Under the pieces are notes generated by a model that was not told the DNA's origin, did not search any database, and saw only the letters and a list, made by a program, of their open reading frames with translations. A stretch of 64,000 nt of DNA, taken from contig CP042428.1 in NCBI GenBank assembly GCA_024207135.1, positions 3,410,001 to 3,474,000 of the forward strand, read 5' to 3'. How positions within the stretch are numbered: position 1 is the stretch's first letter; every line of letters begins with the position of its first letter. Source of the stretch: Arthrobacter sp. C2 (GTDB taxonomy: Bacteria; Actinomycetota; Actinomycetes; Actinomycetales; Micrococcaceae). The position numbers were made by a program, and so were the translations under genes. This document shows, piece by piece, positions 1 through 64,000 of the stretch.

Positions 1-1161
1 GGTGGAAATCATGTCCACGTTCACGCCGGCCTGGTGCAGCGCCTCGAAGAAGGTGAAGGAGACGCCCGGGTTCGAGCGCATGCCCGCACCGATAAGCGAG
101 AGCTTGCCGACGTTCTCGTTGTAGGAGATGGCTTCGAAGCCGATCTCCTCCTGCGCGGAACGCAAGGCTTCCTGGACATGCTTTCCATCGACCATTGGCA
201 GGGTGAAGGAAATGTCCGTGCGACCCGAGCCGGAGGTGGAGATGTTCTGGACGATCATGTCGATGTTGGCGTGGGCGCCGGCAATGACGCGGAAGATCTG
301 CGCGGCCTTGCCCGGGATGTCGGGAACGCCGACAATGGTGACCTTGGCTTCGGAACGGTCGTGGGCTACACCGGAAATGATGGGCTGTTCCAAGGGTTCT
401 CCCTCTTGAATCTTGATCTGGTCATCGGGGCTGGGCAGGACCCAGGTTCCCTCATTGGTGCTGAAAGAGGAGCGCACATGCAGCGGGACCCCGAATCGGC
501 GCGCGTATTCAACGCAGCGCAGGTGCAGGATCTTGGCGCCCGAGGCGGCCATCTCGAGCATTTCCTCGCTGGAAATGGTGTCGATCTTGCGGGCCGCCGG
601 AACCACGCGCGGGTCGGCGGTGTAGATGCCGTCGACATCGGTGTAGATCTCGCACACGTCGGCGCCGAGCGCGGCAGCCAGGGCCACCGCAGTGGTGTCC
701 GAACCGCCGCGGCCCATCGTGGTGATGTCGTTGGATTCCTTGCTCATGCCCTGGAACCCGGCAACGATCGCGACGTAGCCGCGGTCGATGGCGCGACGCA
801 CGCGCTGCGGGGAAACCTCGATCACGCGGGCCTTGCCGTGGATGGAATCGGTCATCATGCCGGCCTGCGAGCCGGTGAAGGACGCGGCCTTGGCACCCAG
901 TCCGTCGATGGCCATGGCCAGCAATGCCATGGAGATGCGTTCGCCGGCGGACAGCAGCATGTCCATCTCGCGGGCGGGAGCCTCTTCGGTCAGTTGGCCG
1001 GCAAGATCGAGCAGCTCATCGGTGGTGTCGCCCATGGCGGAAACCACCACGACGACTTCGTGGCCGGCGGACTTGGTGTCAATAATCCGACGGGCAACGC
1101 GTTTGATGCCTTCGGCATCCGACACGGATGATCCGCCGAATTTTTGGACAATCAGGCTCAT
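1..1161 (-). CDS. lysC: aspartate kinase, 3' end cut by the window edge
   Basis: Phosphorylates L-aspartate, the first step to lysine, threonine, methionine and diaminopimelate. The reading frame runs leftwards from the ATG at 1161 and stays open to base 1, giving 387 residues of a protein normally about 420 long. It begins MSLIVQKFGGSSV, the kinase nucleotide-binding motif. Later come TTMGRGGSDTTAVALAAAL and EIYTDVDGIYTADPR, both hallmarks of class II aspartokinases. Two C-terminal ACT regions follow (VTIVGVPDIPGKA and LSLIGAGMRSNPGV), which bind lysine/threonine for feedback control. A TAATAT box lies upstream at 1238-1233 on the minus strand. asd would be expected beyond the left edge. Confidence 0.96.
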   Translation of the reverse strand, partial: MSLIVQKFGGSSVSDAEGIKRVARRIIDTKSAGHEVVVVVSAMGDTTDELLDLAGQLTEEAPAREMDMLLSAGERISMALLAMAIDGLGAKAASFTGSQAGMMTDSIHGKARVIEVSPQRVRRAIDRGYVAIVAGFQGMSKESNDITTMGRGGSDTTAVALAAALGADVCEIYTDVDGIYTADPRVVPAARKIDTISSEEMLEMAASGAKILHLRCVEYARRFGVPLHVRSSFSTNEGTWVLPSPDDQIKIQEGEPLEQPIISGVAHDRSEAKVTIVGVPDIPGKAAQIFRVIAGAHANIDMIVQNISTSGSGRTDISFTLPMVDGKHVQEALRSAQEEIGFEAISYNENVGKLSLIGAGMRSNPGVSFTFFEALHQAGVNVDMIST

Positions 1162-1484
1162 GCGTCAGCACACTCCATGGGACGGGAAATAGGTGGACTT
1201 CAATCGGCGCAGCCGTGGCCGGCACCGCTTCCATATTAGCCATTGTGATGCACCGGAGCTCCAATGCATGACCGTTCTTGGTCATAAAGCGGGGTTTGGC
1301 TGGTCTATTTGCTCGATTGGATATCGCGCAGGTCACCTCGCGTGAAGGAGTGCGGCGAATTGGGGGCCCGAAGAACGCTATTTGGTAACGGAATGGATAA
1401 ACACGTGACTTGCCTAGTCAGACTGCGTACCTTGGGAGGATCGGGCCCGGGGGAGCCATCGGAACAAGTGCAGGGTGGGATCTC
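1162..1484. other. intergenic region between lysC and the ABC operon
   Basis: 323 bases without a convincing gene. It must hold the divergent promoters of lysC (left) and the ABC transporter (right). Visible elements are a TAATAT box for lysC at 1238-1233 (minus) and a small perfect hairpin, ATGACC-N6-GGTCAT, at 1268-1285. No RNA family is recognised. Confidence 0.5.
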
Positions 1485-2465
1485 ATGGAAACAGCTGTCA
1501 CGGGCCCGGGCCAAGCGCCGGGGCAACGGCAGGATCTAGGTTTGGGAATCACGGCCACCGGCCTGGCCCGCTCCTTCGGCGCGGTGCGGGCGGTGGAAAA
1601 CATTGATTTCCATGCGGCGCCGGGAATAGTCACGGCGTTGATCGGACCCAACGGGTCGGGCAAGACGACATTGCTGCTGATGCTGGCATCCCTGCTGCGC
1701 CCGGATGCCGGAAGCATCCGCATCCAGGGCATCGACCCGACGGCAGATCCCCGCGCGGTGCGCGCCGTCCTGGGCTGGATGCCCGACACGCTGGGCTTCT
1801 GGGAGTCCCTGACCAGCAGGGAAATCCTCACCACCGTCGCCGCCCTGTACGGGATCGGCAAGGCGCAGGCCAGGGTGCGCGCCGCGGAGTTACTGGAGGT
1901 CGTGAACCTCGGGGAGCTGGCCGACACCCCGGCCCGGGTCCTCTCTCGCGGGCAGGCCCAACGGCTCTCGCTGGCGAGGGCATTGGTCAACGACCCGTCA
2001 GTGCTGCTCCTTGACGAGCCCGCCAGCGGGCTGGACCCAGGAGCACGCGTGCAACTGCGCACGCTCGTGCGCCAGCTCGCGGACAGCGGGAAGACCGTGG
2101 TGATCAGCTCGCACGTGTTGGTGGAACTCGATGAAATCGCCGACGCGGCGGTGTTCCTGTCCCGGGGCAAAACCGTGCGCAGCCAGAGTCTTGCCGAAGC
2201 CGGGGCGCAGAGCCGCGGCTACACCATCGCCAGCCTGGACCTGGAGATGCTGCGCGTCGCCTTGGCGGAAGCCAACTTCGAGGCGGCGTATCGCAGCAAC
2301 CTGGAAAACGGCGGAGGCAGCGCCAAGCTGAAGCTCACCGGGGAAGTCCAGGCCGCGGAGCTTCTGGGCAGGCTGGCCGGTGCAGGGGTTCCCGTCACGG
2401 CATTCGCCCCGACTTCCGGCCTGCTCGAAGAGACCTACCTGAGCCTTGAGGATGAAATGCCATGA
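1485..2465 (+). CDS. ABC transporter ATP-binding protein
   Basis: ATPase subunit of an ABC-2-type exporter. Walker A is GPNGSGKTT, the signature is LSRGQAQRLSLARAL (the usual LSGGQ is LSRGQ here), and Walker B is SVLLLDEPASGLDP with a downstream H-loop (VISSHV). The C-terminal ~90 residues form the variable accessory region common in CcmA/NosF-like ATPases. The ATG at 1485 is chosen because GGTGGGA lies just upstream; an in-frame ATG at 1410 would add 25 residues unlike the family. Its stop overlaps the next start (ATGA at 2462-2465), so the two subunits are translationally coupled. Substrate unknown. Confidence 0.92.
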   Translation: METAVTGPGQAPGQRQDLGLGITATGLARSFGAVRAVENIDFHAAPGIVTALIGPNGSGKTTLLLMLASLLRPDAGSIRIQGIDPTADPRAVRAVLGWMPDTLGFWESLTSREILTTVAALYGIGKAQARVRAAELLEVVNLGELADTPARVLSRGQAQRLSLARALVNDPSVLLLDEPASGLDPGARVQLRTLVRQLADSGKTVVISSHVLVELDEIADAAVFLSRGKTVRSQSLAEAGAQSRGYTIASLDLEMLRVALAEANFEAAYRSNLENGGGSAKLKLTGEVQAAELLGRLAGAGVPVTAFAPTSGLLEETYLSLEDEMP

Positions 2466-3559
2466 GTATCTCCACGTCCCCGCGCGCACGAAGCGCCGCC
2501 CCGGCCCTGGGCTACCTTGCGGGCATCCGCACCGTCTTCGGCCTGGAGATCCGGCAGCGGATCCGCAACCGCGGCTGGTACATCATGCTGGGCATTTGGT
2601 TCGTGGTGGTCGCCGCCGTCGTGGGCCTTGCAGCCCTGAGCGTCGGGGAAGACGGTTTCGGTGCCGGGCAGGTGATGTTCGAGTTGGTCATCGCGTTCGT
2701 CCTCTTCTTCGGCATGCTCATCGCCCCGGCACTGAGCGCCAACTCGATCACCGGGGACCGGGCCAACGGAACCCTGGCGATCCTGCAAAACACGCTGCTC
2801 ACCCCGGGACAATTGCTCTGGGGCAAGTGGCTGGCCTCGTGGGTGGCGTCGCTGGGGTTCCTGGTGGTCACGATCCCGTTGATCGGCTGGGCGATGACCT
2901 ACGGAGATGTGTACCTGCCGGCAGCGCCGGTGCTGCTGGGCATGCTGGCGGTCGAACTGGGCATCGTTTGCGCGATCGGGGTCGGGGTTTCTGCGCTGAC
3001 CAACCGCACGCTCTTCGCCGTCATGGTCACCTACCTGCTGGTGGCGTTGCTCGGGCTCGGGACCTTGATTGCCTACGGGCTGAGCATGCAGTTGGTGAAG
3101 ACCGACGTCAATGTCTCCAACCAGGTCTGGCCCGGGACGTACACGAACGGCGATTACTCGGGGGACTGGGACGAGAACAACTACACCTGCGAATCATGGA
3201 CGTACGTGCAGGAAACCTTTGCCACCGAACGCATCACCTGGCTGCTGGCGGCCAACCCGTTTGTGGTGGTCGCCGATGCAGCACCGCGGTCCCCGGCCCC
3301 GGAGGATTCGTCGATGTTCGCCGAGGCCGGCCCGATGGGGGCCATCAGCGAGGGTGTGCGCTACTCGCAGGCGGGCCCGGAATTCCAGATCCCGTGCCTG
3401 AACGGGGTCAAGAACACCGCGTTGCCCCCGACTCCCGCGCCGTTGTGGCCGCTGGGCCTTGGCATCCAGGTCCTGTTGGCGGGAGGCATCGTGGCCGCCG
3501 GGCGTAACCGCCTCAGGACCCCGGCGGGCAAGCTCGCCGCGGGAACGCGGATCGCCTAG
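2462..3559 (+). CDS. ABC-2-type transporter permease
   Basis: Membrane subunit paired with the preceding ATPase, 365 residues. The N-terminus is cytoplasmic (EIRQRIRNRGWYIM) and precedes six or so hydrophobic segments, as in ABC-2 permeases. A long polar loop between the later helices contains three cysteines (near CESWTYVQ and IPCLNGV) and probably faces outside. It starts inside the ATPase stop codon, so one bicistronic transcript is expected. No substrate-specific feature is visible; export of a lipid, peptide or drug is possible but unproven. Confidence 0.88.
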   Translation: MSISTSPRARSAAPALGYLAGIRTVFGLEIRQRIRNRGWYIMLGIWFVVVAAVVGLAALSVGEDGFGAGQVMFELVIAFVLFFGMLIAPALSANSITGDRANGTLAILQNTLLTPGQLLWGKWLASWVASLGFLVVTIPLIGWAMTYGDVYLPAAPVLLGMLAVELGIVCAIGVGVSALTNRTLFAVMVTYLLVALLGLGTLIAYGLSMQLVKTDVNVSNQVWPGTYTNGDYSGDWDENNYTCESWTYVQETFATERITWLLAANPFVVVADAAPRSPAPEDSSMFAEAGPMGAISEGVRYSQAGPEFQIPCLNGVKNTALPPTPAPLWPLGLGIQVLLAGGIVAAGRNRLRTPAGKLAAGTRIA

Positions 3560-3655
3560 CCGCCCGGCCCCGGACTCGGGGCCGGACGGCCCGGCCAGCG
3601 CTAGGCTGGGGCGAAGCGACCAAAGAGACGAACCGGCACGAAGGACGGAAAAGCA

Positions 3656-4465
3656 TTGGCAGTCGACGAACCGCAAGGCACCGAAACGGACGGCGACGAT
3701 GCCGTTCCCGGCGGCGTCCAATCGGTGGACCGGGCGCTGGCGATCCTGGAGATCCTGGGCCGGGACGGAAGCTCCGGAGTGGGCGAGGTCGCCGAGGAAC
3801 TCGACATCCACAAGTCCACCGCTTCCCGCCTGCTGAGCTCGCTGCTGGCCCGCGGCATGGTGCAGCAGAACACCAACCGCGGGAAATACGAGCTGGGGTT
3901 CGGCATCCTGAAGCTTGCCAGCTCCATTCCCGGACGGCTCTCGCTGGTGGGCGAAGCCCGCCCGGTCCTCGAGGGGCTGGCCGAGGAGTACAAGGAAACC
4001 GTCAACCTCGCGGTCCTGCGCGAGGAATACGCGGTCAATGTCGACCAGGCCATGGGCCCCTCGACCCTGGCGACGTACGACTGGCTCGGCAGCCTCACCC
4101 CGCTGCATGCAACCTCCAGCGGAAAGGTGCTGCTGGCGGCCCTGGGGGCCGACGAGCGCGGACGGATCCTGAAGGCCGCCAAGCTTCCCCAGCGCACGGC
4201 CAAAACCATCCGCACGCGCACCGCCTTGGAAAAGGAGTTGCTGCAGGTCGTGAAGGACGGCTTTGCGCAGGCCCGCGAGGAATTCGAGATGGGCATCAAC
4301 TCGGTTGCGGTGCCGGTGCGCAACCACCTCGGGGCGGTCGTGGGGGCCATCAGCATCTCCGGCCCGGCCTTCCGCTTCGACCCGGAAAAGCAGCCCGGCC
4401 TGCTCGAGGGCCTCAAGCGGGCCGGGCTGGAGATCAGTGCTTCGCTGGGCTACCCGGACCGCTGA
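3656..4465 (+). CDS. IclR-family transcriptional regulator
   Basis: 269-residue DNA-binding regulator. A winged HTH lies at about residues 20-80 (VGEVAEELDIHKSTASRLLS), then the IclR effector domain with LHATSSGKVLLAAL and INSVAVPVRNHLGAVVGAISISGPAFR. The start is TTG at 3656, supported by AAGGACGG upstream. It sits 176 bases before the ferredoxin-like/dimethylglycine oxidase pair and probably controls it. A TGTT-N8-AACA dyad at 4573-4588 in that gap is a candidate operator. Ligand unknown; a methylated glycine derivative is a guess from context. Confidence 0.92.
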   Translation: MAVDEPQGTETDGDDAVPGGVQSVDRALAILEILGRDGSSGVGEVAEELDIHKSTASRLLSSLLARGMVQQNTNRGKYELGFGILKLASSIPGRLSLVGEARPVLEGLAEEYKETVNLAVLREEYAVNVDQAMGPSTLATYDWLGSLTPLHATSSGKVLLAALGADERGRILKAAKLPQRTAKTIRTRTALEKELLQVVKDGFAQAREEFEMGINSVAVPVRNHLGAVVGAISISGPAFRFDPEKQPGLLEGLKRAGLEISASLGYPDR

Positions 4466-4641
4466 CAGCCCGGCCGGGTTCTTCGGTTTGGCGCTTCGGC
4501 TCAGTGCTCCGGGACGACCCTTGACTTCCGCTCGTGGCCTGCGCCACTGTTGTCGCACGGGGCGAATGCTGCTGTTCAGTGCGAAACACCGACAGCCGCC
4601 GAAAATGCCCCGGCCGAAGAGCCAGCAAGGAGTGAAACAGG

Positions 4642-7490
<2,849 letters not shown>

Positions 7491-7518
7491 GAGGCACCCG
7501 AAAAACGGGTGCGGAAGG

Positions 7519-8181
7519 TCAGGACGCGGAGACCGGTTCCTGGGAGGGCGGGGCGGTGCGCACCAGCGGGGCGGCGGGGGCCGGCTGCGCGGTGTTGCGC
7601 CGCCCCTCGATGGCGCGGGCCAGGGTGACCTCGTCGGCATACTCGAGGTCCCCGCCCACCGGCAGCCCGGAGGCCAGCCGGCTGATCTTGATGCCCAGCG
7701 GGCGCAGCGTGCGCACCAGGTAGGTGGCCGTCGCCTCGCCCTCCAGGTTCGGGTCGGTGGCCAGGATGATCTCGGTGATGCGCTCGTCCCCCAGCCGCGC
7801 GATCAGCTCGCGGATGTGCAACTGCTCCGGGCCGATCCCGTTGATCGGGTTGATGGCCCCGCCCAGCACGTGGTACCTGCCGGTGAAGGCGCGGGAGCGC
7901 TCGATGGCGATGACGTCCTTGGACTCCTCGACCACGCAGATGATGTCGTCCCCGCGTCGTTCGTCGCGGCAGATCGAGCAGGTCTCCGACTCCGAGACGT
8001 TGAAGCACACGGTGCAGAACTTCACCCGTTCCTTGACCACGGAGATGACCTGCGCCAGGCGCTTCATGTCCTCCGCATCCGCCTCGAGGATGTGGAAGGC
8101 AATGCGCTGGGCAGACTTGGGGCCGATGCCCGGAAGCCTTCCCAATTCGTCGATCAGTTCCTGGACTGCGCCTTCGTACAC
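7519..8181 (-). CDS. recR: recombination mediator RecR
   Basis: Works with RecF/RecO to load RecA at gapped DNA. 220 residues, starting GTG at 8181. The N-terminal HhH ([20 protein letters not shown]) is followed by the four-cysteine zinc finger C-T-V-C ... C-S-I-C and a Toprim domain ([32 protein letters not shown]). The C-terminal ~25 residues after LARAIEGRR are an Ala/Pro tail beyond the usual RecR end. It lies 99 bases downstream of dnaX in the same direction, the standard dnaX-recR order. Confidence 0.97.
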
Positions 8182-8280
8182 TTGGAATCACACTGCCTAA
8201 TCTTGCTGTTCGCTGCGACTTTGTTGCGTGCACCAGACACTACACACCGGCCCCGACGCTTGGCCCCGGCCGGCGGGCCG

Positions 8281-11200
8281 TCATCGAGGCCGGTTGGGGC
8301 GCTCGAGCACGTTGCCCTGTGCATCGCGTTCCTCGATGACCATGCCCTTGAGGATGCGCTCGATGGCGGGAACACCGATCAACGAGGAATCCTCGATCTC
8401 GATGTCGTCGTCGCTGGGGACGAACTCCGTCTCTTCCAATTCTACCGGTGCAACCGGGGCCGGGCGCTGCTCCGCAACCGGCGTTGGCCGCGGGCGGGCG
8501 AAATCCGGGGCGTCGTCCGGGTTGCCCCAGGCACCGGCCGACGGATCGGTGGTGATCGGGGCATGCACGGGAGTCGGGTGCGAATCGGTGATCCCCGCGG
8601 CGCGGTTCATCAGGCGCTGGTAGCGGCTGAGCTTGCCGCCGTTGGCGGGCACCGGGGCCCCGGGTTCCTCCGCCGCCGGGACGGGAGCCGGAACCGGCAT
8701 GCCCCAGGTGGCGGCCGATGCGCCGGGGGGAGGGGCGACCGGGCGGTCGGCAGCACCCAGGGACGGTGCCGGGGCCACGTAGCCCTTGGGCGTGGCCGGG
8801 GGCGGGGCCGCGGGCAACGAGGTCCCGGACGCTGTTGAAGGATCGTCCTCGACGGCGGGTGAGGCAACCGGGGTTCCCAGGTCCCCTTCCCAGTCGGGCA
8901 CCGGCACGGAGGAAGCATCCCAATCGCCGCCGCCGTCATCCCACGGTTCGGAATCCCAGGCGGGTTCCGGTCCGAAGCCCGGGTCCTCGGAGGAGGCGTC
9001 CGGGATCGGGGGCTCGGCCGCCGGGGGCTGGGTGGGTGCCGCAGGCGCGGCTGCGGGCTGCGCGGCTGCGGGCTGCGCGGCAACAGGCTCCTGGACGACA
9101 CGTTGCGGTGCCGCCGGTTGCTGAACGACCGGCCGCGGTGCCGCCGGTGCGGCCGACACCACGGAGGGTGCGGCGGGCGCGGCCTGGACGGCAGGGGCCG
9201 GTGCGGCGCCCCAGCCGGGTTGGCTGGGCGCGGGCGCACTGGAAGGGGAAGGGGCGGTGTGCTGCTGTGGTGCGGATTCAGCTGGACCAGTGGTCACCGC
9301 CGGCTCGGGCCGGCGATCAACTTTTGGGCCAGAACCACCCGCGGGTGCGGAGCCTCCCTCTGCGATGACCAACTCTATGTTCACGCCGAGCACCTTCTGG
9401 ATGCTCTGGCCCAGGATCGCAACGTTGTCCGCCCGCGCGGTGAATGCGGTCATGGCGCCGGTGTGCGCGAAGCTCACGGTCAGCGTGCGGCCGTCAAAGC
9501 CGGTGACCGAGGCATTCGGCGCCACCATCATCCAGACAAACCGCTTGTTGCTCTTGAGCTCTTCCAGGATGTCCGGCCAGGCACGGCGGAACATTTCCAC
9601 CGATCCGGCGCCGCCGGAGTGCGCTGCCGGGCCTTGGCCCTGCTGCGGCTGTGCGGCCGGTGGCTGCTGCTGCCGTGGTGCCTGGTTTTGCTGTTGCTGC
9701 TGCGGAGGAACCTGGCCCTGCGGCTGCCCCTGCTGTTGCTGGGTTGGGGCCGGCTGCTGTTGGGGTTGCCGCCCGGGGGCCTGCTGCTGAGGCTGGCTCT
9801 GCTGCTGCGCGGCGAATTGCTGCGCATTCTGCGGCCGCGGGGCAGCCTGTTGCTTTTGCGCGGCGCGCTGCTCGGCCACGGCACGTTCCTGGGCCTCGCG
9901 TTCCTGCGCGGCTCGCTCGGCGGCGGCGCGCTGTTCTGCGGCAGCCCGTTCCTGGGCGGCACGCTCTGCCATGACCTGCTCGGCCGCGGCGCGCTCCTTG
10001 GCGGCCTGCTCTTCCTTGACCTTCTTGGTGAAATCCGCCATGGCTTGGTTTTGCTGCAGCGGTGCGGGTTCGGGTGCCGGTGCCGCGGGCTCGCCCTCGG
10101 TTTCCGGCGCGCGATCGGGCAGGATGCTGAACGGCGGCACATTGGCAGGTGGGTGCACCGGAGTGCCTTGGGAGGGTGAAACCGGCTCGGTGACGGGGTT
10201 GGCGGGCCCCTCGGGCACCGGCCCCCAGGTTCCGCCCCAATCGGGGGAGTGCCCGGCCGGTTCCTCGGCGGCCGGAGCTTCCGCAACGGGGGTTTCCTCC
10301 ACGGGCGCAGACGGGGCCGGCGCCGCCGATGTTTCCGGTGCGGGTGCAGCGGCGGCGGGAGCGGTCGAAACCGGCGCTTGGGAGGGCTCGTCGACCGGCT
10401 GGACCACAACCTCCGCTGGCGCTGCTTCGCTTGCAGCCGGGGCGGCGGGGACTGCCGGCGCTTCGGCGGCGCCGCCTTCCTTCTGGGCCCGTGCCGCACG
10501 CAGGGCCTCGCGGACCGCGGCCGCACCCTGGCCCGAGGATTCGCCCTCGAAGCCGGCGGTGGAACCGGGATGGCCCGGCTGGCCGGAGTCGCCGGCCGGG
10601 ATCGGTGGAAGATCGTCGCCGGCGTAGGCTAGGCGGCGTTCAATCCGGTCCATGCGCGCATTGAAACCACGTTCGGTGGCGTCCGAGGCCGGCAGCAGCA
10701 GTCGGGCGCAGAGCAGCTCGAGGTGCAGGCGCGGCGACGTTGCACCGGTCATCTCGGTCAGGCCCGCGTTGGTGACGTCGGCCCAGCGGCTGAGCTCGGC
10801 CTGGCCGAGTCCCGCGGCCTGGGCCTGCATGCGGTGGAGCTGGTCCTCGGGCAGGCCGCGAATGATCTGGGCGGCGTTCTCGGGAACCGCGCGCACGATG
10901 ATCAGGTCGCGGAAGCGTTCGAGCAGGTCTTCGACGAATCGCCGCGGATCGTGCCCGGTCTGCACCACGCGGTCCACGGCGGCAAAAACGGTCGCGGCGT
11001 CGCCGGCGCCAAGTGCGTCGACGACGTCGTCGAGCAAAGTGGCGTGGGTGTAGCCAAGCAGCGACACCGCCAGCTCGTAGTCCAGGCCGTTGGGCCCGGC
11101 ACCGGCGATCAGCTGGTCAAGCACGGACAGCGAGTCGCGCACCGACCCGCCGCCGGCGCGGATGACCAGCGAGAGCACGCCGGGGGCCACGGAGACGCCC

Positions 11201-11784
11201 TCGGCGGTGCACAGGTACTCGAGGTACTTGATCAGCGGCTCTGGCGGGACCAACCGGAACGGGTAGTGGTGGGTGCGCGAGCGGATGGTGCCGATGACCT
11301 TGTCCGGCTCGGTCGTCGCAAAGATGAACTTGATGTGCTCCGGCGGCTCTTCGACGATCTTCAGCAGGGCGTTGAAGCCCGCCGAGGTGACCATGTGGGC
11401 CTCGTCGATGATGAAGATCTTGTACCTGTCGCGCACCGGGGCGAATGTCGCGCGCTCGCGCAGGTCGCGGGCGTCATCGACGCCGCCGTGGGAGGCCGCG
11501 TCGATTTCGATCACGTCGAGGGAACCCGGGCCGCCGCTGGCCAGCTCGATGCAGCTGGGGCAGGTGCCGCACGGGGTTGGCGTTGGGCCCTGGGCGCAGT
11601 TTAGGCAGCGGGCCAGGATGCGGGCGGACGTGGTCTTGCCACAGCCGCGCGGACCCGAGAAGAGATAGGCATGGTTGACCCGGTTCTTTTCCAGGGCAGT
11701 CATCAGCGGCGTGGTGACATGTTCCTGCCCGATCACGTCCGCAAAATTGTCTGGACGGTAGCGACGGTAAAGAGCTGTACTCAC
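8281..11784 (-). CDS. dnaX: DNA polymerase III subunit gamma/tau
   Basis: Clamp-loader ATPase. It starts at GTG 11784, which overlaps the gluQRS stop (GTGA) and is preceded by GGGTGG; 1167 residues. The AAA+ core (about 1-370) has Walker A GPRGCGKTTSARILARCLNC, a four-cysteine zinc module and IFIIDEAHM. The rest is exceptionally long: Ala/Pro-rich linker, a Glu/Arg/Ala coiled coil (repeats of AAQERAAAEQ), a Gln/Pro-rich tract, a folded tau domain (MFRRAWPDILEELKSNKRFVW), then a second Ala/Pro linker and an acidic C-terminus. I saw no obvious slippery site for a shorter gamma. Confidence 0.96.
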   Translation of the reverse strand: MSTALYRRYRPDNFADVIGQEHVTTPLMTALEKNRVNHAYLFSGPRGCGKTTSARILARCLNCAQGPTPTPCGTCPSCIELASGGPGSLDVIEIDAASHGGVDDARDLRERATFAPVRDRYKIFIIDEAHMVTSAGFNALLKIVEEPPEHIKFIFATTEPDKVIGTIRSRTHHYPFRLVPPEPLIKYLEYLCTAEGVSVAPGVLSLVIRAGGGSVRDSLSVLDQLIAGAGPNGLDYELAVSLLGYTHATLLDDVVDALGAGDAATVFAAVDRVVQTGHDPRRFVEDLLERFRDLIIVRAVPENAAQIIRGLPEDQLHRMQAQAAGLGQAELSRWADVTNAGLTEMTGATSPRLHLELLCARLLLPASDATERGFNARMDRIERRLAYAGDDLPPIPAGDSGQPGHPGSTAGFEGESSGQGAAAVREALRAARAQKEGGAAEAPAVPAAPAASEAAPAEVVVQPVDEPSQAPVSTAPAAAAPAPETSAAPAPSAPVEETPVAEAPAAEEPAGHSPDWGGTWGPVPEGPANPVTEPVSPSQGTPVHPPANVPPFSILPDRAPETEGEPAAPAPEPAPLQQNQAMADFTKKVKEEQAAKERAAAEQVMAERAAQERAAAEQRAAAERAAQEREAQERAVAEQRAAQKQQAAPRPQNAQQFAAQQQSQPQQQAPGRQPQQQPAPTQQQQGQPQGQVPPQQQQQNQAPRQQQPPAAQPQQGQGPAAHSGGAGSVEMFRRAWPDILEELKSNKRFVWMMVAPNASVTGFDGRTLTVSFAHTGAMTAFTARADNVAILGQSIQKVLGVNIELVIAEGGSAPAGGSGPKVDRRPEPAVTTGPAESAPQQHTAPSPSSAPAPSQPGWGAAPAPAVQAAPAAPSVVSAAPAAPRPVVQQPAAPQRVVQEPVAAQPAAAQPAAAPAAPTQPPAAEPPIPDASSEDPGFGPEPAWDSEPWDDGGGDWDASSVPVPDWEGDLGTPVASPAVEDDPSTASGTSLPAAPPPATPKGYVAPAPSLGAADRPVAPPPGASAATWGMPVPAPVPAAEEPGAPVPANGGKLSRYQRLMNRAAGITDSHPTPVHAPITTDPSAGAWGNPDDAPDFARPRPTPVAEQRPAPVAPVELEETEFVPSDDDIEIEDSSLIGVPAIERILKGMVIEERDAQGNVLERPNRPR

Positions 11785-12701
11785 GAGGGCCACCCTATCG
11801 GTTTTCCTGATGCATGCGCACCCGGATCGGTTGTGAAGACCCACGGTTGCGTGGGCAGCAGTGCTGGATCGAAGGCCGCCAACGCAGCGGACAGCGAGTC
11901 GCCGGGCAGCCCCAACGAGGCGAGGATCATTGCGCGGGCCGCCGCGGCGTCGATGCCCACGCTGGCAAGCCGGCCCAGGGTCACCGACCCGTCGCGCTTG
12001 GCCAGGCGCTTGCCGGCCGCATTCAGGGCCAGCGGAACATGGGCGTAGGCCGGAGGTTCGGCGCCGAGCAGCCGGGCCAGGTAGGCCTGCCGCGGGGCGG
12101 AGGAGAGCAAGTCGTCGCCGCGGACCACCTGGTCGATGCCTTGGGCCACGTCGTCGACGACCACTGCCAAGTTGTAGGCCGGGACCCCGTCATTGCGCAG
12201 CACCACGAAGTCGTCCACGACCCCGGTGTATTGGCCGTGCAGCACGTCGGTGACGGTGAAGGTTTCCGCCTCGGTGCTAAGCCGCCAGGCTGCCGGCCGC
12301 AGCCCGCGCTTGGCGGCGCGTTCGGCCTCGGTGAGATCCCGGCAGGTCCCGGGATAGGTGCCGGGTGCGGCGTGCGGGGCGCTGGAGGCCTCGGCAATGT
12401 CGCGCCGGGTGCAGAAGCACTCATAGAGCAGGCCGCGGGCCCGCAACGAGCCAAGGGCCTCGACATAGAGGTCGGAGCGCTCGGACTGCCTCACGATCTC
12501 TCCGTCCCAGGTGAGCCCAATGGCGGCGAGGTCGGCAAGCTGGAGTTCCTCGGCGCCGGCACGTGCACGGTCGAGGTCCTCGACGCGCATGAGGAATCCG
12601 CGTGAGGTGGAGCGGGCGAAGAGCCAGGCCAGGATCGCGGTGCGCAGGTTGCCCAGGTGCAGTTCTCCCGAGGGGCTGGGAGCGAACCGTCCGGAACCCA
12701 T
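11781..12701 (-). CDS. gluQ: glutamyl-Q tRNA(Asp) synthetase
   Basis: Truncated GluRS paralogue that attaches glutamate to queuosine in tRNA(Asp). The ATG at 12701 gives 306 residues starting MGSGRFAPSPSGELHLGNL, the class I HIGH-type motif (HLGN). The KMSKS equivalent is KRLAKRDGS. A zinc site is visible as CFC ... GTYPGTC. There is no anticodon-binding domain, which separates it from GltX. AGGGAG precedes the start. It lies between the SRP RNA gene and dnaX and overlaps dnaX by four bases. Confidence 0.93.
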   Translation of the reverse strand: MGSGRFAPSPSGELHLGNLRTAILAWLFARSTSRGFLMRVEDLDRARAGAEELQLADLAAIGLTWDGEIVRQSERSDLYVEALGSLRARGLLYECFCTRRDIAEASSAPHAAPGTYPGTCRDLTEAERAAKRGLRPAAWRLSTEAETFTVTDVLHGQYTGVVDDFVVLRNDGVPAYNLAVVVDDVAQGIDQVVRGDDLLSSAPRQAYLARLLGAEPPAYAHVPLALNAAGKRLAKRDGSVTLGRLASVGIDAAAARAMILASLGLPGDSLSAALAAFDPALLPTQPWVFTTDPGAHASGKPIGWPS

Positions 12702-12770
12702 GGACCTACTCCCTTTCGACTCCCGGATTCGAGGTGCTTGGGTCAACACTCGATGCGGGAAAATAGTAAA

Positions 12771-12858
12771 GGCCCCTCATGCACCTGCCAGAGCCCATCT
12801 ACCCTTGCTACCTTCCGGTCCTGGGGGAGTTCAACAGGATGACACCACATGAGGGGCC
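12771..12858 (-). ncRNA. ffs: signal recognition particle RNA (small bacterial 4.5S type)
   Basis: Read on the minus strand, the ends pair as an 11-bp stem (GGCCCCTCATG at the 5' end with CATGAGGGGCC at the 3' end). The conserved domain IV loop, CAGGACCGGAAGGTAGCAA, sits in the middle. The transcript is followed by a T-rich run (TTTACTATTTTC) before gluQRS. About 88 nt, the usual size for small SRP RNAs; exact ends are estimated from the terminal stem. Confidence 0.93.
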
Positions 12859-12931
12859 GTCAAATAGTCTACCCGAGACAGGGCCCAGGCCCGAAATCCG
12901 CATGCGTCGGTCGGCTCACGTATTCCTGCTT

Positions 12932-14482
12932 TCACGGCTCGGGGGAGTCGTCGCCGATCCCCGGGATCTTCTCTGACTCGTTCCAGCCCAACAACCGCTT
13001 GGCCTGCGCATTGATCGTGGTTCCGGGAAGCATCAGCTGGATCGGCGGTGATTCGGGGCCCAGGGGGCGGGGGTACAGCAGCCCGTCGGGCAGCTCCAGC
13101 TGCGTCAGGCCGTGCGGGGTGCGCCATTGCAGTGACCCGTTGCCCAGGTATACCGCCTGCCAGCCCAACACATGCTTGTAGATCTGGTGCCGCTTGCACA
13201 GCAACTGGGCATTGCGCGCCGAGGTTCCGCCACCGGTTGCCCAATCGTCGATGTGGTCGAACTCGGAGAGCTCCGGGGCCCGCCGGCACCCGGGAAACCG
13301 GCAATGCTCGTCGCGCACCCGCAGGAAATCACGCAACGCCTTGGAGGGTTTGTAGCGCTTGCGGCCCAGGTCCAGGACGGAACCGGTCCACGGGTCGGTG
13401 AGAATGGGCCGCAGCGACGGCGCCGCGGCGGCCAGCCGCACCGCGACACCGATCGGTATGGGTCCATACCCCTCAAGGTTGGCGGTCCCGCGTTCCGGGT
13501 TGGCCAGCAGCTCCAGCGCCGGGATTGTCAGCCCCACAAAGGGCGGAGGCTTCTTCGTGGGCTGCCCGGGCCAGCCCTCGAGCAGCGAATCCCTGAACAC
13601 GTCGGCACGCAGCTGGCCCAGCGCCCGGTCCGCTTCGCCCGGGAGCAGCAGGTTGGCGTGAACGGAGACGGTGTTGTAAATGGCCAGCACGTCCTCGGCG
13701 GGCAGATAGGCCTGCAGCACCGCCATCCCGTCTTCTTCGGGCCACCACGCCAGCGAACGCCCCGTCTCCGCCCGCGACCTGCGGTCCGCGGCCGGTTCCG
13801 GATGCATGCGCTCACGGGTGCGCTTGATGCGCAATGCCATGGCCGCGTCGGAGGCTGTGGTGGCGGTGGGAAGCAGGCTCGCCTCGATCTGTTGGGCCGT
13901 TGCGCGTGGGATTCCGCGGGTCTGTTTCACAAGCGCGGCGGCTGTGCGTGAGGTGATGGAGCCGCTGTACAAGGCGAAGAGGGAGGCCTCGTGCACGGTC
14001 CGCAGGCCTTCGGCGGTGGCCAACCTGTTGAAGGTGGAATGCTCCGAGGTCCTGGTGACCAGGGCGGCCTCGGCCACGAAGGAGGACCGGTTCAGGTCCT
14101 GGTCCAGCCGGGAGAGCGGGTAGCCGTGTTCCTCGACCTCCCGCTTGTAGTCAAAGAGCGTGGGGTTCTCCTCCGACATCGGGGTGGGCATGCCGCGCTG
14201 CACCATCTCGGAGGTGTCTGCCAGCAACGTGGACTCCAGCCCGTCGATCATGGCGCGGATCCGGCTTAGCTCGCCCAGCTGGTTCAGGCCCTGTGCCGGC
14301 GTGCGCGGGGAATGGGTTGATGTGAGCTTCGCTACTGCCCGCATGAGGGGGTTCCGCGCCAGGGAGGTCTCCACAAGGGTGCTCCAGATGCCATCGATTC
14401 CGGCATAGTAACGAGACCCGGCAGGCGGCACGCCACCTCCCTCGGGCCCTGGATTGCTATGGTGCGCCGCAAATTTTCCCAT
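12932..14482 (-). CDS. DUF222 / HNH endonuclease-domain protein
   Basis: 516 residues from ATG 14482 (another in-frame ATG at 14554 cannot be excluded; neither has a clear Shine-Dalgarno). The N-terminal ~330 residues are the helical DUF222 region. The C-terminal HNH module reads CRFPGCRRAPELSEFDHI ... NAQLLCKRHQIYKH, with the zinc-binding and catalytic Cys/His residues present. Such genes are multi-copy in Micrococcaceae and often associated with mobile DNA, but their role is not established. It is the last minus-strand gene before the tRNA-Ser locus. Confidence 0.88.
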   Translation of the reverse strand: MGKFAAHHSNPGPEGGGVPPAGSRYYAGIDGIWSTLVETSLARNPLMRAVAKLTSTHSPRTPAQGLNQLGELSRIRAMIDGLESTLLADTSEMVQRGMPTPMSEENPTLFDYKREVEEHGYPLSRLDQDLNRSSFVAEAALVTRTSEHSTFNRLATAEGLRTVHEASLFALYSGSITSRTAAALVKQTRGIPRATAQQIEASLLPTATTASDAAMALRIKRTRERMHPEPAADRRSRAETGRSLAWWPEEDGMAVLQAYLPAEDVLAIYNTVSVHANLLLPGEADRALGQLRADVFRDSLLEGWPGQPTKKPPPFVGLTIPALELLANPERGTANLEGYGPIPIGVAVRLAAAAPSLRPILTDPWTGSVLDLGRKRYKPSKALRDFLRVRDEHCRFPGCRRAPELSEFDHIDDWATGGGTSARNAQLLCKRHQIYKHVLGWQAVYLGNGSLQWRTPHGLTQLELPDGLLYPRPLGPESPPIQLMLPGTTINAQAKRLLGWNESEKIPGIGDDSPEP

Positions 14483-14676
14483 GTTCAAGTTCAACCCGGC
14501 ACGGACTTTCCCGCTCCCGGACCCGGCCGGGCTGTGGAGTGCGGCAGGGGCCATCCAGGGGTGTGCGGGAAAGGGCTTGCGGTTGCGACAAGAACCTTTT
14601 GGGGACGGGCTTCGAGCGTCGATTAGTTGTCACCGAAATTGTCCGCTATGCTGGAACCTGCTCTTTGGAGCAAGCT

Positions 14677-14761
14677 GGAGGATTCGCCTAGCGGCCTATG
14701 GCGCACGCCTGGAACGCGTGTTGGGTTCACGCCCTCGGGGGTTCAAATCCCCCATCCTCCG
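14677..14761 (+). tRNA. tRNA-Ser (anticodon GGA)
   Basis: Acceptor strands GGAGGAT/ATCCTCC with discriminator G, anticodon stem CACGC/GCGTG around loop CTGGAAC (anticodon GGA, reads UCC/UCU). There is a long class II variable arm (GGG-TTCAC-GCCC) and a T arm GGGGG/CCCCC. The 3' CCA is not encoded. A possible -10 (TATGCT, 14647-14652) lies upstream with a weak -35. Confidence 0.97.
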
Positions 14762-14771
14762 CGGATACGGT

Positions 14772-14814
14772 ATCGGTCTTGACTTGAGAAATCTCGTCAA
14801 GGCCGATTTCGTTT
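14772..14814 (+). terminator. intrinsic terminator after tRNA-Ser
   Basis: A 12-bp stem (ATCGGTCTTGAC with GTCAAGGCCGAT, one G-T pair) closes a 12-base loop and is followed by TTCGTTT. It lies 10 bases past the tRNA and 17 bases before the insertion sequence. Confidence 0.8.
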
Positions 14815-14822
14815 AAGCTGCA

Positions 14823-14830
14823 CCACTTGA
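14823..14830. repeat. 8-bp target-site duplication, left copy
   Basis: CCACTTGA immediately outside the left inverted repeat; identical to 16137-16144 on the other side. Eight-base duplications are typical of the IS256 family. Confidence 0.9.
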
Positions 14831-16136
14831 GGCCTATAGGACAAAAAGTGTGTCTGCCCCGGGTGTGTCACCCGGGGTTTCCACGGTCTGGCTTGGGTTT
14901 TAGCAGGGCCTGCCGGCCCATCCTTTTCTGGCCCAAAGCCCTTCCTCTGCGCTGTATCCCGTGCCCAGTGTTTCCGGTCCGACCCGTTCTTCCCGGTGCA
15001 CCGCCTTGGGTGCCGGCTTCAGGTGCTCGGGACGGATGAGGGTGTGCGGCGCGGCGGGGTTTTCGGTGTGGGTGTAGAGCCACCATTCGACGGCGCGCTT
15101 GGCGTGGGCCGGCGGCATCCCTCGGTGGTTGCGCAGCAGGGCGCGCAGGTGCGTGTTGACCCCGCCCTCGATCCTGTTGGTCGTCGGATCGACGCCGATA
15201 TCGGCCAGCTCCGGATGCAGGTAGGTGAACAGGTGACCGTTCTTGGCCAGGCGTTCCATCAGCCGGTAGGCCTTGCGCAGCCGGTCGTGGGTGTACCACC
15301 AGGCCTGGCCCGAACGGACCCCGGCTGGACGGAAACCGGTCGGCCCCTGCTGGTAGGGTCCCCGTGCTCGGTGTTCCACTGGTTCAGCACCTGGACCCAG
15401 GCGGCGGCCTCCTGCGTGGTCTTCAGCCGCGTCAGGGCCAGCGAGATGCGGCGCAGGGCCCGCCCGGCATCGGTGCGCGGCCGCAGCGTCAGGTAGGTGC
15501 GCACGTTGCGCTGGACATGGACCAGGCAGCGCTGGATCCGGGTCTCGGGCCACGCCCGCGACAGGGCCGAGGCCAGCCCCGAGCCGCCGTCGATGACCAC
15601 CGCCCGCGGGGCCGGGATCGCTTCCATCAGGGCCAGCCAGGCTGCCGACTTTTCCGTGTCGCACCACTGCCAGCCGATGACGTGCCCGTTGGCGATCGCT
15701 ATCAGGCAGCACCAGCCCCGGCCCAGGTAGATGCCGTCCATCTGGACCTGCCCGTGGATCTCCCCGGTCACCGCGACCACGGGTTCGATGTTCCAGCACC
15801 ACTGCGTGGAACGGCGGAAGGTCCGCCCGCCACCGGGTCCGATCTCGGCCTGGGAATCCTTGCCCATCAGCCAGTCCACGAACCGGTCCAGCTCGGCCCT
15901 GCGGGCCAGGTCCGCCCGCCTGCGCACGCTGCTGGCCCCGCAGTCAATGCACCTCCAGCGCTGGGTCCCGGCCGTCGTCTTTCCATTGCGCTTCAGACGA
16001 GATCCACATACTTCACAGTGCCTCGAATTTCCAGAACCATTCACGGTTAATGGCCCAAGGCTATAAGAAACCCCGTTCTGCCGCGCCATCGTTGGGATGC
16101 AGGCCCCTCATGGACACACTTTCTGACCTATAAGCC
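14831..16136 (-). mobile_element. IS256-family (IS1249-like) insertion sequence, 1306 bp
   Basis: Bounded by 24-bp imperfect inverted repeats at 14831-14854 and 16113-16136 (21 of 24 match; shared core AAAGTGTGTC) and flanked by the perfect duplication CCACTTGA. It carries one transposase gene on the minus strand, now frameshifted. A perfect 9-bp hairpin (CCCCGGGTG-TGT-CACCCGGGG, 14857-14877) just inside the left end may block read-in or end the transposase message. Clean ends and duplication indicate a single, fairly recent insertion. Confidence 0.93.
14900..16089 (-). pseudogene. frameshifted IS256/IS1249-type transposase
   Basis: Starts at ATG 16089 with a zinc-ribbon (CEVCG ... CIDCG), then DDE catalytic parts: first Asp in VQMDGIYLGRG, second in AVVIDGGSGLASAL with CLVHVQRN. 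The frame breaks near 15350, after NQWNTEHGD. The remainder (PYQQGPTGFRP ... WWYTHDRLRKAYRLMERL, then the catalytic Glu in TNRIEGGVNTHLRALL) continues in another frame to the stop at 14900. A few residues also seem missing at the junction. Probably inactive; in trans mobilisation by an intact copy remains possible because the IS ends are whole. Confidence 0.9.
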
Positions 16137-16144
16137 CCACTTGA
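16137..16144. repeat. 8-bp target-site duplication, right copy
   Basis: CCACTTGA directly after the right inverted repeat, identical to 14823-14830. Confidence 0.9.
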
Positions 16145-16152
16145 TCGGGAAA

Positions 16153-16199
16153 TCGTTAGACTAACGACCAGTGCATTGGCGAAAGTTGATGGCGCCAAT
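16153..16199. promoter_or_regulatory. dyads and -10 box upstream of the response regulator
   Basis: TCGTTAG-A-CTAACGA (16153-16167) is a perfect 15-base palindrome containing a TAGACT -10 box (16157-16162). ATTGGCG-N11-CGCCAAT (16175-16199) is a second perfect inverted repeat. Both lie between the IS right end and the response-regulator start, so they are candidate operators. No -35 is evident; its expected place is at the IS junction. Confidence 0.5.
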
Positions 16200-16216
16200 C
16201 AAACGTAGCTGAAAAG

Positions 16217-17008
16217 GTGAATGAGTTGGCCGAACGCCGAATCGCAGTGGTCGTGGAAGACGACGCCGACATCCGTGGACTGCTCGAGGTTGTCCTGCAA
16301 CAATCCGGGTTTGAGGTCCATTCCACGGACTCGGGGGTTACCGGCATGGAAATGGTGGAGTCCCACCATCCCGATCTGGTCACCTTGGATATCGGTTTGC
16401 CGGATATCGACGGATTCGAAACCGCCCGCCGGATCCGCAGCGTCTCCGACGCGCACATCCTGATGCTCACCGCACGGTCCGACGAGATCGACACGGTCCT
16501 GGGGCTGGAATCAGGTGCCGACGAGTATGTCACCAAGCCGTTCCGCCCTCGTGAGCTGCGTGCCAGGGTCGACGCAATCATGCGCCGGCGCACCAGCCTC
16601 AACAGCACAGCACACGACGCCACGCCCGGTGAAAACCGACCTGCGGCCCAGGCCCAGGACCAGGCGGCCACCGACGAGGCCCACCTACGAAGCCTCAACG
16701 GATTGGTGATGAACGTGGCCACCTACTCGGTCCATGTTGACGGGGAAGCAAAAGTCGTCACGCCGACGGAGTTCACGCTGCTCGAATCACTCCTGGGTGC
16801 GAAGGGCCACATCCGTACCAAAACCGACTTAGTGAGGCGGTTGCGCAACGAGGATTCCGATGCCGGTACCTACGTCTCGGCCTCCGATGAGCGGTCCGTG
16901 GAGGTGCATGTGGGGAATCTGCGGCGCAAGCTGGGAGACTCCGCCCAGGAACCGCGCTGGATTGAAACCGTGCGCGGGGTTGGTTACCGCGCGGTGGCTA
17001 GGCGTTAG
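16217..17008 (+). CDS. OmpR/PhoB-type response regulator
   Basis: 263 residues. The receiver domain (1-120) has the acidic pair Glu14-Asp15-Asp16, phosphoacceptor Asp58 (LDIGLPD) and a Lys in YVTKPFRPRE. A ~35-residue Gln/Ala linker leads to a winged-helix domain (TPTEFTLLESLL ... VEVHVGNLRRKLG ... TVRGVGYR). The start is GTG 16217 as given; TTG at 16226 has a better ribosome site (AAAGGTGA). Likely partner is the histidine kinase at 17727-19493, encoded convergently. The last 11 bases overlap the HPt-like gene. Confidence 0.92.
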   Translation: MNELAERRIAVVVEDDADIRGLLEVVLQQSGFEVHSTDSGVTGMEMVESHHPDLVTLDIGLPDIDGFETARRIRSVSDAHILMLTARSDEIDTVLGLESGADEYVTKPFRPRELRARVDAIMRRRTSLNSTAHDATPGENRPAAQAQDQAATDEAHLRSLNGLVMNVATYSVHVDGEAKVVTPTEFTLLESLLGAKGHIRTKTDLVRRLRNEDSDAGTYVSASDERSVEVHVGNLRRKLGDSAQEPRWIETVRGVGYRAVARR

Positions 17009-17429
17009 CCGACCCTAGATATGCCTTGAGCGCGCACTCGGCAAATCCGGGTTCGCCCAACACCGCAAGGATCGTGCTCCCTGCCCGCTCGATGCGGCCA
17101 ATGAGTTCGCCCTGGGTGTCCCGCTGGTCGTCCCTGAAAGCGTCATGGAGGAGAAAGGCCAGCCAGGCCAGGCCATGGGCGCCGGCCATGGTTGCCGCGG
17201 ACTTCAAGGAGAGCGCGGCATCCTGTCCCGCTGCTCGGTCGTGCAAGGAATGAGCCTGGTTCAACCGTGTGATTCGCAGGGGCAGAAGCGTCTTGAACTG
17301 GGCAATGAACTCGTCGACGGATTGCGGCCCCAGTTCCGAGCACAATTTTCCCAGGGTTCGCGTACACACCGCGTCGTCTGGGGAAATGGGCAGGAACCTC
17401 ATGGTCCCATCATGCTCCGCGAAGCTCAC
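16998..17429 (-). CDS. HPt-like protein lacking the phospho-histidine
   Basis: 143 residues with the helical pattern of a histidine phosphotransfer domain: SVDEFIAQFKTLLPLRITRLNQA, then ALSLKSAATMAGAHGLAWLAFLL. In active HPt domains the second segment is A-H-x-L-K; here the histidine position is leucine (A-L-S-L-K). It lies downstream of the histidine kinase on the same strand and overlaps the response-regulator 3' end tail to tail. It may be a decoy, scaffold or inhibitor of the adjacent phosphorelay rather than a phosphotransferase. Family assignment is by pattern only. Confidence 0.65.
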   Translation of the reverse strand: MSFAEHDGTMRFLPISPDDAVCTRTLGKLCSELGPQSVDEFIAQFKTLLPLRITRLNQAHSLHDRAAGQDAALSLKSAATMAGAHGLAWLAFLLHDAFRDDQRDTQGELIGRIERAGSTILAVLGEPGFAECALKAYLGSANA

Positions 17430-17670
17430 GAACGGGCCCCAAAATCGCTCAAGACCACCTCAAGGAAGTCTCCAAGATTTTTGAGGATACTGTGCGGCAA
17501 TATTGCCTGCGATTGGACGAGAAATTGATGTTGTCAAGGAATAGTGTTGATTGCTGGAGGATCGGGGGAACCCGCGCCGCCGGCAACGGGGAAAGTGATG
17601 AGTTCCCGAATACCAATTCAAGGTTCTTCACTCGCATCATGGGGGCGTGAGTGGAACTCGACGAACCTGG
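17430..17670 (+). other. gene-free, hairpin-rich stretch before a strong terminator
   Basis: About 240 bases of lower G+C than the neighbours, without a convincing ORF. On the plus strand it offers CGGG-GGAA-CCCG near 17564, CGGGGAA pairing with GTTCCCG further on, and a GTTC..CACTC / GTGAGTGGAAC stem, followed directly by the terminator at 17671. The pattern fits a small structured RNA, but no family is recognised and the start is not known. Confidence 0.35.
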
Positions 17671-17715
17671 CAAAGTGTGAGTTAGAGGTGCACCTCGAAC
17701 TCACACTTTGTTTTT
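17671..17715 (+). terminator. strong intrinsic terminator, plus orientation
   Basis: A 13-bp perfect stem (CAAAGTGTGAGTT with AACTCACACTTTG) enclosing a further GAGGTG/CACCTC dyad and followed by TTTTT on the plus strand. The flanking gene on its right is on the minus strand, so the terminator serves an unassigned plus-strand transcript or long read-through from the response regulator. Confidence 0.85.
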
Positions 17716-17726
17716 AAGCCACAGTT

Positions 17727-19493
17727 TCAGCGGCGAGAATCCGGGTGCACGGACGGAAAGCCCAGCGGGCGGACCGAGGATCCCGTGCCGGAGTCCGGGG
17801 ACTTGCGCGGCAAGGTGACGGTCATGGTCGTTCCCGCGCCCAGCTTGCTCTCGGCCGTGATCTTCCCGCCATGGGCATCAACCAGCTCCTGGCTTATTGC
17901 CAGTCCAAGACCGACACCAGGCAGCCCGGAGCGCCTGGCCCTGTCGGTGCGGAAGAAGCGGGTAAAGAGGCCCTGGAGGTCCATATCGGACATCCCGTGC
18001 CCGGTGTCGATGACCCGGAGCGAGATCTCCTTGTTGTTGCAGTTCATCTCAACCGTGACGGAGCCCCCCGCGTCGGTGTACTTGATGGCATTGGACACGA
18101 GGTTGTCCACCACCTGTCCCAGTCGCAACGGATCTCCCAGCACGGCCTCGTGGCAAAGGTTTCCCTCGAGCAACGCGATCCCCGCCGTTTCGGCACGCGG
18201 GTACAGGGACTCGATCTGGGCGTGGATGACCGCTCCGAGGTCCATGGCGACAATGTTGACCTGGTGGTGCCCGGCTGCCGCGGCGAGCAGGTCGTTGACC
18301 ATCTGCAGCATCCGCTCGGAATTCCGTGAGATCACATCCACGGAGTGCTTTTGGGAGTGGTTCAGGCCGGCATCGTCCTGGAGCAGTTCGAGATAGCCCA
18401 GGATCGAGGTCAGCGGGGTGCGAAGTTCGTGGCTCACGTTGGCCAGGAAGCGGTCGCGGGTCTTTGAAGCCTCGATCAGCGGGGTGATGTTCTTGAACAT
18501 GGTCACCGCCCCGTCGTAGGCACCGTCTTCCCCAAAGAACGAGCGGGCCGAGGTGGACAGGTACATGGGGTTGGAGAGCGGACCCATCGCAAATAGTTCG
18601 TCGGTGAATTCCTCTTGGCGGATCGCACGGATGACCGGCCGGTCATGGGGATCCAGCAGCTTTCCGGCCGGCTCGTAGTCGGGGGAGACTGCGCGTATCA
18701 GCAGCTGGGACTCGTTGGGGTTGGGATTATCCTCCGGGGTGGCATGCCGGTGCTGGAAGCGCTGGACGTCGTTCATGAACACGTCGTGGCCGTCGCGATC
18801 CACCACTACGACGCCGACGTTTGCCGCATTGAGCACGGCGTTCAGCAGGTGGGTCTGCCGTCTGCTGGTGGCCAGGGTTTCGCGCAGCTGCCGTTCGGCC
18901 AGTGTGGCGTTGTGTGCGGCGATGACAGTGGTGGTGGCCAGGGCCAGGATGGCCAGGGGGACGAGCATCGGCTTGGCCATGGTCTCCAGCGAGAAAGAAA
19001 CGTGATGGTGCCACAACTGCAGCCAGGTCGCGGCCAGCGGCACGACGAACGAAAGCAGCAGCGTCGTGCGCGGGATGACCCCGGACCAGGCAAACCAGAA
19101 GACCGGGAAGGCAATGAACAGGCTGACCCCGGTGAGCCAGGGATAGGCGCCGATCGCCATCAGGGTTGCCGCCACCAACCCGAGCGCGGGGATCGAGAGA
19201 TACGATTGCGGGCCGAGCCGCGTCCAGGGGACGGTCCAGGCCAGCACGCTGTTGAGCAACGTCAGCAGCACCCCGGCCACGAAATGCCCGTCCCCATAGA
19301 TTTCCTTGGGGGCCGTGATTGCCGCCAGGATGCAGGCAATGGCCACCGCCAGCAGCATGGGTGTTTGCGACCAGCCGGCCTTCCGTTGCAAGGGAAGGTC
19401 GGCAAACGGGACGCCCTTGGTGACAAGCCGGGAGATCAGCGACGGCAACCGGGCTCCCGTGTGGCGCTGCCGGCCCGTATTCGTGGCACTCAT
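17727..19493 (-). CDS. membrane sensor histidine kinase with PAS domain
   Basis: 588 residues from ATG 19493. The N-terminal ~200 residues contain about six hydrophobic helices (for example MLLAVAIACILAAIT, LIAFPVFWFAW). Then comes a PAS-like region (VLNAANVGVVVVDRDGHDVFMN) and the HisKA H-box SHELRTPLTSILGYLELL. The HATPase_c domain follows with N box DNLVSNAIKYTD, G1 DTGHGMSDMDL and G2 LPGVGLGLAIS. TATGCT ends exactly six bases before the ATG, suggesting a leaderless mRNA; an upstream TTG (19565) has no ribosome site. It probably phosphorylates the response regulator at 16217. Signal unknown. Confidence 0.92.
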   Translation of the reverse strand: MSATNTGRQRHTGARLPSLISRLVTKGVPFADLPLQRKAGWSQTPMLLAVAIACILAAITAPKEIYGDGHFVAGVLLTLLNSVLAWTVPWTRLGPQSYLSIPALGLVAATLMAIGAYPWLTGVSLFIAFPVFWFAWSGVIPRTTLLLSFVVPLAATWLQLWHHHVSFSLETMAKPMLVPLAILALATTTVIAAHNATLAERQLRETLATSRRQTHLLNAVLNAANVGVVVVDRDGHDVFMNDVQRFQHRHATPEDNPNPNESQLLIRAVSPDYEPAGKLLDPHDRPVIRAIRQEEFTDELFAMGPLSNPMYLSTSARSFFGEDGAYDGAVTMFKNITPLIEASKTRDRFLANVSHELRTPLTSILGYLELLQDDAGLNHSQKHSVDVISRNSERMLQMVNDLLAAAAGHHQVNIVAMDLGAVIHAQIESLYPRAETAGIALLEGNLCHEAVLGDPLRLGQVVDNLVSNAIKYTDAGGSVTVEMNCNNKEISLRVIDTGHGMSDMDLQGLFTRFFRTDRARRSGLPGVGLGLAISQELVDAHGGKITAESKLGAGTTMTVTLPRKSPDSGTGSSVRPLGFPSVHPDSRR

Positions 19494-19596
19494 AGGTACA
19501 GCATAGGTTCCGCCCCGGCCTGTCCGCGGACTTGCGGCCAGGCCACGCAGGATGAGGACGGCCAAGTCACCCGTTGCATGCCCGCATTCGGAAGGT

Positions 19597-20622
19597 CTAC
19601 TTCACCAGGTCCGGGTAGTGCGCCTTGGCGGTCTGCGGGTGGGCGCGGAGCCAGCCCTTGAGGACGTTGGCGCCGTAGGAAGCCAGCATCGGGTTCTGCG
19701 GGTCGTCGGAAACGCCGCGCGCATCGGAGGCAAGCTCTGCAGGCAGCGGCACGGTGTTGATGACCGAGTCCAGGCGCGGGGAGTAGAAGAAGGGGACCGA
19801 ATAGCGGTCCACCCCCGCCGGTGGGGCGGTGACCCGGTGGATGGTGGCCATCAGGTAGCCGTTGGTGGCGACCTCGAGCATTTCGCCGATGTTGACCACC
19901 AGCGCGCCCTCGATCGGCTCGACCTCGATCCACTCGTCCTGGCCGTAGGGCTGGACCTGGAGCCCGCCAACCGCGTCCTGCAGCAACAGGGTGATGAAAC
20001 CGTAGTCGGCGTGCGCTCCGACGCCCTGGGTTCCGGCACCGGGGACGACCCCGCCACCGACGTAATGCACCAGCTTGCCCATCCAGGCCGGGGTCTCGGC
20101 GAAGGGCTCGTCGAAGTATTCCTGGGGCAGGCCCAATCCGACGGCCAGTGCGGAGAGCAGCTCGGCACCGACGCGGTTCATCAGCGTTGCCCATTCCATG
20201 GCGACGGCTTCAAGCTTCGGGAACCCGGCAGGCCACTGGTTCGGGCCCTGCAGGTTCAGGTAGGGCGCATCGGCCGGCACTTCGGCGAGGACCTCGCGCT
20301 CGGGCCCGTAATCGATTTGTTCACGCGAATCGGCACGGCCGCGGGTGATTTCGGCACCCAGCCGGGTGTAGCCGCGGAACTGTGCCGAGGTGCGGTTGTC
20401 CAGTTCCAGCTTCTGCTCGACGGGCAGGGCGAAGAACTCAGCCAGGGTCTTGAGCAAGTTCTGCGTCGTGCCTTCGCCGGCGCCGAAGCCGGTGATCTGG
20501 AAAAAGCCCACGCGGTGGGCGGCGTCGCGCAGGGCCGTAATGAAACCTTCATCAAAACTGCCATCGGCGCGACGTGCGGTAGACATGTCTAGGACCGGAA
20601 CGGTGGTGAGAACTGTACTCAT
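19597..20622 (-). CDS. isopenicillin-N-synthase-family 2-oxoglutarate/Fe(II) dioxygenase
   Basis: 341 residues. The N-terminal DIOX_N half contains AHRVGFFQITGFG and RGYTRLGAE. The C-terminal jelly-roll has the iron ligands H-x-D (GAHADYGFITLL) and distal His (MATIHRV), plus the co-substrate-binding R-x-S (DRYSVPFF). Members oxidise varied small molecules; the substrate cannot be read from sequence. It is monocistronic on the minus strand, about 100 bases downstream of the kinase start and divergent from the VapB-like gene. Confidence 0.9.
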   Translation of the reverse strand: MSTVLTTVPVLDMSTARRADGSFDEGFITALRDAAHRVGFFQITGFGAGEGTTQNLLKTLAEFFALPVEQKLELDNRTSAQFRGYTRLGAEITRGRADSREQIDYGPEREVLAEVPADAPYLNLQGPNQWPAGFPKLEAVAMEWATLMNRVGAELLSALAVGLGLPQEYFDEPFAETPAWMGKLVHYVGGGVVPGAGTQGVGAHADYGFITLLLQDAVGGLQVQPYGQDEWIEVEPIEGALVVNIGEMLEVATNGYLMATIHRVTAPPAGVDRYSVPFFYSPRLDSVINTVPLPAELASDARGVSDDPQNPMLASYGANVLKGWLRAHPQTAKAHYPDLVK

Positions 20623-20802
20623 GAATCAAGAATGCACCCGGTCGGCTGGTTTGTGACAGCGCAGGTTACGTCCCGTTCCGTAGTGTGAATCCATGCGTCG
20701 GGACCCTTGACGCCGGCTGTGAAACCGCCTACAAAATCCGCGACTCGCACAAAAAACCGTGGATCGGCCCAATTGTCGCTAGAAGTTTCCTAAGCTGGTC
20801 AA

Positions 20803-21102
20803 GTGATCTTCAAATCTGTCGGCGATTCGCGCCCATACCCGGAACACGGCTACGTCACCCCGAAGGACTGGTCTTCCGTTGCGCCCATGCAGGTGCGCCT
20901 TGACGAGTTGGTGACCACCAAGAGCACCTTGGACCTGGCCGCGTTGCTGGCCGAGGACTCCACGTTCTTCGGGGACCTGTTCCCGCATGTCGTGCAGTGG
21001 AAAGGCACCCGCTACCTGGAAGACGGACTGCACCGCGCCGTCCGCACGGCCCTGCACCAACGTTCGATCCTGCACGCCCGCGTGCTGGTGCTGGAAGACT
21101 AG
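20803..21102 (+). CDS. small conserved protein of the type annotated as VapB-family antitoxin
   Basis: 99 residues from GTG 20803, beginning MIFKSVGDSRPYPEHGY and containing RLDELVTTKSTLDLAALLAEDSTFFGDLFPHVVQWKG. This is a widely conserved actinobacterial protein that automatic pipelines label VapB-like. No PIN-domain toxin gene is beside it, so the antitoxin label is doubtful. TAAGCT ends six bases before the start (leaderless pattern). It is followed after 8 bases by the LytR_C gene, so the two are an operon. Confidence 0.8.
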   Translation: MIFKSVGDSRPYPEHGYVTPKDWSSVAPMQVRLDELVTTKSTLDLAALLAEDSTFFGDLFPHVVQWKGTRYLEDGLHRAVRTALHQRSILHARVLVLED

Positions 21103-21110
21103 GGGCGACC

Positions 21111-21806
21111 TTGGCGCGCAACACCGATCCAAATGATTGGCACGGCCACCGAATCATCTCCGAAGACCAGTTGGCGAGTCCCGAGTTCACCACGGATGCC
21201 AGGATCAAGAAGCGGCGCACCATCCGCCACGGAATCATCCTCACGTTCATCCTGCTGGTCCTGATCGCATCCCTGGTACTGGCCTACATGGTCAACACCC
21301 GGTCGCTGATCATCGATGCGCTTGAGCCCAAGCCGGTTGCCGAGGCCCCGGTTGCGGTGAACGAGGCCTGCCCCACCACGAAGTTCAACTATGTCGACCC
21401 GGCCAAGATGAAGGTCAACGTCATGAACGCCACGCAGGTTTCCGGCCTGGCCGGTGCCACGGCAACGAAGCTGAAGAAACGCGGATTCAAGGTCGGTGAC
21501 GTGGGCAACGCGCGCCTGTCCAACGTCGAGGTGGTGGGCGCCGTGACCTCCGGGCCCGACGGCTACGCCCAGGCCATGACGGTGCAGCGAAACATCAAGG
21601 ACCTGACCTACGTCTACGATCCCAAGCGCCCGGGGACGACCGTTGACGTGGTTGTTGGCACCAAGTACAAGGACCTGGTCAAGGAAAAGTCGGTCAACAA
21701 GAAGCCCGGGAAGCTTGGGTGCACCCCGCCGAAGCCGAAGGACGATGCAAAGACGTCGACGGCCCCGGAAAAACCGGAACCGTCGACGGAGCAGAAGGAC
21801 AAATAG
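21111..21806 (+). CDS. LytR C-terminal-domain membrane protein
   Basis: 231 residues starting at TTG 21111, with AGGGGCG four bases upstream. A cytoplasmic ~40-residue head precedes one membrane helix (HGIILTFILLVLIASLVLAYMV). The extracytoplasmic LytR_C domain follows (MKVNVMNATQVSGLAGATATKLKKRGF ... VDVVVGTKYKDL), ending in a Lys/Pro/Glu-rich tail. LytR_C domains occur in cell-envelope proteins of actinobacteria; a wall-associated role is likely. It is co-transcribed with the VapB-like gene. Confidence 0.88.
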   Translation: MARNTDPNDWHGHRIISEDQLASPEFTTDARIKKRRTIRHGIILTFILLVLIASLVLAYMVNTRSLIIDALEPKPVAEAPVAVNEACPTTKFNYVDPAKMKVNVMNATQVSGLAGATATKLKKRGFKVGDVGNARLSNVEVVGAVTSGPDGYAQAMTVQRNIKDLTYVYDPKRPGTTVDVVVGTKYKDLVKEKSVNKKPGKLGCTPPKPKDDAKTSTAPEKPEPSTEQKDK

Positions 21807-21810
21807 GGGA

Positions 21811-22533
21811 TTAGTTGCAACCCTCGGGACCGCACGCCTCACCGTCGGGTGAGGGTGTGCCGAGCATCTGCAGGGACTCGCCTCCGATTTCCTTCCAGAC
21901 CTGGTTCAGGGCCTGTTCGAAGACCTCCGACGGCTGGGCACCGGAAATCCCGTACTTGTCCTCCAGGACGAAGAACGGCACTCCGCTGACACCCAGCTCG
22001 CGGGCACGCACACCATCTGCCCGCACCGAATCGGCGTACTTGTCGCCGGCGAGCACCTCGGCTGATTCCGCCGGGTCGAGGCCCACGGAATCGGCAATGC
22101 CCTGGAGCGCCGCGCTGCTGCCTGTGTCCACGCCCTTCTCGAAATGGGCCGACAGCAGGGCTTCCTTCATCTCGTTGCCGAGGTTGCGTTCCTTGGCCAG
22201 GGCCAGCAGGCGCAAGGCGGTGAAGGAGTTGGCCGGACGCAATGCCTCGAAGTCGTAGTCCAGGCCTTCCCCGGCTGCCTGGGCGGTGACATGCTCAAGC
22301 ATCCCGGCGACCTGCTCGGCGGGCATGCCCTTGGCCTTGACCAGGTAGTCCACTTCGCTGCCTTCGTAGTGGTCGGGCAATGAGGGATCCAATTGGAACG
22401 CATGCCATTTCACGTCGACCTTGTTCCCAAAGGGAAGGGCCGCAACGGCCTTCTCGAATCGGCGCTTGCCAATGAAGCACCAGGGGCAGGCAATGTCGGA
22501 ATAAATGTCAACGCTCAAGCGGGTCTCAGTCAT
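21811..22533 (-). CDS. DsbA-family (FrnE-like) thiol oxidoreductase
   Basis: 240 residues, no signal peptide, so cytoplasmic. The thioredoxin-fold active site is CPWC in DIYSDIACPWCFIGKRRFE, the cis-Pro loop is VSGVPFFVLEDKYGISGAQ, with a helical insertion between. This is the FrnE/2-hydroxychromene-isomerase-like branch of DsbA proteins. A second Cys pair sits in the extreme C-terminus (CGPEGCN). It converges with the LytR_C gene, leaving four bases between stops. Confidence 0.92.
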   Translation of the reverse strand: MTETRLSVDIYSDIACPWCFIGKRRFEKAVAALPFGNKVDVKWHAFQLDPSLPDHYEGSEVDYLVKAKGMPAEQVAGMLEHVTAQAAGEGLDYDFEALRPANSFTALRLLALAKERNLGNEMKEALLSAHFEKGVDTGSSAALQGIADSVGLDPAESAEVLAGDKYADSVRADGVRARELGVSGVPFFVLEDKYGISGAQPSEVFEQALNQVWKEIGGESLQMLGTPSPDGEACGPEGCN

Positions 22534-22761
22534 ATCAGGGGCAACAGACGAGCCGGGGCGCGTATTCCCTGCAACCTTCGGGCCACAGAGGGGTATTCGT
22601 CACCAACCACCGATCGGCGCTGGATGCCGCTGCCCCTACCTGAAGCGACGCCGGCTTCGGAATCCCGGGCCCGGGAGATTGGCGGCTGGGCTGCCGCCCG
22701 GCTGGAAATGCAGGTGCGTGAATTGAATTCCCCTGGCGGAATGGATCGCCAAAATGCAAGA

Positions 22762-22796
22762 GGACCCCGGGACCACTCATTGAGCGTCCGGGGTCC
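22762..22796 (-). terminator. probable terminator of the amino-acid permease
   Basis: GC-rich hairpin (GGACCCCGG.. with ..CCGGGGTCC, one bulge) 29 bases past the permease stop, followed on the minus strand by CTCTTGCATTTT. Confidence 0.6.
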
Positions 22797-22824
22797 CGCC
22801 AGCGCAACAGGGAAGTCCTGTCCG

Positions 22825-24246
22825 TTAGTGCGAGTCGGCCGACACGTATTCGCGACCGGTCTCGTCGACCAGCTCGGCGCGTTCGTGGCCCTTGCCGCGG
22901 ACCCAGACCTTGTAGGCAACAAACAAGAGCACGATCCACACCAGGCCGACCACCATGGCAACCCGGGTTGCAGGGATCACGCCCAGCAGCACGATCACAA
23001 AGCCCATGAAGGCAAGAGCCGCATAGGATGCCGCAGGCCACCAGGGCGAAGGGAACTCGGACGCCGGGAGATTCTCCCGCGCAATGGTTCGCTTCATGGA
23101 GATGTGCGAGAGCAGGATCATGACCCACACGAAGACCGTGGCGAACGTGGCGATCGAGGCGATGATCAGGAACAGCGACTCGGGCAGCACCGCGTTGAGC
23201 ACCACTCCGGCTAGCAGCACGATGCCCATGGTCAGGACCGTCATCCACGGCACCCCGTTGCGGGAGATCTTGGCGAAGGAAGCCGGGGCGTGGCCCTGTT
23301 GGGCCAGCCCGAACATCATCCGTCCGGCGCCGAAGATGTCGGAGTTGATCGCGGAGATCGCGGCGGTGATGACCACGGCGTTGAGGATGTGCGCGGCCGC
23401 GGGGATGCCTAGGTTGTCGAAGATCTGCACGAACGGGCTGCCCTCGGAACCGATCTGGTTCCACGGGTAGATCATCATCAAGATGCCCAGGGTGCAAACG
23501 TAGAACAGCAGGATACGCACCGGCACGGTGTTGATCGCCTTGGGGACCACCGACTTGGGGTTCTCGGCCTCGCCTGCCGTGATGCCGATGGTCTCGATGC
23601 CGCCAAAGGCAAACATCACGATCGAGAATGAGGCCAACAGGCCCCAGAATCCGTTGGGGAAGAACCCTCCGGCGGCCAACAGGGTGCCGAGCCCGGGGTT
23701 TGCCTCGGCGGGCAACCCGAAGCCGAAGAGCACGATCAGCACGCCTCCGGCGATCATCGCGATGATGGCGGAAACCTTGATCAGCGAGAGCCAGAACTCC
23801 GTCTCGCCAAAGACCTTGACCTTCATCATGTTCAGCGCGGCTATGAAGAAGACCACGGCCAGGATCCAGATCCAGCGCGGTACATCCGGGAACCAGAAGC
23901 CCATGTAGATGCCGAACGCGGTGACGTCCGCGATGGCCACGATCGCCATCTCGAAGGCAAAGGTCCAGCCGGTGATGAACCCCGCGAACGGGCCCAGGTA
24001 CTTGGAGGCGTATTGGCCGAAGGACCCGGAGACCGGGTGCCGCACCGCCATCTCGCCCAATGCCCGCATCACCATGAAGACGGCGGCACCGCCGATCATG
24101 TAGGCCAGCAGGACCGCCGGTCCGGCGGCCTGGATGGCGGATGCGGAACCGTAGAACAATCCGGTGCCGATGGCCGAGCCAAGGGCCATGAATCGGACGT
24201 GGCGGACATTCAGGCCGCGGGCAAGCGCCTGGGCAAATTGGGGCAC
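22825..24246 (-). CDS. APC-superfamily amino-acid permease
   Basis: 473 residues from GTG 24246 (CGAAGG upstream). Twelve hydrophobic segments are expected. The AAT-subfamily signature opens the protein ([31 protein letters not shown]), followed by [29 protein letters not shown]. This resembles proline/histidine/aromatic permeases of the ProY/AroP group; specificity is not decidable. A CTTATC-CAAT-GATAAG palindrome upstream (24275-24290) may be its operator. Divergent from the YoaK gene. Confidence 0.92.
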
Positions 24247-24274
24247 GGAAATAAACCTTCGGTTGGAAAGGGGG

Positions 24275-24290
24275 CTTATCCAATGATAAG
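24275..24290. promoter_or_regulatory. palindrome upstream of the amino-acid permease
   Basis: CTTATCCAATGATAAG: perfect 6-bp arms around CAAT, 29 bases upstream of the GTG start. It sits in the leader or promoter of the permease and is a candidate operator; the binding protein is unknown. Confidence 0.4.
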
Positions 24291-24529
24291 TGGGCAACCC
24301 GAATCGGTAGTGGTTCGGTGGCGTGGATCACCCGACAGTCCGGCGTGCCCGTGGACCGGTGAAAAACCTGGAAACGCGGCCCGAGTGCGTCGAGGCGGCG
24401 CGGTTTGGGCTCGTCAATAGACTGGGTGGGAGCCGGAAGCGATCTTGCGCGCACGCCGGACCCATGATTTTGAGGGTGTCCCAGCCTGGAGCGTTGCTTT
24501 GCGCCGGGGCACGGATGAGGAGAATACAC

Positions 24530-25198
24530 GTGGCGCGGTCTTTGGGATGGCGGGGAATCGCCTATGCCAGTGGACTAACCGCAATTGCCGGATTCGTGGA
24601 TGGCGTGGCATTCATCCACTTCGGGGGATACTTTGTCTCGTTCATGAGCGGGAACTCGACGCGTTCCAGCGCTGGACTCGCAGAAGGAAACTACTTCGAA
24701 TGGGCGTTGGCCATCGGTCTGGTGGCCAGCTTCGTTCTGGGCGTGGCCGCGGCAACCCTGGCCAGTCAGGTGCCTTCCGTGCACCGGCGCGGAGCGGTGC
24801 TCTCGGTGTCGTCGGTCTTCCTGGTGGCCGCCGCCCTGACCACGCTCGGCTCTCTCCATGCCGTATGGACAGCGGTTTTGATGGCCATGTCCATGGGGGC
24901 GATCAACGCGACCTACACGCGCCGCGGCGAAGTCAGCGTGGGATTGACATACATGACCGGGGCCCTGGTGAAGATGGGGCAGCATCTGGCTGCGGCACTG
25001 GTCGGCGGACCCAAGTGGGCGTGGCTGCCATACGGCGCGCTCTGGGCCATGATCACGCTGGGCTCCTTCGTCGGGGCATTCCTCTACCTGCAGGTGGGGC
25101 TGCTGATCCTGTGGGTGGCCGCGCTGGCGTTGGTGGTGTGGACGGTCGTCGCGTTCGTGCGCGACAGCCCGGGGCGGATTTTCCGCATCCGCCGGTGA
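24530..25198 (+). CDS. YoaK-family (DUF1275) membrane protein
   Basis: 222 residues, six predicted helices: GLTAIAGFVDGVAFIHFGGYFVSFMSGNSTR is the conserved DUF1275 opening, with YMTGALVKMGQHLA later. GTG 24530 is preferred over the in-frame ATG 24515 because AGGAGA lies six bases before it. The function of the family is not established; some members are proposed transporters. Its stop abuts the stop of the convergent MFS gene with no gap. Confidence 0.88.
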   Translation: MARSLGWRGIAYASGLTAIAGFVDGVAFIHFGGYFVSFMSGNSTRSSAGLAEGNYFEWALAIGLVASFVLGVAAATLASQVPSVHRRGAVLSVSSVFLVAAALTTLGSLHAVWTAVLMAMSMGAINATYTRRGEVSVGLTYMTGALVKMGQHLAAALVGGPKWAWLPYGALWAMITLGSFVGAFLYLQVGLLILWVAALALVVWTVVAFVRDSPGRIFRIRR

Positions 25199-26410
25199 CT
25201 AGACGGCATTCCCCCGGGACCCGCGCGCGTGGCGGCCGTGGACCTGGAAGTACATGCCGATGCCCAGGACCGAAAGCACCGTCAAGGCACCGAACATGCC
25301 GGTGTATCCCAGGTGGGGGATGACCAGGCCCAGTGCCACCGGACCGAAGCCGATCCCGGCATCCAGCATGAGGAAGAACGTGGAGGTGGCAATGCCCAGC
25401 TCGGCCGGAGGCACCGCGTTCACGGCAATGGCCTGCGCGCAGGGCATCAGCGCGCCGAAGCCGAGGCCGGTCAGAGCGGCGGCCGAGACGACGCTCAGGT
25501 TGCTGGGGTCGAAGGCCAGCGCCGCCATGCCCAGGGCGAAGATGACCAGCAGCGGATACATGATGGCGTTGTCGCCCCGCCTGTCCTGGATGCGCCCGGC
25601 AAAGAGCCGGGAAACCAACACGGTGATCGCGTAAACGACGAAGAACCAACTCGCGGCCTCGGCCATCGAGCTCGAAATCAGGAACGGGGCCAGGAAGGAA
25701 ATGATGCCCGAGTAGGCAACGCCGCCGACCAGGATCACCAGGGAGATCGGCAGGGCCGCCGGGCTGACGATGGAACGGATGAAGCTTCCGCGACGCACAT
25801 GCGACACGTGCCTCTCGGTGGTCGGCCGAGGCTCCGGCATGCGGATCAACAGGCAGATGAGCAGTGCCGCCGCAGAGGAAATCGAGCAGAACACGAAGAC
25901 CGAGGTGTAGTTGCCGTTTGCGGCCAGGAGCACGGCCAGGAACGGGCCCACGGCCGTGGACAGTGTGGTGGAGAGGCCGAAGTACCCGGTTCCCTCGCTG
26001 CGCCGTGCCGACGGGATGATGGATTGGACCGCGGTGGCAATGGCGGTGTTTCCCGCGCCGAACGCCATTCCGTGGACAAAGCGCACCACCAGTAGGAGCC
26101 ACAACGTACCGCTGAAGAGGTACATCACCGAGGCCAGGACGAAGAGGCACAGGGAGATGACCGTCAGCCGCTTTCGTCCCAGGACCTGAAGCAGCTTTCC
26201 CGCGAAGAGCCGGGCGGTGACCGAGCCGATGACGAAGATGCTGGCGGCGAGGCCGGCTGCGCTGTCGGAGGCCTGGAACCTGTCCACGGCGTAGAGCGCC
26301 ATGGAGGTCATCAGAAGGTAGAAGACCATGGAAATGAAGAGGTTCGCGAGGCCTGCGAGCAAGAAATCCCGGGTGAAGAGTTTCGCTGGGGGATCGTGTG
26401 GCTGGCTCAC
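25199..26410 (-). CDS. MFS transporter
   Basis: 403 residues from GTG 26410 (AAGAAGGAG five bases upstream). Twelve-helix major facilitator: the loop 2-3 motif is ARLFAGKLLQVLGRKRL, the loop 8-9 counterpart SRLFAGRIQDRRGD, and helix 5 VGPFLAVLLAANGNY resembles the drug-exporter motif C region. Likely a drug or metabolite exporter; substrate unknown. It converges with the YoaK gene and lies just left of the IS30 element. Confidence 0.9.
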   Translation of the reverse strand: MSQPHDPPAKLFTRDFLLAGLANLFISMVFYLLMTSMALYAVDRFQASDSAAGLAASIFVIGSVTARLFAGKLLQVLGRKRLTVISLCLFVLASVMYLFSGTLWLLLVVRFVHGMAFGAGNTAIATAVQSIIPSARRSEGTGYFGLSTTLSTAVGPFLAVLLAANGNYTSVFVFCSISSAAALLICLLIRMPEPRPTTERHVSHVRRGSFIRSIVSPAALPISLVILVGGVAYSGIISFLAPFLISSSMAEAASWFFVVYAITVLVSRLFAGRIQDRRGDNAIMYPLLVIFALGMAALAFDPSNLSVVSAAALTGLGFGALMPCAQAIAVNAVPPAELGIATSTFFLMLDAGIGFGPVALGLVIPHLGYTGMFGALTVLSVLGIGMYFQVHGRHARGSRGNAV

Positions 26411-26550
26411 CGGGCTCCTTCTTTGGGTTTTTACTGCTTTCGGTCCCGCAACGGGGCCTCCTGCCATTATCGGCCCCGTGCCCGGCGGGTTCGGGCATTT
26501 GAGGATGCGGAGGGTGGTGTCATTGCCGACATGCCGTGACGGATCCAACG

Positions 26551-26553
26551 CTT
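26551..26553. repeat. 3-bp putative target duplication of the IS30 element, left
   Basis: CTT just outside the left inverted repeat, matched by CTT at 28566-28568. Two- or three-base duplications fit IS30, but a 3-base match is weak evidence alone. Confidence 0.5.
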
Positions 26554-26607
26554 CTTGAGTTCTCGTGATCGTTGCAACGCCCCCGATATTCGGGAGTTTC
26601 AACGTCC

Positions 26608-28023
26608 ATGGATCCACTATCAAATGAAGGTCTTTCCTTAAGGAAAAAATCGGGTTCTTCCCCGGCACCGCGGACGTACCGCAAGTATTCGCCGCAGGAC
26701 AAGGAACGGTTCTTCGAAGCCAAGGAACGCCTGGGAACCGGAGTGGCCGCAGCCCGGGAACTGGGCTTCACGCCCTCCACCTGCCGGATGTGGACGAAAG
26801 ACGACGGCCGGGCGCCGGGAACGAGCTACACCGCGGAGCATAAGGACGAGTTCTTCGTGTTGTTGGACCGTCTGAACAGCGTCAGCGCCGCGGCCAAGGC
26901 CCTGGGCATCAACACCCAGACGGCCTTCAACTGGTCCTACTCGCTCGCGGCGCTCGAACGGAAGCCCAAGGCCGCAATGACGGCCAGGCAGCTGGCGCTC
27001 GAACCGAAGCGGGCTCCGTTCCTTGACGCCCTGGAACGCGGGGGCAACATCAGTGTTGCCGCCCGCGACGCCGGCATCAAAACCTCCCAGGGACTGAGCT
27101 GGGCGCGTGCCGCCGGGGTGGAAAACATCCCGCAGGACCGCTCCGGCAGGCGGGCGGAATACATGCGATTGCGGGAGGCGGGGGCCACGCAGAAGGCCGC
27201 TTCCGCGGCCGTGGGCATCAACCGGCGCACCGGCTACGACTGGGACCAGGCCGCCCGCGCGGCCAATGCCCAACCCGATGCAAACGATGACACCAGCATC
27301 GCGTATAACTGTCAGGTGACTACTGCCTTTGCCGAATCCGACACCATGGCCCGGCTCGCTGCGGAGCCACCTACCGCCCCACCCATGGCTCCGGTGCTGG
27401 CCCTGGTGCCGGAGCCGGGAGAAGGGCTCCTGGCGGCTCCGGAGCCGCCCGCGGATGCGGAGCCCTCCACGGCACCGGCACCGGCCCCGCTGCAGCTTCC
27501 GGCGCCGGCGCCGGTGAGTATTGAGGACCTTGAGCTGGTCATCGATGCGCGCTACCTCTCCCACGAAGAGCGGGAACTGATCGCCGACATGCTCCGCGCC
27601 AAGAAGTCGATCAGGGCCATCGCCCGGGAACTGGGACGAAGCCCCAGCTCCATCAGCCGAGAGATCAAGCGCAACTCCCACCCCAGGCTCGGATACCAGC
27701 CCCACGGCGCCCAGCGGTCCGCCACCAAGGCCCGGGCCCGGCCCAAGCCCAGTAAGCTGGCAGCCCAGGGGCCGCTGCGCGACGCCGTCGTCGCGATGCT
27801 GAAACTGTATTGGTCCCCGGAACAAATATCCCATGCCCTGATCAAGGATTTCCCCGATGACCCCGAGATGCGCGTGAGCCACGAAACGATCTACCAGGCC
27901 CTCTATTACCAGCCCCGCGGCGGGCTGAAGCGCGAGGTCGACAACGCACTGCGCACAGGACGCACGCGCCGGAAAAAGCACAAGAACCCGAGGAACGAAC
28001 CAGTCGGTTCCGCGACCCGATGA
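26608..28023 (+). CDS. IS30 transposase, N-terminal part with four extra HTH-like repeats
   Basis: 471 residues from ATG 26608 (TTG 26572, inside the inverted repeat, is an alternative). Four similar helix-turn-helix units come first, around [46 protein letters not shown] and [16 protein letters not shown]. An Ala/Pro linker leads to the standard IS30 HTH ([20 protein letters not shown] ... [10 protein letters not shown]) and the start of the DDE region ([25 protein letters not shown]). The frame leaves the ancestral one after RRKK near 27975 (A5G tract) and ends at TGA 28021-28023, so the catalytic core is in the next ORF. Confidence 0.8.
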
Positions 28024-28532
28024 TCAACATTTCCGAGCGCCCCGCAGAGGTCGAAGACCGCGCAGTCCCGGGGCATTGGGAGGGCGACCTCATCACCGGG
28101 GCCCACAACCAATCGGCCATCGCCACCCTCGTGGAACGCACCACCCGCTACGTCATGCTCGTCCATTTGCCGGGCGACCATACGGCCGCAACGGTGCGTG
28201 ACGGGCTGATCAAGACCATGAGCACCCTGCCGGCGCACCTGCGTGGATCGCTGACCTGGGACCAGGGCGTGGAGATGGCCAAGCACAAGGCCTTCAGCAT
28301 CGCCACCGACATGGATGTCTACTTCTGCGACCCGCACAGTCCCTGGCAGCGCGGCTCCAACGAGAACACCAACGGGTTGCTGCGCCAGTACTTCCCCAAG
28401 GGAACCGACCTGTCGGTCCACGGCCCGGAGGAACTCGAACGCGTCGCTCAGCAACTCAACGGACGACCCCGCAAAACACTCGGTTGGAATACCCCGGGCG
28501 AGCAACTACGTGATTTACTAAAAGCAAGCTGA
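28020..28532 (+). CDS. IS30 transposase, C-terminal catalytic part (-1 frame)
   Basis: 170 residues carrying the DDE integrase core: first Asp in [12 protein letters not shown], second in [12 protein letters not shown], Glu in [21 protein letters not shown]. It starts with ATG overlapping the previous stop (ATGA, 28020-28023). Reading the -1 frame upstream from here gives [15 protein letters not shown], normal IS30 sequence, back to the AAAAAG tract at about 27975. The two parts could be joined by -1 slippage, by stop-restart at ATGA, or be a broken gene. Confidence 0.8.
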
Positions 28533-28565
28533 CCACGGGTGTTGCGTCGAACGCTGGAATTCAAG

Positions 28566-28568
28566 CTT
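28566..28568. repeat. 3-bp putative target duplication of the IS30 element, right
   Basis: CTT immediately after the right inverted repeat, matching 26551-26553. Confidence 0.5.
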
Positions 28569-28592
28569 TTGGCGGAAAACCGGGTTAAATGA

Positions 28593-28635
28593 CGATCGTC
28601 CCCGCCATGGGCAGCTCTGCCGGTGGGGACGATCG
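28593..28635. terminator. 14-bp hairpin between the IS30 element and aceB
   Basis: CGATCGTCCCCGCC pairs with GGTGGGGACGATCG (one G-T) across a 15-base loop. It could stop aceB transcripts leftwards or IS transcripts rightwards; no strong T-run follows on either strand, so its terminator role is probable rather than certain. Confidence 0.55.
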
Positions 28636-28656
28636 AAGTGTATTCAGTTGTTGCTT

Positions 28657-28712
28657 GGTGGCGGGGACCAGGGGGTGTTCGCGTCGTTGCGCTTGCCCCC
28701 TGCCCCCGCCAC
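28657..28712 (-). terminator. long GC hairpin just after aceB
   Basis: GGTGGCGGGG..CAGGGGG pairs with CCCCCTG.CCCCCGCCACC, ending about 10 bases past the aceB stop. Very stable; it lacks a T-run, so it may protect the 3' end or act together with the hairpin at 28593. Confidence 0.5.
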
Positions 28713-28722
28713 CACAGCGGAT

Positions 28723-30357
28723 CTAGGCTGCCGGTTCGAGTGCCTTGGCCTCGCGCAGGTAGCGGTTGTACGCCTGGACTGTGAGGAAGGTCGGGAAATC
28801 CTCACGCAGGGCGCATGCCTCGAAGATCTCGCGGGCGTCGTCGAAACGGTCGCCTTCGAAGCGGGAGAGCTTCTCGAACTCCTCTTCGGTCAGCGCCTCG
28901 ACCCAGTGGCGGGAAATCAGTTCCCCCTCATCGGTGATGGCTGCCTGCTGGATCCACTGCCAGATCTGCGAACGCGAGATCTCGGCGGTGGCGGCGTCCT
29001 CCATGAGGTTGTGGATGGCCACGGCGCCGTTGCCGCGCAGCCAGGCTTCCATGTAGCGGATGCCGACCTCGATGTTGTTGCGGATGCCGCCCTCGGTGAT
29101 CTTGCCCTCGGTGCCGGCGATGTTCAGCAGTTCCTTGTCGTCGGGAGTGACGTCCTCACGGGTGTTCCCGCGCTGGTTCGGCTGGTCGCCGAGCACCGAG
29201 TCGAAGACCTCGCGGGCCACCGGGACCAGGTCGGGGTGTGCCACCCAGGAACCGTCGAAGCCGTCGTTGGCTTCGCGGGTCTTGTCGGCACGGACCTTCT
29301 CGAAGGCCACGGTGTTGATGGCCTCGTCCTTGCGGTTGGGGATGAAGGCAGCCATGCCGCCGATGGCCAGGGCACCGCGACGGTGGCAGGCACGGACCAG
29401 CTGCTCGGTGTAGGAGCGCATGAACGGGGCGGTCATCGTGACCATGCCGCGGTCCGGGAGCACGAAGCGCGGGCCACGGGAACGGAAGTTCTTGATGATG
29501 GAGAAGATGTAGTCCCAACGACCGGCGTTCAGGCCTGCTGCGTGGTCGCGCAGCTCGTAGAGGATTTCCTCCATCTCAAAGGCCGCGGTGATGGTCTCGA
29601 TGAGGACCGTGGCGCGGATGGTGCCCTGCGGGATGCCCACCAGGTCCTGGGCCAGGATGAAGACGTCGTTCCAGAGGCGTGCCTCGAGGTGGTTCTCGAT
29701 CTTGGGCAGGTAGAAGTAGGGGCCGCGGCCCTGGGAGATCAGGCGCTGGGCGTTGTGGAAGAAGTACAGGCCGAAGTCGACCAACGCACCGGAGACCGGC
29801 TTGCCGCCAACCAGCAGGTTCTTCTCCGGCAGGTGCCAGCCACGCGGGCGAACCACGATGGTGGGCATGTCGGTGAGCTTCTCCCCGTACAGCTTGTATT
29901 CCTTGCCCTCGGGCGAGGTGAAGTCGATGTTGCGGTCCAGCACGGAGCGCAGGTTCAGCTGTCCGTTGATGACGTTGGACCAGCTGGGGGTCGAGGAGTC
30001 CTCAAGGTCGGCCAGCCAGACCTTGGCGCCGGAGTTCAGTGCGTTGATGGTCATCTTGCGGTCGGTGGGGCCGGTGATTTCCACGCGGCGGTCCTCCAGG
30101 CCGGGAGCGATGGGGGCAACCTGCCAGGTTGCGTCGTCACGGATGTGCTTGGTCTCGGGACGGAACCTCGGGTCCGAGCCGTTGGCGATCCGCGCACGGT
30201 TCAGCTGGCGTGTCTGCATCAGTTCTGCACGGCGTCCGTCGAATGCCTTGTGGAGCTGGGCCAAGAAGTCCAGCGCCTGGGGGGTGAGGATCTGTTCCTG
30301 CCGGCGGACGGGGGCAGCGACCAAAGTAATACCGTTCAGGGTGATTGGATCGTTCAT
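28723..30357 (-). CDS. aceB: malate synthase A
   Basis: Condenses glyoxylate with acetyl-CoA to malate, the second glyoxylate-shunt step. ATG 30357 with AAGGAG eight bases upstream; 544 residues, the normal length for form A. Motifs: VWLADLEDSSTPSWSNVINGQ, RPRGWHLPEKN, PKIENHLEARLWNDVF, ATVLIETITAAFEMEEILYELR and DGFDGSWVAHPDLV. It lies 133 bases downstream of aceA in the same direction, with a hairpin between them. Confidence 0.97.
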   Translation of the reverse strand: MNDPITLNGITLVAAPVRRQEQILTPQALDFLAQLHKAFDGRRAELMQTRQLNRARIANGSDPRFRPETKHIRDDATWQVAPIAPGLEDRRVEITGPTDRKMTINALNSGAKVWLADLEDSSTPSWSNVINGQLNLRSVLDRNIDFTSPEGKEYKLYGEKLTDMPTIVVRPRGWHLPEKNLLVGGKPVSGALVDFGLYFFHNAQRLISQGRGPYFYLPKIENHLEARLWNDVFILAQDLVGIPQGTIRATVLIETITAAFEMEEILYELRDHAAGLNAGRWDYIFSIIKNFRSRGPRFVLPDRGMVTMTAPFMRSYTEQLVRACHRRGALAIGGMAAFIPNRKDEAINTVAFEKVRADKTREANDGFDGSWVAHPDLVPVAREVFDSVLGDQPNQRGNTREDVTPDDKELLNIAGTEGKITEGGIRNNIEVGIRYMEAWLRGNGAVAIHNLMEDAATAEISRSQIWQWIQQAAITDEGELISRHWVEALTEEEFEKLSRFEGDRFDDAREIFEACALREDFPTFLTVQAYNRYLREAKALEPAA

Positions 30358-30428
30358 GGCTGTGACTCCTTCTTGAATCAAGATTTTGGGTGGCGGTGTG
30401 CCGGGGAAATCGGGGAAAAACGTGTGGC

Positions 30429-30462
30429 CCGGTGGGCCGGCTGTCTCCAGCCGGCCCACCGG
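30429..30462 (-). terminator. terminator-like hairpin between aceA and aceB
   Basis: 15-bp perfect stem (CCGGTGGGCCGGCTG with CAGCCGGCCCACCGG, loop TCTC) starting 29 bases past the aceA stop. On the minus strand it is followed by GCCACACGTTTTT. It probably ends or attenuates aceA transcripts, so aceB may be expressed less or from its own promoter. Confidence 0.65.
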
Positions 30463-30490
30463 AACCGCGGCGGCAACCGCCGAGGTTTGT

Positions 30491-31792
30491 TTAGTGGAAC
30501 TGTCCGGCTTCGGTGGATCCCACCAGAGCCAGGGTGGAGGCGTTCGGGTTCAGAACGGTTGCAATGTCGTCGAAGTAGCCGGTGCCCACTTCGCGCTGGT
30601 GCTTGGTTGCGGTGTAGCCGCGTGACTCGGAAGCGAACTCGCGCTCCTGCAGGTCGACGTAGGCGGTCATGCCTTCACGGGCGTAGCCGTGGGCAAGGTC
30701 GAACATCGAGTGGTTCAGGGCGTGGAAGCCGGCGAGGGTGATGAACTGGAAGTTGAAGCCCATGGCGCCGAGTTCGCGCTGGAACTTGGCGATGGTTGCA
30801 TCGTCCAGGTGCTTCTTCCAGTTGAAGGAAGGGGAGCAGTTGTAGGAGAGCATCTGGTCCGGGAAGTCTGCCTTGACCGCCTCGGCGAACTTGCGGGCAA
30901 GTTCCAGGTCCGGGGTGCCGGTCTCCATCCAGATGAGGTCGGAGTACGGTGCGTAGGCCTTGGCCCGGGCGATGCAGGGCTCGATGCCGTTGGTCACCTT
31001 GTAGAAGCCCTCCGCGGTGCGCTCGCCGGTGACGAATTCCTTGTCGCGGTCATCGACGTCCGAGGTGATCAGGGTGGCTGCCTCGGCGTCGGTGCGGGCA
31101 ATGACGACCGACGGGGTGTTGGCGACGTCGGCTGCCAGACGGGCCGCGTTCAGGGTGCGAACGTGCTGCTGGGTCGGGATGAGGACCTTGCCGCCGAGGT
31201 GGCCGCACTTCTTTTCCGAAGCGAGCTGGTCTTCCCAGTGAACGCCCGAGGCGCCGGAGGAGATCATCGACTTCATCAGTTCGTAGGCGTTCAGCGGGCC
31301 GCCGAAGCCGGCCTCGGCGTCTGCCACGATCGGCACGAGCCAATCCTCAACGCTCTTGATGCCTTCTGCATGCTCGATCTGGTCGGCGCGAAGCAGTGCG
31401 TTGTTGATGCGGCGGACAACCTGCGGAACCGAGTTGGCGGGGTAGAGGGACTGGTCCGGGTAGGTGTGGCCGGAAAGGTTCGCGTCTGCGGCCACCTGCC
31501 ATCCGGACAGATAGATGGCTCGCAGGCCGGCTTTGACTTGCTGTACTGCCTGGTTGCCGGTCAGGGCGCCCAGTGCGTTGGTGTAGCCGCCGGTCGGGGC
31601 TTCCTCGGTGAGCTGCTTCCAGAGCTTTTCGGAGCCGCGGCGGGCCAGGGTGTGCTCTTCCTGCACCGAGCCCTGCAGCTTCACAACGTCTGCTGCCGAG
31701 TAATCACGAGTAACGCCGTTCCAGCGGGGGTTGGTTGCCCAATCCTGTTCGATTGCTGCGATACGGTCTTCGGTCGAGTTCTGCTCGGTCAT
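30491..31792 (-). CDS. aceA: isocitrate lyase
   Basis: Splits isocitrate to succinate and glyoxylate. ATG 31792 with AAGGAGAAGG upstream; 433 residues. The catalytic loop signature [18 protein letters not shown] is intact, with Asp/Glu metal ligands in [11 protein letters not shown] and the C-terminal SPSFNW segment. It is the upstream gene of the aceA-aceB pair, and its ~385-base leader holds a dyad (31931-31955). A RamB/ScfR-type regulator is encoded at 56215, the class that controls these genes in Corynebacterium. Confidence 0.97.
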
Positions 31793-32177
31793 TGCCTTCT
31801 CCTTGCTGGTTGCCGGTGCCGGTTCGGGATCGTCTTCGCTGGTGATCCCGGTAGGTTGTTCCGGCGTTCCTTCTGCGTAAGAACTACATTTCCGCACTTT
31901 GCCAGACCTAGCTAGAGGGTTTTGATGGAAAGATTTGCGTTTCTTCGCGAAATCTAAAATTGCAGCTGTCCGAGCACTGAACTGGGCCAGAAGGCCGGAA
32001 ATGGGTCGGAAGCTGCGGGAATCCACGGAAGAAGCCCGGGTCTTTTAGACGCCCGAGAAATGGAGTTTCATCGCGACCCATGTCAACACGCGTAAGCGGT
32101 GGTTAGAGCGGTGAATCACCGGTGTAGGCGGATGGCCTGCCGGTGTTCGCGAGAGAGGCGGCGTGGTGCCGACTGCC
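31793..32177. other. aceA upstream region
   Basis: 385 bases without a gene between aceA and the kinase gene. Apart from the ribosome site of aceA it contains an AT-rich stretch at 31875-31960 with the dyad described separately. A promoter for aceA must be here; no single -35/-10 pair stands out. Confidence 0.5.
31931..31955. promoter_or_regulatory. candidate operator upstream of aceA
   Basis: Imperfect inverted repeat AGATTTGCG - TTTCTT - CGCGAAATCT about 140-165 bases upstream of the aceA start. It resembles the A/T-flanked TTTGCAAA-like sites bound by RamB upstream of corynebacterial acetate genes, though not identical. Confidence 0.4.
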
Positions 32178-32897
32178 TCAAGCGGTGCGAGTCACGGCCC
32201 GCATGGCATCGGCCGCCACCTGCTGGGGCGTGCCTGACCCGTCGACGATGTGCCAGCCCCTGGCCAGCGCAATCTCCAGGTAGGCCTCGCGCGAAGAGCT
32301 CAAATACGCCATGGTCTCGCTGTCCTCCCCGCGCCGCAGGATCCGGGAGTATGCGACATCGGCCGGGACGTCGATCAGGACGATCGCATCCGGGCGCGGA
32401 AGCCGGGCCAGTATCCACGGCAAGACGACCCCTTGGGGCAGGCCGCGGACGGAGCGCAGGACCAGTTGGCACGCCACGTGGCGATCCATGACGGTGGTTC
32501 CGTGGAATCCGGCGGCACGGCTGTGGGCAAGCAGGACATTGACGCACCGGACGACCGATTCAAGTCGATTCGCCCAAGCGGGTGTCAACGCCGTCCCGAA
32601 CCGGGCTGCCACCCTGGTCATCCAACGGCGCCCGGCCGGGTTTCGCAACAGCTGGGCCCGGGCCCCGGAATTCCGGAGGGAAGCCACCAGGGTTGTTGCC
32701 GTGGTGGTCTTGCCTGCCCCGTCGATCCCCAGCAGCACGATGGTTCGGTGGCGCGACGAATCACCGGAAAGGGTATCTGCGTCCCGAGGTTCCGGTCGGT
32801 CGGCAAGCACAAGGCTTGTGGCCGTGCGGGAAGAGGGCAAGGGGCTCCGTTGGTTGGTTCGGTGGGTTCTTTCTTTCAATTCCAACGAACAACGCAA
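32178..32897 (-). CDS. thymidylate-kinase-like nucleotide kinase
   Basis: 239 residues at most. The P-loop is LLGIDGAGKTTTATTLV, the DRH-type substrate motif is VMDRHVACQ, and a lid-like Arg segment is AYSRILRRGEDSE. The fold matches dTMP-kinase-like proteins, but the ~50 residues before the P-loop are poorly conserved and the start (TTG 32897) is uncertain; GTG 32811 is an alternative. It is probably not the housekeeping tmk. Substrate unknown. Confidence 0.75.
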   Translation of the reverse strand: MRCSLELKERTHRTNQRSPLPSSRTATSLVLADRPEPRDADTLSGDSSRHRTIVLLGIDGAGKTTTATTLVASLRNSGARAQLLRNPAGRRWMTRVAARFGTALTPAWANRLESVVRCVNVLLAHSRAAGFHGTTVMDRHVACQLVLRSVRGLPQGVVLPWILARLPRPDAIVLIDVPADVAYSRILRRGEDSETMAYLSSSREAYLEIALARGWHIVDGSGTPQQVAADAMRAVTRTA

Positions 32898-32972
32898 CCG
32901 ATTCGATGCCGGCCTCGGCCTGTGAGTTTCCCGTTAATCGCAAATACCGGACCACACCAAGGGCGCGTTGCG

Positions 32973-33347
32973 CTACAGAACGTGGGAGGCGACGAGCTGT
33001 GAGAGCGCACGCACGTCGACCTTGCCCTTGAATTCTAGACGGACCTTGCCCAGGGAACTGAACCACAAATCCAGCTCGGCATCGAGGTCAAAGGTCCCGG
33101 CGGTCTCCACTGAAAACGCCTGGACCTTGGAATACGGCAACGACGTGTAATCGCGCTTCTTGCCCGTGAGCCCCTGGATGTTCACGGCGATGAGCCTCTT
33201 GTTGGTGAAGACCACGTAGTCGCGCGCTCCCTTGAAAGCGGCGAGCAGTTCCTCGCCCTGGACAAAGAGGGGGGTGACTTCACCCGCCACGTCCCCGGGG
33301 TCGCACGGACTGAGCTTGAACACGGAGGCGTTGTTGAAATCGATCAT
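32973..33347 (-). CDS. bacterial PH-domain protein
   Basis: 124 residues covering a single bPH domain (VQGEELLAAFKGARDYVVFTNKRLIAVN, then KKRDYTSLPYSKVQAFSVETAG). Such small proteins are common in Gram-positives; function unknown. TAGGGT ends six bases before the ATG, pointing to a leaderless message. It lies between the kinase and ArsR-type genes on the same strand. Confidence 0.85.
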   Translation of the reverse strand: MIDFNNASVFKLSPCDPGDVAGEVTPLFVQGEELLAAFKGARDYVVFTNKRLIAVNIQGLTGKKRDYTSLPYSKVQAFSVETAGTFDLDAELDLWFSSLGKVRLEFKGKVDVRALSQLVASHVL

Positions 33348-33394
33348 GCCCCGACCCTACCCAGTCGGAGCGACAAGCCGGGAGCGACCCGTTG

Positions 33395-34384
33395 CTACGC
33401 CCGGGCCAGCAGGTCCTCGCCCAGGCCTGCGCGCCGATAGAAGACCTCGCGGCCGGCGCGGATGGTGTCGGTGAGCCCCGAAGCCTCCAACACCTTCAAG
33501 TGTCCATTCACTGTTCCTGCTGCAAGTTCCAGGGCGCAGGCCAACTGGGTGGTGGTCATCGGGAGGTCGAGCTGGGCCAGGATCGTCGCACGCGTGTGGC
33601 CCAGCAGCTTGGCCACGGGGGAGTCCTTCACCTGGCGGCTGTTCTCCCACAGCCGGCCAACCCCGCGCGGGGCGTAGGTGAGTGTGGGGACAAATGGTTC
33701 GACATCCAGGACCAGGGTGCGCGGCCAGACGAATGCGCTGGGCACCAGGATCAGCCCGTTGCCGGGCGCGGCGTGGTGCGTACCGTCGCAGTTCGCGGTG
33801 ACCTCAAGTCCGTCGCGGGTGCCCCGTACGCTGGGGTGCAGGGTATCGAAGACCTGGTGGATGCCGTGTTCTGCCAGCAATGCCAGGCGGTAGTCCAGAT
33901 CGGCCAGCAGCATGGAGCGCAACCGGGGCCAGAACGGCTCAAGTGCCGTCTCCCAGTACCAGCGCAGGGCGTCGACCAGACGAGTGGCTCCGGCCGTCGG
34001 ATCGTCGCAGAAATCGCTGATCGTCTCCAGCCTGGATTCGTCCCGCTCGACCGCCATCAGGTAGCTGAGGTCGCGAACCCAGAGCTCCGGCGGCACGGCG
34101 GCGACCGCCGCGAGCCCTGCCTCGAAGGTGTCCTGCCGCAGCGGGGTGGGCGTCAGGGAATCGGCAATGAACCCGGTGGGGCGGATCAATGTGGTGAGTA
34201 GTTTCAGGTGGTCTAGTTTCGCGGGGTCCCTCGACGCCAGGATGCGCGAGGTCGCCTCCGTGATCCAGGGTCGGTGCAACCGGGTTCCGAGCTGCAGGGC
34301 GCGCACGCTGGTGACGGTTTCCCACAGGGGCGAGACGGTGAAACGCACCCGGGTCAGGTCCTCGGCCGACAGTCTGATCTGCAT
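33395..34384 (-). CDS. ArsR-family regulator with DUF5937-type N-terminal domain
   Basis: 329 residues. The winged HTH is at the C-terminus (SPVAKLLGHTRATILAQLDLPMTTTQLACALELAAGTVNGHLKVLEASGL), preceded by a ~240-residue domain containing DLSYLMAVERDESRLETISDF. This inverted layout is known from actinobacterial regulators that usually sit beside MFS exporters. Here no exporter is adjacent; the divergent side holds only unassigned sequence. TAGACT ends seven bases before the ATG (leaderless pattern). Confidence 0.85.
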   Translation of the reverse strand: MQIRLSAEDLTRVRFTVSPLWETVTSVRALQLGTRLHRPWITEATSRILASRDPAKLDHLKLLTTLIRPTGFIADSLTPTPLRQDTFEAGLAAVAAVPPELWVRDLSYLMAVERDESRLETISDFCDDPTAGATRLVDALRWYWETALEPFWPRLRSMLLADLDYRLALLAEHGIHQVFDTLHPSVRGTRDGLEVTANCDGTHHAAPGNGLILVPSAFVWPRTLVLDVEPFVPTLTYAPRGVGRLWENSRQVKDSPVAKLLGHTRATILAQLDLPMTTTQLACALELAAGTVNGHLKVLEASGLTDTIRAGREVFYRRAGLGEDLLARA

Positions 34385-34926
34385 GACACCGAGTCTAGGC
34401 TTGCGGCGGCGCCGAGGTAAGGATTCGGAAATGGCCGAATGGTGGTCAGGCGGTTCTGGTCGTTTCAGGCTTGATGCATGACTACTTCAACCGATGCCTT
34501 CAATGTCCAATCAGCCTTCGACAACCGTGCAGGTGCCCGCCATCGGGCCAGAAAACGTACCTCTCGGACGACCGCGGCAGCCCATGCGGCTCCGCGCCGT
34601 CGACTGGTCTTCGGCCCGCTATTGGTGTTCTCGCCACGCCAGGAGGAAATGCTGCGGGAAAACCGAGAACGTGCCTGGCTCGAGCTTCACTCGGTGGTGG
34701 CTGGGCGGTTCTGACCAGCGGCATCGGTGCCGAAGAACTGCACCGTGTCCTCAGTGACCCAATGCCTCCCAGCCCAAAGCCAAGCTCAACCGGCGTGAGG
34801 CCCGTCATATTACTTTCGTTTGTTGACTAGGTCACATCTGAGACATATCGTTCTATGGAAATTGATATATCAGGGAGCGGCGCATCTTTGGTGGCGTCGG
34901 CGAGAACCACGGGAGACAACAGCCAC
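34385..34926. other. unassigned region between the ArsR-type and YkvI genes
   Basis: About 540 bases with no convincing gene. All three plus frames carry short ORFs from about 34470 to 34830 (longest 119 residues at 34471-34830; a 78-residue one at 34478-34714), none recognisable. The overlap of partial frames could mean a decayed gene, perhaps the regulator's former target. The promoter of the YkvI gene must lie near the right end, where the sequence turns A/T-rich (34840-34870). Confidence 0.4.
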
Positions 34927-36051
34927 ATGCCACAAAAATCCCCCACCAGGGCGCATCTTGACACCGTCGAAAAGGCGAGCTTCCTTCGCGTCCTCACCTA
35001 TGCCGGAGCGATCATCGCGTTCCTCATAGGCTCCGGGTTCGCCACCGGGCAGGAGATCCTGCAGTATTTCACTTCCTACGGATACTGGGGCGTGTTCGGC
35101 ACCGGTCTGCTGGTCCTGGTGCTGATGACCTATGTGGCCGTCGAATTCTTCGTGGTCGGGCAGGCGAAGAAATTCGACCGGCCGTCGCGGATCTTCCACT
35201 ACTACTGCGGCAAGCATCTGGGGACCTTCTTCGACTACTTCTCGATCCTGTTCGTTTTCCTGAGCTTCACCGTGATGGTCGCCGGCGCCGGCGCTGTCTT
35301 CGAGGAGCACTACGGGATGTCGCGATACGTTGGCGGCATCGGACTGGCGGTGGTCGTGGGCATCAGCGTGTGGTTTGGCCTGAAGTCCTTGGTCGATGTC
35401 ATCGGGAAGATCGGTCCGGTGATCGTCGTGGTCGCCATTGCCCTCGGATTGTTGGGAATCTTCCGCAACCCGGGCGGGATCGCGGAGGGCAACGCCCTGC
35501 TTTCGGGTCTTGATTTGACCCAGGCTTCCACGAACTGGTTCATGGCCGGCCTGTCCTACGTGGGTTTCTGTATGCTCTGGCTCGCGGCCTTCCTGACCGC
35601 GCTTGGCAAGACTGCACGCAACCGCAAGGAGGCGTCCTCCGGGGCCCTGGCAGGGTCGATCGCGTTTTCGGTGGCCTGCATCATTGTTGGCCTGGGCCTG
35701 CTGGCGAACATTGTGCGAGTGGGCGGGACCGAGATCCCGATGCTCGTGCTGGCCAAGGACGTGAGCCCGGTGCTTGCCGCCGGGATTTCCGTGATGATCC
35801 TCGCGGGCATCTACACGACCGCGGTGCCGTTGCTGTGGACAGTCTCCTCGCGCTTCTTCGCCGACAAGACGCCGCGCTTCAAGTACCTGACCATTGCGCT
35901 GGCAGTGGTTGGCACCGTGATCGGCCTGGTCCTGCCGTTCTCCCAGATGGTCAACATCGTCTATGTCGTCAACGGCTACGTCGGGATCCTGTTGCTGGTC
36001 CTGATGTTGGTTAAGACCGGCACGCGCCTGGTGCGGCGCCAGCCGCTGTGA
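34927..36051 (+). CDS. YkvI-family membrane transporter
   Basis: 374 residues from ATG 34927 (GGGAGA upstream; ATG 34855 would add 24 unusual residues). About ten to eleven hydrophobic helices, opening with LTYAGAIIAFLIGSGFATGQEILQYF, the characteristic YkvI start. These proteins resemble amino-acid/sodium symporters of the LeuT-like fold, but substrates are not established. Monocistronic. Confidence 0.85.
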   Translation: MPQKSPTRAHLDTVEKASFLRVLTYAGAIIAFLIGSGFATGQEILQYFTSYGYWGVFGTGLLVLVLMTYVAVEFFVVGQAKKFDRPSRIFHYYCGKHLGTFFDYFSILFVFLSFTVMVAGAGAVFEEHYGMSRYVGGIGLAVVVGISVWFGLKSLVDVIGKIGPVIVVVAIALGLLGIFRNPGGIAEGNALLSGLDLTQASTNWFMAGLSYVGFCMLWLAAFLTALGKTARNRKEASSGALAGSIAFSVACIIVGLGLLANIVRVGGTEIPMLVLAKDVSPVLAAGISVMILAGIYTTAVPLLWTVSSRFFADKTPRFKYLTIALAVVGTVIGLVLPFSQMVNIVYVVNGYVGILLLVLMLVKTGTRLVRRQPL

Positions 36052-36178
36052 CCCGGCGCGGCCGTCCGCTCCGGCATTAATGCCGGCCTGCGTCCTTGGC
36101 CTATCGTGTCCGTCTCGAGTCGGTTGGGCTGGCCGCGCGGGCCGGGGCGAGGTCCTGGTCGGCGATCGAGGAGGAATC

Positions 36179-36580
36179 ATGAGCGGCGTTGACTGGGATT
36201 CGGTTCCCGTGGCCGATCCGCCGCCCGGGGCGGTCGAGGTGCCAGGCATCGGCTTCGGATTCCTCGCCGTCGCCGGAATCCTCGAGTTGGGCGTGCCGGG
36301 TGCCGTGTACCGGTTGCCGCGCCAGGCCGGGGACGGGGCAGGCACCGAACGCGTCGGGGACTCCCGGGAGATCGCGACCACGCTGGCCGATGCCGGCATC
36401 CCGGGTCCGGCGGATCCGCTGGCCGACTGCTGGTTCATTCTTCCTCCCTCATCCATGCCCACGGAGGGCTTCTGGGATGCGCTGGGGGAAGCCGAACCAT
36501 TGCGCGGGCGGAACCAGACCCGGCGGGGGTGCCGCAGTGGCCTGCATGCGGCGTTGCAGGTCCTGTGCTCCAGCAGCTAA
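36179..36580 (+). CDS. hypothetical protein
   Basis: 133 residues from ATG 36179, well supported by GAGGAGG just upstream. It opens MSGVDWDSVPVADPPPGAVEVPGIG and contains a weakly hydrophobic stretch (FGFLAVAGILELGVPGAVY) and CWFILPPSSMPTEGFWDALGEAEP. I recognise no family. The C-terminal Arg/Cys-rich end looks less conserved and may be altered. Confidence 0.5.
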   Translation: MSGVDWDSVPVADPPPGAVEVPGIGFGFLAVAGILELGVPGAVYRLPRQAGDGAGTERVGDSREIATTLADAGIPGPADPLADCWFILPPSSMPTEGFWDALGEAEPLRGRNQTRRGCRSGLHAALQVLCSSS

Positions 36581-36722
36581 ACGACCGGCCAACGGGCCGT
36601 GGCTGTTGCACCGATCGCTGACTTGGCTTTTTGGCTCATGTGACGGCCGCGGCCGCGGGGTGGGCTCTTTTTCGGGGGCGCCGCGACATGTTTCGCGGGC
36701 GATGACACAAAAGGCTTGTGAG

Positions 36723-36751
36723 TTGCACCACAAGCCACCGCGCAGTAAGTT
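36723..36751 (+). promoter_or_regulatory. candidate promoter of the riboswitch-cycA transcript
   Basis: TTGCAC, 17-base spacer, TAAGTT (36746-36751). Transcription would begin near 36758, about 27 bases before the first aptamer. Confidence 0.4.
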
Positions 36752-36784
36752 ATGACTGCAATCACAAAATATCGCCGTTGACAC

Positions 36785-36977
36785 GTGGCGGGAGAGACCC
36801 GTCCGCGCCATGGACGGGCGCCGTAGGAGCAATTCCTCCCCAGGAAACTCTCAGGCCCCCGTACCGCCACGAAGAGGCGAATCTGGAAAGAAGCACGGTC
36901 TGGTCCGTGCTCACCGAAGGAGCAAGTCCCGATCCCCTTGCGGACGGGATGGAAACTCTCAGGTACGTCAACAGATT
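36785..36977 (+). ncRNA. tandem glycine riboswitch (two aptamers)
   Basis: Aptamer 1 (36785-36870) is closed by GTGGCGG/CCGCCAC and contains GGGAGAGACC, CGCCGTAGGAGCAA and GGAAACTCTCAGGC. Aptamer 2 (36880-36977) is closed by AATCTG/CAGATT and contains TGGAAAGAAGC, ACCGAAGGAGCAAGTCC and GGAAACTCTCAGGTAC. These are the conserved cores of the gcvT-type glycine riboswitch, joined by a short linker. A GC hairpin (36996-37013) and an ATTGGGGAGGA stretch able to pair with TTCCTCCAAT at 37026-37035 follow, probably the expression platform. The gene served is the amino-acid carrier cycA. Confidence 0.93.
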
Positions 36978-37033
36978 GGGGAGGATCCAAGAACAGCGCG
37001 GACCCGTCCGCGCGCGATTCGGGAGTTCCTCCA

Positions 37034-37240
37034 ATGACGCCAACCACCCACGCCACTGCCCGGTCGCCCTTTGGTGCGCCCGCCGGCCTGCCCCGTGAAT
37101 CCGCGCTGCGGTCCCGCGGGAATGCCGAGCGCCGCACCGCAGGGCACTCCTGCAAGCGCACCGGCCTGGGAATGGTTGCCTCGGAGAACAACGCGAAGTC
37201 CTTGTTCCAGGGCATCGCGCCCGTCGGCGAGAACCGTTAG
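37034..37240 (+). CDS. possible small ORF between the glycine riboswitch and cycA
   Basis: 68 codons from ATG 37034 with GGGAG eight bases upstream, mostly G/C at third positions, ending 55 bases before cycA. The product (MTPTTHATARSPFGAPAG ... ASENNAKSLFQGIAPVGENR) is basic and matches nothing I know. Its start lies in the strand that could pair with the end of aptamer 2, so glycine binding might set its translation. It could equally be leader sequence with chance coding potential. Confidence 0.35.
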   Translation: MTPTTHATARSPFGAPAGLPRESALRSRGNAERRTAGHSCKRTGLGMVASENNAKSLFQGIAPVGENR

Positions 37241-37295
37241 GGAATCGTCCATGGCACGCCACCGAAGCACCGGCACCAATCTGGAAGGCAACAGC

Positions 37296-38780
37296 ATGAG
37301 CAAGAACAGTTCCGCGCCCCACCTCGAACGTGGGCTCTCCAACCGCCACATCCAACTGATCGCGCTCGGCGGTGCCATCGGCACCGGCTTGTTCATGGGA
37401 TCCGGCAAGACCATTGCGGTGGCCGGGCCCTCGGTCATCTTCGTGTACATGATCATCGGCTTCATGCTCTTCTTCGTGATGCGCGCGATGGGCGAATTGC
37501 TGTTGAGCAACACCAACTACAAGAACTTCTCCGACTTCGCCGGGGACATTCTGGGCCCGTGGGCCGCCTTCTTCACGGGGTGGACCTACTGGTTCTGCTG
37601 GGTGGTCACCGGCATCGCGGACGTGGTGGCCATCTCCCACTACGTCGCGTTCTGGTGGAAGGACCTGCCGCTGTGGATCCCCGCCGTGGCCTGCATCCTG
37701 TTGCTCGTGGCCCTCAACCTGCCCAGCGTGAAGAACTTCGGCGAGACCGAGTTCTGGTTCGCCCTGGTCAAGATCGTCGCCATCGGCGCGCTGATCGTCG
37801 TCGGCCTGGTCATGGTCATTACCGGCTTCGAGAACAACGGGGCCACCGCCTCCTTCGCGAACCTCTGGAACGACGGCGGGATGTTCCCGACCGGCTTCAT
37901 GGGCTTCGTTGCCGGCTTCCAGATCGCCGTGTTCGCGTTCGTCGGCATCGAGCTGGTCGGTACGACCGCGGCCGAGACCAAGGACCCGGAGAAGACCCTG
38001 CCCAAGGCGATCAACTCCATTCCGATCCGCATCCTCTTCTTCTACGTCGGTGCCCTGGTCATCCTCATGGCCGTCCAGCCGTGGAAGCTGTTCAGTGCCG
38101 CGGAGTCCCCGTTCGTGGGCATGTTCGCCCTGGCCGGCCTGGCCGGCGCCGCAGGCATCGTGAACTTCGTGGTGCTCACCTCCGCGACCTCCAGTGCGAA
38201 CTCCGGCATCTACTCGACCTCCCGCATGATCCACGGCCTGGCCGAGGAGGGCGACGCCCCCAGGGGCTTTGCGAAGCTCTCCCGCACCAAGGTCCCGCGC
38301 AACGCGCTGCTGTTCTCCTGCATGTTCCTGCTCGCCGGCGTGGCGCTGCTTTACGCGGAGGGCGGCGTGGCCGAGGCGTTCACCCTGGTCACCACCATCT
38401 CGGCCCTGTGCTTCATGTTCGTCTGGTCGATCATCCTCATCAGCTACCTGGTCTACCGCAAGCGCCGCCCGCAGCTGCACGTGGCCAGCAAGTTCAAGAT
38501 GCCCGGCGGAACGTTCATGCCCTACGTGGTGCTGGCCTTCTTCGGCTTCATCCTCTGGGCACTGACCACGCAGGCTGACACCCTGGCCGCGCTGCTCTTT
38601 ACCCCGATCTGGTTCGTGGCACTGGGCATCGGCTACGCGATCCTGCGCTCCAAGCCCAAGCACGCCGAATTGCGGGCTTTGCACCAGGCCAAGGTCGCCC
38701 AGGAGCGCATGCTTGCGGCGTCGTTCAATGCCGGTGGCGCGGTGCTGGAGGCGGACGTGAAGGAGCCCGCCGCGAAGTAG
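37296..38780 (+). CDS. cycA: D-serine/D-alanine/glycine-type amino-acid transporter
   Basis: 494 residues from ATG 37296 (GGAAGG upstream). APC superfamily, AAT subfamily, 12 helices: LERGLSNRHIQLIALGGAIGTGLFMGSG, MRAMGELLLSNTNYKNFSDFAGD, FAFVGIELVGTTAAETKDPEKTLPKAIN. The length and motifs fit CycA. The tandem glycine riboswitch upstream supports glycine as a substrate or signal, though direction of control (import on or off) cannot be read from sequence. An 11-bp perfect hairpin follows the stop. Confidence 0.92.
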   Translation: MSKNSSAPHLERGLSNRHIQLIALGGAIGTGLFMGSGKTIAVAGPSVIFVYMIIGFMLFFVMRAMGELLLSNTNYKNFSDFAGDILGPWAAFFTGWTYWFCWVVTGIADVVAISHYVAFWWKDLPLWIPAVACILLLVALNLPSVKNFGETEFWFALVKIVAIGALIVVGLVMVITGFENNGATASFANLWNDGGMFPTGFMGFVAGFQIAVFAFVGIELVGTTAAETKDPEKTLPKAINSIPIRILFFYVGALVILMAVQPWKLFSAAESPFVGMFALAGLAGAAGIVNFVVLTSATSSANSGIYSTSRMIHGLAEEGDAPRGFAKLSRTKVPRNALLFSCMFLLAGVALLYAEGGVAEAFTLVTTISALCFMFVWSIILISYLVYRKRRPQLHVASKFKMPGGTFMPYVVLAFFGFILWALTTQADTLAALLFTPIWFVALGIGYAILRSKPKHAELRALHQAKVAQERMLAASFNAGGAVLEADVKEPAAK

Positions 38781-38798
38781 CGGTAGCATTCCGGTCCG

Positions 38799-38833
38799 CG
38801 CCGGGGCCGTTTCCCTTGGGGGCGGCCCCGGCG
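38799..38833. terminator. bidirectional hairpin terminator, cycA / membrane protein
   Basis: CGCCGGGGCCG pairs perfectly with CGGCCCCGGCG between two convergent stops. No strong T-run, so termination strength is uncertain. Confidence 0.55.
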
Positions 38834-39697
38834 TCATGCGGCCGCGTGCCGGCCCGTGCCGGTTTCCGGGGCGGGGACGGGGTTCCAGGTCCTTCGGGTC
38901 TCGAGGTACCAGAAGTACAGGAAGAGTGCGATTTCGTACCACTCGACGAAGAAGACCGCCTGCCTGACCCCGAGCGCGGCCAACACGGCCCATGCCACCA
39001 CGCCCAGCGCCATCAGGACCAGCAGCCCCGCATAGTGGCCAGCCCGCCCGCCGCTGGTGTCGGTGTCACCAAGCCTGCTGCTGCCCAGGTGGCTGGCGAT
39101 CGCGATGCCCATGCTGGCGAGCAGAAGCAGGGCTGCGGCAAGGTGGACGCCGACGAAGTCCTTGCCTTCGATCGTCCGCCACAGCAACAGCACCAGGAAC
39201 CCCGCCAGCAGCAGCGTGCCTGCCACGGCCAGCCAACGTGTTTCCGTGCGTTGCAGCAATGAGCGCGGCGACCAGCTGCGGGTCTTCCACTCCAGCCACC
39301 CGAATGCCAGCGCCACGACCAGCACCGCAACCACGGAGACCTGGATGGATTGGATGAGCTCCCGTGCCGCGGCGGGGTCCAGGGTGCCAAGGGTCTGGCC
39401 CAGCCCGGCGGGGACGAAGGCGACGAACATCGCGTAGAAGCCGGCGAGGTTCAGCGCCTGGTCCTCCAGCGGCGGTCCCTTGTAGACCACCAGCAGCACG
39501 CCGGTGGTCACCATCATCGCCACGAACAGGTTCCTGGCCGGGCCGATGTAGTAGGAGCTGATGGAGTCCCCGATGACCCCGGTCCACCAGGCGTACAGGG
39601 CGATGGCCACCAGGAGCAGCAGCGGAATGACCAGGAGCATCAGGCGCAGGTAGCGCAGTGTGTCCCGGCCCTGGTTCTCGTCGACAGGAGTGTGCAT
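38834..39697 (-). CDS. integral membrane protein of unknown function
   Basis: 287 residues, about eight hydrophobic segments (LMLLVIPLLLLVAIALYAWW, NLFVAMMVTTGVLLVVY, WLAVAGTLLLAGFLVLLLW and others). It has a conserved-looking SISSYYIGPARNLFVAMM motif near residue 48, reminiscent of DUF998-type proteins. No signal peptide or enzymatic motif. Its 5' 219 bases are duplicated at 40462-40680, where a second copy is truncated. Ancestrally it lay directly downstream of the flavin monooxygenase gene. Confidence 0.75.
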   Translation of the reverse strand: MHTPVDENQGRDTLRYLRLMLLVIPLLLLVAIALYAWWTGVIGDSISSYYIGPARNLFVAMMVTTGVLLVVYKGPPLEDQALNLAGFYAMFVAFVPAGLGQTLGTLDPAAARELIQSIQVSVVAVLVVALAFGWLEWKTRSWSPRSLLQRTETRWLAVAGTLLLAGFLVLLLWRTIEGKDFVGVHLAAALLLLASMGIAIASHLGSSRLGDTDTSGGRAGHYAGLLVLMALGVVAWAVLAALGVRQAVFFVEWYEIALFLYFWYLETRRTWNPVPAPETGTGRHAAA

Positions 39698-39877
39698 GCC
39701 TGATTGTGCAACAGCAAATACCCTGTTGGCTAGGGCGGGGACGCGCCGGCGCGGGGCAGTTCCGCCTCGGTCCCGCGCGCTGGCGGCGGGATCAGCGCCA
39801 GCCGAGCTGGGGCGCCACCTGGGTGAGGATCGCTTCGATCACGTGGGCGTTGTACTCGACGCCGAGCTGGTTCGGGA
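39479..39877. repeat. 399-bp direct repeat, copy A
   Basis: Aligns without gaps to 40462-40860 with about 36 mismatches by hand (roughly 91% identity). It spans the 5' part of the membrane-protein gene, the intergenic region and the last ~85 bases of the flavin monooxygenase gene. The edges are sharp: CTTGTAGACC at the left and TTCGGGA at the right in both copies. Confidence 0.9.
39792..39877 (-). pseudogene. 3' fragment of the flavin monooxygenase gene
   Basis: About 28 codons (PNQLGVEYNAHVIEAILTQV..) matching the C-terminus of the intact gene at 40775-41797, with a proper stop at 39792. The rest is missing; upstream sequence belongs to the foreign insert. Confidence 0.85.
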
Positions 39878-39901
39878 TGGTTCCCTAAATAAGCGGAGCG
39901 G

Positions 39902-40393
39902 CTACTGCCGCTTGCGAAGCTGCCGCATCTCCGACTTTGGAAATCCCAAGAACTTCAGCTCATCCCATCGCGTGGCGATTGTCCTCAAGCGCTGGGAGTT
40001 GATTGCCTCGGCATTGCTGGGGTCCTTCTGCTGGTAGGCGAAAGCACCGGTGACGAAGCTGACCGCGGCGGAGACAAGAGTAGAAACGAGCGCGCCCACC
40101 GTGATGTTCGAGCTATCGCGAATGATGTCCGAGATTCCAATCTTGCCATCCTGTAACAGCCAAAAGTATCCGAGTAGACAGGCCGCGGCGAATGCGACTA
40201 GCGCGATGACAGAGAAGATTGCTGCCAGGGTTGCGCGTTTTTTGCGACCCCCTCGCACCACCTTGCGGGATAGTTTCTCGGCCGCAGCGAGCTCCTCCGC
40301 GGGTTGCTGAAGGATTTCGACACTGGGATTATTGCCAACGATTTCCATGATGGTGGAATTGACTATGTCTCTACCTGCTGAGACGTCTCGCAT
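39902..40393 (-). CDS. small two-helix membrane protein, probably horizontally acquired
   Basis: 163 residues from ATG 40393 (GGGAG eight bases upstream). The cytoplasmic head begins MRDVSAGRDIVNSTI. Two hydrophobic helices follow (about 55-77, LAAIFSVIALVAFAAACLLGYF; about 95-117, ITVGALVSTLVSAAVSFVTGAF), then a polar tail. Base composition is lower in G+C than the surroundings (53% in the first 60 bases of the ORF, hand count). The VSAGRDI-type N-terminus is reminiscent of short motifs in prokaryotic conflict-system proteins with TRADD-N/effector-associated domains; this is a resemblance, not an assignment. It is flanked by the 399-bp direct repeats. Confidence 0.7.
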   Translation of the reverse strand: MRDVSAGRDIVNSTIMEIVGNNPSVEILQQPAEELAAAEKLSRKVVRGGRKKRATLAAIFSVIALVAFAAACLLGYFWLLQDGKIGISDIIRDSSNITVGALVSTLVSAAVSFVTGAFAYQQKDPSNAEAINSQRLRTIATRWDELKFLGFPKSEMRQLRKRQ

Positions 40394-40431
40394 TCTGCTC
40401 CCGTGTGTCGTCGCGTTCGGAGGAAATCAGT

Positions 40432-40680
40432 CTATCTAGCCGTGGATTCTAGCGCCAGACTCTTGTAGACCACCAGCAGCACGCCGGTGGACACCATCAT
40501 CGCCACGAACAGGTTCCTGGCCGGGCCGAGATAGTAGGAGCTGATGGATTCCCAGATACGCCCGGTCCAACAGGCGTACCAGGCGATGGCCACCAGGAGC
40601 AGCAGGGGAATGACCAGGAGCATCAGGCGCAGGTAGCGCAGCGTGTCCCGGTCCTGGTTCTCGTCCATGGGCGTGTGCAT
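40432..40680 (-). pseudogene. truncated second copy of the membrane-protein gene
   Basis: The 82-codon reading frame repeats the first 73 residues of the gene at 38834-39697 with several substitutions (MHTPMDENQDRDTLRYL), then diverges after VVYK and stops at 40432. Only about two of eight helices remain, so it is probably non-functional. Confidence 0.8.
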
Positions 40681-40860
40681 GCCTGATTATGCATCAGCAA
40701 ATGCACTGTTGGCTAGGGCGGGGATGCGCCGGCGCGTGGGGATGCCGGCTCGGCCCCGCGCGCCGGCGGCGGGATCAGCGCCAGCCCAGTAGTGGCGCCA
40801 CGTGGGTGAGGATCGCTTCGATCACGTGGGCGTTGTACTCGACGCCGAGCTGGTTCGGGA
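40462..40860. repeat. 399-bp direct repeat, copy B
   Basis: Partner of 39479-39877, 983 bases apart. It contains the truncated membrane-protein gene, the intergenic region and the true 3' end of the flavin monooxygenase gene. Confidence 0.9.
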
Positions 40861-41797
40861 CCGTGAGCAGCAGGGTGTCCGCTGCGGCAATCGCCTCGTC
40901 CTGGGCCAGTTTCTTGGCCAGCTCGTCGGGTTCCCCGGCGTAGGACTTGCCGAAGACCGCGCGCGTCTTCGCATCGATGTTGCCGATCTGGTCGGAACTG
41001 TGGCGGTCGCGTCCGAAGTACTGCCAGTCCCGCTCTTCCGTCAGCGCGAAGATGCTGCGGCTGACCGAGACCCGCGGCTCGCGCTGGTGGCCGGCTTCCT
41101 TCCACGCTTGGCGGTAGAGCTCGATCTGCTCGGCCTGCTGGACGTGGAAGGGCTTGCCGGATTCGTCGTCCTTGAGTGTGGAGCTTTGCAGGTTCATGCC
41201 CAGCTTCGCGGCCCACACGGCCGTCGCATTGGAGCCGGAGCCCCACCAGATGCGTTCGCGCAGGCCCACCGAATGCGGTTCCACGCGCAGCAGACCTGGA
41301 GGGTTGGGGAACATCGGGTTCGGGCTCGGTTCCGCGAAGCCCTCGCCCGTGAGCACCTCGAGCAGGCGTTCGGTGTGCCGCCGGCCCATGTCCGCGTCGG
41401 ACTCGCCGTCGGCGGGGGAGAAGCCGAAGTGGCGCCACCCGTCGATGACCTGCTCGGGCGAACCACGGCTAATGCCCAGCTGCAGCCGTCCGCCCGAGAT
41501 CAGGTCGGCGGCGCCGGCATCCTCCGCCATGTAAAGCGGGTTCTCGTAGCGCATGTCGATCACCCCGGTGCCGATCTCGATGCGGCTGGTCCGCGCCCCG
41601 ATCGCGGCGAGCAGGGGAAACGGGGACGCGTGCTGCGCGGCGAAGTGGTGGACGCGGAAGTAGGCGCCGTCCGCGCCGAGCTCCTCGGCCGCCACCGCGA
41701 GGTCGATGGCCTGCAGCAGCGCGTCGGACGCATTTCGCGTGGCCGAGGACGGGTGGTCGGTCCAGTGGCCGAATGACAAAAATCCGATGTTCTTCAC
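40775..41797 (-). CDS. LLM-class flavin-dependent monooxygenase
   Basis: 340 residues from GTG 41797, giving the family-typical opening MKNIGFLSFGHW. Bacterial-luciferase-like TIM barrel: EELGADGAYFRVHHF, SRIEIGTGVIDMRYENPLYMAEDAGAADLISGGRLQLGISRGS, ERIWWGSGSNATAVWAAKLGMN. It uses reduced flavin (FMNH2 or F420H2) to oxidise an unknown substrate. It lies 45 bases downstream of the cysteine-synthase-like gene, same strand, possibly in one transcript. Its last ~85 bases are duplicated at 39792-39877. Confidence 0.9.
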   Translation of the reverse strand: MKNIGFLSFGHWTDHPSSATRNASDALLQAIDLAVAAEELGADGAYFRVHHFAAQHASPFPLLAAIGARTSRIEIGTGVIDMRYENPLYMAEDAGAADLISGGRLQLGISRGSPEQVIDGWRHFGFSPADGESDADMGRRHTERLLEVLTGEGFAEPSPNPMFPNPPGLLRVEPHSVGLRERIWWGSGSNATAVWAAKLGMNLQSSTLKDDESGKPFHVQQAEQIELYRQAWKEAGHQREPRVSVSRSIFALTEERDWQYFGRDRHSSDQIGNIDAKTRAVFGKSYAGEPDELAKKLAQDEAIAAADTLLLTVPNQLGVEYNAHVIEAILTHVAPLLGWR

Positions 41798-41842
41798 AAC
41801 GGTGGCCAACGCGCCGGGGGCGGATCGTATTCCACCCGGGGT

Positions 41843-42802
41843 CTACAGGGCGGCTCCGGGTTCAAAGAGGTCGCCGGCCAGGTATTTCAGTCCGGTGTCG
41901 CAGGTGACGGTCGCAACGGTGTGCCCTGGCCCAAGCTCCGCGGCGAGCCGGAGGGCGCCGGCGATATTCAGGGCGCTTGACGTGCCCGCGAAGATGCCCT
42001 CCCTGCGGGCGAGCGGCAGTGCCAAGCTCCTGGCGTCTTCCTCATCGATGGCAAGCACCCGGTCGTAGAGGCCGCGGGCGAGCAACGGCGGGACGATGCC
42101 CGTCGCAATGCCTTCAACATGGTGGGGTCCGGCGTGCCCGGCGCTGAGCATCGGGGACGCCGTGGGTTCCAGGGCGGTGATGGTGGCATCCGGGGCGTGC
42201 ACTTTCAGAGTTCGGGAAACCCCCGCCAACAGGCCCGCGGTGCCGACCGCGGCGCAAAACGCGTCCACGGCCACCCCGTCGTGGCGCGTCTGCCGCAGCA
42301 GCTCCAGCGCGAGCTCGTCGTAGCCGGCCAGGGCGTCCGTGTTGTGGAATTGGTCGGTCCAGTAGGCGTTTTCGTCGATCACGATGCGCTTCAGGACCTC
42401 GCGCATGCGGTCGAACAGTTCCGGGGTGATCAGGCCGTTGTCGCTGGGCACGACCACCACCTCGGCGCCGAACGCGCGCATGGTGCGCAGCTTCTCCTGC
42501 GAAAAGGTGTCCGAGCTGACGATGGTGCACGGGTAGCCCTTGACCGCGCACACGTAGGCCAGGGAAGAGCCGGTGCTGCCGCCGGAATATTCCACGACCC
42601 GTTGTCCCGGTCTGAGGTCCCCGCGCCGCTCGGCTTCCGAAATGATCGCCAGGGCCATGCGGTCCTTGTAGCTGCCGGTCGGGTTCCCGGCCTCGATCTT
42701 GACAATCACCTCGGCGGATCCGGGTGGCACGAGGTGCTGCAGCCGCACCACCGGGGTGTTGCCGATGGTGGCCAGGGTGGAGCTGGAGATCCCGGTGCTC
42801 AT
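41843..42802 (-). CDS. PLP-dependent cysteine-synthase-family enzyme
   Basis: 319 residues of fold-type II: ATIGNTPVVRLQHL, the PLP lysine in NPTGSYKDRMAL, the substrate loop EYSGGSTGSSLAYV, the phosphate-binding glycines in AAVGTAGLLAGVSRTLK, and GIFAGTSSALNIAGAL. It departs from housekeeping CysK in the substrate loop (GGSTGSS rather than TSGNTG), so another beta-replacement or lyase reaction is likely. It overlaps the ketopantoate-reductase-like gene by four bases (ATGA). Confidence 0.88.
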   Translation of the reverse strand: MSTGISSSTLATIGNTPVVRLQHLVPPGSAEVIVKIEAGNPTGSYKDRMALAIISEAERRGDLRPGQRVVEYSGGSTGSSLAYVCAVKGYPCTIVSSDTFSQEKLRTMRAFGAEVVVVPSDNGLITPELFDRMREVLKRIVIDENAYWTDQFHNTDALAGYDELALELLRQTRHDGVAVDAFCAAVGTAGLLAGVSRTLKVHAPDATITALEPTASPMLSAGHAGPHHVEGIATGIVPPLLARGLYDRVLAIDEEDARSLALPLARREGIFAGTSSALNIAGALRLAAELGPGHTVATVTCDTGLKYLAGDLFEPGAAL

Positions 42803-43740
42803 GCCGAAGCCTCCTGCGCCGAGGCATGGGCCCGGGCCGCTGCCCGGTGATGCGTGCGCAGCTGGAGCAGGGCCGCATCCAGCAGCGGCGCGGAGACACC
42901 GAGGGTACTGGCGCGGGCGGCGAGGTCGCCCAGGATGTGCTCGGCCTCAAGCGGATCGCCATGCTCCAGGTCCCGATAGAGCGACGAGGTGAAGCCGGAA
43001 CCCGGTTCGGTGAGCAACGCCAGCGACTGGGCGTGGCCCGGCCCGCTGACCGGATGGCCGGAGGCGGCGGCGACCTGCTCGCATTCGTCGATGGCGTCCA
43101 ATATCGACGTTTCGCCTCCGGCGGCCAGGATGTCGCCAACGGTTCCGCGGAACAGGCACGTGATCACGCCGGCAGCGGCGATGAACACCCACTTCTCCCA
43201 GAGCCTGGCGGTGATGTCGTCAGCGACCTGCAGGCCGATCCCGGCCGTGTCGAGGGCCCGGACGATCTGCTCCGGGACGGTGCCGCCGCGGGGGTCCCCG
43301 ATCGACAGGGTGCTCAGTTCGGTCATCTGCACGACGGTTGAATCCTCGTCGAGAGTCGCCACGATCTTCACCAGGCCCCCGAGCACCTGGCCCGGGAACG
43401 CATCTTCCAAGGCCTCCAGGTGGGCCATTCCGTTGAGCAGCGGCAGGAGGCGGGTGCCCGGCCCGACCGCGGGTTTCAGCGCGGGGATGACCGCGGGCAA
43501 TGCAGGTGCCTTGACGGCGAGCACGACGAGGTCGAAGGGCGCACTGTCGGCCAGGTCGGTCACGGCGCGCACGCGGTGCCTGGTGGCGGTATCCGGGGCG
43601 CGGAAGCGAAGCCCGTTTTCACGGAGCTCGGCGGCGCGTCGCTCGCGGACGAGGAACGTCACGTCTTGTCCGGCGTCGAGCAGTCGCGCCCCGAGGGCAC
43701 CGCCCGTCGCGCCGGCTCCGACGATGAGTATGCGGGTCAT
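42799..43740 (-). CDS. ketopantoate reductase (ApbA/PanE)-family dehydrogenase
   Basis: 313 residues from ATG 43740 (AAAGGAA upstream). The NAD(P)H fold is RILIVGAGATGGALGARLLDAG; LLPLLNGMAHLEAL and the catalytic-lysine region KWVFIAAAGVITCL match the ApbA N- and C-domains (TSSLYRDLEHGDPLEAEHILGDL). It may reduce a 2-oxo acid other than ketopantoate, because its neighbours are a PLP enzyme (overlapping stop/start) and a LysE exporter, not panBC. Confidence 0.88.
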   Translation of the reverse strand: MTRILIVGAGATGGALGARLLDAGQDVTFLVRERRAAELRENGLRFRAPDTATRHRVRAVTDLADSAPFDLVVLAVKAPALPAVIPALKPAVGPGTRLLPLLNGMAHLEALEDAFPGQVLGGLVKIVATLDEDSTVVQMTELSTLSIGDPRGGTVPEQIVRALDTAGIGLQVADDITARLWEKWVFIAAAGVITCLFRGTVGDILAAGGETSILDAIDECEQVAAASGHPVSGPGHAQSLALLTEPGSGFTSSLYRDLEHGDPLEAEHILGDLAARASTLGVSAPLLDAALLQLRTHHRAAARAHASAQEASA

Positions 43741-43823
43741 GGTGGCCTTGTTCCTTTCGCGGGACCGGGAGGGACCCGGTCCGCCCTTGTCGAATGATGC
43801 GGCATGAGGTGTGGCTGGCAGTC

Positions 43824-44459
43824 TCACGAACCGATTCCGGCCAGGTCGGTCATGGTGGTCGCGAGCAGTCCCGCGCCGATGGCCAGCAACACCACGCCGC
43901 CGAGCAGCGTGACGACGCGATCCGCGGTCGGCGACCGGTGGAAGCCGAAGATGCGCACCAGGGCGATGGCCGCGGACCACCACAATCCGGCGCCGATGAC
44001 AACGCTCGCGCACAGCACGAGTGTACGCAGATCCGCGTCGTCGCCGCGCCCGATGAACTGGGGCAGGACCGCGGCGAAGAACAGCAGCGCCTTCGGATTC
44101 GTGGCATTTGTGGCGAATCCGCGGGCATACCCGCCCCTTGTTGCGGGTTTCGCGGCGGACGGGGCCCGGGCATCCGCCCGGCGGGAGCGGAGCATCGCCG
44201 TCCCCATCCACAGCAGCACGCCGGCACCGAGCAGCTGCACGAGACTCAGCGCACCGGGCTTGGCCGCCAGCAGGGCGGTCGCCCCGGCGACGGCGAGCAC
44301 CGCGTGCAGCGCCAGTCCGGTGACGACGCCCGCCGCCGTCGAGGCGCCCTCCCGCACACCGCGGGTCGCCGACTGCACCACGAGAACGAGGTCGGGGCCC
44401 GGCACGGCCAGGGCCACCAGCAGCGCGAGAATGAACGTCATCCAGGTTTCCACGCCCAT
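43824..44459 (-). CDS. LysE/RhtB-family amino-acid exporter
   Basis: 211 residues from ATG 44459 (GGGAGG upstream), six helices. Motifs MTFILALLVALAVPGPDLVLVVQSATRGVREG and FATNATNPKALLFFAAVLPQF are standard for LysE/RhtB exporters. It is transcribed divergently from an Lrp-type regulator 63 bases away, the classic exporter-regulator pairing. Downstream genes on the same strand may supply or remove the exported amino acid. Confidence 0.92.
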   Translation of the reverse strand: MGVETWMTFILALLVALAVPGPDLVLVVQSATRGVREGASTAAGVVTGLALHAVLAVAGATALLAAKPGALSLVQLLGAGVLLWMGTAMLRSRRADARAPSAAKPATRGGYARGFATNATNPKALLFFAAVLPQFIGRGDDADLRTLVLCASVVIGAGLWWSAAIALVRIFGFHRSPTADRVVTLLGGVVLLAIGAGLLATTMTDLAGIGS

Positions 44460-44510
44460 GAGCACCTCCCTGTCATCGAGCAATGAACCCACTGTAAACA
44501 GGTGATTCGC

Positions 44511-44522
44511 TAGACTCGGGCC
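44511..44522 (+). promoter_or_regulatory. -10 box directly before the Lrp-type gene
   Basis: TAGACT followed by six bases (CGGGCC) and the ATG, consistent with a leaderless transcript. The same TAGACTCGGG..ATG arrangement occurs at 50758-50770. Confidence 0.6.
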
Positions 44523-45035
44523 ATGGACGAATTGACGAGGAAATTGAATCGGATCCCCGAACTTGATGCGGTTGATTGGGCAATCCTCGAATTGCTGCAG
44601 GTTGATGCGACCATGCCGAACAAGGACATCGCGGCCCGGGTCGGTGTGGCTCCGAGCACCGCCCTGGAGCGGATCCGGCGCATGCGGCGCAATGGCACCA
44701 TCGTCGCCACCCGGGCCCACGTGCTCCCGAGCCTGCTCGGGCGGGGAGAGCAGGCGTTCCTGGGCATCCAGATCCGTCCGCATGCCCGCGACACGGCCAA
44801 CGACTTCGTCCAGAAAGCCCTCGCGCTGCCCGAGACCCTTGCGCTGTACAACGTCAGCGGTTCCGAGGATTACCTGCTCCACGTCGCGGTGGCCAACAGC
44901 ACCGAACTACAGAACCTCATCATCGACAAGATCCTCGCCCTGCCCCAGGTCGCGCATTGCCGAACCCAACTCATCTTCGGTGAGCCGTGGGTTGCCCCGT
45001 TGCGCCGCCGCCCGGCACGGGCGACGGAGGACTGA
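44523..45035 (+). CDS. Lrp/AsnC-family regulator
   Basis: 170 residues. The N-terminal HTH is AVDWAILELLQVDATMPNKDIAARVGVAPSTALERIRRMR; the C-terminal RAM domain is AFLGIQIRPHARDTANDFV ... LYNVSGSEDYLLHVAVANSTELQNLI. It probably controls the divergent LysE gene in response to an amino acid. Start chosen at ATG 44523, where a TAGACT -10 box ends six bases upstream. Confidence 0.92.
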   Translation: MDELTRKLNRIPELDAVDWAILELLQVDATMPNKDIAARVGVAPSTALERIRRMRRNGTIVATRAHVLPSLLGRGEQAFLGIQIRPHARDTANDFVQKALALPETLALYNVSGSEDYLLHVAVANSTELQNLIIDKILALPQVAHCRTQLIFGEPWVAPLRRRPARATED

Positions 45036-45079
45036 AGGGGAGGGCCTGCCGGCACAAATGCGGTGCGCCCCGCGGGGGC

Positions 45080-46315
45080 TTATTGCCGCCCCGAGAGCCG
45101 CACGGCCAACAGCGAGCCGATGGTGAAGGCCAGGGTCGCGGCAAGCACCAGGAACAGCGGCATGGTCCAGGATCCGGTGGCGCCGTTCAGCCACCCGGCC
45201 AGCGGCGGGGCGCAGGTGGCCGCGAGGTATCCGCTGCCCTGGATGCGGGCCGACGCGGTTGCCACGTCGGCATTGTTGTGGGCGACCCGGGGGATGATCG
45301 AGAAGATCGCCGTGAACCCGCCGCCCTGGGCCACCCCGCCGATGAGGGCCCAGAGCACGAAATGCTCGGGGGCGGCAAGGAGTCCGATCGGCAGCGCGGC
45401 CCAGCACAGGGCGATGACGGCCGTGGCGATCCAGAGTTTTGTGCGGGAGGCCAGCAACGGAACGCCGAACGCCCCGACGACGGCCGCAATCTGGAAGAGG
45501 GAAGCCGTTGCGCCGGAGGAGGCCGGAGCCAGTCCGCGGGTGTCGGCCAGCAGCAGGGGCAGCCAAGCGGTCGTGGCGTAGTAGGCGGCGGACTGGCCGC
45601 AGAAGGCCAGGACCAGCAGCCCGACGACGCGCCGGAAGCGGGTCCGGTCGGCCGATCCGCGTGCGGTGGCGGCCAGTGCGCCGGGCCCGTCGGACAACGC
45701 GGGCGCCGGCGATGCCGCGGCCTCGCGGGGCGTGGGTGCAAAACGCCCGCGTCGTTGCCGCAGCAGCCAATAGGCCAGTCCAGCGGCGGTCACCACGCCC
45801 CACGCCGCGATCGCCCAGCGCCAGCCAACAAGGGCCGCCAGCGGCGCGGTGCCCAGCAACGTGGCCATGGAGCCGATGTTCATGGTGGCCGAATAGGCGC
45901 CGGTGGCGGCGGAGATCCGGTTGAACGGGACATCCCGGCGGATCAGCACGGGGACAGCGATGTTCCCCAGGGTCATGGCCGCACCGATCAACACGGTTCC
46001 GGCCAGGACCACCGGTGCCGGTCCGATCGAGCGGATGACGGTTCCGGCCAGCACCCCGGCCAGGCACAGGATGATAGTGGCCTCGGGCCCGAACCGGCGG
46101 ATGCTTCGGGTGGCCAGCGGTGTGGCGAGTGCAAACAGCAGCACGGGCAACCCGGTCAGCAGCCCGGCCCCGATCGCGCTGAGCCCGGTGTCGGCGGTGA
46201 TGCCGGGGATCACCGCGGTGGGGGCGATGATCGGAGCACGCAGGCTCAAGGCCACGACCACTATGCCGGCGATGACCCATGGCAGGGTCGTGCGCGGTGA
46301 AGGACGGGGATGCGT
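45080..46315 (-). CDS. CynX/NimT-family MFS transporter
   Basis: Twelve-helix transporter with LSLRAPIIAPTAVIPGITADTGLSAIGAGLLTGLPVLLFALATP, typical of CynX-like proteins. The start is uncertain. Upstream in-frame ATG (46444) and GTG (46423) lack ribosome sites, and the ATG falls inside the shared operator. A good AGGAG (46322-46326, minus) precedes an in-frame ACG (46315), which would give a normal-length protein of 411 residues by a rare start codon; that limit is used here. Paired with a divergent CynX paralogue at 46465. Substrate unknown. Confidence 0.8.
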   Translation of the reverse strand, partial: THPRPSPRTTLPWVIAGIVVVALSLRAPIIAPTAVIPGITADTGLSAIGAGLLTGLPVLLFALATPLATRSIRRFGPEATIILCLAGVLAGTVIRSIGPAPVVLAGTVLIGAAMTLGNIAVPVLIRRDVPFNRISAATGAYSATMNIGSMATLLGTAPLAALVGWRWAIAAWGVVTAAGLAYWLLRQRRGRFAPTPREAAASPAPALSDGPGALAATARGSADRTRFRRVVGLLVLAFCGQSAAYYATTAWLPLLLADTRGLAPASSGATASLFQIAAVVGAFGVPLLASRTKLWIATAVIALCWAALPIGLLAAPEHFVLWALIGGVAQGGGFTAIFSIIPRVAHNNADVATASARIQGSGYLAATCAPPLAGWLNGATGSWTMPLFLVLAATLAFTIGSLLAVRLSGRQ

Positions 46316-46440
46316 GGCGGGCTCCTCTGAATCGCGGAGGTGGAGCGCAAAGTGGTGCGCGGGGTGCTGCCGCCAGCCTATCGGAGCCCGGTGCCGGTCA
46401 TGCCGGATTGTTGGGAAGGGCACGAAATTCGTCGCAACAA

Positions 46441-46458
46441 ACATCAGACGTCTAATGT
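46441..46458. promoter_or_regulatory. candidate GntR operator in the divergent MFS promoter
   Basis: ACATCAGACGTCTAATGT is an 18-base near-perfect palindrome (one mismatched pair). It ends six bases before the ATG of the plus-strand MFS gene and includes its -10 (TAATGT). The FCD-type GntR regulator encoded two genes along (47775) is the obvious binder. Confidence 0.65.
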
Positions 46459-46464
46459 TTAAAC

Positions 46465-47778
46465 ATGAATTCAGAGAGCACCCGCCAACCCTCCGCCCCG
46501 CCGCAGGCCATGGAGGATGTCGCCGCCGAAATGGTGGCGGCGGAGGCCGCGGTGGGTGCCCCGGTGCCGCCAACGGCCCCCGCAAGGCGGAATCGCTGGT
46601 TTTCCGGGGCCCTGGCGGTGGCGGCCGTGGTGCTGGTGGGACTGAACCTGCGCGCCGGGATCGCCTCCGCGGCGCCGCTCTTCCACGACCTTGAGGAACT
46701 GCTGGGTTACGGCACGCTGGTGGCCTCGCTGCTGCCGACCATCCCGGTGTTGTGTTTCGCCTTCGCCGGCGCGGGGACCGCCTGGCTGGTCAAGCGCACC
46801 GGACTCGAACGTGCCATCGGCGTGGCCCTGCTGCTGCTCACCCTGGGCCTGGCCGTGCGTGCCTTCGAATCCACCTGGCTGCTGCTGGCCGGAACCGTGC
46901 TCGGCATGTCAGGGCTGGCCATCTGCAACGTGGCCATGCCCTCCTTCATCCGCGAGCACCACGCGCACCGGACCGCTTCGATGACCGCGACCTACACCGT
47001 CACCATGTCGGTGGGTGCGACCAGCGCCGCGGCCTTCAGCGTGCCGATTGCCGCGCGGCTGGGATCCCCGACCCTCGGGCTGGCCGCCTGGGCGGTCCCC
47101 GCCGCCCTGGCGCTGCTGGTGTTCCTGCCGCTGGCCATCCGGGGGAGCCGCGCAGACGGACCGGCGGGGCCGCACGTTTCCCCGTGGCCCATGCTTGCCA
47201 CGCGCAAGGGCATGCTGTTCACCTCGGTCTTCGCCGTGCAGGCATTGCTGGTCTACACCCTGCTGAGCTGGTTGCCGCACATCCTCATCTCGCGCGGCTC
47301 CGACCCCGCCACCGCCGGCTTCATGCTGGGGCTGGTCCAGGCCGTCAGCATTCCGACGGTCCTGCTCTTGCTGTGGATGGCCTCGAAACCACGGCTCTTG
47401 CGCCCCGCCTTCGTCCTGACCTGCGGGTCTGCCACTGCCGGGTTCACCGCACTTCTGCTGCTCCCGGTCGAATTTTCCGTGGTCCCCGCGGTGCTCACCG
47501 GGCTGGGGCTGGGCATCTTCCCGCTGTTGATGCTGATGATCAGCCGCAGCGGCGAGAGTGCGGCCGAAACCACCGCGCTGTCGACCTTGGCCCAGTCCGT
47601 CGGGTACCTGGTCGCCGCCGCCGGCCCGTTCGGGCTCGGCTTGTTGCAGGGGGTCCTGGGGTCCTGGACGGTTCCGCTGGTCATCCTCGTCGGGGTCACC
47701 CTGGTGCAGTTCTTCCTGGGATACCGGCTCGGCGGAATCGGACGGAAGCAAGGCACCCCGGTGGAGGTGCGGGCATGA
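46465..47778 (+). CDS. CynX/NimT-family MFS transporter
   Basis: 437 residues; a ~45-residue Ala/Glu-rich cytoplasmic head, then LVGLNLRAGIASAAPLFHDLEELLGYGTLVASLLPTIPVLCFAFAG, the CynX-type opening. TAATGT ends six bases before ATG 46465 and no Shine-Dalgarno is present, suggesting a leaderless message. It overlaps the GntR gene by four bases (ATGA), so transporter and regulator form an operon. It diverges from the paralogue at 45080 across a palindromic site. Confidence 0.9.
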   Translation: MNSESTRQPSAPPQAMEDVAAEMVAAEAAVGAPVPPTAPARRNRWFSGALAVAAVVLVGLNLRAGIASAAPLFHDLEELLGYGTLVASLLPTIPVLCFAFAGAGTAWLVKRTGLERAIGVALLLLTLGLAVRAFESTWLLLAGTVLGMSGLAICNVAMPSFIREHHAHRTASMTATYTVTMSVGATSAAAFSVPIAARLGSPTLGLAAWAVPAALALLVFLPLAIRGSRADGPAGPHVSPWPMLATRKGMLFTSVFAVQALLVYTLLSWLPHILISRGSDPATAGFMLGLVQAVSIPTVLLLLWMASKPRLLRPAFVLTCGSATAGFTALLLLPVEFSVVPAVLTGLGLGIFPLLMLMISRSGESAAETTALSTLAQSVGYLVAAAGPFGLGLLQGVLGSWTVPLVILVGVTLVQFFLGYRLGGIGRKQGTPVEVRA

Positions 47779-48455
47779 GCACCCCCGGCGTGAGGCTTCC
47801 ACTGGCCGACGAGGTGGTTGCCCGGCTGCGCGAGGCCGTCGCGTCGGGCCGCTGGGCCGTGGGAGCGAAAATCCCTTCCGAACCCGAACTCATCGCCGAA
47901 TTCGGTGTCTCCCGCGGAACCCTGCGCGAGGCGGTCAAGGCGCTGGCCCACGCCGGCTTGTTCGAGGTGCTGCGCGGGGACGGGACCTACGTGCGGGCCA
48001 CCAGCGAAATCAGCGGCACCGCCCAGCGGGTCTATCGCGAGCACGCGGACGAGGACGTGCTGCAGGTGCGTTTCGCCCTGGACACGCAGGCCGCCCGGCT
48101 TGCCGCAGGCGCGGCCGACGCCGCGGTGGTCGAGGTCCTGCGTGCGCTGCTGCTGCAACGGCGCGAAAGCTGGGATGCCGGGGACTACGAGGCATGGTCG
48201 TCCGCGGACTGGGAATTCCACCTGCGCATCGCCGAAGCCTCCGGAAACACGCTGTTGCACGAACTCTACGAAAGCTTCGGGGACGTCTTCCACGGGACGA
48301 AGATGGTGCAGCGGCTCGAGGCCGGCTTTGACGGTTGCCTGGCCGCCGGGCACGAGGAGTTGCTCGAGGCGATCGAGGCAGGGGACGGAGATGCCGCCGT
48401 GCGCACAGTCATCGCGAACCTCGACTATTGCATGGGCTGGATGCCCGGAAGATAG
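47775..48455 (+). CDS. FCD-type GntR-family regulator
   Basis: 226 residues. The N-terminal winged HTH is LADEVVARLREAVASGRWAVGAKIPSEPELIAEFGVSRGTLREAVKALAHAGL. The helical FCD effector domain carries the metal-binding pattern: Asp in VRFALDTQAARLAA, His in DWEFHLRIAEASGN, His in GHEELLEAIEAGD. It is translated from an ATG overlapping the MFS stop and probably autoregulates the operon through the palindrome at 46441. Confidence 0.92.
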   Translation: MSTPGVRLPLADEVVARLREAVASGRWAVGAKIPSEPELIAEFGVSRGTLREAVKALAHAGLFEVLRGDGTYVRATSEISGTAQRVYREHADEDVLQVRFALDTQAARLAAGAADAAVVEVLRALLLQRRESWDAGDYEAWSSADWEFHLRIAEASGNTLLHELYESFGDVFHGTKMVQRLEAGFDGCLAAGHEELLEAIEAGDGDAAVRTVIANLDYCMGWMPGR

Positions 48456-48468
48456 CTGCACAAGCGAC

Positions 48469-48506
48469 GGCGGTGCGCCGCGGCCGCAAAGCCGTGACGC
48501 ACCGCC
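48469..48506. terminator. hairpin between the GntR and phosphoesterase genes
   Basis: GGCGGTGCG pairs perfectly with CGCACCGCC between two convergent stops; on the plus strand ATCGTGTTT follows. Probably terminates both directions. Confidence 0.55.
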
Positions 48507-48534
48507 ATCGTGTTTGGACGCGTGAACCGAGGAG

Positions 48535-50355
48535 TTACTCGGTGACCTCGAAGGCCAGGGTCTCGCTGAATTCGCGGCCGTGCACGTCGGTCGCTGTGAC
48601 TTCGGCGGTGTGTTCTCCGACGGCGAGGCCCGGGGGCAGCGCCAGGCGCCACAGGTGCATCGACCTGTCTGCCAAGCCGCCGCCGTGGACGAACTGCTCC
48701 GCAATGGCAACGGGATCGGAGTACTCGGAGCCGACCAGCGGGGTTTCGCCACGTAGCTGCTGGGTCCGCGATGCAACCAGCGGCTCGTCGCCGTCGATTT
48801 CGACCTCGACCGTGGAACCGGTCGAACCCATCCAGAAGTTGGTCGTCAGCCAGGCCTGGCCCGCCAGATCGGCCCGGGATACCGCCATCGGGCTTTCCAG
48901 TTCCGGAGCCGACCCGCGCGGCACGGAGATGTTGTCCGCGTACCAGGCCCGGTACTTCGGGGTGTTCAGGCCCACTGACATCTGCTCGGATCCGTCGCCG
49001 CCGCGGACAGTGAACCGTTCGGTGACCTCCGTGTTCTTGATGTCGAGGGTCAGCACGCCGGGCGGGGTGCCGTCGCGCTGGACGGATGTCGGGTAACCCC
49101 CATCGAGGACCCGGCCGCCGTACCAATGGCCCGACACCGCGGGCACGGTCAGGTGCGTGAACGGCAGGCCCGCCTCGCCCACTTCGTCGCGCCATCCGGC
49201 CATCAGGTCGCCCTTGCGCAGGTTTTCCGCCATGTGCGTGTGCCCGCCCAGCGAGACGACCTCGCGGCCCTCAAGGATCTCGTAGATCTCCTGCAGCTGC
49301 TTCGTGGTGTGGGAGTTGCTGTAGTAGAACTCGAGCAGCGGGCTGTGGCCGGCCAGCAGGATCACCTTGTTCTTCGGGACCTTCGCGATGTCGGCGCGCA
49401 ACCATTCGAGCTGGCGCTCGCCGAGCCCGTAGGTGTAGTCGCCCTTCTTCGCGGGCACCTTCGTCGGGTATTCGATGTTGCTCAGGGCCACCACATGGGC
49501 CTTGCCGGCGTCGTAGGAGTAGTACTCCGGCCCGAACTGTGCGCGGTAGGAGTCGAACTCGTGCTCGCCGTCGAGCGCATCGAAGTCCAGATCATGGTTG
49601 CCGGGCAGGAACCGCGCCGGGCCATTGAGCATGGAGGTCAGTTCGCGGGTCTGGGTGAAGACCGAGAGGTCGTCGCCGACCACGTCCCCGATGAAGAGCG
49701 CACCGCAGCCCGCGTAGTCCTGGCGTTCGGCGAGGTCCGCGAACACGCCGTTGCGGGCGAATTCGACCTCCTTCTCGTTGTACGTCTGGATATCGGCGCC
49801 GATGGCACAGTGCTGCTCGGGAGACTGGGTGAGCTTGCTATGGGCCAGCGGGAAGTTCACCGCCTCCGGCAGGGCACCGGTGGGTGCGATCCCGCCGAAC
49901 TTCAGCTTCGGGGAGCCCGCGGGCAGGTGGTTGTAGAAGAACTGGGCGACATTGTGCTCATCGACCGGGACCTGGTAGCCGCGCGGCTGGGTGACGAAAA
50001 CCGTCATGTTCTCAAAGGCGGGCAGCTCGTAGCGGCCGTTCGAGTCCGTCGTGGCGATATCGCGACCGTTGGATACGGCCACGCCATTGAGACCCCGTTC
50101 GTTGCCGTCAAGAACGGAGTTCTTGTTCGAATCGTCGAAAACGACGCCTTTGAGTGATTCCTGGTTGCTGGTGCCGTTGGATTCAACAACGTCCACGGAG
50201 CCGCGGTAGGCATTTGCGTCCCAGTCGCTCTGGGCTGGCGCGGCTCCGGCGGACGAGGGTAGCAGTGTGCCTGCAACGAGAACGGCAGCGGTTCCTACAA
50301 TGATGCCGAGCGGCCGGGTGGGGAGTTTTTTGGGCGGTTGGGTGGACGTGGGCAT
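48535..50355 (-). CDS. secreted calcineurin-like phosphoesterase with SdrD-B-like repeat
   Basis: 606 residues from ATG 50355 (GGAGGT six bases upstream). A signal peptide (GIIVGTAAVLVAGTLLPSSAGAAPA) is followed by a Ca-binding B-repeat-like segment (VVFDDSNKNSVLDGNERGLNGVAVSNGRDIATTDSNGRYELP). The metallophosphoesterase core comes next: GADIQTYNEKE (in place of the usual D-x-H), FIGDVVGDDL, PGNHDLDF, LAGHSPLLE, GGHTHMAE. A C-terminal calcineurin-associated beta domain ends the protein. An exported phosphatase or phosphodiesterase; substrate not determinable. Confidence 0.9.
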   Translation of the reverse strand: MPTSTQPPKKLPTRPLGIIVGTAAVLVAGTLLPSSAGAAPAQSDWDANAYRGSVDVVESNGTSNQESLKGVVFDDSNKNSVLDGNERGLNGVAVSNGRDIATTDSNGRYELPAFENMTVFVTQPRGYQVPVDEHNVAQFFYNHLPAGSPKLKFGGIAPTGALPEAVNFPLAHSKLTQSPEQHCAIGADIQTYNEKEVEFARNGVFADLAERQDYAGCGALFIGDVVGDDLSVFTQTRELTSMLNGPARFLPGNHDLDFDALDGEHEFDSYRAQFGPEYYSYDAGKAHVVALSNIEYPTKVPAKKGDYTYGLGERQLEWLRADIAKVPKNKVILLAGHSPLLEFYYSNSHTTKQLQEIYEILEGREVVSLGGHTHMAENLRKGDLMAGWRDEVGEAGLPFTHLTVPAVSGHWYGGRVLDGGYPTSVQRDGTPPGVLTLDIKNTEVTERFTVRGGDGSEQMSVGLNTPKYRAWYADNISVPRGSAPELESPMAVSRADLAGQAWLTTNFWMGSTGSTVEVEIDGDEPLVASRTQQLRGETPLVGSEYSDPVAIAEQFVHGGGLADRSMHLWRLALPPGLAVGEHTAEVTATDVHGREFSETLAFEVTE

Positions 50356-50716
50356 GACGTACCTCCGGTTTGGGGAAACCAGCCGGCTATATTGCCGACC
50401 GTCACCAACTTTCCAAACGCCGATGAATGGAAAGCCGCCATTGGGGTTCGGCATGAGGTCAAGCCCGTGAAGACTTGCCCAACGGCTGACCAACAAGGCA
50501 AAACGCAAAGTTCAGGTGCGGTAGGTGTGGTCTTTTCCTTCGGGAAATGACCAGTGGCGGGCAAGGGGGTGCGCGGCGGACCGGAAGTCCCTGACGACGG
50601 CATCGAGCGCGGCCGACAGCTATTCGTGCTTCACATGAGTTGGTCTTGTTCGTTGTCAGCGCTCGCAGTTTGCTGCTCCAGGTTCCCGTTCAGGGCCGAC
50701 TGTTGCCTCGGACCGT
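50356..50716. other. intergenic region upstream of the phosphoesterase
   Basis: About 360 bases with only short unconvincing ORFs. It must hold the phosphoesterase promoter. Nothing else is recognised before the palindrome at 50717. Confidence 0.4.
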
Positions 50717-50736
50717 TTTTCTGGACGTCCAGAAAA
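50717..50736. promoter_or_regulatory. 20-bp perfect palindrome upstream of the shikimate-dehydrogenase-like gene
   Basis: TTTTCTGGACGTCCAGAAAA, perfect over all 20 bases, just upstream of the -10 (TAGACT, 50758-50763) and covering the -35 region. A strong operator candidate; no regulator gene is adjacent, so the binder is unknown. Confidence 0.6.
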
Positions 50737-50769
50737 TTGGGGCCGTGGCTGCCGGAATAGACTCGGGGC

Positions 50770-51597
50770 ATGCCGATACTGAACAAGGACATGACGCTTT
50801 GCATCTCGCTGGCGGCGCGGCCCAGCAACAACGGGACGCTGTTCCACAACCACCTCTATGACCAGTTGGGACTTAACTGGATCTACAAGGCTTTCGCCCC
50901 GACCGACCTGGCCCAGGCCATCTCCGGCGTCCGTGGGCTGGGCATCCGCGGTGCCGCAGTATCCATGCCCTACAAGGAAGCGGTGATCCCGCTCGTAGAC
51001 CACTTGGCCCCGTCGGCGGCGGCCATCAAGTCGGTGAACACCATCGTCAACGACAACGGGATCCTCACCGCCCACAACACCGACTACTCGGCGGTCGTTG
51101 AACTGCTGAGTATCCACAACGTTTCCCCTGCACTGCGGACCGTGGTGCGGGGTTCCGGCGGGATGGCCAAGGCAGTGGTGGCGGCGCTGGCGCACTCCGG
51201 GTTTGGCGACGTCGTGGTGGTGGCCCGCAACGAGGCGGCAGGACGGAACCTGGCCGAGACCTACGGCTTCACGTGGGCGCCCGAAGCCGCCGAAAGCGCG
51301 GAATTGTTGGTCAATGTCACCCCTATCGGGATGGCGGGCGGCGCGGAGGCGGACCAGATGCCGTTCTCGCCGGAGCAAGTGGCCACCGCGCAGGCGGTGT
51401 TTGACGTGGTTGCCGTCCCGACGGAAACGCAGTTGATTTGCGCGGCACGCACTGCGGGAAATCCGGTCGTGACAGGCGTCGATGTTTCAACATTGCAGGC
51501 CGTGGAGCAATTCGTGCTCTACACGGGCATCCGGCCCACCGCGGAACAGATCCGAGCGGCACGCGAATTCATGCTGGCGCCGACACCTCGCGCCTGA
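50770..51597 (+). CDS. shikimate 5-dehydrogenase-like protein
   Basis: 275 residues. The N-terminal substrate domain has a shikimate-type loop (GIRGAAVSMPYKEAVIPLVD, Lys present) and KSVNTIVNDNGILTAHNTDYSAVVELL. The NADP domain has VVRGSGGMAKAVVAALAHSGF in place of the standard GxGGAxxA. This matches the AroE-like group that accompanies or replaces the housekeeping enzyme. TAGACT ends six bases before ATG 50770; no Shine-Dalgarno is visible, so the mRNA is probably leaderless. Converges with an MFS gene. Confidence 0.88.
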   Translation: MPILNKDMTLCISLAARPSNNGTLFHNHLYDQLGLNWIYKAFAPTDLAQAISGVRGLGIRGAAVSMPYKEAVIPLVDHLAPSAAAIKSVNTIVNDNGILTAHNTDYSAVVELLSIHNVSPALRTVVRGSGGMAKAVVAALAHSGFGDVVVVARNEAAGRNLAETYGFTWAPEAAESAELLVNVTPIGMAGGAEADQMPFSPEQVATAQAVFDVVAVPTETQLICAARTAGNPVVTGVDVSTLQAVEQFVLYTGIRPTAEQIRAAREFMLAPTPRA

Positions 51598-51666
51598 CGC
51601 CGGAGCTTGCGGGCAGGGAACCTCGGTAACGGGCACTGGGCGAAACCCCGGAAATCCCCGCGGTGG

Positions 51667-52869
51667 TTATCCCGGGGTTGTGCGATTCGCGTGTCGGCGG
51701 GTCCATGCGGCATGGCCGATCGTCGCGGCGATTGTCAGCACCACGCTGGCCAGCAGGCCGAATCCGAAGATAGCGGCATAGGAACCTGCCTCGGCCAGTG
51801 TTGCCGTGGCAAAGTTTCCCAGCGAGCCGCCCAGGAACAGCGATGCGGCGAACAGCGATACCGTCGTCGCGCGGGCCTGCGGTGCCACGTCCGTGGCCCA
51901 GCCCTGCATGGACGAGTGCATGACCGCGTTGGCCACGCCTATCAGAGTCGCCGTCACGGTGACCACCGCCGGGACCGGCCAGAGCATGGAGATCCCGCAG
52001 GCCAGCGCCAACACCGCGCCGCCGGCAAGGATCAGCCGGGTCCGGGAGAAGCGATGCACCAGGACCTTCATCGCGCGTGCCCCGAGAATGACGCCGACTG
52101 CATAGCCGGTGGCCAACAGCCCGGCCAACCCGATGCCCACGCCGGCGTGCTGCAGCGCCGGCACGATGTAGGTCAGGGCGCCGAGCAACACTGTGCCTTC
52201 CAGCAGGGCAATGGCATAGAGGCCAACCGCGGCGGGAGTGAAGGCTCGCCGCAGCCGGAACCGGCCTCGCACCGCCGGAGGAGCTTCCACCCTTGCCAGC
52301 GCCACCAGTATTGCCGCGGCCCCGAGGGCGGGAAGCCCGAAGACCAACCGCCAATCCACAAAGGTTGCAACGGCTCCGGCACCCAAAGTGGCCAAGGTTG
52401 CCCCGAGTGAGGAATAGATCTGCAGGTCCGAGAGTCCCCGTGCGCGGTCCGTCCCCTTCCGGGTGTCGCCCAGCAGCGTCAGCAGGGTCGGATAGAGCGC
52501 GCCGAACATGAAACCGGTGATTGAACGGACCACGAGCAACGGCAGGTATGCCATGAACAAGGTGCTCGTGACGGCTCCGACCGCGGCCCCGGCCAGCGCC
52601 AGCCGCAGCACCGCCAACCGGCCGAATCGGTCGCTGAGCAAGCCCCAGAGCGGTTGTCCAAGCGCGTAGAACAGCGAATAGGCGGCAACCAGCTGGACTG
52701 CCTGGGCCAGGGTGAGTTCGGTGACCGTGGCCAGGGCGACGAGCATCGGCGGGGTGGCGAAGCGGTCAAAAAATGCCAGGAAGCCGATGGACCTGAGCAC
52801 CGGGTCGGGTATCGTCCCGGCCTCGACAGCGGATTCCTTGGCCACGTAGGCGTTCGCCACCTTCCCCAC
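51667..52869 (-). CDS. MFS transporter
   Basis: 400 residues from GTG 52869 (AAGGGAA upstream), twelve helices. The loop 2-3 motif is GQPLWGLLSDRFGRLAVLRLAL, with LPLLVVRSITGFMFGALYPTLLTLLGD after it. Drug- or sugar-exporter-like, without further specificity. Monocistronic on the minus strand. Other in-frame GTG codons nearby (KVANAYV.., YVAKES..) are possible starts. Confidence 0.88.
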   Translation of the reverse strand: MGKVANAYVAKESAVEAGTIPDPVLRSIGFLAFFDRFATPPMLVALATVTELTLAQAVQLVAAYSLFYALGQPLWGLLSDRFGRLAVLRLALAGAAVGAVTSTLFMAYLPLLVVRSITGFMFGALYPTLLTLLGDTRKGTDRARGLSDLQIYSSLGATLATLGAGAVATFVDWRLVFGLPALGAAAILVALARVEAPPAVRGRFRLRRAFTPAAVGLYAIALLEGTVLLGALTYIVPALQHAGVGIGLAGLLATGYAVGVILGARAMKVLVHRFSRTRLILAGGAVLALACGISMLWPVPAVVTVTATLIGVANAVMHSSMQGWATDVAPQARATTVSLFAASLFLGGSLGNFATATLAEAGSYAAIFGFGLLASVVLTIAATIGHAAWTRRHANRTTPG

Positions 52870-53028
52870 TCGTTCCCTTGCTATATGTAACCAGACGGGT
52901 GAAGCAGGGGTTGCCTTCGTGACGAGTCGAGGTAAACACCAAGCGCAGGAAACCATGAAGGTGGATTCCTGCGCTTGGGTTGATCAAATATGGCTGTGGA
53001 TCAGCGGACCGGATTCCTGGCCGCGTTC

Positions 53029-53295
53029 TCAGCGTCCGAGCAACCGGCCCAGAAAACGGCGAACCCCGCCGCGGGAGCCCAAATGTCCCTCGAGCTCCCA
53101 AGGGCCCGCGGCCTCGTCGGACAACCGGCCGTCCTCGCCGTAAAGCAGGTGCTTGGTGCCAGGACCGGGGATCTGGGCACCGGCGAGATTCGGAAGGCCG
53201 GGGCTTGACGCCGAACCGTGCAGGGATGCCGGTCCCATCCGTGATGTCCTGCCCTGGACGCTTTCCGGGCGGGGGAATATCTTTTTCATCGTCAT
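53029..53295 (-). CDS. small hypothetical protein
   Basis: 88 residues from ATG 53295 with AAAGGA seven bases upstream, opening MTMKKIFPRPESVQGRTSRMG and ending in RRFLGRLLGR. Mostly polar with many Gly/Pro, basic C-terminus, no membrane segment. The ribosome site and codon use make it a plausible gene; no family recognised. Confidence 0.45.
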   Translation of the reverse strand: MTMKKIFPRPESVQGRTSRMGPASLHGSASSPGLPNLAGAQIPGPGTKHLLYGEDGRLSDEAAGPWELEGHLGSRGGVRRFLGRLLGR

Positions 53296-53323
53296 CACCG
53301 GGTCCTTTGTCGGTACCTCAATT

Positions 53324-53776
53324 CTAGTTTTCTTCCCCGGCCCGGGGCAGGAAATCCGACAACATCTTTTGGCCGTCGAAGTGCACGTTCCCTGGGGACA
53401 CGCATCCGATGCACATGACTGGCCCCGTTCCACGTTGGTGTCGAAAGATCACGGTTTCTTGCGGTTGATGACGCGTTGCCCCTGGCGAATGTCCGCCGGG
53501 GCAGGACCCAGAACGCGGGAAGTGCCCCATGTGACCCCAGAAGTCCGTGTTTGGTCCGCATGTGACGGACGGGTTCCGCCGGATCATGTCGGCTGCTTGA
53601 ATCAAGGGGTACCCATCCAGAGCGGCCGAGAGACCTGGCTTGTCGACGCCGCAGCAAATCCACTCAGCAATGAGTGGATAGTGCTTCCGCCAGGATCGAT
53701 GGAGATCGCGCAACTTCCCCTTCGGCCGGCAGTGCAGTGCCCGCTGGGAGGCGTTCATGTCGAATTCCATCCCCAA
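53324..53776 (-). CDS. doubtful ORF in a gene-poor stretch
   Basis: 150 codons, Cys/His-rich (VTCGPNTDFWGHMGHF, MCIGCVSPGNVHF), without an evident ribosome site and with lower third-position G+C than its neighbours. It may be acquired or decayed sequence, or not coding at all. Nothing else is seen in 53296-53860 except the ribosome site of the next gene (AGGAG at about 53850). Confidence 0.25.
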   Translation of the reverse strand: MGMEFDMNASQRALHCRPKGKLRDLHRSWRKHYPLIAEWICCGVDKPGLSAALDGYPLIQAADMIRRNPSVTCGPNTDFWGHMGHFPRSGSCPGGHSPGATRHQPQETVIFRHQRGTGPVMCIGCVSPGNVHFDGQKMLSDFLPRAGEEN

Positions 53777-53860
53777 CGCCGAAGGTGCCTGTAGGTTCGC
53801 GCCTCACACCGGAATCCCAACCACTTCGATCGATTTGCCGACACGACCAGGAGCCAAGCC

Positions 53861-55099
53861 ATGACCACGACGTATCTGAACCGCAGCCGGCTAGAAGAGC
53901 TCTCGGCACGCTTCGCACCGCTCTTCGAACAGATTGCCGCCGGTGCCTCGGAGCGCGACAGCAGCCACTCTCTTCCCCGCGAACAGGTGGCGGGGTTGGC
54001 CGCTGCCGGGTTCGGCGCGGTGCGCGTGCCCGAATCCCACGGCGGGGCAGGGGCCACACTGCCCGAACTCTTCGAGCTGCTGACCGAACTGGCGGCGGCG
54101 GACCCGAACATCACCCAGGCGCTGCGCGCGCACTTCGCCTTCGTGGAGGACCGGCTCGTTGCCGCACCCGGCGCGGAACGCGACATCTGGCTGGCGCGCT
54201 TCGCCGCCGGCGAGCTGGTCGGCAACTCCTGGACCGAGATCGGGACCGTCACCGTGGGAGAGGTGAACACCAAGGTTAGCCCCGATGGCAAAGGCGGGTT
54301 CGTGGTCAACGGGACCAAGTACTACTCGACCGGGTCGATCTACGCCGACTGGATCGACACCTACGCCCAGCGCACGGACACCGGAACCAGGGTCATCGCG
54401 GCGATCAACGCCCACCAGCCCGGCGTGCAGCTCGCGGACGACTGGGACGGATTCGGCCAGCGCACCACCGGCACCGGAACCTCCACGTTCACCGATGCCG
54501 TCGTTTCCGCCGAGAACCTCATCGAATTCGACACCCGGTTCAAGTACCAGACGGCGTTCTACCAGGAGGTGCTGCTCGCGGCGCTGGCCGGAACGGCGCG
54601 CGCCGTGGAACGCGAGTTCGCCGCGGAGCTTGCCGCGCGCAAGCGCACCTTCAGCCACGCGGCCGCCGAGGTGGCGGGGCAGGATCCGCAGTTGCTGCAA
54701 ATCGTCGGAGAGGTGTCTGCCGCGGCATTCGTCGCTTCCGGAGCGGTGGAACGCGTGGCCGCTTCCCTGCAGCGTGCCTACGAAACCGCCGTCGGGCTCC
54801 ACTCCGGGGATGTCACCGAGCAGGAGGACGAGTCAGCCAACGATGCAGCGGAACTTGCCTCGGCGCAGGCCCAAGTGGCACTCACCCCGCTGGTGCTCAA
54901 CGCGGTGACCCACGCCTTTGACGCGCTGGCGGCATCGGCCACCAGCACCGCCAAGAACCTGGACCGGCACTGGCGCAACGCCCGCACGGCCGGCAACCAC
55001 AACCCCTGGGTCTACAAGGCCAGGCTGGTCGGGGACCATGCGGTCAACGGTGCGGTGCTGCCGCGGGTCTGGGCCATCGGGGCGTCGAAAAAGGAGTAG
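53861..55099 (+). CDS. acyl-CoA-dehydrogenase-fold monooxygenase (DszC/SfnB-like)
   Basis: 412 residues; CAGGAG before ATG 53861. Domains: N-terminal helical (LAAAGFGAVRVPESHGGAGATLPELFELLTELAAADPN), middle beta (GNSWTEIGTVTVGEVNTKVSPDGKGGFVVNGTKYYSTGSIYADW), C-terminal helical (NLDRHWRNARTAGNHNPWVYKARLVGDHAV). This is the FMNH2-dependent DszC/SfnB group that oxidises sulfur compounds such as dibenzothiophene or dimethylsulfone. No flavin reductase or sulfonate transporter is adjacent, so the substrate is open. Confidence 0.88.
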   Translation: MTTTYLNRSRLEELSARFAPLFEQIAAGASERDSSHSLPREQVAGLAAAGFGAVRVPESHGGAGATLPELFELLTELAAADPNITQALRAHFAFVEDRLVAAPGAERDIWLARFAAGELVGNSWTEIGTVTVGEVNTKVSPDGKGGFVVNGTKYYSTGSIYADWIDTYAQRTDTGTRVIAAINAHQPGVQLADDWDGFGQRTTGTGTSTFTDAVVSAENLIEFDTRFKYQTAFYQEVLLAALAGTARAVEREFAAELAARKRTFSHAAAEVAGQDPQLLQIVGEVSAAAFVASGAVERVAASLQRAYETAVGLHSGDVTEQEDESANDAAELASAQAQVALTPLVLNAVTHAFDALAASATSTAKNLDRHWRNARTAGNHNPWVYKARLVGDHAVNGAVLPRVWAIGASKKE

Positions 55100-55120
55100 T
55101 CGGGCGGCGGGTCTTCGGGC

Positions 55121-55918
55121 TTAGCGCGACCAGTTGTAGGGCGTGGTTGTCGAGACCTTGAGCATGCCGGAGCGTTCCAGGATGGGCCTGGAATACTCCG
55201 TCGAATCGCTGTGGGCCAGCGTCTTGCCCGCCGCCAGTGCCGAGCGGGCCCGGGCCGCCGTCAGCGCACGGTAGATGCCGCGCCCGCGGTAATCCGCGAG
55301 GGTGGCACCGCCCCAGATGCCCGCGAAGTCGGTGTTCGGCACGGGCTCGAGCCGGCCGGCGCCAACCATGCGCCCGTCGGTTTCGGCGACCCACAGCTCC
55401 ATGCCGTCGTTGCGCGCCAGGCGCGAGATGAGTGCTTCGGCAAGCCGGGTCTCGGCGGGGTCGCCGAAGGCTTCCTGGGCCATCGCGCTCATGGCGCGGA
55501 CATCGGCATCGCTGCTGATCCGCCGCAACGCCACCCCTGCGGGCATGGGGACGTCGGTGCACAGGCACTCGAGGGCCCCGATCATGATCGACTCGGGCTC
55601 GTCGGGCAGGAAGCCGTGCGCCAGCAACGCCTCGTGCAACCCCGGGGCGCGGTCGTGGCCGCGGCTCTTCCACTCGACGCGGGTGATATCGGGATCGGCG
55701 CGGAAGTGGTCCAGCGCCTGGCCAACGAGTGCCGCGATGCGGCGCCCGTCCAGGTCCCCCAGGTCGCGGTAGGTGATGAAACCACGCCCGCCGGCGAAAG
55801 TCACCAGTCGCAGGGGGCCCAGCAGGTCGACCCGGATCGCGCTGGGTGTCTCGGCGTCCGTGCGGAGCTGGCCGTCGTAGGCTTCGAGGTATTTCGCAAG
55901 TGCGCTCACCGGTTTCAT
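55121..55918 (-). CDS. GNAT-family acetyltransferase
   Basis: 265 residues from ATG 55918. The C-terminal half is a GNAT fold: MELWVAETDGRMVGAGRLEPVPNTDFAGIWGGATLADYRGRGIYRALTAARARSALAAGKTLAHSDS, with the acetyl-CoA-binding YRGRGIYRAL. The N-terminal half is a related, degenerate domain. Converges with the monooxygenase gene, leaving 21 bases. Substrate unknown. Confidence 0.88.
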   Translation of the reverse strand: MKPVSALAKYLEAYDGQLRTDAETPSAIRVDLLGPLRLVTFAGGRGFITYRDLGDLDGRRIAALVGQALDHFRADPDITRVEWKSRGHDRAPGLHEALLAHGFLPDEPESIMIGALECLCTDVPMPAGVALRRISSDADVRAMSAMAQEAFGDPAETRLAEALISRLARNDGMELWVAETDGRMVGAGRLEPVPNTDFAGIWGGATLADYRGRGIYRALTAARARSALAAGKTLAHSDSTEYSRPILERSGMLKVSTTTPYNWSR

Positions 55919-56202
55919 GCTGTCAGTGCGGAAGGGCCGCCGCAACCCCCTCCAGGGTCCGTACGGTGGCCCGACATCCCAGAGGAGTGGCATCGGCCGG
56001 AGGAACCGCGAGGCAAAAATCCGCGGCCGCCGGCAGCGCGGAACCGTCCGTCCACCGCGCGGGACCCGGACGCATTGGGGGTGGCTCGCGGAACGCCGTT
56101 CCGGCAGGTGGCCCGCGACAAGAATTGCCCGAAACCTGCCTTTTGGCGTTTACTTCACCTCCCGATCGGGAAAAATGCTGGGAAGATCCCCGTTTCTTCG
56201 CG

Positions 56203-56214
56203 TACCCTGAAAAT
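56203..56214 (+). promoter_or_regulatory. -10 box directly before the RamB/ScfR-like gene
   Basis: TACCCT plus six bases (GAAAAT) before GTG 56215: leaderless pattern. Confidence 0.5.
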
Positions 56215-57714
56215 GTGAGCACCCCCACATGGAACCGGCCCGCAGCGCCGGAAAAGAGCATCCTGTCCCCGGAAGACGCCGAAGAACTGGACATCATTTC
56301 CCTGGGACGGCGGATTCGCCACCTGCGCAAGGCCAAGGCGATGACCCTCGACGATCTCTCGGCGGCCGTGGGGACGGCGCCCAGCCAGCTCTCGCTGATG
56401 GAAAACGGGAAGCGCGAACCCAAGCTGAGCATGCTCAAGTCGCTGGCTTCGGTCTTCGGCGTGGGGCTCGAGGAACTGCTCGGGGCCGAGCCGCCCACCA
56501 AGCGGGCGGCCCTGGAGATCGAACTCGAGCGTGCCCAGCGCGGCCCGCTCTACCAGGCGCTGGGGTTGCCCAAGGTGCGCATTTCCTCGCGGCTGCCCAT
56601 GGACGTGCTCGAATCCCTGGTCGGGTTGCAGGGCGAGCTGGAACGCCGGCTCAACGAGCAATCCGCAACGCCCGAGGAAGCCCGGCGCGCCAATGCCGAG
56701 CTGCGCGGGGAAATGCGCGAGCGCAACAACTACTACCCGGAGATCGAGAAGGAAGCGGCCAAGGTGCTCAAGGCCATCGGCCACGCCACCGGACCGCTCT
56801 CGCACCACGAGGTCGCGGACATCGCCTCGCACCTGGGCTTCTCGCTGCACAACGTCTCGGACCTGCCGCACTCCACCCGCTCGGTCACCGACCTGAAGAA
56901 CATGCGGGTCTACCTCACCCAGTCCCAGCGTTCCGAGCATTCGACCCGCTCGGTGCTGCTGCAGGCCTTCGGCCACCACGTGCTGGGCCACGCCACTCCG
57001 GGGGACTACGCCGAGTTCCTGCGCCAGCGCGTGGCCACCAACTACTTCGCTGCCTCCTTGATGATGCCGGAAAAGGCCACGGTGGAATTCCTGCAGCGCG
57101 CCAAGAGCGCCCGCGAGCTCGCAGTCGAGGACATCCGGGACGCCTTCGCGGTGTCCTACGAGACCGCGGCCCACCGCTTCACCAACCTGGCCACCGAGCA
57201 CCTGGGCATCACGGTGCACTTCCAGAAGGTGCACGAATCCGGCATCATCCACAAGGCCTACGAGAACGACGGGGTGAACTTCCCGATGGACCACATCGGC
57301 GCCATCGAAGGCCAGTCGGTCTGCCGTCACTGGACCAGCCGCGAGGTCTTCGACGTGGCCGACCAGTTCAGCGCCTACAACCAATACACAGACACGGTCG
57401 CCGGCACGTTCTGGTGCACCGCGCGGACCGAGCGCTCAACCACCGGGAAGTTCTCGCTGAGCATCGGGGTGCCGTACGTGCACGTGAAGTGGTTCCGCGG
57501 GCGCGACACCACCGAGCGCTCCATCTCCACCTGCCCGGACGAATCGTGCTGCCGGCGCCCGCCGCTGGAACTCCAGAAGCAATGGGCCGGGCAGGCCTGG
57601 CCCAGCGCCCGCGCCCAGACCCACCTGCTGGCGGCCATGCCGCAGGGGGCCTTCCCCGGCGTGGACGAGACCGAGGTGTATTCCTTCCTGGCCCAGCACT
57701 CCGGCGACAAGTAG
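56215..57714 (+). CDS. RamB/ScfR-type XRE-family regulator (short-chain acyl sensor)
   Basis: 499 residues from GTG 56215. Domains: XRE HTH (about 30-85, LGRRIRHLRKAKAMTLDDLSAAVGTAPSQLSLMENGKREPKLSML), an ImmA/IrrE-like middle (about 215-330, QAFGHHVLGH; the usual HExxH is degenerate), and the C-terminal ScfR domain with a cysteine cluster (STCPDESCCRRPPLELQ). This layout matches RamB of Corynebacterium and mycobacteria, which controls aceA/aceB and acetate use. The aceA-aceB pair at 28.7-31.8 kb is a likely target. Confidence 0.9.
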   Translation: MSTPTWNRPAAPEKSILSPEDAEELDIISLGRRIRHLRKAKAMTLDDLSAAVGTAPSQLSLMENGKREPKLSMLKSLASVFGVGLEELLGAEPPTKRAALEIELERAQRGPLYQALGLPKVRISSRLPMDVLESLVGLQGELERRLNEQSATPEEARRANAELRGEMRERNNYYPEIEKEAAKVLKAIGHATGPLSHHEVADIASHLGFSLHNVSDLPHSTRSVTDLKNMRVYLTQSQRSEHSTRSVLLQAFGHHVLGHATPGDYAEFLRQRVATNYFAASLMMPEKATVEFLQRAKSARELAVEDIRDAFAVSYETAAHRFTNLATEHLGITVHFQKVHESGIIHKAYENDGVNFPMDHIGAIEGQSVCRHWTSREVFDVADQFSAYNQYTDTVAGTFWCTARTERSTTGKFSLSIGVPYVHVKWFRGRDTTERSISTCPDESCCRRPPLELQKQWAGQAWPSARAQTHLLAAMPQGAFPGVDETEVYSFLAQHSGDK

Positions 57715-57821
57715 TGCCCCGCGTCACACAATCGTCATGCTTTCCGCCCGCCGGGCATTGCTGGTAGGTATAGGGAGCACGCAGCACCGCCTGCCGAACT
57801 CCCACCGAAGGGGCCACTGAA

Positions 57822-58718
57822 ATGAAGTATGTCGTCGGATGCCTTGCGGACAAGCGCGGCCGCGAGGCGATCTCGCTGGCCCTGGCCCTGTCCAAATCGC
57901 TGGCCGCGCCGACGCATGCCGAACTCGAGCTGGTCCACATCATCCGCGGGGCCGCGCCCGAGGACGCGGGATCGCACAGCGAACGCGTCTACCAGCAGTT
58001 CCTGCAGCAGTCCGCGCAGAAGTGGATGGACCGCGCGCTGGCCCTGGTCCCCTCGAGCATGGCCGCGCGCACCCACATCCGTTTTGCCGACTCGATGGCC
58101 GAGGGCCTGCTCGAGGCCGTCTCCGCGTTCAAGGCGGACCTGGTGGTGGTGGGCGCCGCCAGCCACGGGCCGTTCCGCCGCTTCACCGTCGGATCCGTGG
58201 CCAACGCGCTGCTGCATTCCTCCCCGGTGCCCGTGGCCCTGGCACCCTCCGGGTACCTGCCGCCGCGGGAAATCACCCGGATCACCTGCGCCCTGGGCAC
58301 CCGCACGGGCGCCGACTCGGTGCTGGAGGTCGCCGTGGATTCCGCCGCGATCCGCCACGTGCCGCTGCGGCTGATCTCCCTGGTGGCACTGGACGGGGAG
58401 TCAAGCCACGCCGACGCCGGGCAGTGGGCCCGCGCGCATGCCGCCGCGACGCTGGAACGCGCCATCGAAGGGGTGCGGGCCCGCACCATCGTCACCGCCG
58501 ACGTGGCGCAGGGGAAGTCCACGGAGGCGGCCATCGACTCCCTGGACTGGGACGAGTCGGAAATCGTGATGATCGGTTCCTCCCGCCTGGCCGAACGCAG
58601 CCGGATCTTCCTGGGATCCACCGCCAACAAGATGCTGCGCGCGCTGCCGGTGCCCATGGTCGTGGTTCCGCGCTTCCACGTCCCGGTCCCGGCGGCCGGC
58701 CGGCCGGGACGCATCTAG
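57822..58718 (+). CDS. tandem-domain universal stress protein
   Basis: 298 residues with two UspA domains. The first ends in VVVGAASHGPFRRFTVGSVANALLHSSPVPVALAP, an ATP-binding G-x9-G-S/T motif. The second ends in VMIGSSRLAERSRIFLGSTANKMLRALPVPMVVVP. AAGGGG precedes the ATG. It is followed after 19 bases by the MocR gene, so the two may be co-transcribed. Confidence 0.9.
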   Translation: MKYVVGCLADKRGREAISLALALSKSLAAPTHAELELVHIIRGAAPEDAGSHSERVYQQFLQQSAQKWMDRALALVPSSMAARTHIRFADSMAEGLLEAVSAFKADLVVVGAASHGPFRRFTVGSVANALLHSSPVPVALAPSGYLPPREITRITCALGTRTGADSVLEVAVDSAAIRHVPLRLISLVALDGESSHADAGQWARAHAAATLERAIEGVRARTIVTADVAQGKSTEAAIDSLDWDESEIVMIGSSRLAERSRIFLGSTANKMLRALPVPMVVVPRFHVPVPAAGRPGRI

Positions 58719-58737
58719 GGCCGCGCCCGCACCACCC

Positions 58738-60249
58738 ATGACGCCACCGAACCCGCACCTGCCCCCGCCGCGCCACGCGCTGGTCCGCGCCCCGATCGCG
58801 GTCAGCTCGGATTCCGGGGAGCCGCTCTACCGGCAGCTGCGCCAGGCCCTGGAGCACCAGATCCTCTCCGGCTCGCTGGTGCCCAACCTGCCGCTGCCCT
58901 CCTCCCGGGAACTGGCCCGGGAACTGGGACTCTCGCGCAACACCGTGAATGCCGCCTACCAGGAAATGCTCGCCTCGGGCATCATCGAGTCCCACTCGCG
59001 GCGCGGCTACTTCATCAACACCCAGATGCTGCGCAAGGTGGCCCCGGAGTCCGCCCTGGCCCCCGCCGCGGGCTCGACGGTGGACTGGTCCCGGCACATC
59101 CGTCCCCGCCAGGACGCCGGGATGCCGGAGATCACCAAGGTCCGCGACTGGTCCAGCTACCCCTACCCGTTCGTGGCCGGGCAGGTCGACGAGCGGGACT
59201 TCCCGCGGCTGGGCTGGTCCCGGGCACTGCGTGACGCCTTGGACCCGCCGCACCTGTTCTACTCGCTGCGCGACTCGGTCGACGAGGACGACCCGTTCCT
59301 GGTCGAGGTCCTGTGCAAGCAGGTGCTTCCGGCCCGCGGCATCCTGGCCCGGCCCGAGAACATCCTCATCACCGCCGGCTCCCAGCAGGGCCTGGACCTG
59401 CTGGCCCAAACCATGATGGGCACCAACACCCTGGTGGGCGTCGAAAACCCCGGGTACGTCGATGCGCGGCACACCTTTGCCCGCACCGGGGCGACGCTGC
59501 GCCCGCTGAAGGTGGACGAGCACGGGCTTCTCCCGCCCGCATCCCTGGGCGAACTGGATTTGCTCTACCTGACCCCCAGCCACCACAGCCCCACCAACGT
59601 CACGCTCTCGGGATCCCGGCGCCGGCAGATCCTCGACGGCACCCGGGAAACCGGGGCGCTGGTCATCGAGGACGACTACGACTCCGAGTTCCGCTACCGC
59701 GGCAAGCCCACCCCGGCGCTCAAGGCGCTGCCGGACTCCGAACACGTCATCTACCTGGGCTCCTTCACCAAGTTCCTGGCCCCGGGGCTGCGCATGGGCT
59801 ACCTGGTGGCCGAGGCCGAGCTGGTCACCGAGCTGCGCAACCAGCGCCGCTACAAGATCCGCCACATCCCGGGCCACCCGCAGCGGGCCATGGCCCTGCT
59901 GATCGAATCCGGGCAGTACCACCGCACGATTTCCCGGCGCCGAACCCAGCTGGCGCGCAAGTGGCAGGTGCTCGTCGAGGCACTGGAGGAGTTCGTGCCG
60001 TGGAAGATCACCGCGCCCCCGGGCGGGGTGAGCATCTGGATCCGCGGACCCGAAGGCCTGGACTGCGTCGCGCTGGCGGCCGCGGCCCTGGAGGCCGGGA
60101 TCGTGATCGAGCGCGGGGACGTGTTCTTCGACGACCCGGAAGCCAACCGCAACCACTTCCGCCTGGGCTTCGCCGCGATTTCCCTCGAGGCCATCCGCCC
60201 CGGCATCAAGGAACTGGGCCGGGTCATCGCCGCCCAGGACGGGCGGTAG
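58738..60249 (+). CDS. MocR-family (GntR/aminotransferase) regulator
   Basis: 503 residues. The GntR winged HTH is PLYRQLRQALEHQILSGSLVPNLPLPSSRELARELGLSRNTVNAAYQEMLASG. The fold-type I aminotransferase-like domain has the PLP-binding lysine in YLGSFTKFLAPGLRMGYL and Asp in VIEDDYDSEFRY. PdxR and TauR belong to this family. Its position in front of alanine racemase, an aminotransferase and a phosphotransacetylase favours a TauR-like role over vitamin B6 control, but that is inference. Confidence 0.92.
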   Translation: MTPPNPHLPPPRHALVRAPIAVSSDSGEPLYRQLRQALEHQILSGSLVPNLPLPSSRELARELGLSRNTVNAAYQEMLASGIIESHSRRGYFINTQMLRKVAPESALAPAAGSTVDWSRHIRPRQDAGMPEITKVRDWSSYPYPFVAGQVDERDFPRLGWSRALRDALDPPHLFYSLRDSVDEDDPFLVEVLCKQVLPARGILARPENILITAGSQQGLDLLAQTMMGTNTLVGVENPGYVDARHTFARTGATLRPLKVDEHGLLPPASLGELDLLYLTPSHHSPTNVTLSGSRRRQILDGTRETGALVIEDDYDSEFRYRGKPTPALKALPDSEHVIYLGSFTKFLAPGLRMGYLVAEAELVTELRNQRRYKIRHIPGHPQRAMALLIESGQYHRTISRRRTQLARKWQVLVEALEEFVPWKITAPPGGVSIWIRGPEGLDCVALAAAALEAGIVIERGDVFFDDPEANRNHFRLGFAAISLEAIRPGIKELGRVIAAQDGR

Positions 60250-60404
60250 CACGCCGCACCGCGGTGGACCCAAGGAAGCGCCCCCGATCTGGATCTGGGC
60301 CGGGCGCCGCAGGTGGTCAACAGTAGTCAGTAGCGCCGGGCGAGCTTTCCAACGCCCGGAACCAGCAGCCACGGCAATTCGCCTCAGAGACAAGGGAGCC
60401 TCCG

Positions 60405-61586
60405 ATGGAACACCTCAGCACGCTCGAAAACGCCGCCGCATCCACCTACCGGAACGCCGACGGGTTCGTCCCGCAACGCGCGGCCTACATCGAGACCGCC
60501 GCGATCACCGCCAACGTGCGGGCCCTGCGCGAGGTCGCCAACGGCGCCAAGGTCCTGGCCGTGCTCAAGGCCGACGGCTACGGGCACGGCATCGTACCCG
60601 CGGCCCGGGCGGCGTTGGAGGGCGGCGCCGACTACCTGGGCACCGCGGTGCTCGAGGAGGCCTTTGCGGTGCGCGCCGCCGGGATCACCGCCCCGCTCTT
60701 CTCCTGGCTGTCGGCACCCGGTGCGCCCTACGGCCGGGCCATCACCGAGGACGTCGAACTGGCCGCATACTCGCTGGGGCAGCTGCGGGAAATCGCGGGT
60801 GCCGGCGACCGGGTCGGCGCCGTGCCGCGGATCCACCTGAAGATCGACACCGGGATGTGGCGCGGCGGGGCCACGCCCGAGGACTGGCCCGGGCTCTGTG
60901 CCGCGGCCCGGGAGCTCGAGGCCGAAGGCAGGATCCGGGTGCTGGGCATCTGGTCCCACCTGGCCTGCGCGGACGAGCCGGGGCACCCATCGCTTCCCGC
61001 GCAGCTGGAGGTCTTCAGGCAGGCGATCGCCACGGCCCGCGCCCTGGGGCTGGAGCCGGAGCTCTGCCACATAGCCAACTCCGCCGCGACCCTCGCAAGC
61101 CCCGAGGCGCATTTCGACATGGTCCGCCCCGGCCTGGCCGTCTACGGGGTGAACCCGCTGGCCGAGGCGGACCGCGGGAACGGTCCGGCGTTGCGCCCGG
61201 CCATGAGCCTGGGCGCGGCGGTCGTGCAAACCAAGCGCGCACCGGCCGGCGCCGGGGTTTCCTACGGGCACACCGAATCCACCGCACGGCAGACCACGCT
61301 GGCGGTGGTGCCGCTGGGCTACGCCGATGGGGTCTTCCGCGCCGCCAGCTCCGCGGGCCCGGTGCTGATCGGGAGCGGCACCTACCGGGTGCTGGGCCGG
61401 GTCTGCATGGACCAGTTCGTGGTCGACGTGGGCGATGACGCTGTCGCGGCCGGGGATGTCGCGCTGCTTTTTGGCCCCGGGGACTCCGGGGAACCGCACG
61501 TGGAGGCGTGGGCCGCGGCCGCCGGGACCATTCCCTACGAGGTGCTGACCCGCATCGGGTCCAGGGTGCCGCGAATCTACCTGTAG
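60405..61586 (+). CDS. alr: alanine racemase
   Basis: 393 residues. The PLP lysine is in AVLKADGYGHGIVPAA, the catalytic tyrosine region in GAGVSYGHTESTARQTTLAVVPLGYADGVFR, and GRVCMDQFVVDVGD follows. Fold-type III barrel plus beta domain at the usual length; the N-terminal ~25 residues (MEHLSTLENAAASTYRNADG) extend slightly beyond the norm. It sits between a MocR regulator and an aminotransferase, so it may be catabolic (handling alanine from transamination) rather than the cell-wall enzyme. Confidence 0.93.
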   Translation: MEHLSTLENAAASTYRNADGFVPQRAAYIETAAITANVRALREVANGAKVLAVLKADGYGHGIVPAARAALEGGADYLGTAVLEEAFAVRAAGITAPLFSWLSAPGAPYGRAITEDVELAAYSLGQLREIAGAGDRVGAVPRIHLKIDTGMWRGGATPEDWPGLCAAARELEAEGRIRVLGIWSHLACADEPGHPSLPAQLEVFRQAIATARALGLEPELCHIANSAATLASPEAHFDMVRPGLAVYGVNPLAEADRGNGPALRPAMSLGAAVVQTKRAPAGAGVSYGHTESTARQTTLAVVPLGYADGVFRAASSAGPVLIGSGTYRVLGRVCMDQFVVDVGDDAVAAGDVALLFGPGDSGEPHVEAWAAAAGTIPYEVLTRIGSRVPRIYL

Positions 61587-61587
61587 G

Positions 61588-61643
61588 TAGGTAACTGGTA
61601 CCTAAAAAGGGACGCCAATTTGGGTCTGGGAAAGGACCCAGAC
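61588..61643. promoter_or_regulatory. two dyads between alr and the aminotransferase
   Basis: TAGGTA-ACTGG-TACCTA (61588-61604) and GTCTGGG-AAAGGA-CCCAGAC (61624-61643), both perfect inverted repeats. They lie about 100-155 bases upstream of the aminotransferase and may be operators (the MocR protein is a candidate) or part of a terminator/leader. Confidence 0.45.
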
Positions 61644-61743
61644 AGCGGGCAGAGTGATACACACCACAGCAAGTCATTGGTGGCGAGGACCGCAGCGAGG
61701 TTGCTTCGGGTCCTGTCAGGAAAACTTTGAATGGAGGGGTCTC

Positions 61744-63135
61744 GTGACCAACTCAGATATCCGCAATCGTGCACAGCGGCATCTCTACCCGCACTTCACC
61801 ACCGGCCAGGTGTGGAACGACCCGAACCTGCCGATCATCACCAGGGGCGAGGGAAGCTACCTCTTCGACGAAGACGGCAACAAGTTCCTGGACGGATTGG
61901 CCGGACTCTTCTGCGCCAACATCGGCCACGGACGCCAGGACATCCCGAAGGCCGCGTACGAGCAGATGTCCAAGCTGGCCTACTGGACCAACTGGGGCTC
62001 GGCCCACCCGGCCGCCGTCGACGCCGCCACCGCCATCGCCGACCTCGCCCCCGGCGACCTGGACGTCGTGTTCTTCGTGAACTCCGGCTCCGAGGCCGTC
62101 GAGTCGGCCATCAAGTTCGCCCGCCAGTACCACCGCAGCCAGGGGCAGCCCGAGCGCACCAAGATCATCGCCCGCGACATGGCCTACCACGGCACCACCC
62201 TCGGCGCCCTGGCCGTCACCGGCATCCCGGCCTACAAGGAAGCCTTCGGCACGCTGATGCCCGGGGTCTTCCACGTCCCGAACACCCTGGGCGAGGTCGT
62301 CCCGGAAGGCGGCAGCGCAGCGGACCTGCCCTCCGTGCAGGCCATCCGCGAGGTCATTGCCCGCGAAGGAGCCCACACCATCGCCGCGCTCTTCGCCGAG
62401 CCGGTGCAGAACTCCCGCGGCGCCCTGGTCCCGCCGGCGGGCTACTGGCAGGAACTGCGCTCCATCTGCGACGAGCACGGCATCCTGCTGGTCGCCGACG
62501 AGGTCATCACCGGCTTCGGCCGCCTCGGCGAGTGGTTCGGCAGCATCAAGTACGGCGTCGTCCCTGACATGATCACCTTCGCCAAGGGCTCGACCTCCGG
62601 CTACGCACCGCTGGGCGGGGTCATCATCCGCAAGCCGCTGGCCGATTCCATGCTCGCCTCCCCGCTGGCCGGGGTCTTCACCCACGGCGCCACCTGGGGC
62701 GGGCACCCGGTGGCCACTGCCACCGCCGTCGCCAACCTGACCGCGCTGAAGGAAGAAAACGTCGTGGGCAACGTGCGCAGCCTCGAACCGTACTTCCAGA
62801 ACGGGCTGGACCGGATCCTCTCGGCGCACGACGGCATCAAGGAATACCGCGGCACCGGATTCTTCTACTCCATCGAGCTCATGGGCAGCCGCAGCGAGGG
62901 CCGCGAACTGACCGCGGACGAGTCCAAGGCGCTGCTCACCCGGGTCATGCCGCAGGCCATGCGCGAGGTCAACCTCATCACCCGCCCGGACAACCGCGGC
63001 GCGACGATGCTGGTGCTCTCCCCGCCGCTGGTCGCCGACCAGGACGTGCTCGACGACCTGCTGAACAAGGTCGACCACGTCATGGGCGCGGTGGACAACT
63101 ACCTCAAGGCCCCCGCCGCACTGGCCTCGGTCTAG
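61744..63135 (+). CDS. class III omega-aminotransferase (taurine/beta-alanine:pyruvate-like)
   Basis: 463 residues from GTG 61744, with GGAGGGG upstream. Fold-type I PLP enzyme: FVNSGSEAVESAIKFARQYH, AYHGTTLGALAVTGIPAYKEAF, VADEVITGFGRLGEWFGS (PLP Asp) and the lysine in MITFAKGSTSGYAPLGGVI. It belongs to the group using omega-amines with pyruvate. With a MocR gene upstream and phosphotransacetylase downstream, taurine:pyruvate aminotransferase (tpa) is plausible. Putrescine or beta-alanine use is the main alternative. Confidence 0.88.
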   Translation: MTNSDIRNRAQRHLYPHFTTGQVWNDPNLPIITRGEGSYLFDEDGNKFLDGLAGLFCANIGHGRQDIPKAAYEQMSKLAYWTNWGSAHPAAVDAATAIADLAPGDLDVVFFVNSGSEAVESAIKFARQYHRSQGQPERTKIIARDMAYHGTTLGALAVTGIPAYKEAFGTLMPGVFHVPNTLGEVVPEGGSAADLPSVQAIREVIAREGAHTIAALFAEPVQNSRGALVPPAGYWQELRSICDEHGILLVADEVITGFGRLGEWFGSIKYGVVPDMITFAKGSTSGYAPLGGVIIRKPLADSMLASPLAGVFTHGATWGGHPVATATAVANLTALKEENVVGNVRSLEPYFQNGLDRILSAHDGIKEYRGTGFFYSIELMGSRSEGRELTADESKALLTRVMPQAMREVNLITRPDNRGATMLVLSPPLVADQDVLDDLLNKVDHVMGAVDNYLKAPAALASV

Positions 63136-63161
63136 GAACCCGGAAACAGGAAGCACGGCAG

Positions 63162-64000
63162 ATGACCATTGCACCGGTGCGGCCCCAGGGGGTCGACGAA
63201 AACATGCTGGCCCGCTTCACCGCGGGCCACTGGGCCGGCCCTGCGGGCCGCATCATCCTGGCCGACGGGCACGACGCGCGGGCCGTCACCGCCGCCGGCG
63301 TGCTCAACGAGATCGGCCTGGAGGTCATCCTGGTCGGCGGGCGCGAGGGCATCAACGCCCGCGCGCTCACCGAGGGCGTCACACTCACCGATGCCACCAC
63401 CGTCATGGACATCGCCGAGCTGAGGAACAGCGCCGCCGGCGACCACCTCGCCGGCATCGTCGCCAGGCTCGGGCCGGAGAAGACCGCCGGATGGATGGAT
63501 GACCCGCTGTTCCTGGCCGTCGCGGCGGTCCCGGCGGGTATGGCGGCGGCAGCCGTCGCCGGTGCCACCCGGCCCACCTCCGAGGTCTTGCGTGCGGCCC
63601 TTCGGGTCGTGGGAACCCGCGAGGCCGGCGGCACCGTCTCCTCCTCGTTCCTGATGCGGCTGAACGACGGACGCTACGTGGGCTACGGAGACTGCGCGGT
63701 GATCCCCACCCCGGATTCCACCCAATTGGCGCACATCGCCACCGCCACCGCGCGCACCTTCGCCACGCTCACCGGGCAGGAACCGGCGGTCGCGATGCTC
63801 TCCTTCTCCACCGCCGGATCCGCCGAGCACGAGACCATCTCCACGGTCCGCACTGCCACGGCGCTGGCGCGGGAAGCCGAGCCGGCGCTGCAGATCGACG
63901 GGGAACTGCAATTCGATGCGGCGCTGCTCGAATCGGTGGCCGTCTCCAAGGCCCCGGGATCCACGGTGGCCGGGCACGCCAACGTCTTCATCTTCCCCAA
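63162..64000 (+). CDS. pta: phosphate acetyltransferase, 3' end cut by the window edge
   Basis: About 279 residues are visible from ATG 63162 (AGGAAG upstream), still open at the edge; stand-alone Pta enzymes are about 330-350. PTA/PTB-fold motifs: IILADGHDARAVTAAGVLNEIGLEVILVGG, AGATRPTSEVLRAALRVVGTREAG, YGDCAVIPTPDSTQLAHIA, AMLSFSTAGSAEHETISTVRTAT, LQIDGELQFDAALLESVAVSKAPGS. It makes acetyl-CoA from acetyl phosphate. Directly downstream of the aminotransferase (26 bases), without ackA in view, as in taurine clusters where sulfoacetaldehyde acetyltransferase supplies acetyl phosphate. Confidence 0.9.
   Translation, partial: MTIAPVRPQGVDENMLARFTAGHWAGPAGRIILADGHDARAVTAAGVLNEIGLEVILVGGREGINARALTEGVTLTDATTVMDIAELRNSAAGDHLAGIVARLGPEKTAGWMDDPLFLAVAAVPAGMAAAAVAGATRPTSEVLRAALRVVGTREAGGTVSSSFLMRLNDGRYVGYGDCAVIPTPDSTQLAHIATATARTFATLTGQEPAVAMLSFSTAGSAEHETISTVRTATALAREAEPALQIDGELQFDAALLESVAVSKAPGSTVAGHANVFIFP

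Follow-up and report, generated by a model that had tools for sequence, protein, structure and literature searches.

The window, the whole 64-kb stretch of DNA analyzed here, contains on its minus strand an intact gene for an LLM-class flavin-dependent monooxygenase (LLM) and, downstream of it, gene1, an ORF that had no Pfam or NCBIfam family above cut-off, was present in 26 of 295 family genomes, and whose product showed 96.5% amino acid identity to that of the relative G010. Both copies of a direct repeat cross the junction between these two genes (Table 1). Self-alignment gave two gap-free copies of 399 bp, A and B, at an offset of 983 bp and with 36 mismatches (90.98% identity), as the preliminary description of this DNA had it (two gap-free copies, about 91% identical, spanning the same junction); the BLAST alignment was 14 bp longer at its gene1 end (39465/40448), giving 413 bp at 90.1%. 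Copy B includes the first 73 codons of gene1, and copy A the last 27 codons and stop of LLM, a remnant first given as 28 codons. Read along the minus strand, the order is LLM, intergenic region, first 73 codons of gene1, a 163-aa gene, last 27 codons of LLM, intergenic region and whole gene1. The 584-bp spacer between the copies has a G+C content of 0.562, compared with 0.665 for the window, consistent with the low-G+C insert reported initially.

Table 1. Features of the repeated LLM-gene1 junction (positions in the window).
Feature	Position	Strand	Description
gene1	38834..39697	-	Intact ORF, 287 aa, no family; probably native downstream neighbour of LLM; membrane-type by eye
Copy A	39479..39877	-	Probably native LLM 3' remnant and intergenic region, with gene1 5' part; groups with G010
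Displaced, probably native LLM 3' end	39792..39877	-	27 codons and stop, 86 bp; from self-comparison
Cargo segment	39878..40461	-	584 bp, 56% G+C
Cargo ORF	39902..40393	-	163 aa, orphan
Terminator-like hairpin, end of cargo ORF	39897..39912	-	z -2.38
Copy B	40462..40860	-	Probably non-native LLM 3' end, with intergenic region and gene1 5' fragment
gene1 5' fragment in copy B	40462..40680	-	73 codons; ORF 40432-40680, 82 aa
Probably non-native LLM 3' end of the intact gene	40775..40860	-	27 codons and stop
LLM-class flavin-dependent monooxygenase gene	40775..41809	-	344 aa, intact; Pfam Bac_luciferase 1.6e-27

At E <= 1e-4, self-comparison of the whole window identified A/B as the sole direct repeat whose copies are separated by less than 4 kb. 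The genome (G000) is one contig of 4,555,954 bp in which the 3.2-kb region is present once, plus two short paralogous matches, and a collapsed repeat is therefore an unlikely artefact, as judged from the assembly alone. LLM also matched G000:C1:4302998-4303878 with 89% identity over 38 bp, which is the conserved tail block at the DNA level and suggests an LLM paralogue with this block in the same genome.

The cargo segment consists of one 163-aa ORF with a terminator-like hairpin at the ORF end. The ORF had no family above the curated cut-off in Pfam or NCBIfam, no PADLOC family and no match in phages or plasmids, and its protein had no relative in viral contigs. All matches of the protein were weak (G019, G144, G279 and nine order-level genomes, E<=0.01) and lay mostly inside longer frames. 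Hydrophobic stretches, judged by eye, suggest two membrane spans. An NCBIfam match to a chlamydial membrane protein (19 bits against a cut-off of 100) was taken as chance. We also observed a weak, sub-threshold Pfam match (E 0.87) to the two-membrane-span domain of cyanobacterial TRADD-N-associated proteins, which is no evidence when taken alone. With a single ORF that has no transposase match, and no flanking inverted repeat, the insert was rejected as an insertion sequence or transposon.

Comparison with G010 suggests which copy belongs to this strain. Over the LLM end, identity to G010 was 95.5% for copy A and 92.1% for copy B, and over the gene1 side it was 93.6% and 87.6%, respectively. 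In a tree built from the LLM end, the upstream stretch and the gene1 start together (361 columns, 7 rows), copy A grouped with G010 (support 93/89), and forcing an A+B clade cost 8.1 log units (p-AU 0.0375; 0.023 with an earlier alignment in which one row was judged misaligned upstream). A single group of A, B and G010 was not rejected (p-AU 0.505), and copy B had no well-supported sister in the tree. At the five LLM-tail sites that differ between the copies, A had the G010 base at four and B at one. The remnant tail differed from G010 at 3 positions and the intact tail at 6, a difference that, with so few sites, is not significant alone. Since A groups with G010 and the A+B clade is disfavoured, the native copy appears to be A and the foreign one B. 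The remnant in copy A is most likely this strain's own LLM end, and the intact LLM gene would finish in non-native sequence.

The separate phylogeny of the copies proposed in the preliminary description thus did not group them as this strain's own recent paralogues, and a recent tandem duplication is disfavoured, in line with the original view that they are not simple recent duplicates. The accompanying idea that copy B and the insert arrived together from another lineage is plausible on the same grounds. That description also recognized a truncated gene and a remnant, which the anatomy bears out; it left out that the intact LLM gene itself probably has a non-native 3' end and that the native one is displaced in copy A.

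The exchanged stretch may be the end of LLM alone or much more of the gene. The intact LLM differed from G010 at 59 of 949 sites in its body and at 6 of 86 in its tail (p 0.82), i.e., with equal divergence. No significant change-point was found in the window's LLM (54 of 300 permutations), and LLM identity profiles were not clean, partly through a divergent patch of G010's own at 40880-40947. The first 58 bp of the non-native end (40803-40860) are identical to copy A, and differences start at tail position 59. Changes found in the gene1 fragment of copy B alone include W to C and G to W, which suggests decay since arrival.

The same locus was compared in relatives. In G001, LLM is directly followed by gene1 with a clean junction, and loss of the cargo as an event was not seen among relatives. 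In G010, a hemerythrin-domain gene, common to G003, lies between LLM and gene1. The history at this locus is more tangled than one step, because G003 and G010 have this common cargo here and the window's genome had no match to their hemerythrin protein in a search run without a positive control. In G003, a fragment resembling the end of an APC-type transporter gene (named by eye) was observed beside the hemerythrin-type cargo. Most of an APC-type transporter gene (also named by eye) is located at 36150-38130 of the window, a stretch absent from G010. The gene1 of G003 (L037, ~5103-5970) contains an in-frame TGA and a frame change and looks like a pseudogene. In G009 and G014, LLM is followed by a lumazine-synthase gene and then by a longer decayed LLM piece. 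Among members of G644's genus, the gene after LLM is often lumazine synthase, and G564, G635, G609 and G668 have gene1 farther downstream; lumazine synthase may thus be an old neighbour of LLM and not cargo. LLM and the next gene are uninterrupted in G644, G501 and G618.

On the other side of LLM, ~3.26 kb directly 5' of the gene (41817-45076) had no match in the compared stretches of G010, G001, G003, G007, G009 and G014, and LLM is thus flanked on both sides by strain-specific DNA. This stretch contains a cysteine-synthase-like gene (below cut-off) and, by eye, ketopantoate-reductase-like and LysE-like genes. It is possible that it and the downstream insert came from one import.

The LLM 3' end was matched in 199 of 290 family genomes. 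We surveyed 44 loci, i.e., the 37 best-scoring among the matches listed, six others and that of the window; four of the 44 may be paralogues (G594, G575, G631 and G572, 58-77% amino acid identity), and the downstream stretches were short in two (G536 and G497). BLAST (E<=1e-4) detected displaced LLM 3' pieces at seven of the 44 loci (G000, G518, G536, G476, G031, G009 and G014), and a tail profile added G520 and G609, giving nine. A tenth case, G026, came from outside the 44 loci and was included because other searches pointed to it. In G594, a 19-bp match to LLM downstream of the gene (E 0.003) was left out of the count, since an inverted match of 21 bp in that stretch scored an equal E. As a loose control, not size-matched to the LLM test, other local direct repeats of at least 40 bp were found in 4 of 42 five-kb downstream stretches besides that of the window. 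In a class sample of 163 genomes, the tail was matched in 18 besides the window, in one place each (nearly the whole tail in 15, part of it in 3).

Different genes lie between LLM and its remnant. They include alpha/beta hydrolases in G518 and G026 and a mycothiol maleylpyruvate isomerase-like gene in G520, of which G031 has a relative; this related cargo just after LLM in two genera had 73% DNA identity. In G609 (L134), an AbiD-type abortive-infection gene (Pfam Abi_2 1.9e-46, PADLOC AbiD 3e-54) is located between LLM and a decayed remnant. The cargo of G476 has several genes, including ParD/ParE, and may be native there, since similar DNA lies near LLM in G034 and G518. In G536, 154 bp separate LLM from the remnant, with no ORF of 80 aa listed. 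By offset, unit sizes were 245-2565 bp, mostly near 1 kb. Taken together, the LLM gene end looks like a spot of repeated small-cargo capture. No published description of this insertion site was found among the matches listed (including the best 6 of 140), with most subscription journals outside the scope of the search.

We defined the joint as the start of similarity between a remnant and the intact LLM of the same genome, counted from the gene end. It is at 86 bp in G000 (position 39877 of the window, the 5' edge of the displaced end) and in G518, at 87 bp in G476, where it is ragged, and in G536 at 87 bp to the first mismatch or 91 bp by BLAST. Thus, the cargo-remnant joints of four genomes, from three genera, lie within 1-5 bp of a single base and are preceded by unrelated sequence. 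The remnants of G520 (decayed) and G026 (in which the intact tail is divergent) begin at the same profile position. The joints of G609, G009 and G014 differ, and G031 is too decayed to place. We simulated chance placement of nine events, with windows chosen after seeing the data. At least four joints fell in a 7-bp window in 0.4% of draws for a span of 300 bp and in 5.4% for a span of 120 bp, and in a 3-bp window in 0.03% and 0.4%, respectively; for at least six joints in 7 bp, the values were 3e-6 and 2e-4. The codon in which the joint falls opens a strongly conserved block, VPNQLG, and this conservation can bias the two cases placed by profile (G520 and G026). The clustering of joints is likely, though not beyond doubt.

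We also compared remnants and intact tails with relatives in other genomes. In G536, the remnant had 5 differences from G644 in 86 positions, none of them in the last 54 bp, and the intact tail had 11, nine of them from position 59 on (5 versus 11, p 0.19). LLM of G536 is mosaic relative to that of G644, with 1 difference in the first 254 bases and 97 in the next 766; the mosaic seems to belong to G644, since G644 is close to G676 in that mid-gene stretch. The LLM gene of G644 (L107) itself looks mosaic, resembling G536 over its first 250 bases and G676 at mid-gene, which is a sign that species exchange this gene. In G518, the remnant had 6 and the intact tail 4 differences from G034, giving no support for a native remnant. 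In G026, the intact tail is by eye the odd one out and the remnant is family-like.

We favour, with a probability of roughly 0.55, a homology-anchored insertion in LLM with a preferred second joint. Donor DNA from a related lineage would have comprised at least the LLM 3' end, the intergenic region, the first 73 codons of gene1 and the 163-aa gene. On one side it would have recombined through the conserved LLM gene; on the other, the junction would lie within the recipient's own LLM, 86 bp short of the gene end. The intact LLM would then end in donor sequence, with the native end and native gene1 pushed downstream. Similar insertions with other cargo would have occurred at LLM in other genera, several with nearly the same second joint. 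A donor with the same LLM-gene1 order would explain why the repeat here extends to 399 bp, when elsewhere it is the bare ~86-bp end. We infer both the exchange through LLM and a single import of copy B with the cargo. As in homology-facilitated illegitimate recombination, anchor homology is present, namely the LLM end and the junction common to copies A and B, and anchored recombination accounts for a gene that is whole but finishes in non-native sequence, for its displaced native end and for the cargo in between. The homology-facilitated capture put forward in the preliminary description, a reading that was largely right, is the core of this explanation; recurrence (nine of 44 loci and G026) and the clustered joints were missing from it.

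Anchored recombination alone does not predict a clustered second joint, whereas a site-specific cassette would. In such a scheme, a recombinase or nuclease supplied in trans would insert, at one base, a unit that starts with its own copy of the last 27 LLM codons. Because the LLM divergence and change-point tests fail to place the start of donor DNA at the tail, we keep such a fixed-site unit as a possible, if rather doubtful, alternative. It would fit the four tight joints preceded by unrelated sequence and the two more placed by profile, as well as the differing cargo and the small units. On the other hand, the 983-bp unit has no recombinase, and of the three tyrosine recombinases in the host, one is XerD-like (over cut-off), one XerC-like (below cut-off) and the third looks rearranged. 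Serine recombinases were found in each of the 16 genomes tried, whether an insert was there or not, the joint has no symmetric core (130 of 300 random stretches were as good), and the divergent joints of G609 and G009/G014 do not fit a single site. No carrier was detected in phages, or in viral contigs by one pattern. More generally, no cognate integrase was found in the unit or identified among host recombinases, phages, plasmids, viral contigs or the genomes tried. The tail was present in 81 plasmid records, in one place each. A phage attachment site was rejected: 50,697 phage records had no tail match, and one degenerate pattern had no exact hit among viral contigs. Only tentatively, then, could the LLM 3' end be regarded as the place where, in Micrococcaceae, a previously undescribed kind of cassette without a recombinase docks; such ~1-kb, mostly single-gene units, starting with a copy of the last 27 codons of LLM, would enter at one base, replace the C-terminus of the enzyme, displace the old one and move accessory genes (one of them for phage defence) between genera.

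Plain homology-facilitated illegitimate recombination, i.e., independent accidents with a random second joint and clustering by chance or detection bias, is unlikely. It agrees with the different joints in G609 and G009/G014 and with the 5.4% of draws at the 120-bp span, but two joints are identical and two within 1-5 bp, in three genera, a wider span lowers the chance, and longer remnants are detectable, as G609 and G009/G014 show. Highly improbable is an old tandem duplication before the G010 split, with cargo at the new joint and later loss of a copy in G010 by repeat recombination: the A+B+G010 group was not rejected, and a deletion of this kind would produce the A-type LLM end that G010 has, but extra losses are needed, different cargo occupies the spot in G010 and G003, and similar structures in other genera are left unexplained.

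Should further genomes show the same clustering of the joint, a single conserved metabolic gene would act, across genera and in the absence of a resident integrase, as a landing place for small accessory genes, and the entry of very small variable segments would be testable at one locus. The locus also cautions against taking the intact copy of a core gene for the native one by default.

Among known systems, CIMEs are recombinase-less derivatives of integrative elements at gene 3' ends. As with such elements, the LLM gene is whole with a supplied 3' end, the probable native 3' end lies at the far side, cargo is variable and the locus recurrent. In contrast to them, neither the 983-bp unit nor the cargo ORFs looked up (those of G476 only in part) encode an integrase, there is no symmetric core, and the units are mostly near 1 kb. 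Integron gene cassettes and Acinetobacter dif modules, the latter with XerC/XerD sites at their ends, likewise have small, mostly single-gene cargo without its own recombinase, and here too a defence gene is among the cargo. In both of those systems, unlike here, the common end is not coding sequence of the target gene; in addition, no integron integrase was over cut-off among the host tyrosine recombinases, and the joint has no symmetry. Vibrio T6SS immunity arrays and Rhs 3' ends resemble this locus in having a conserved anchor, a new 3' part with cargo and an old 3' part displaced downstream, and displaced immunity genes in Vibrio were explained by the same idea of anchored recombination (PMC5361080). 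Compared with these homology-facilitated displacement arrays, the gene here is for a luciferase-like monooxygenase rather than a toxin, the 27 residues specified by the new end and by the old one are almost identical, and several of the second joints cluster.
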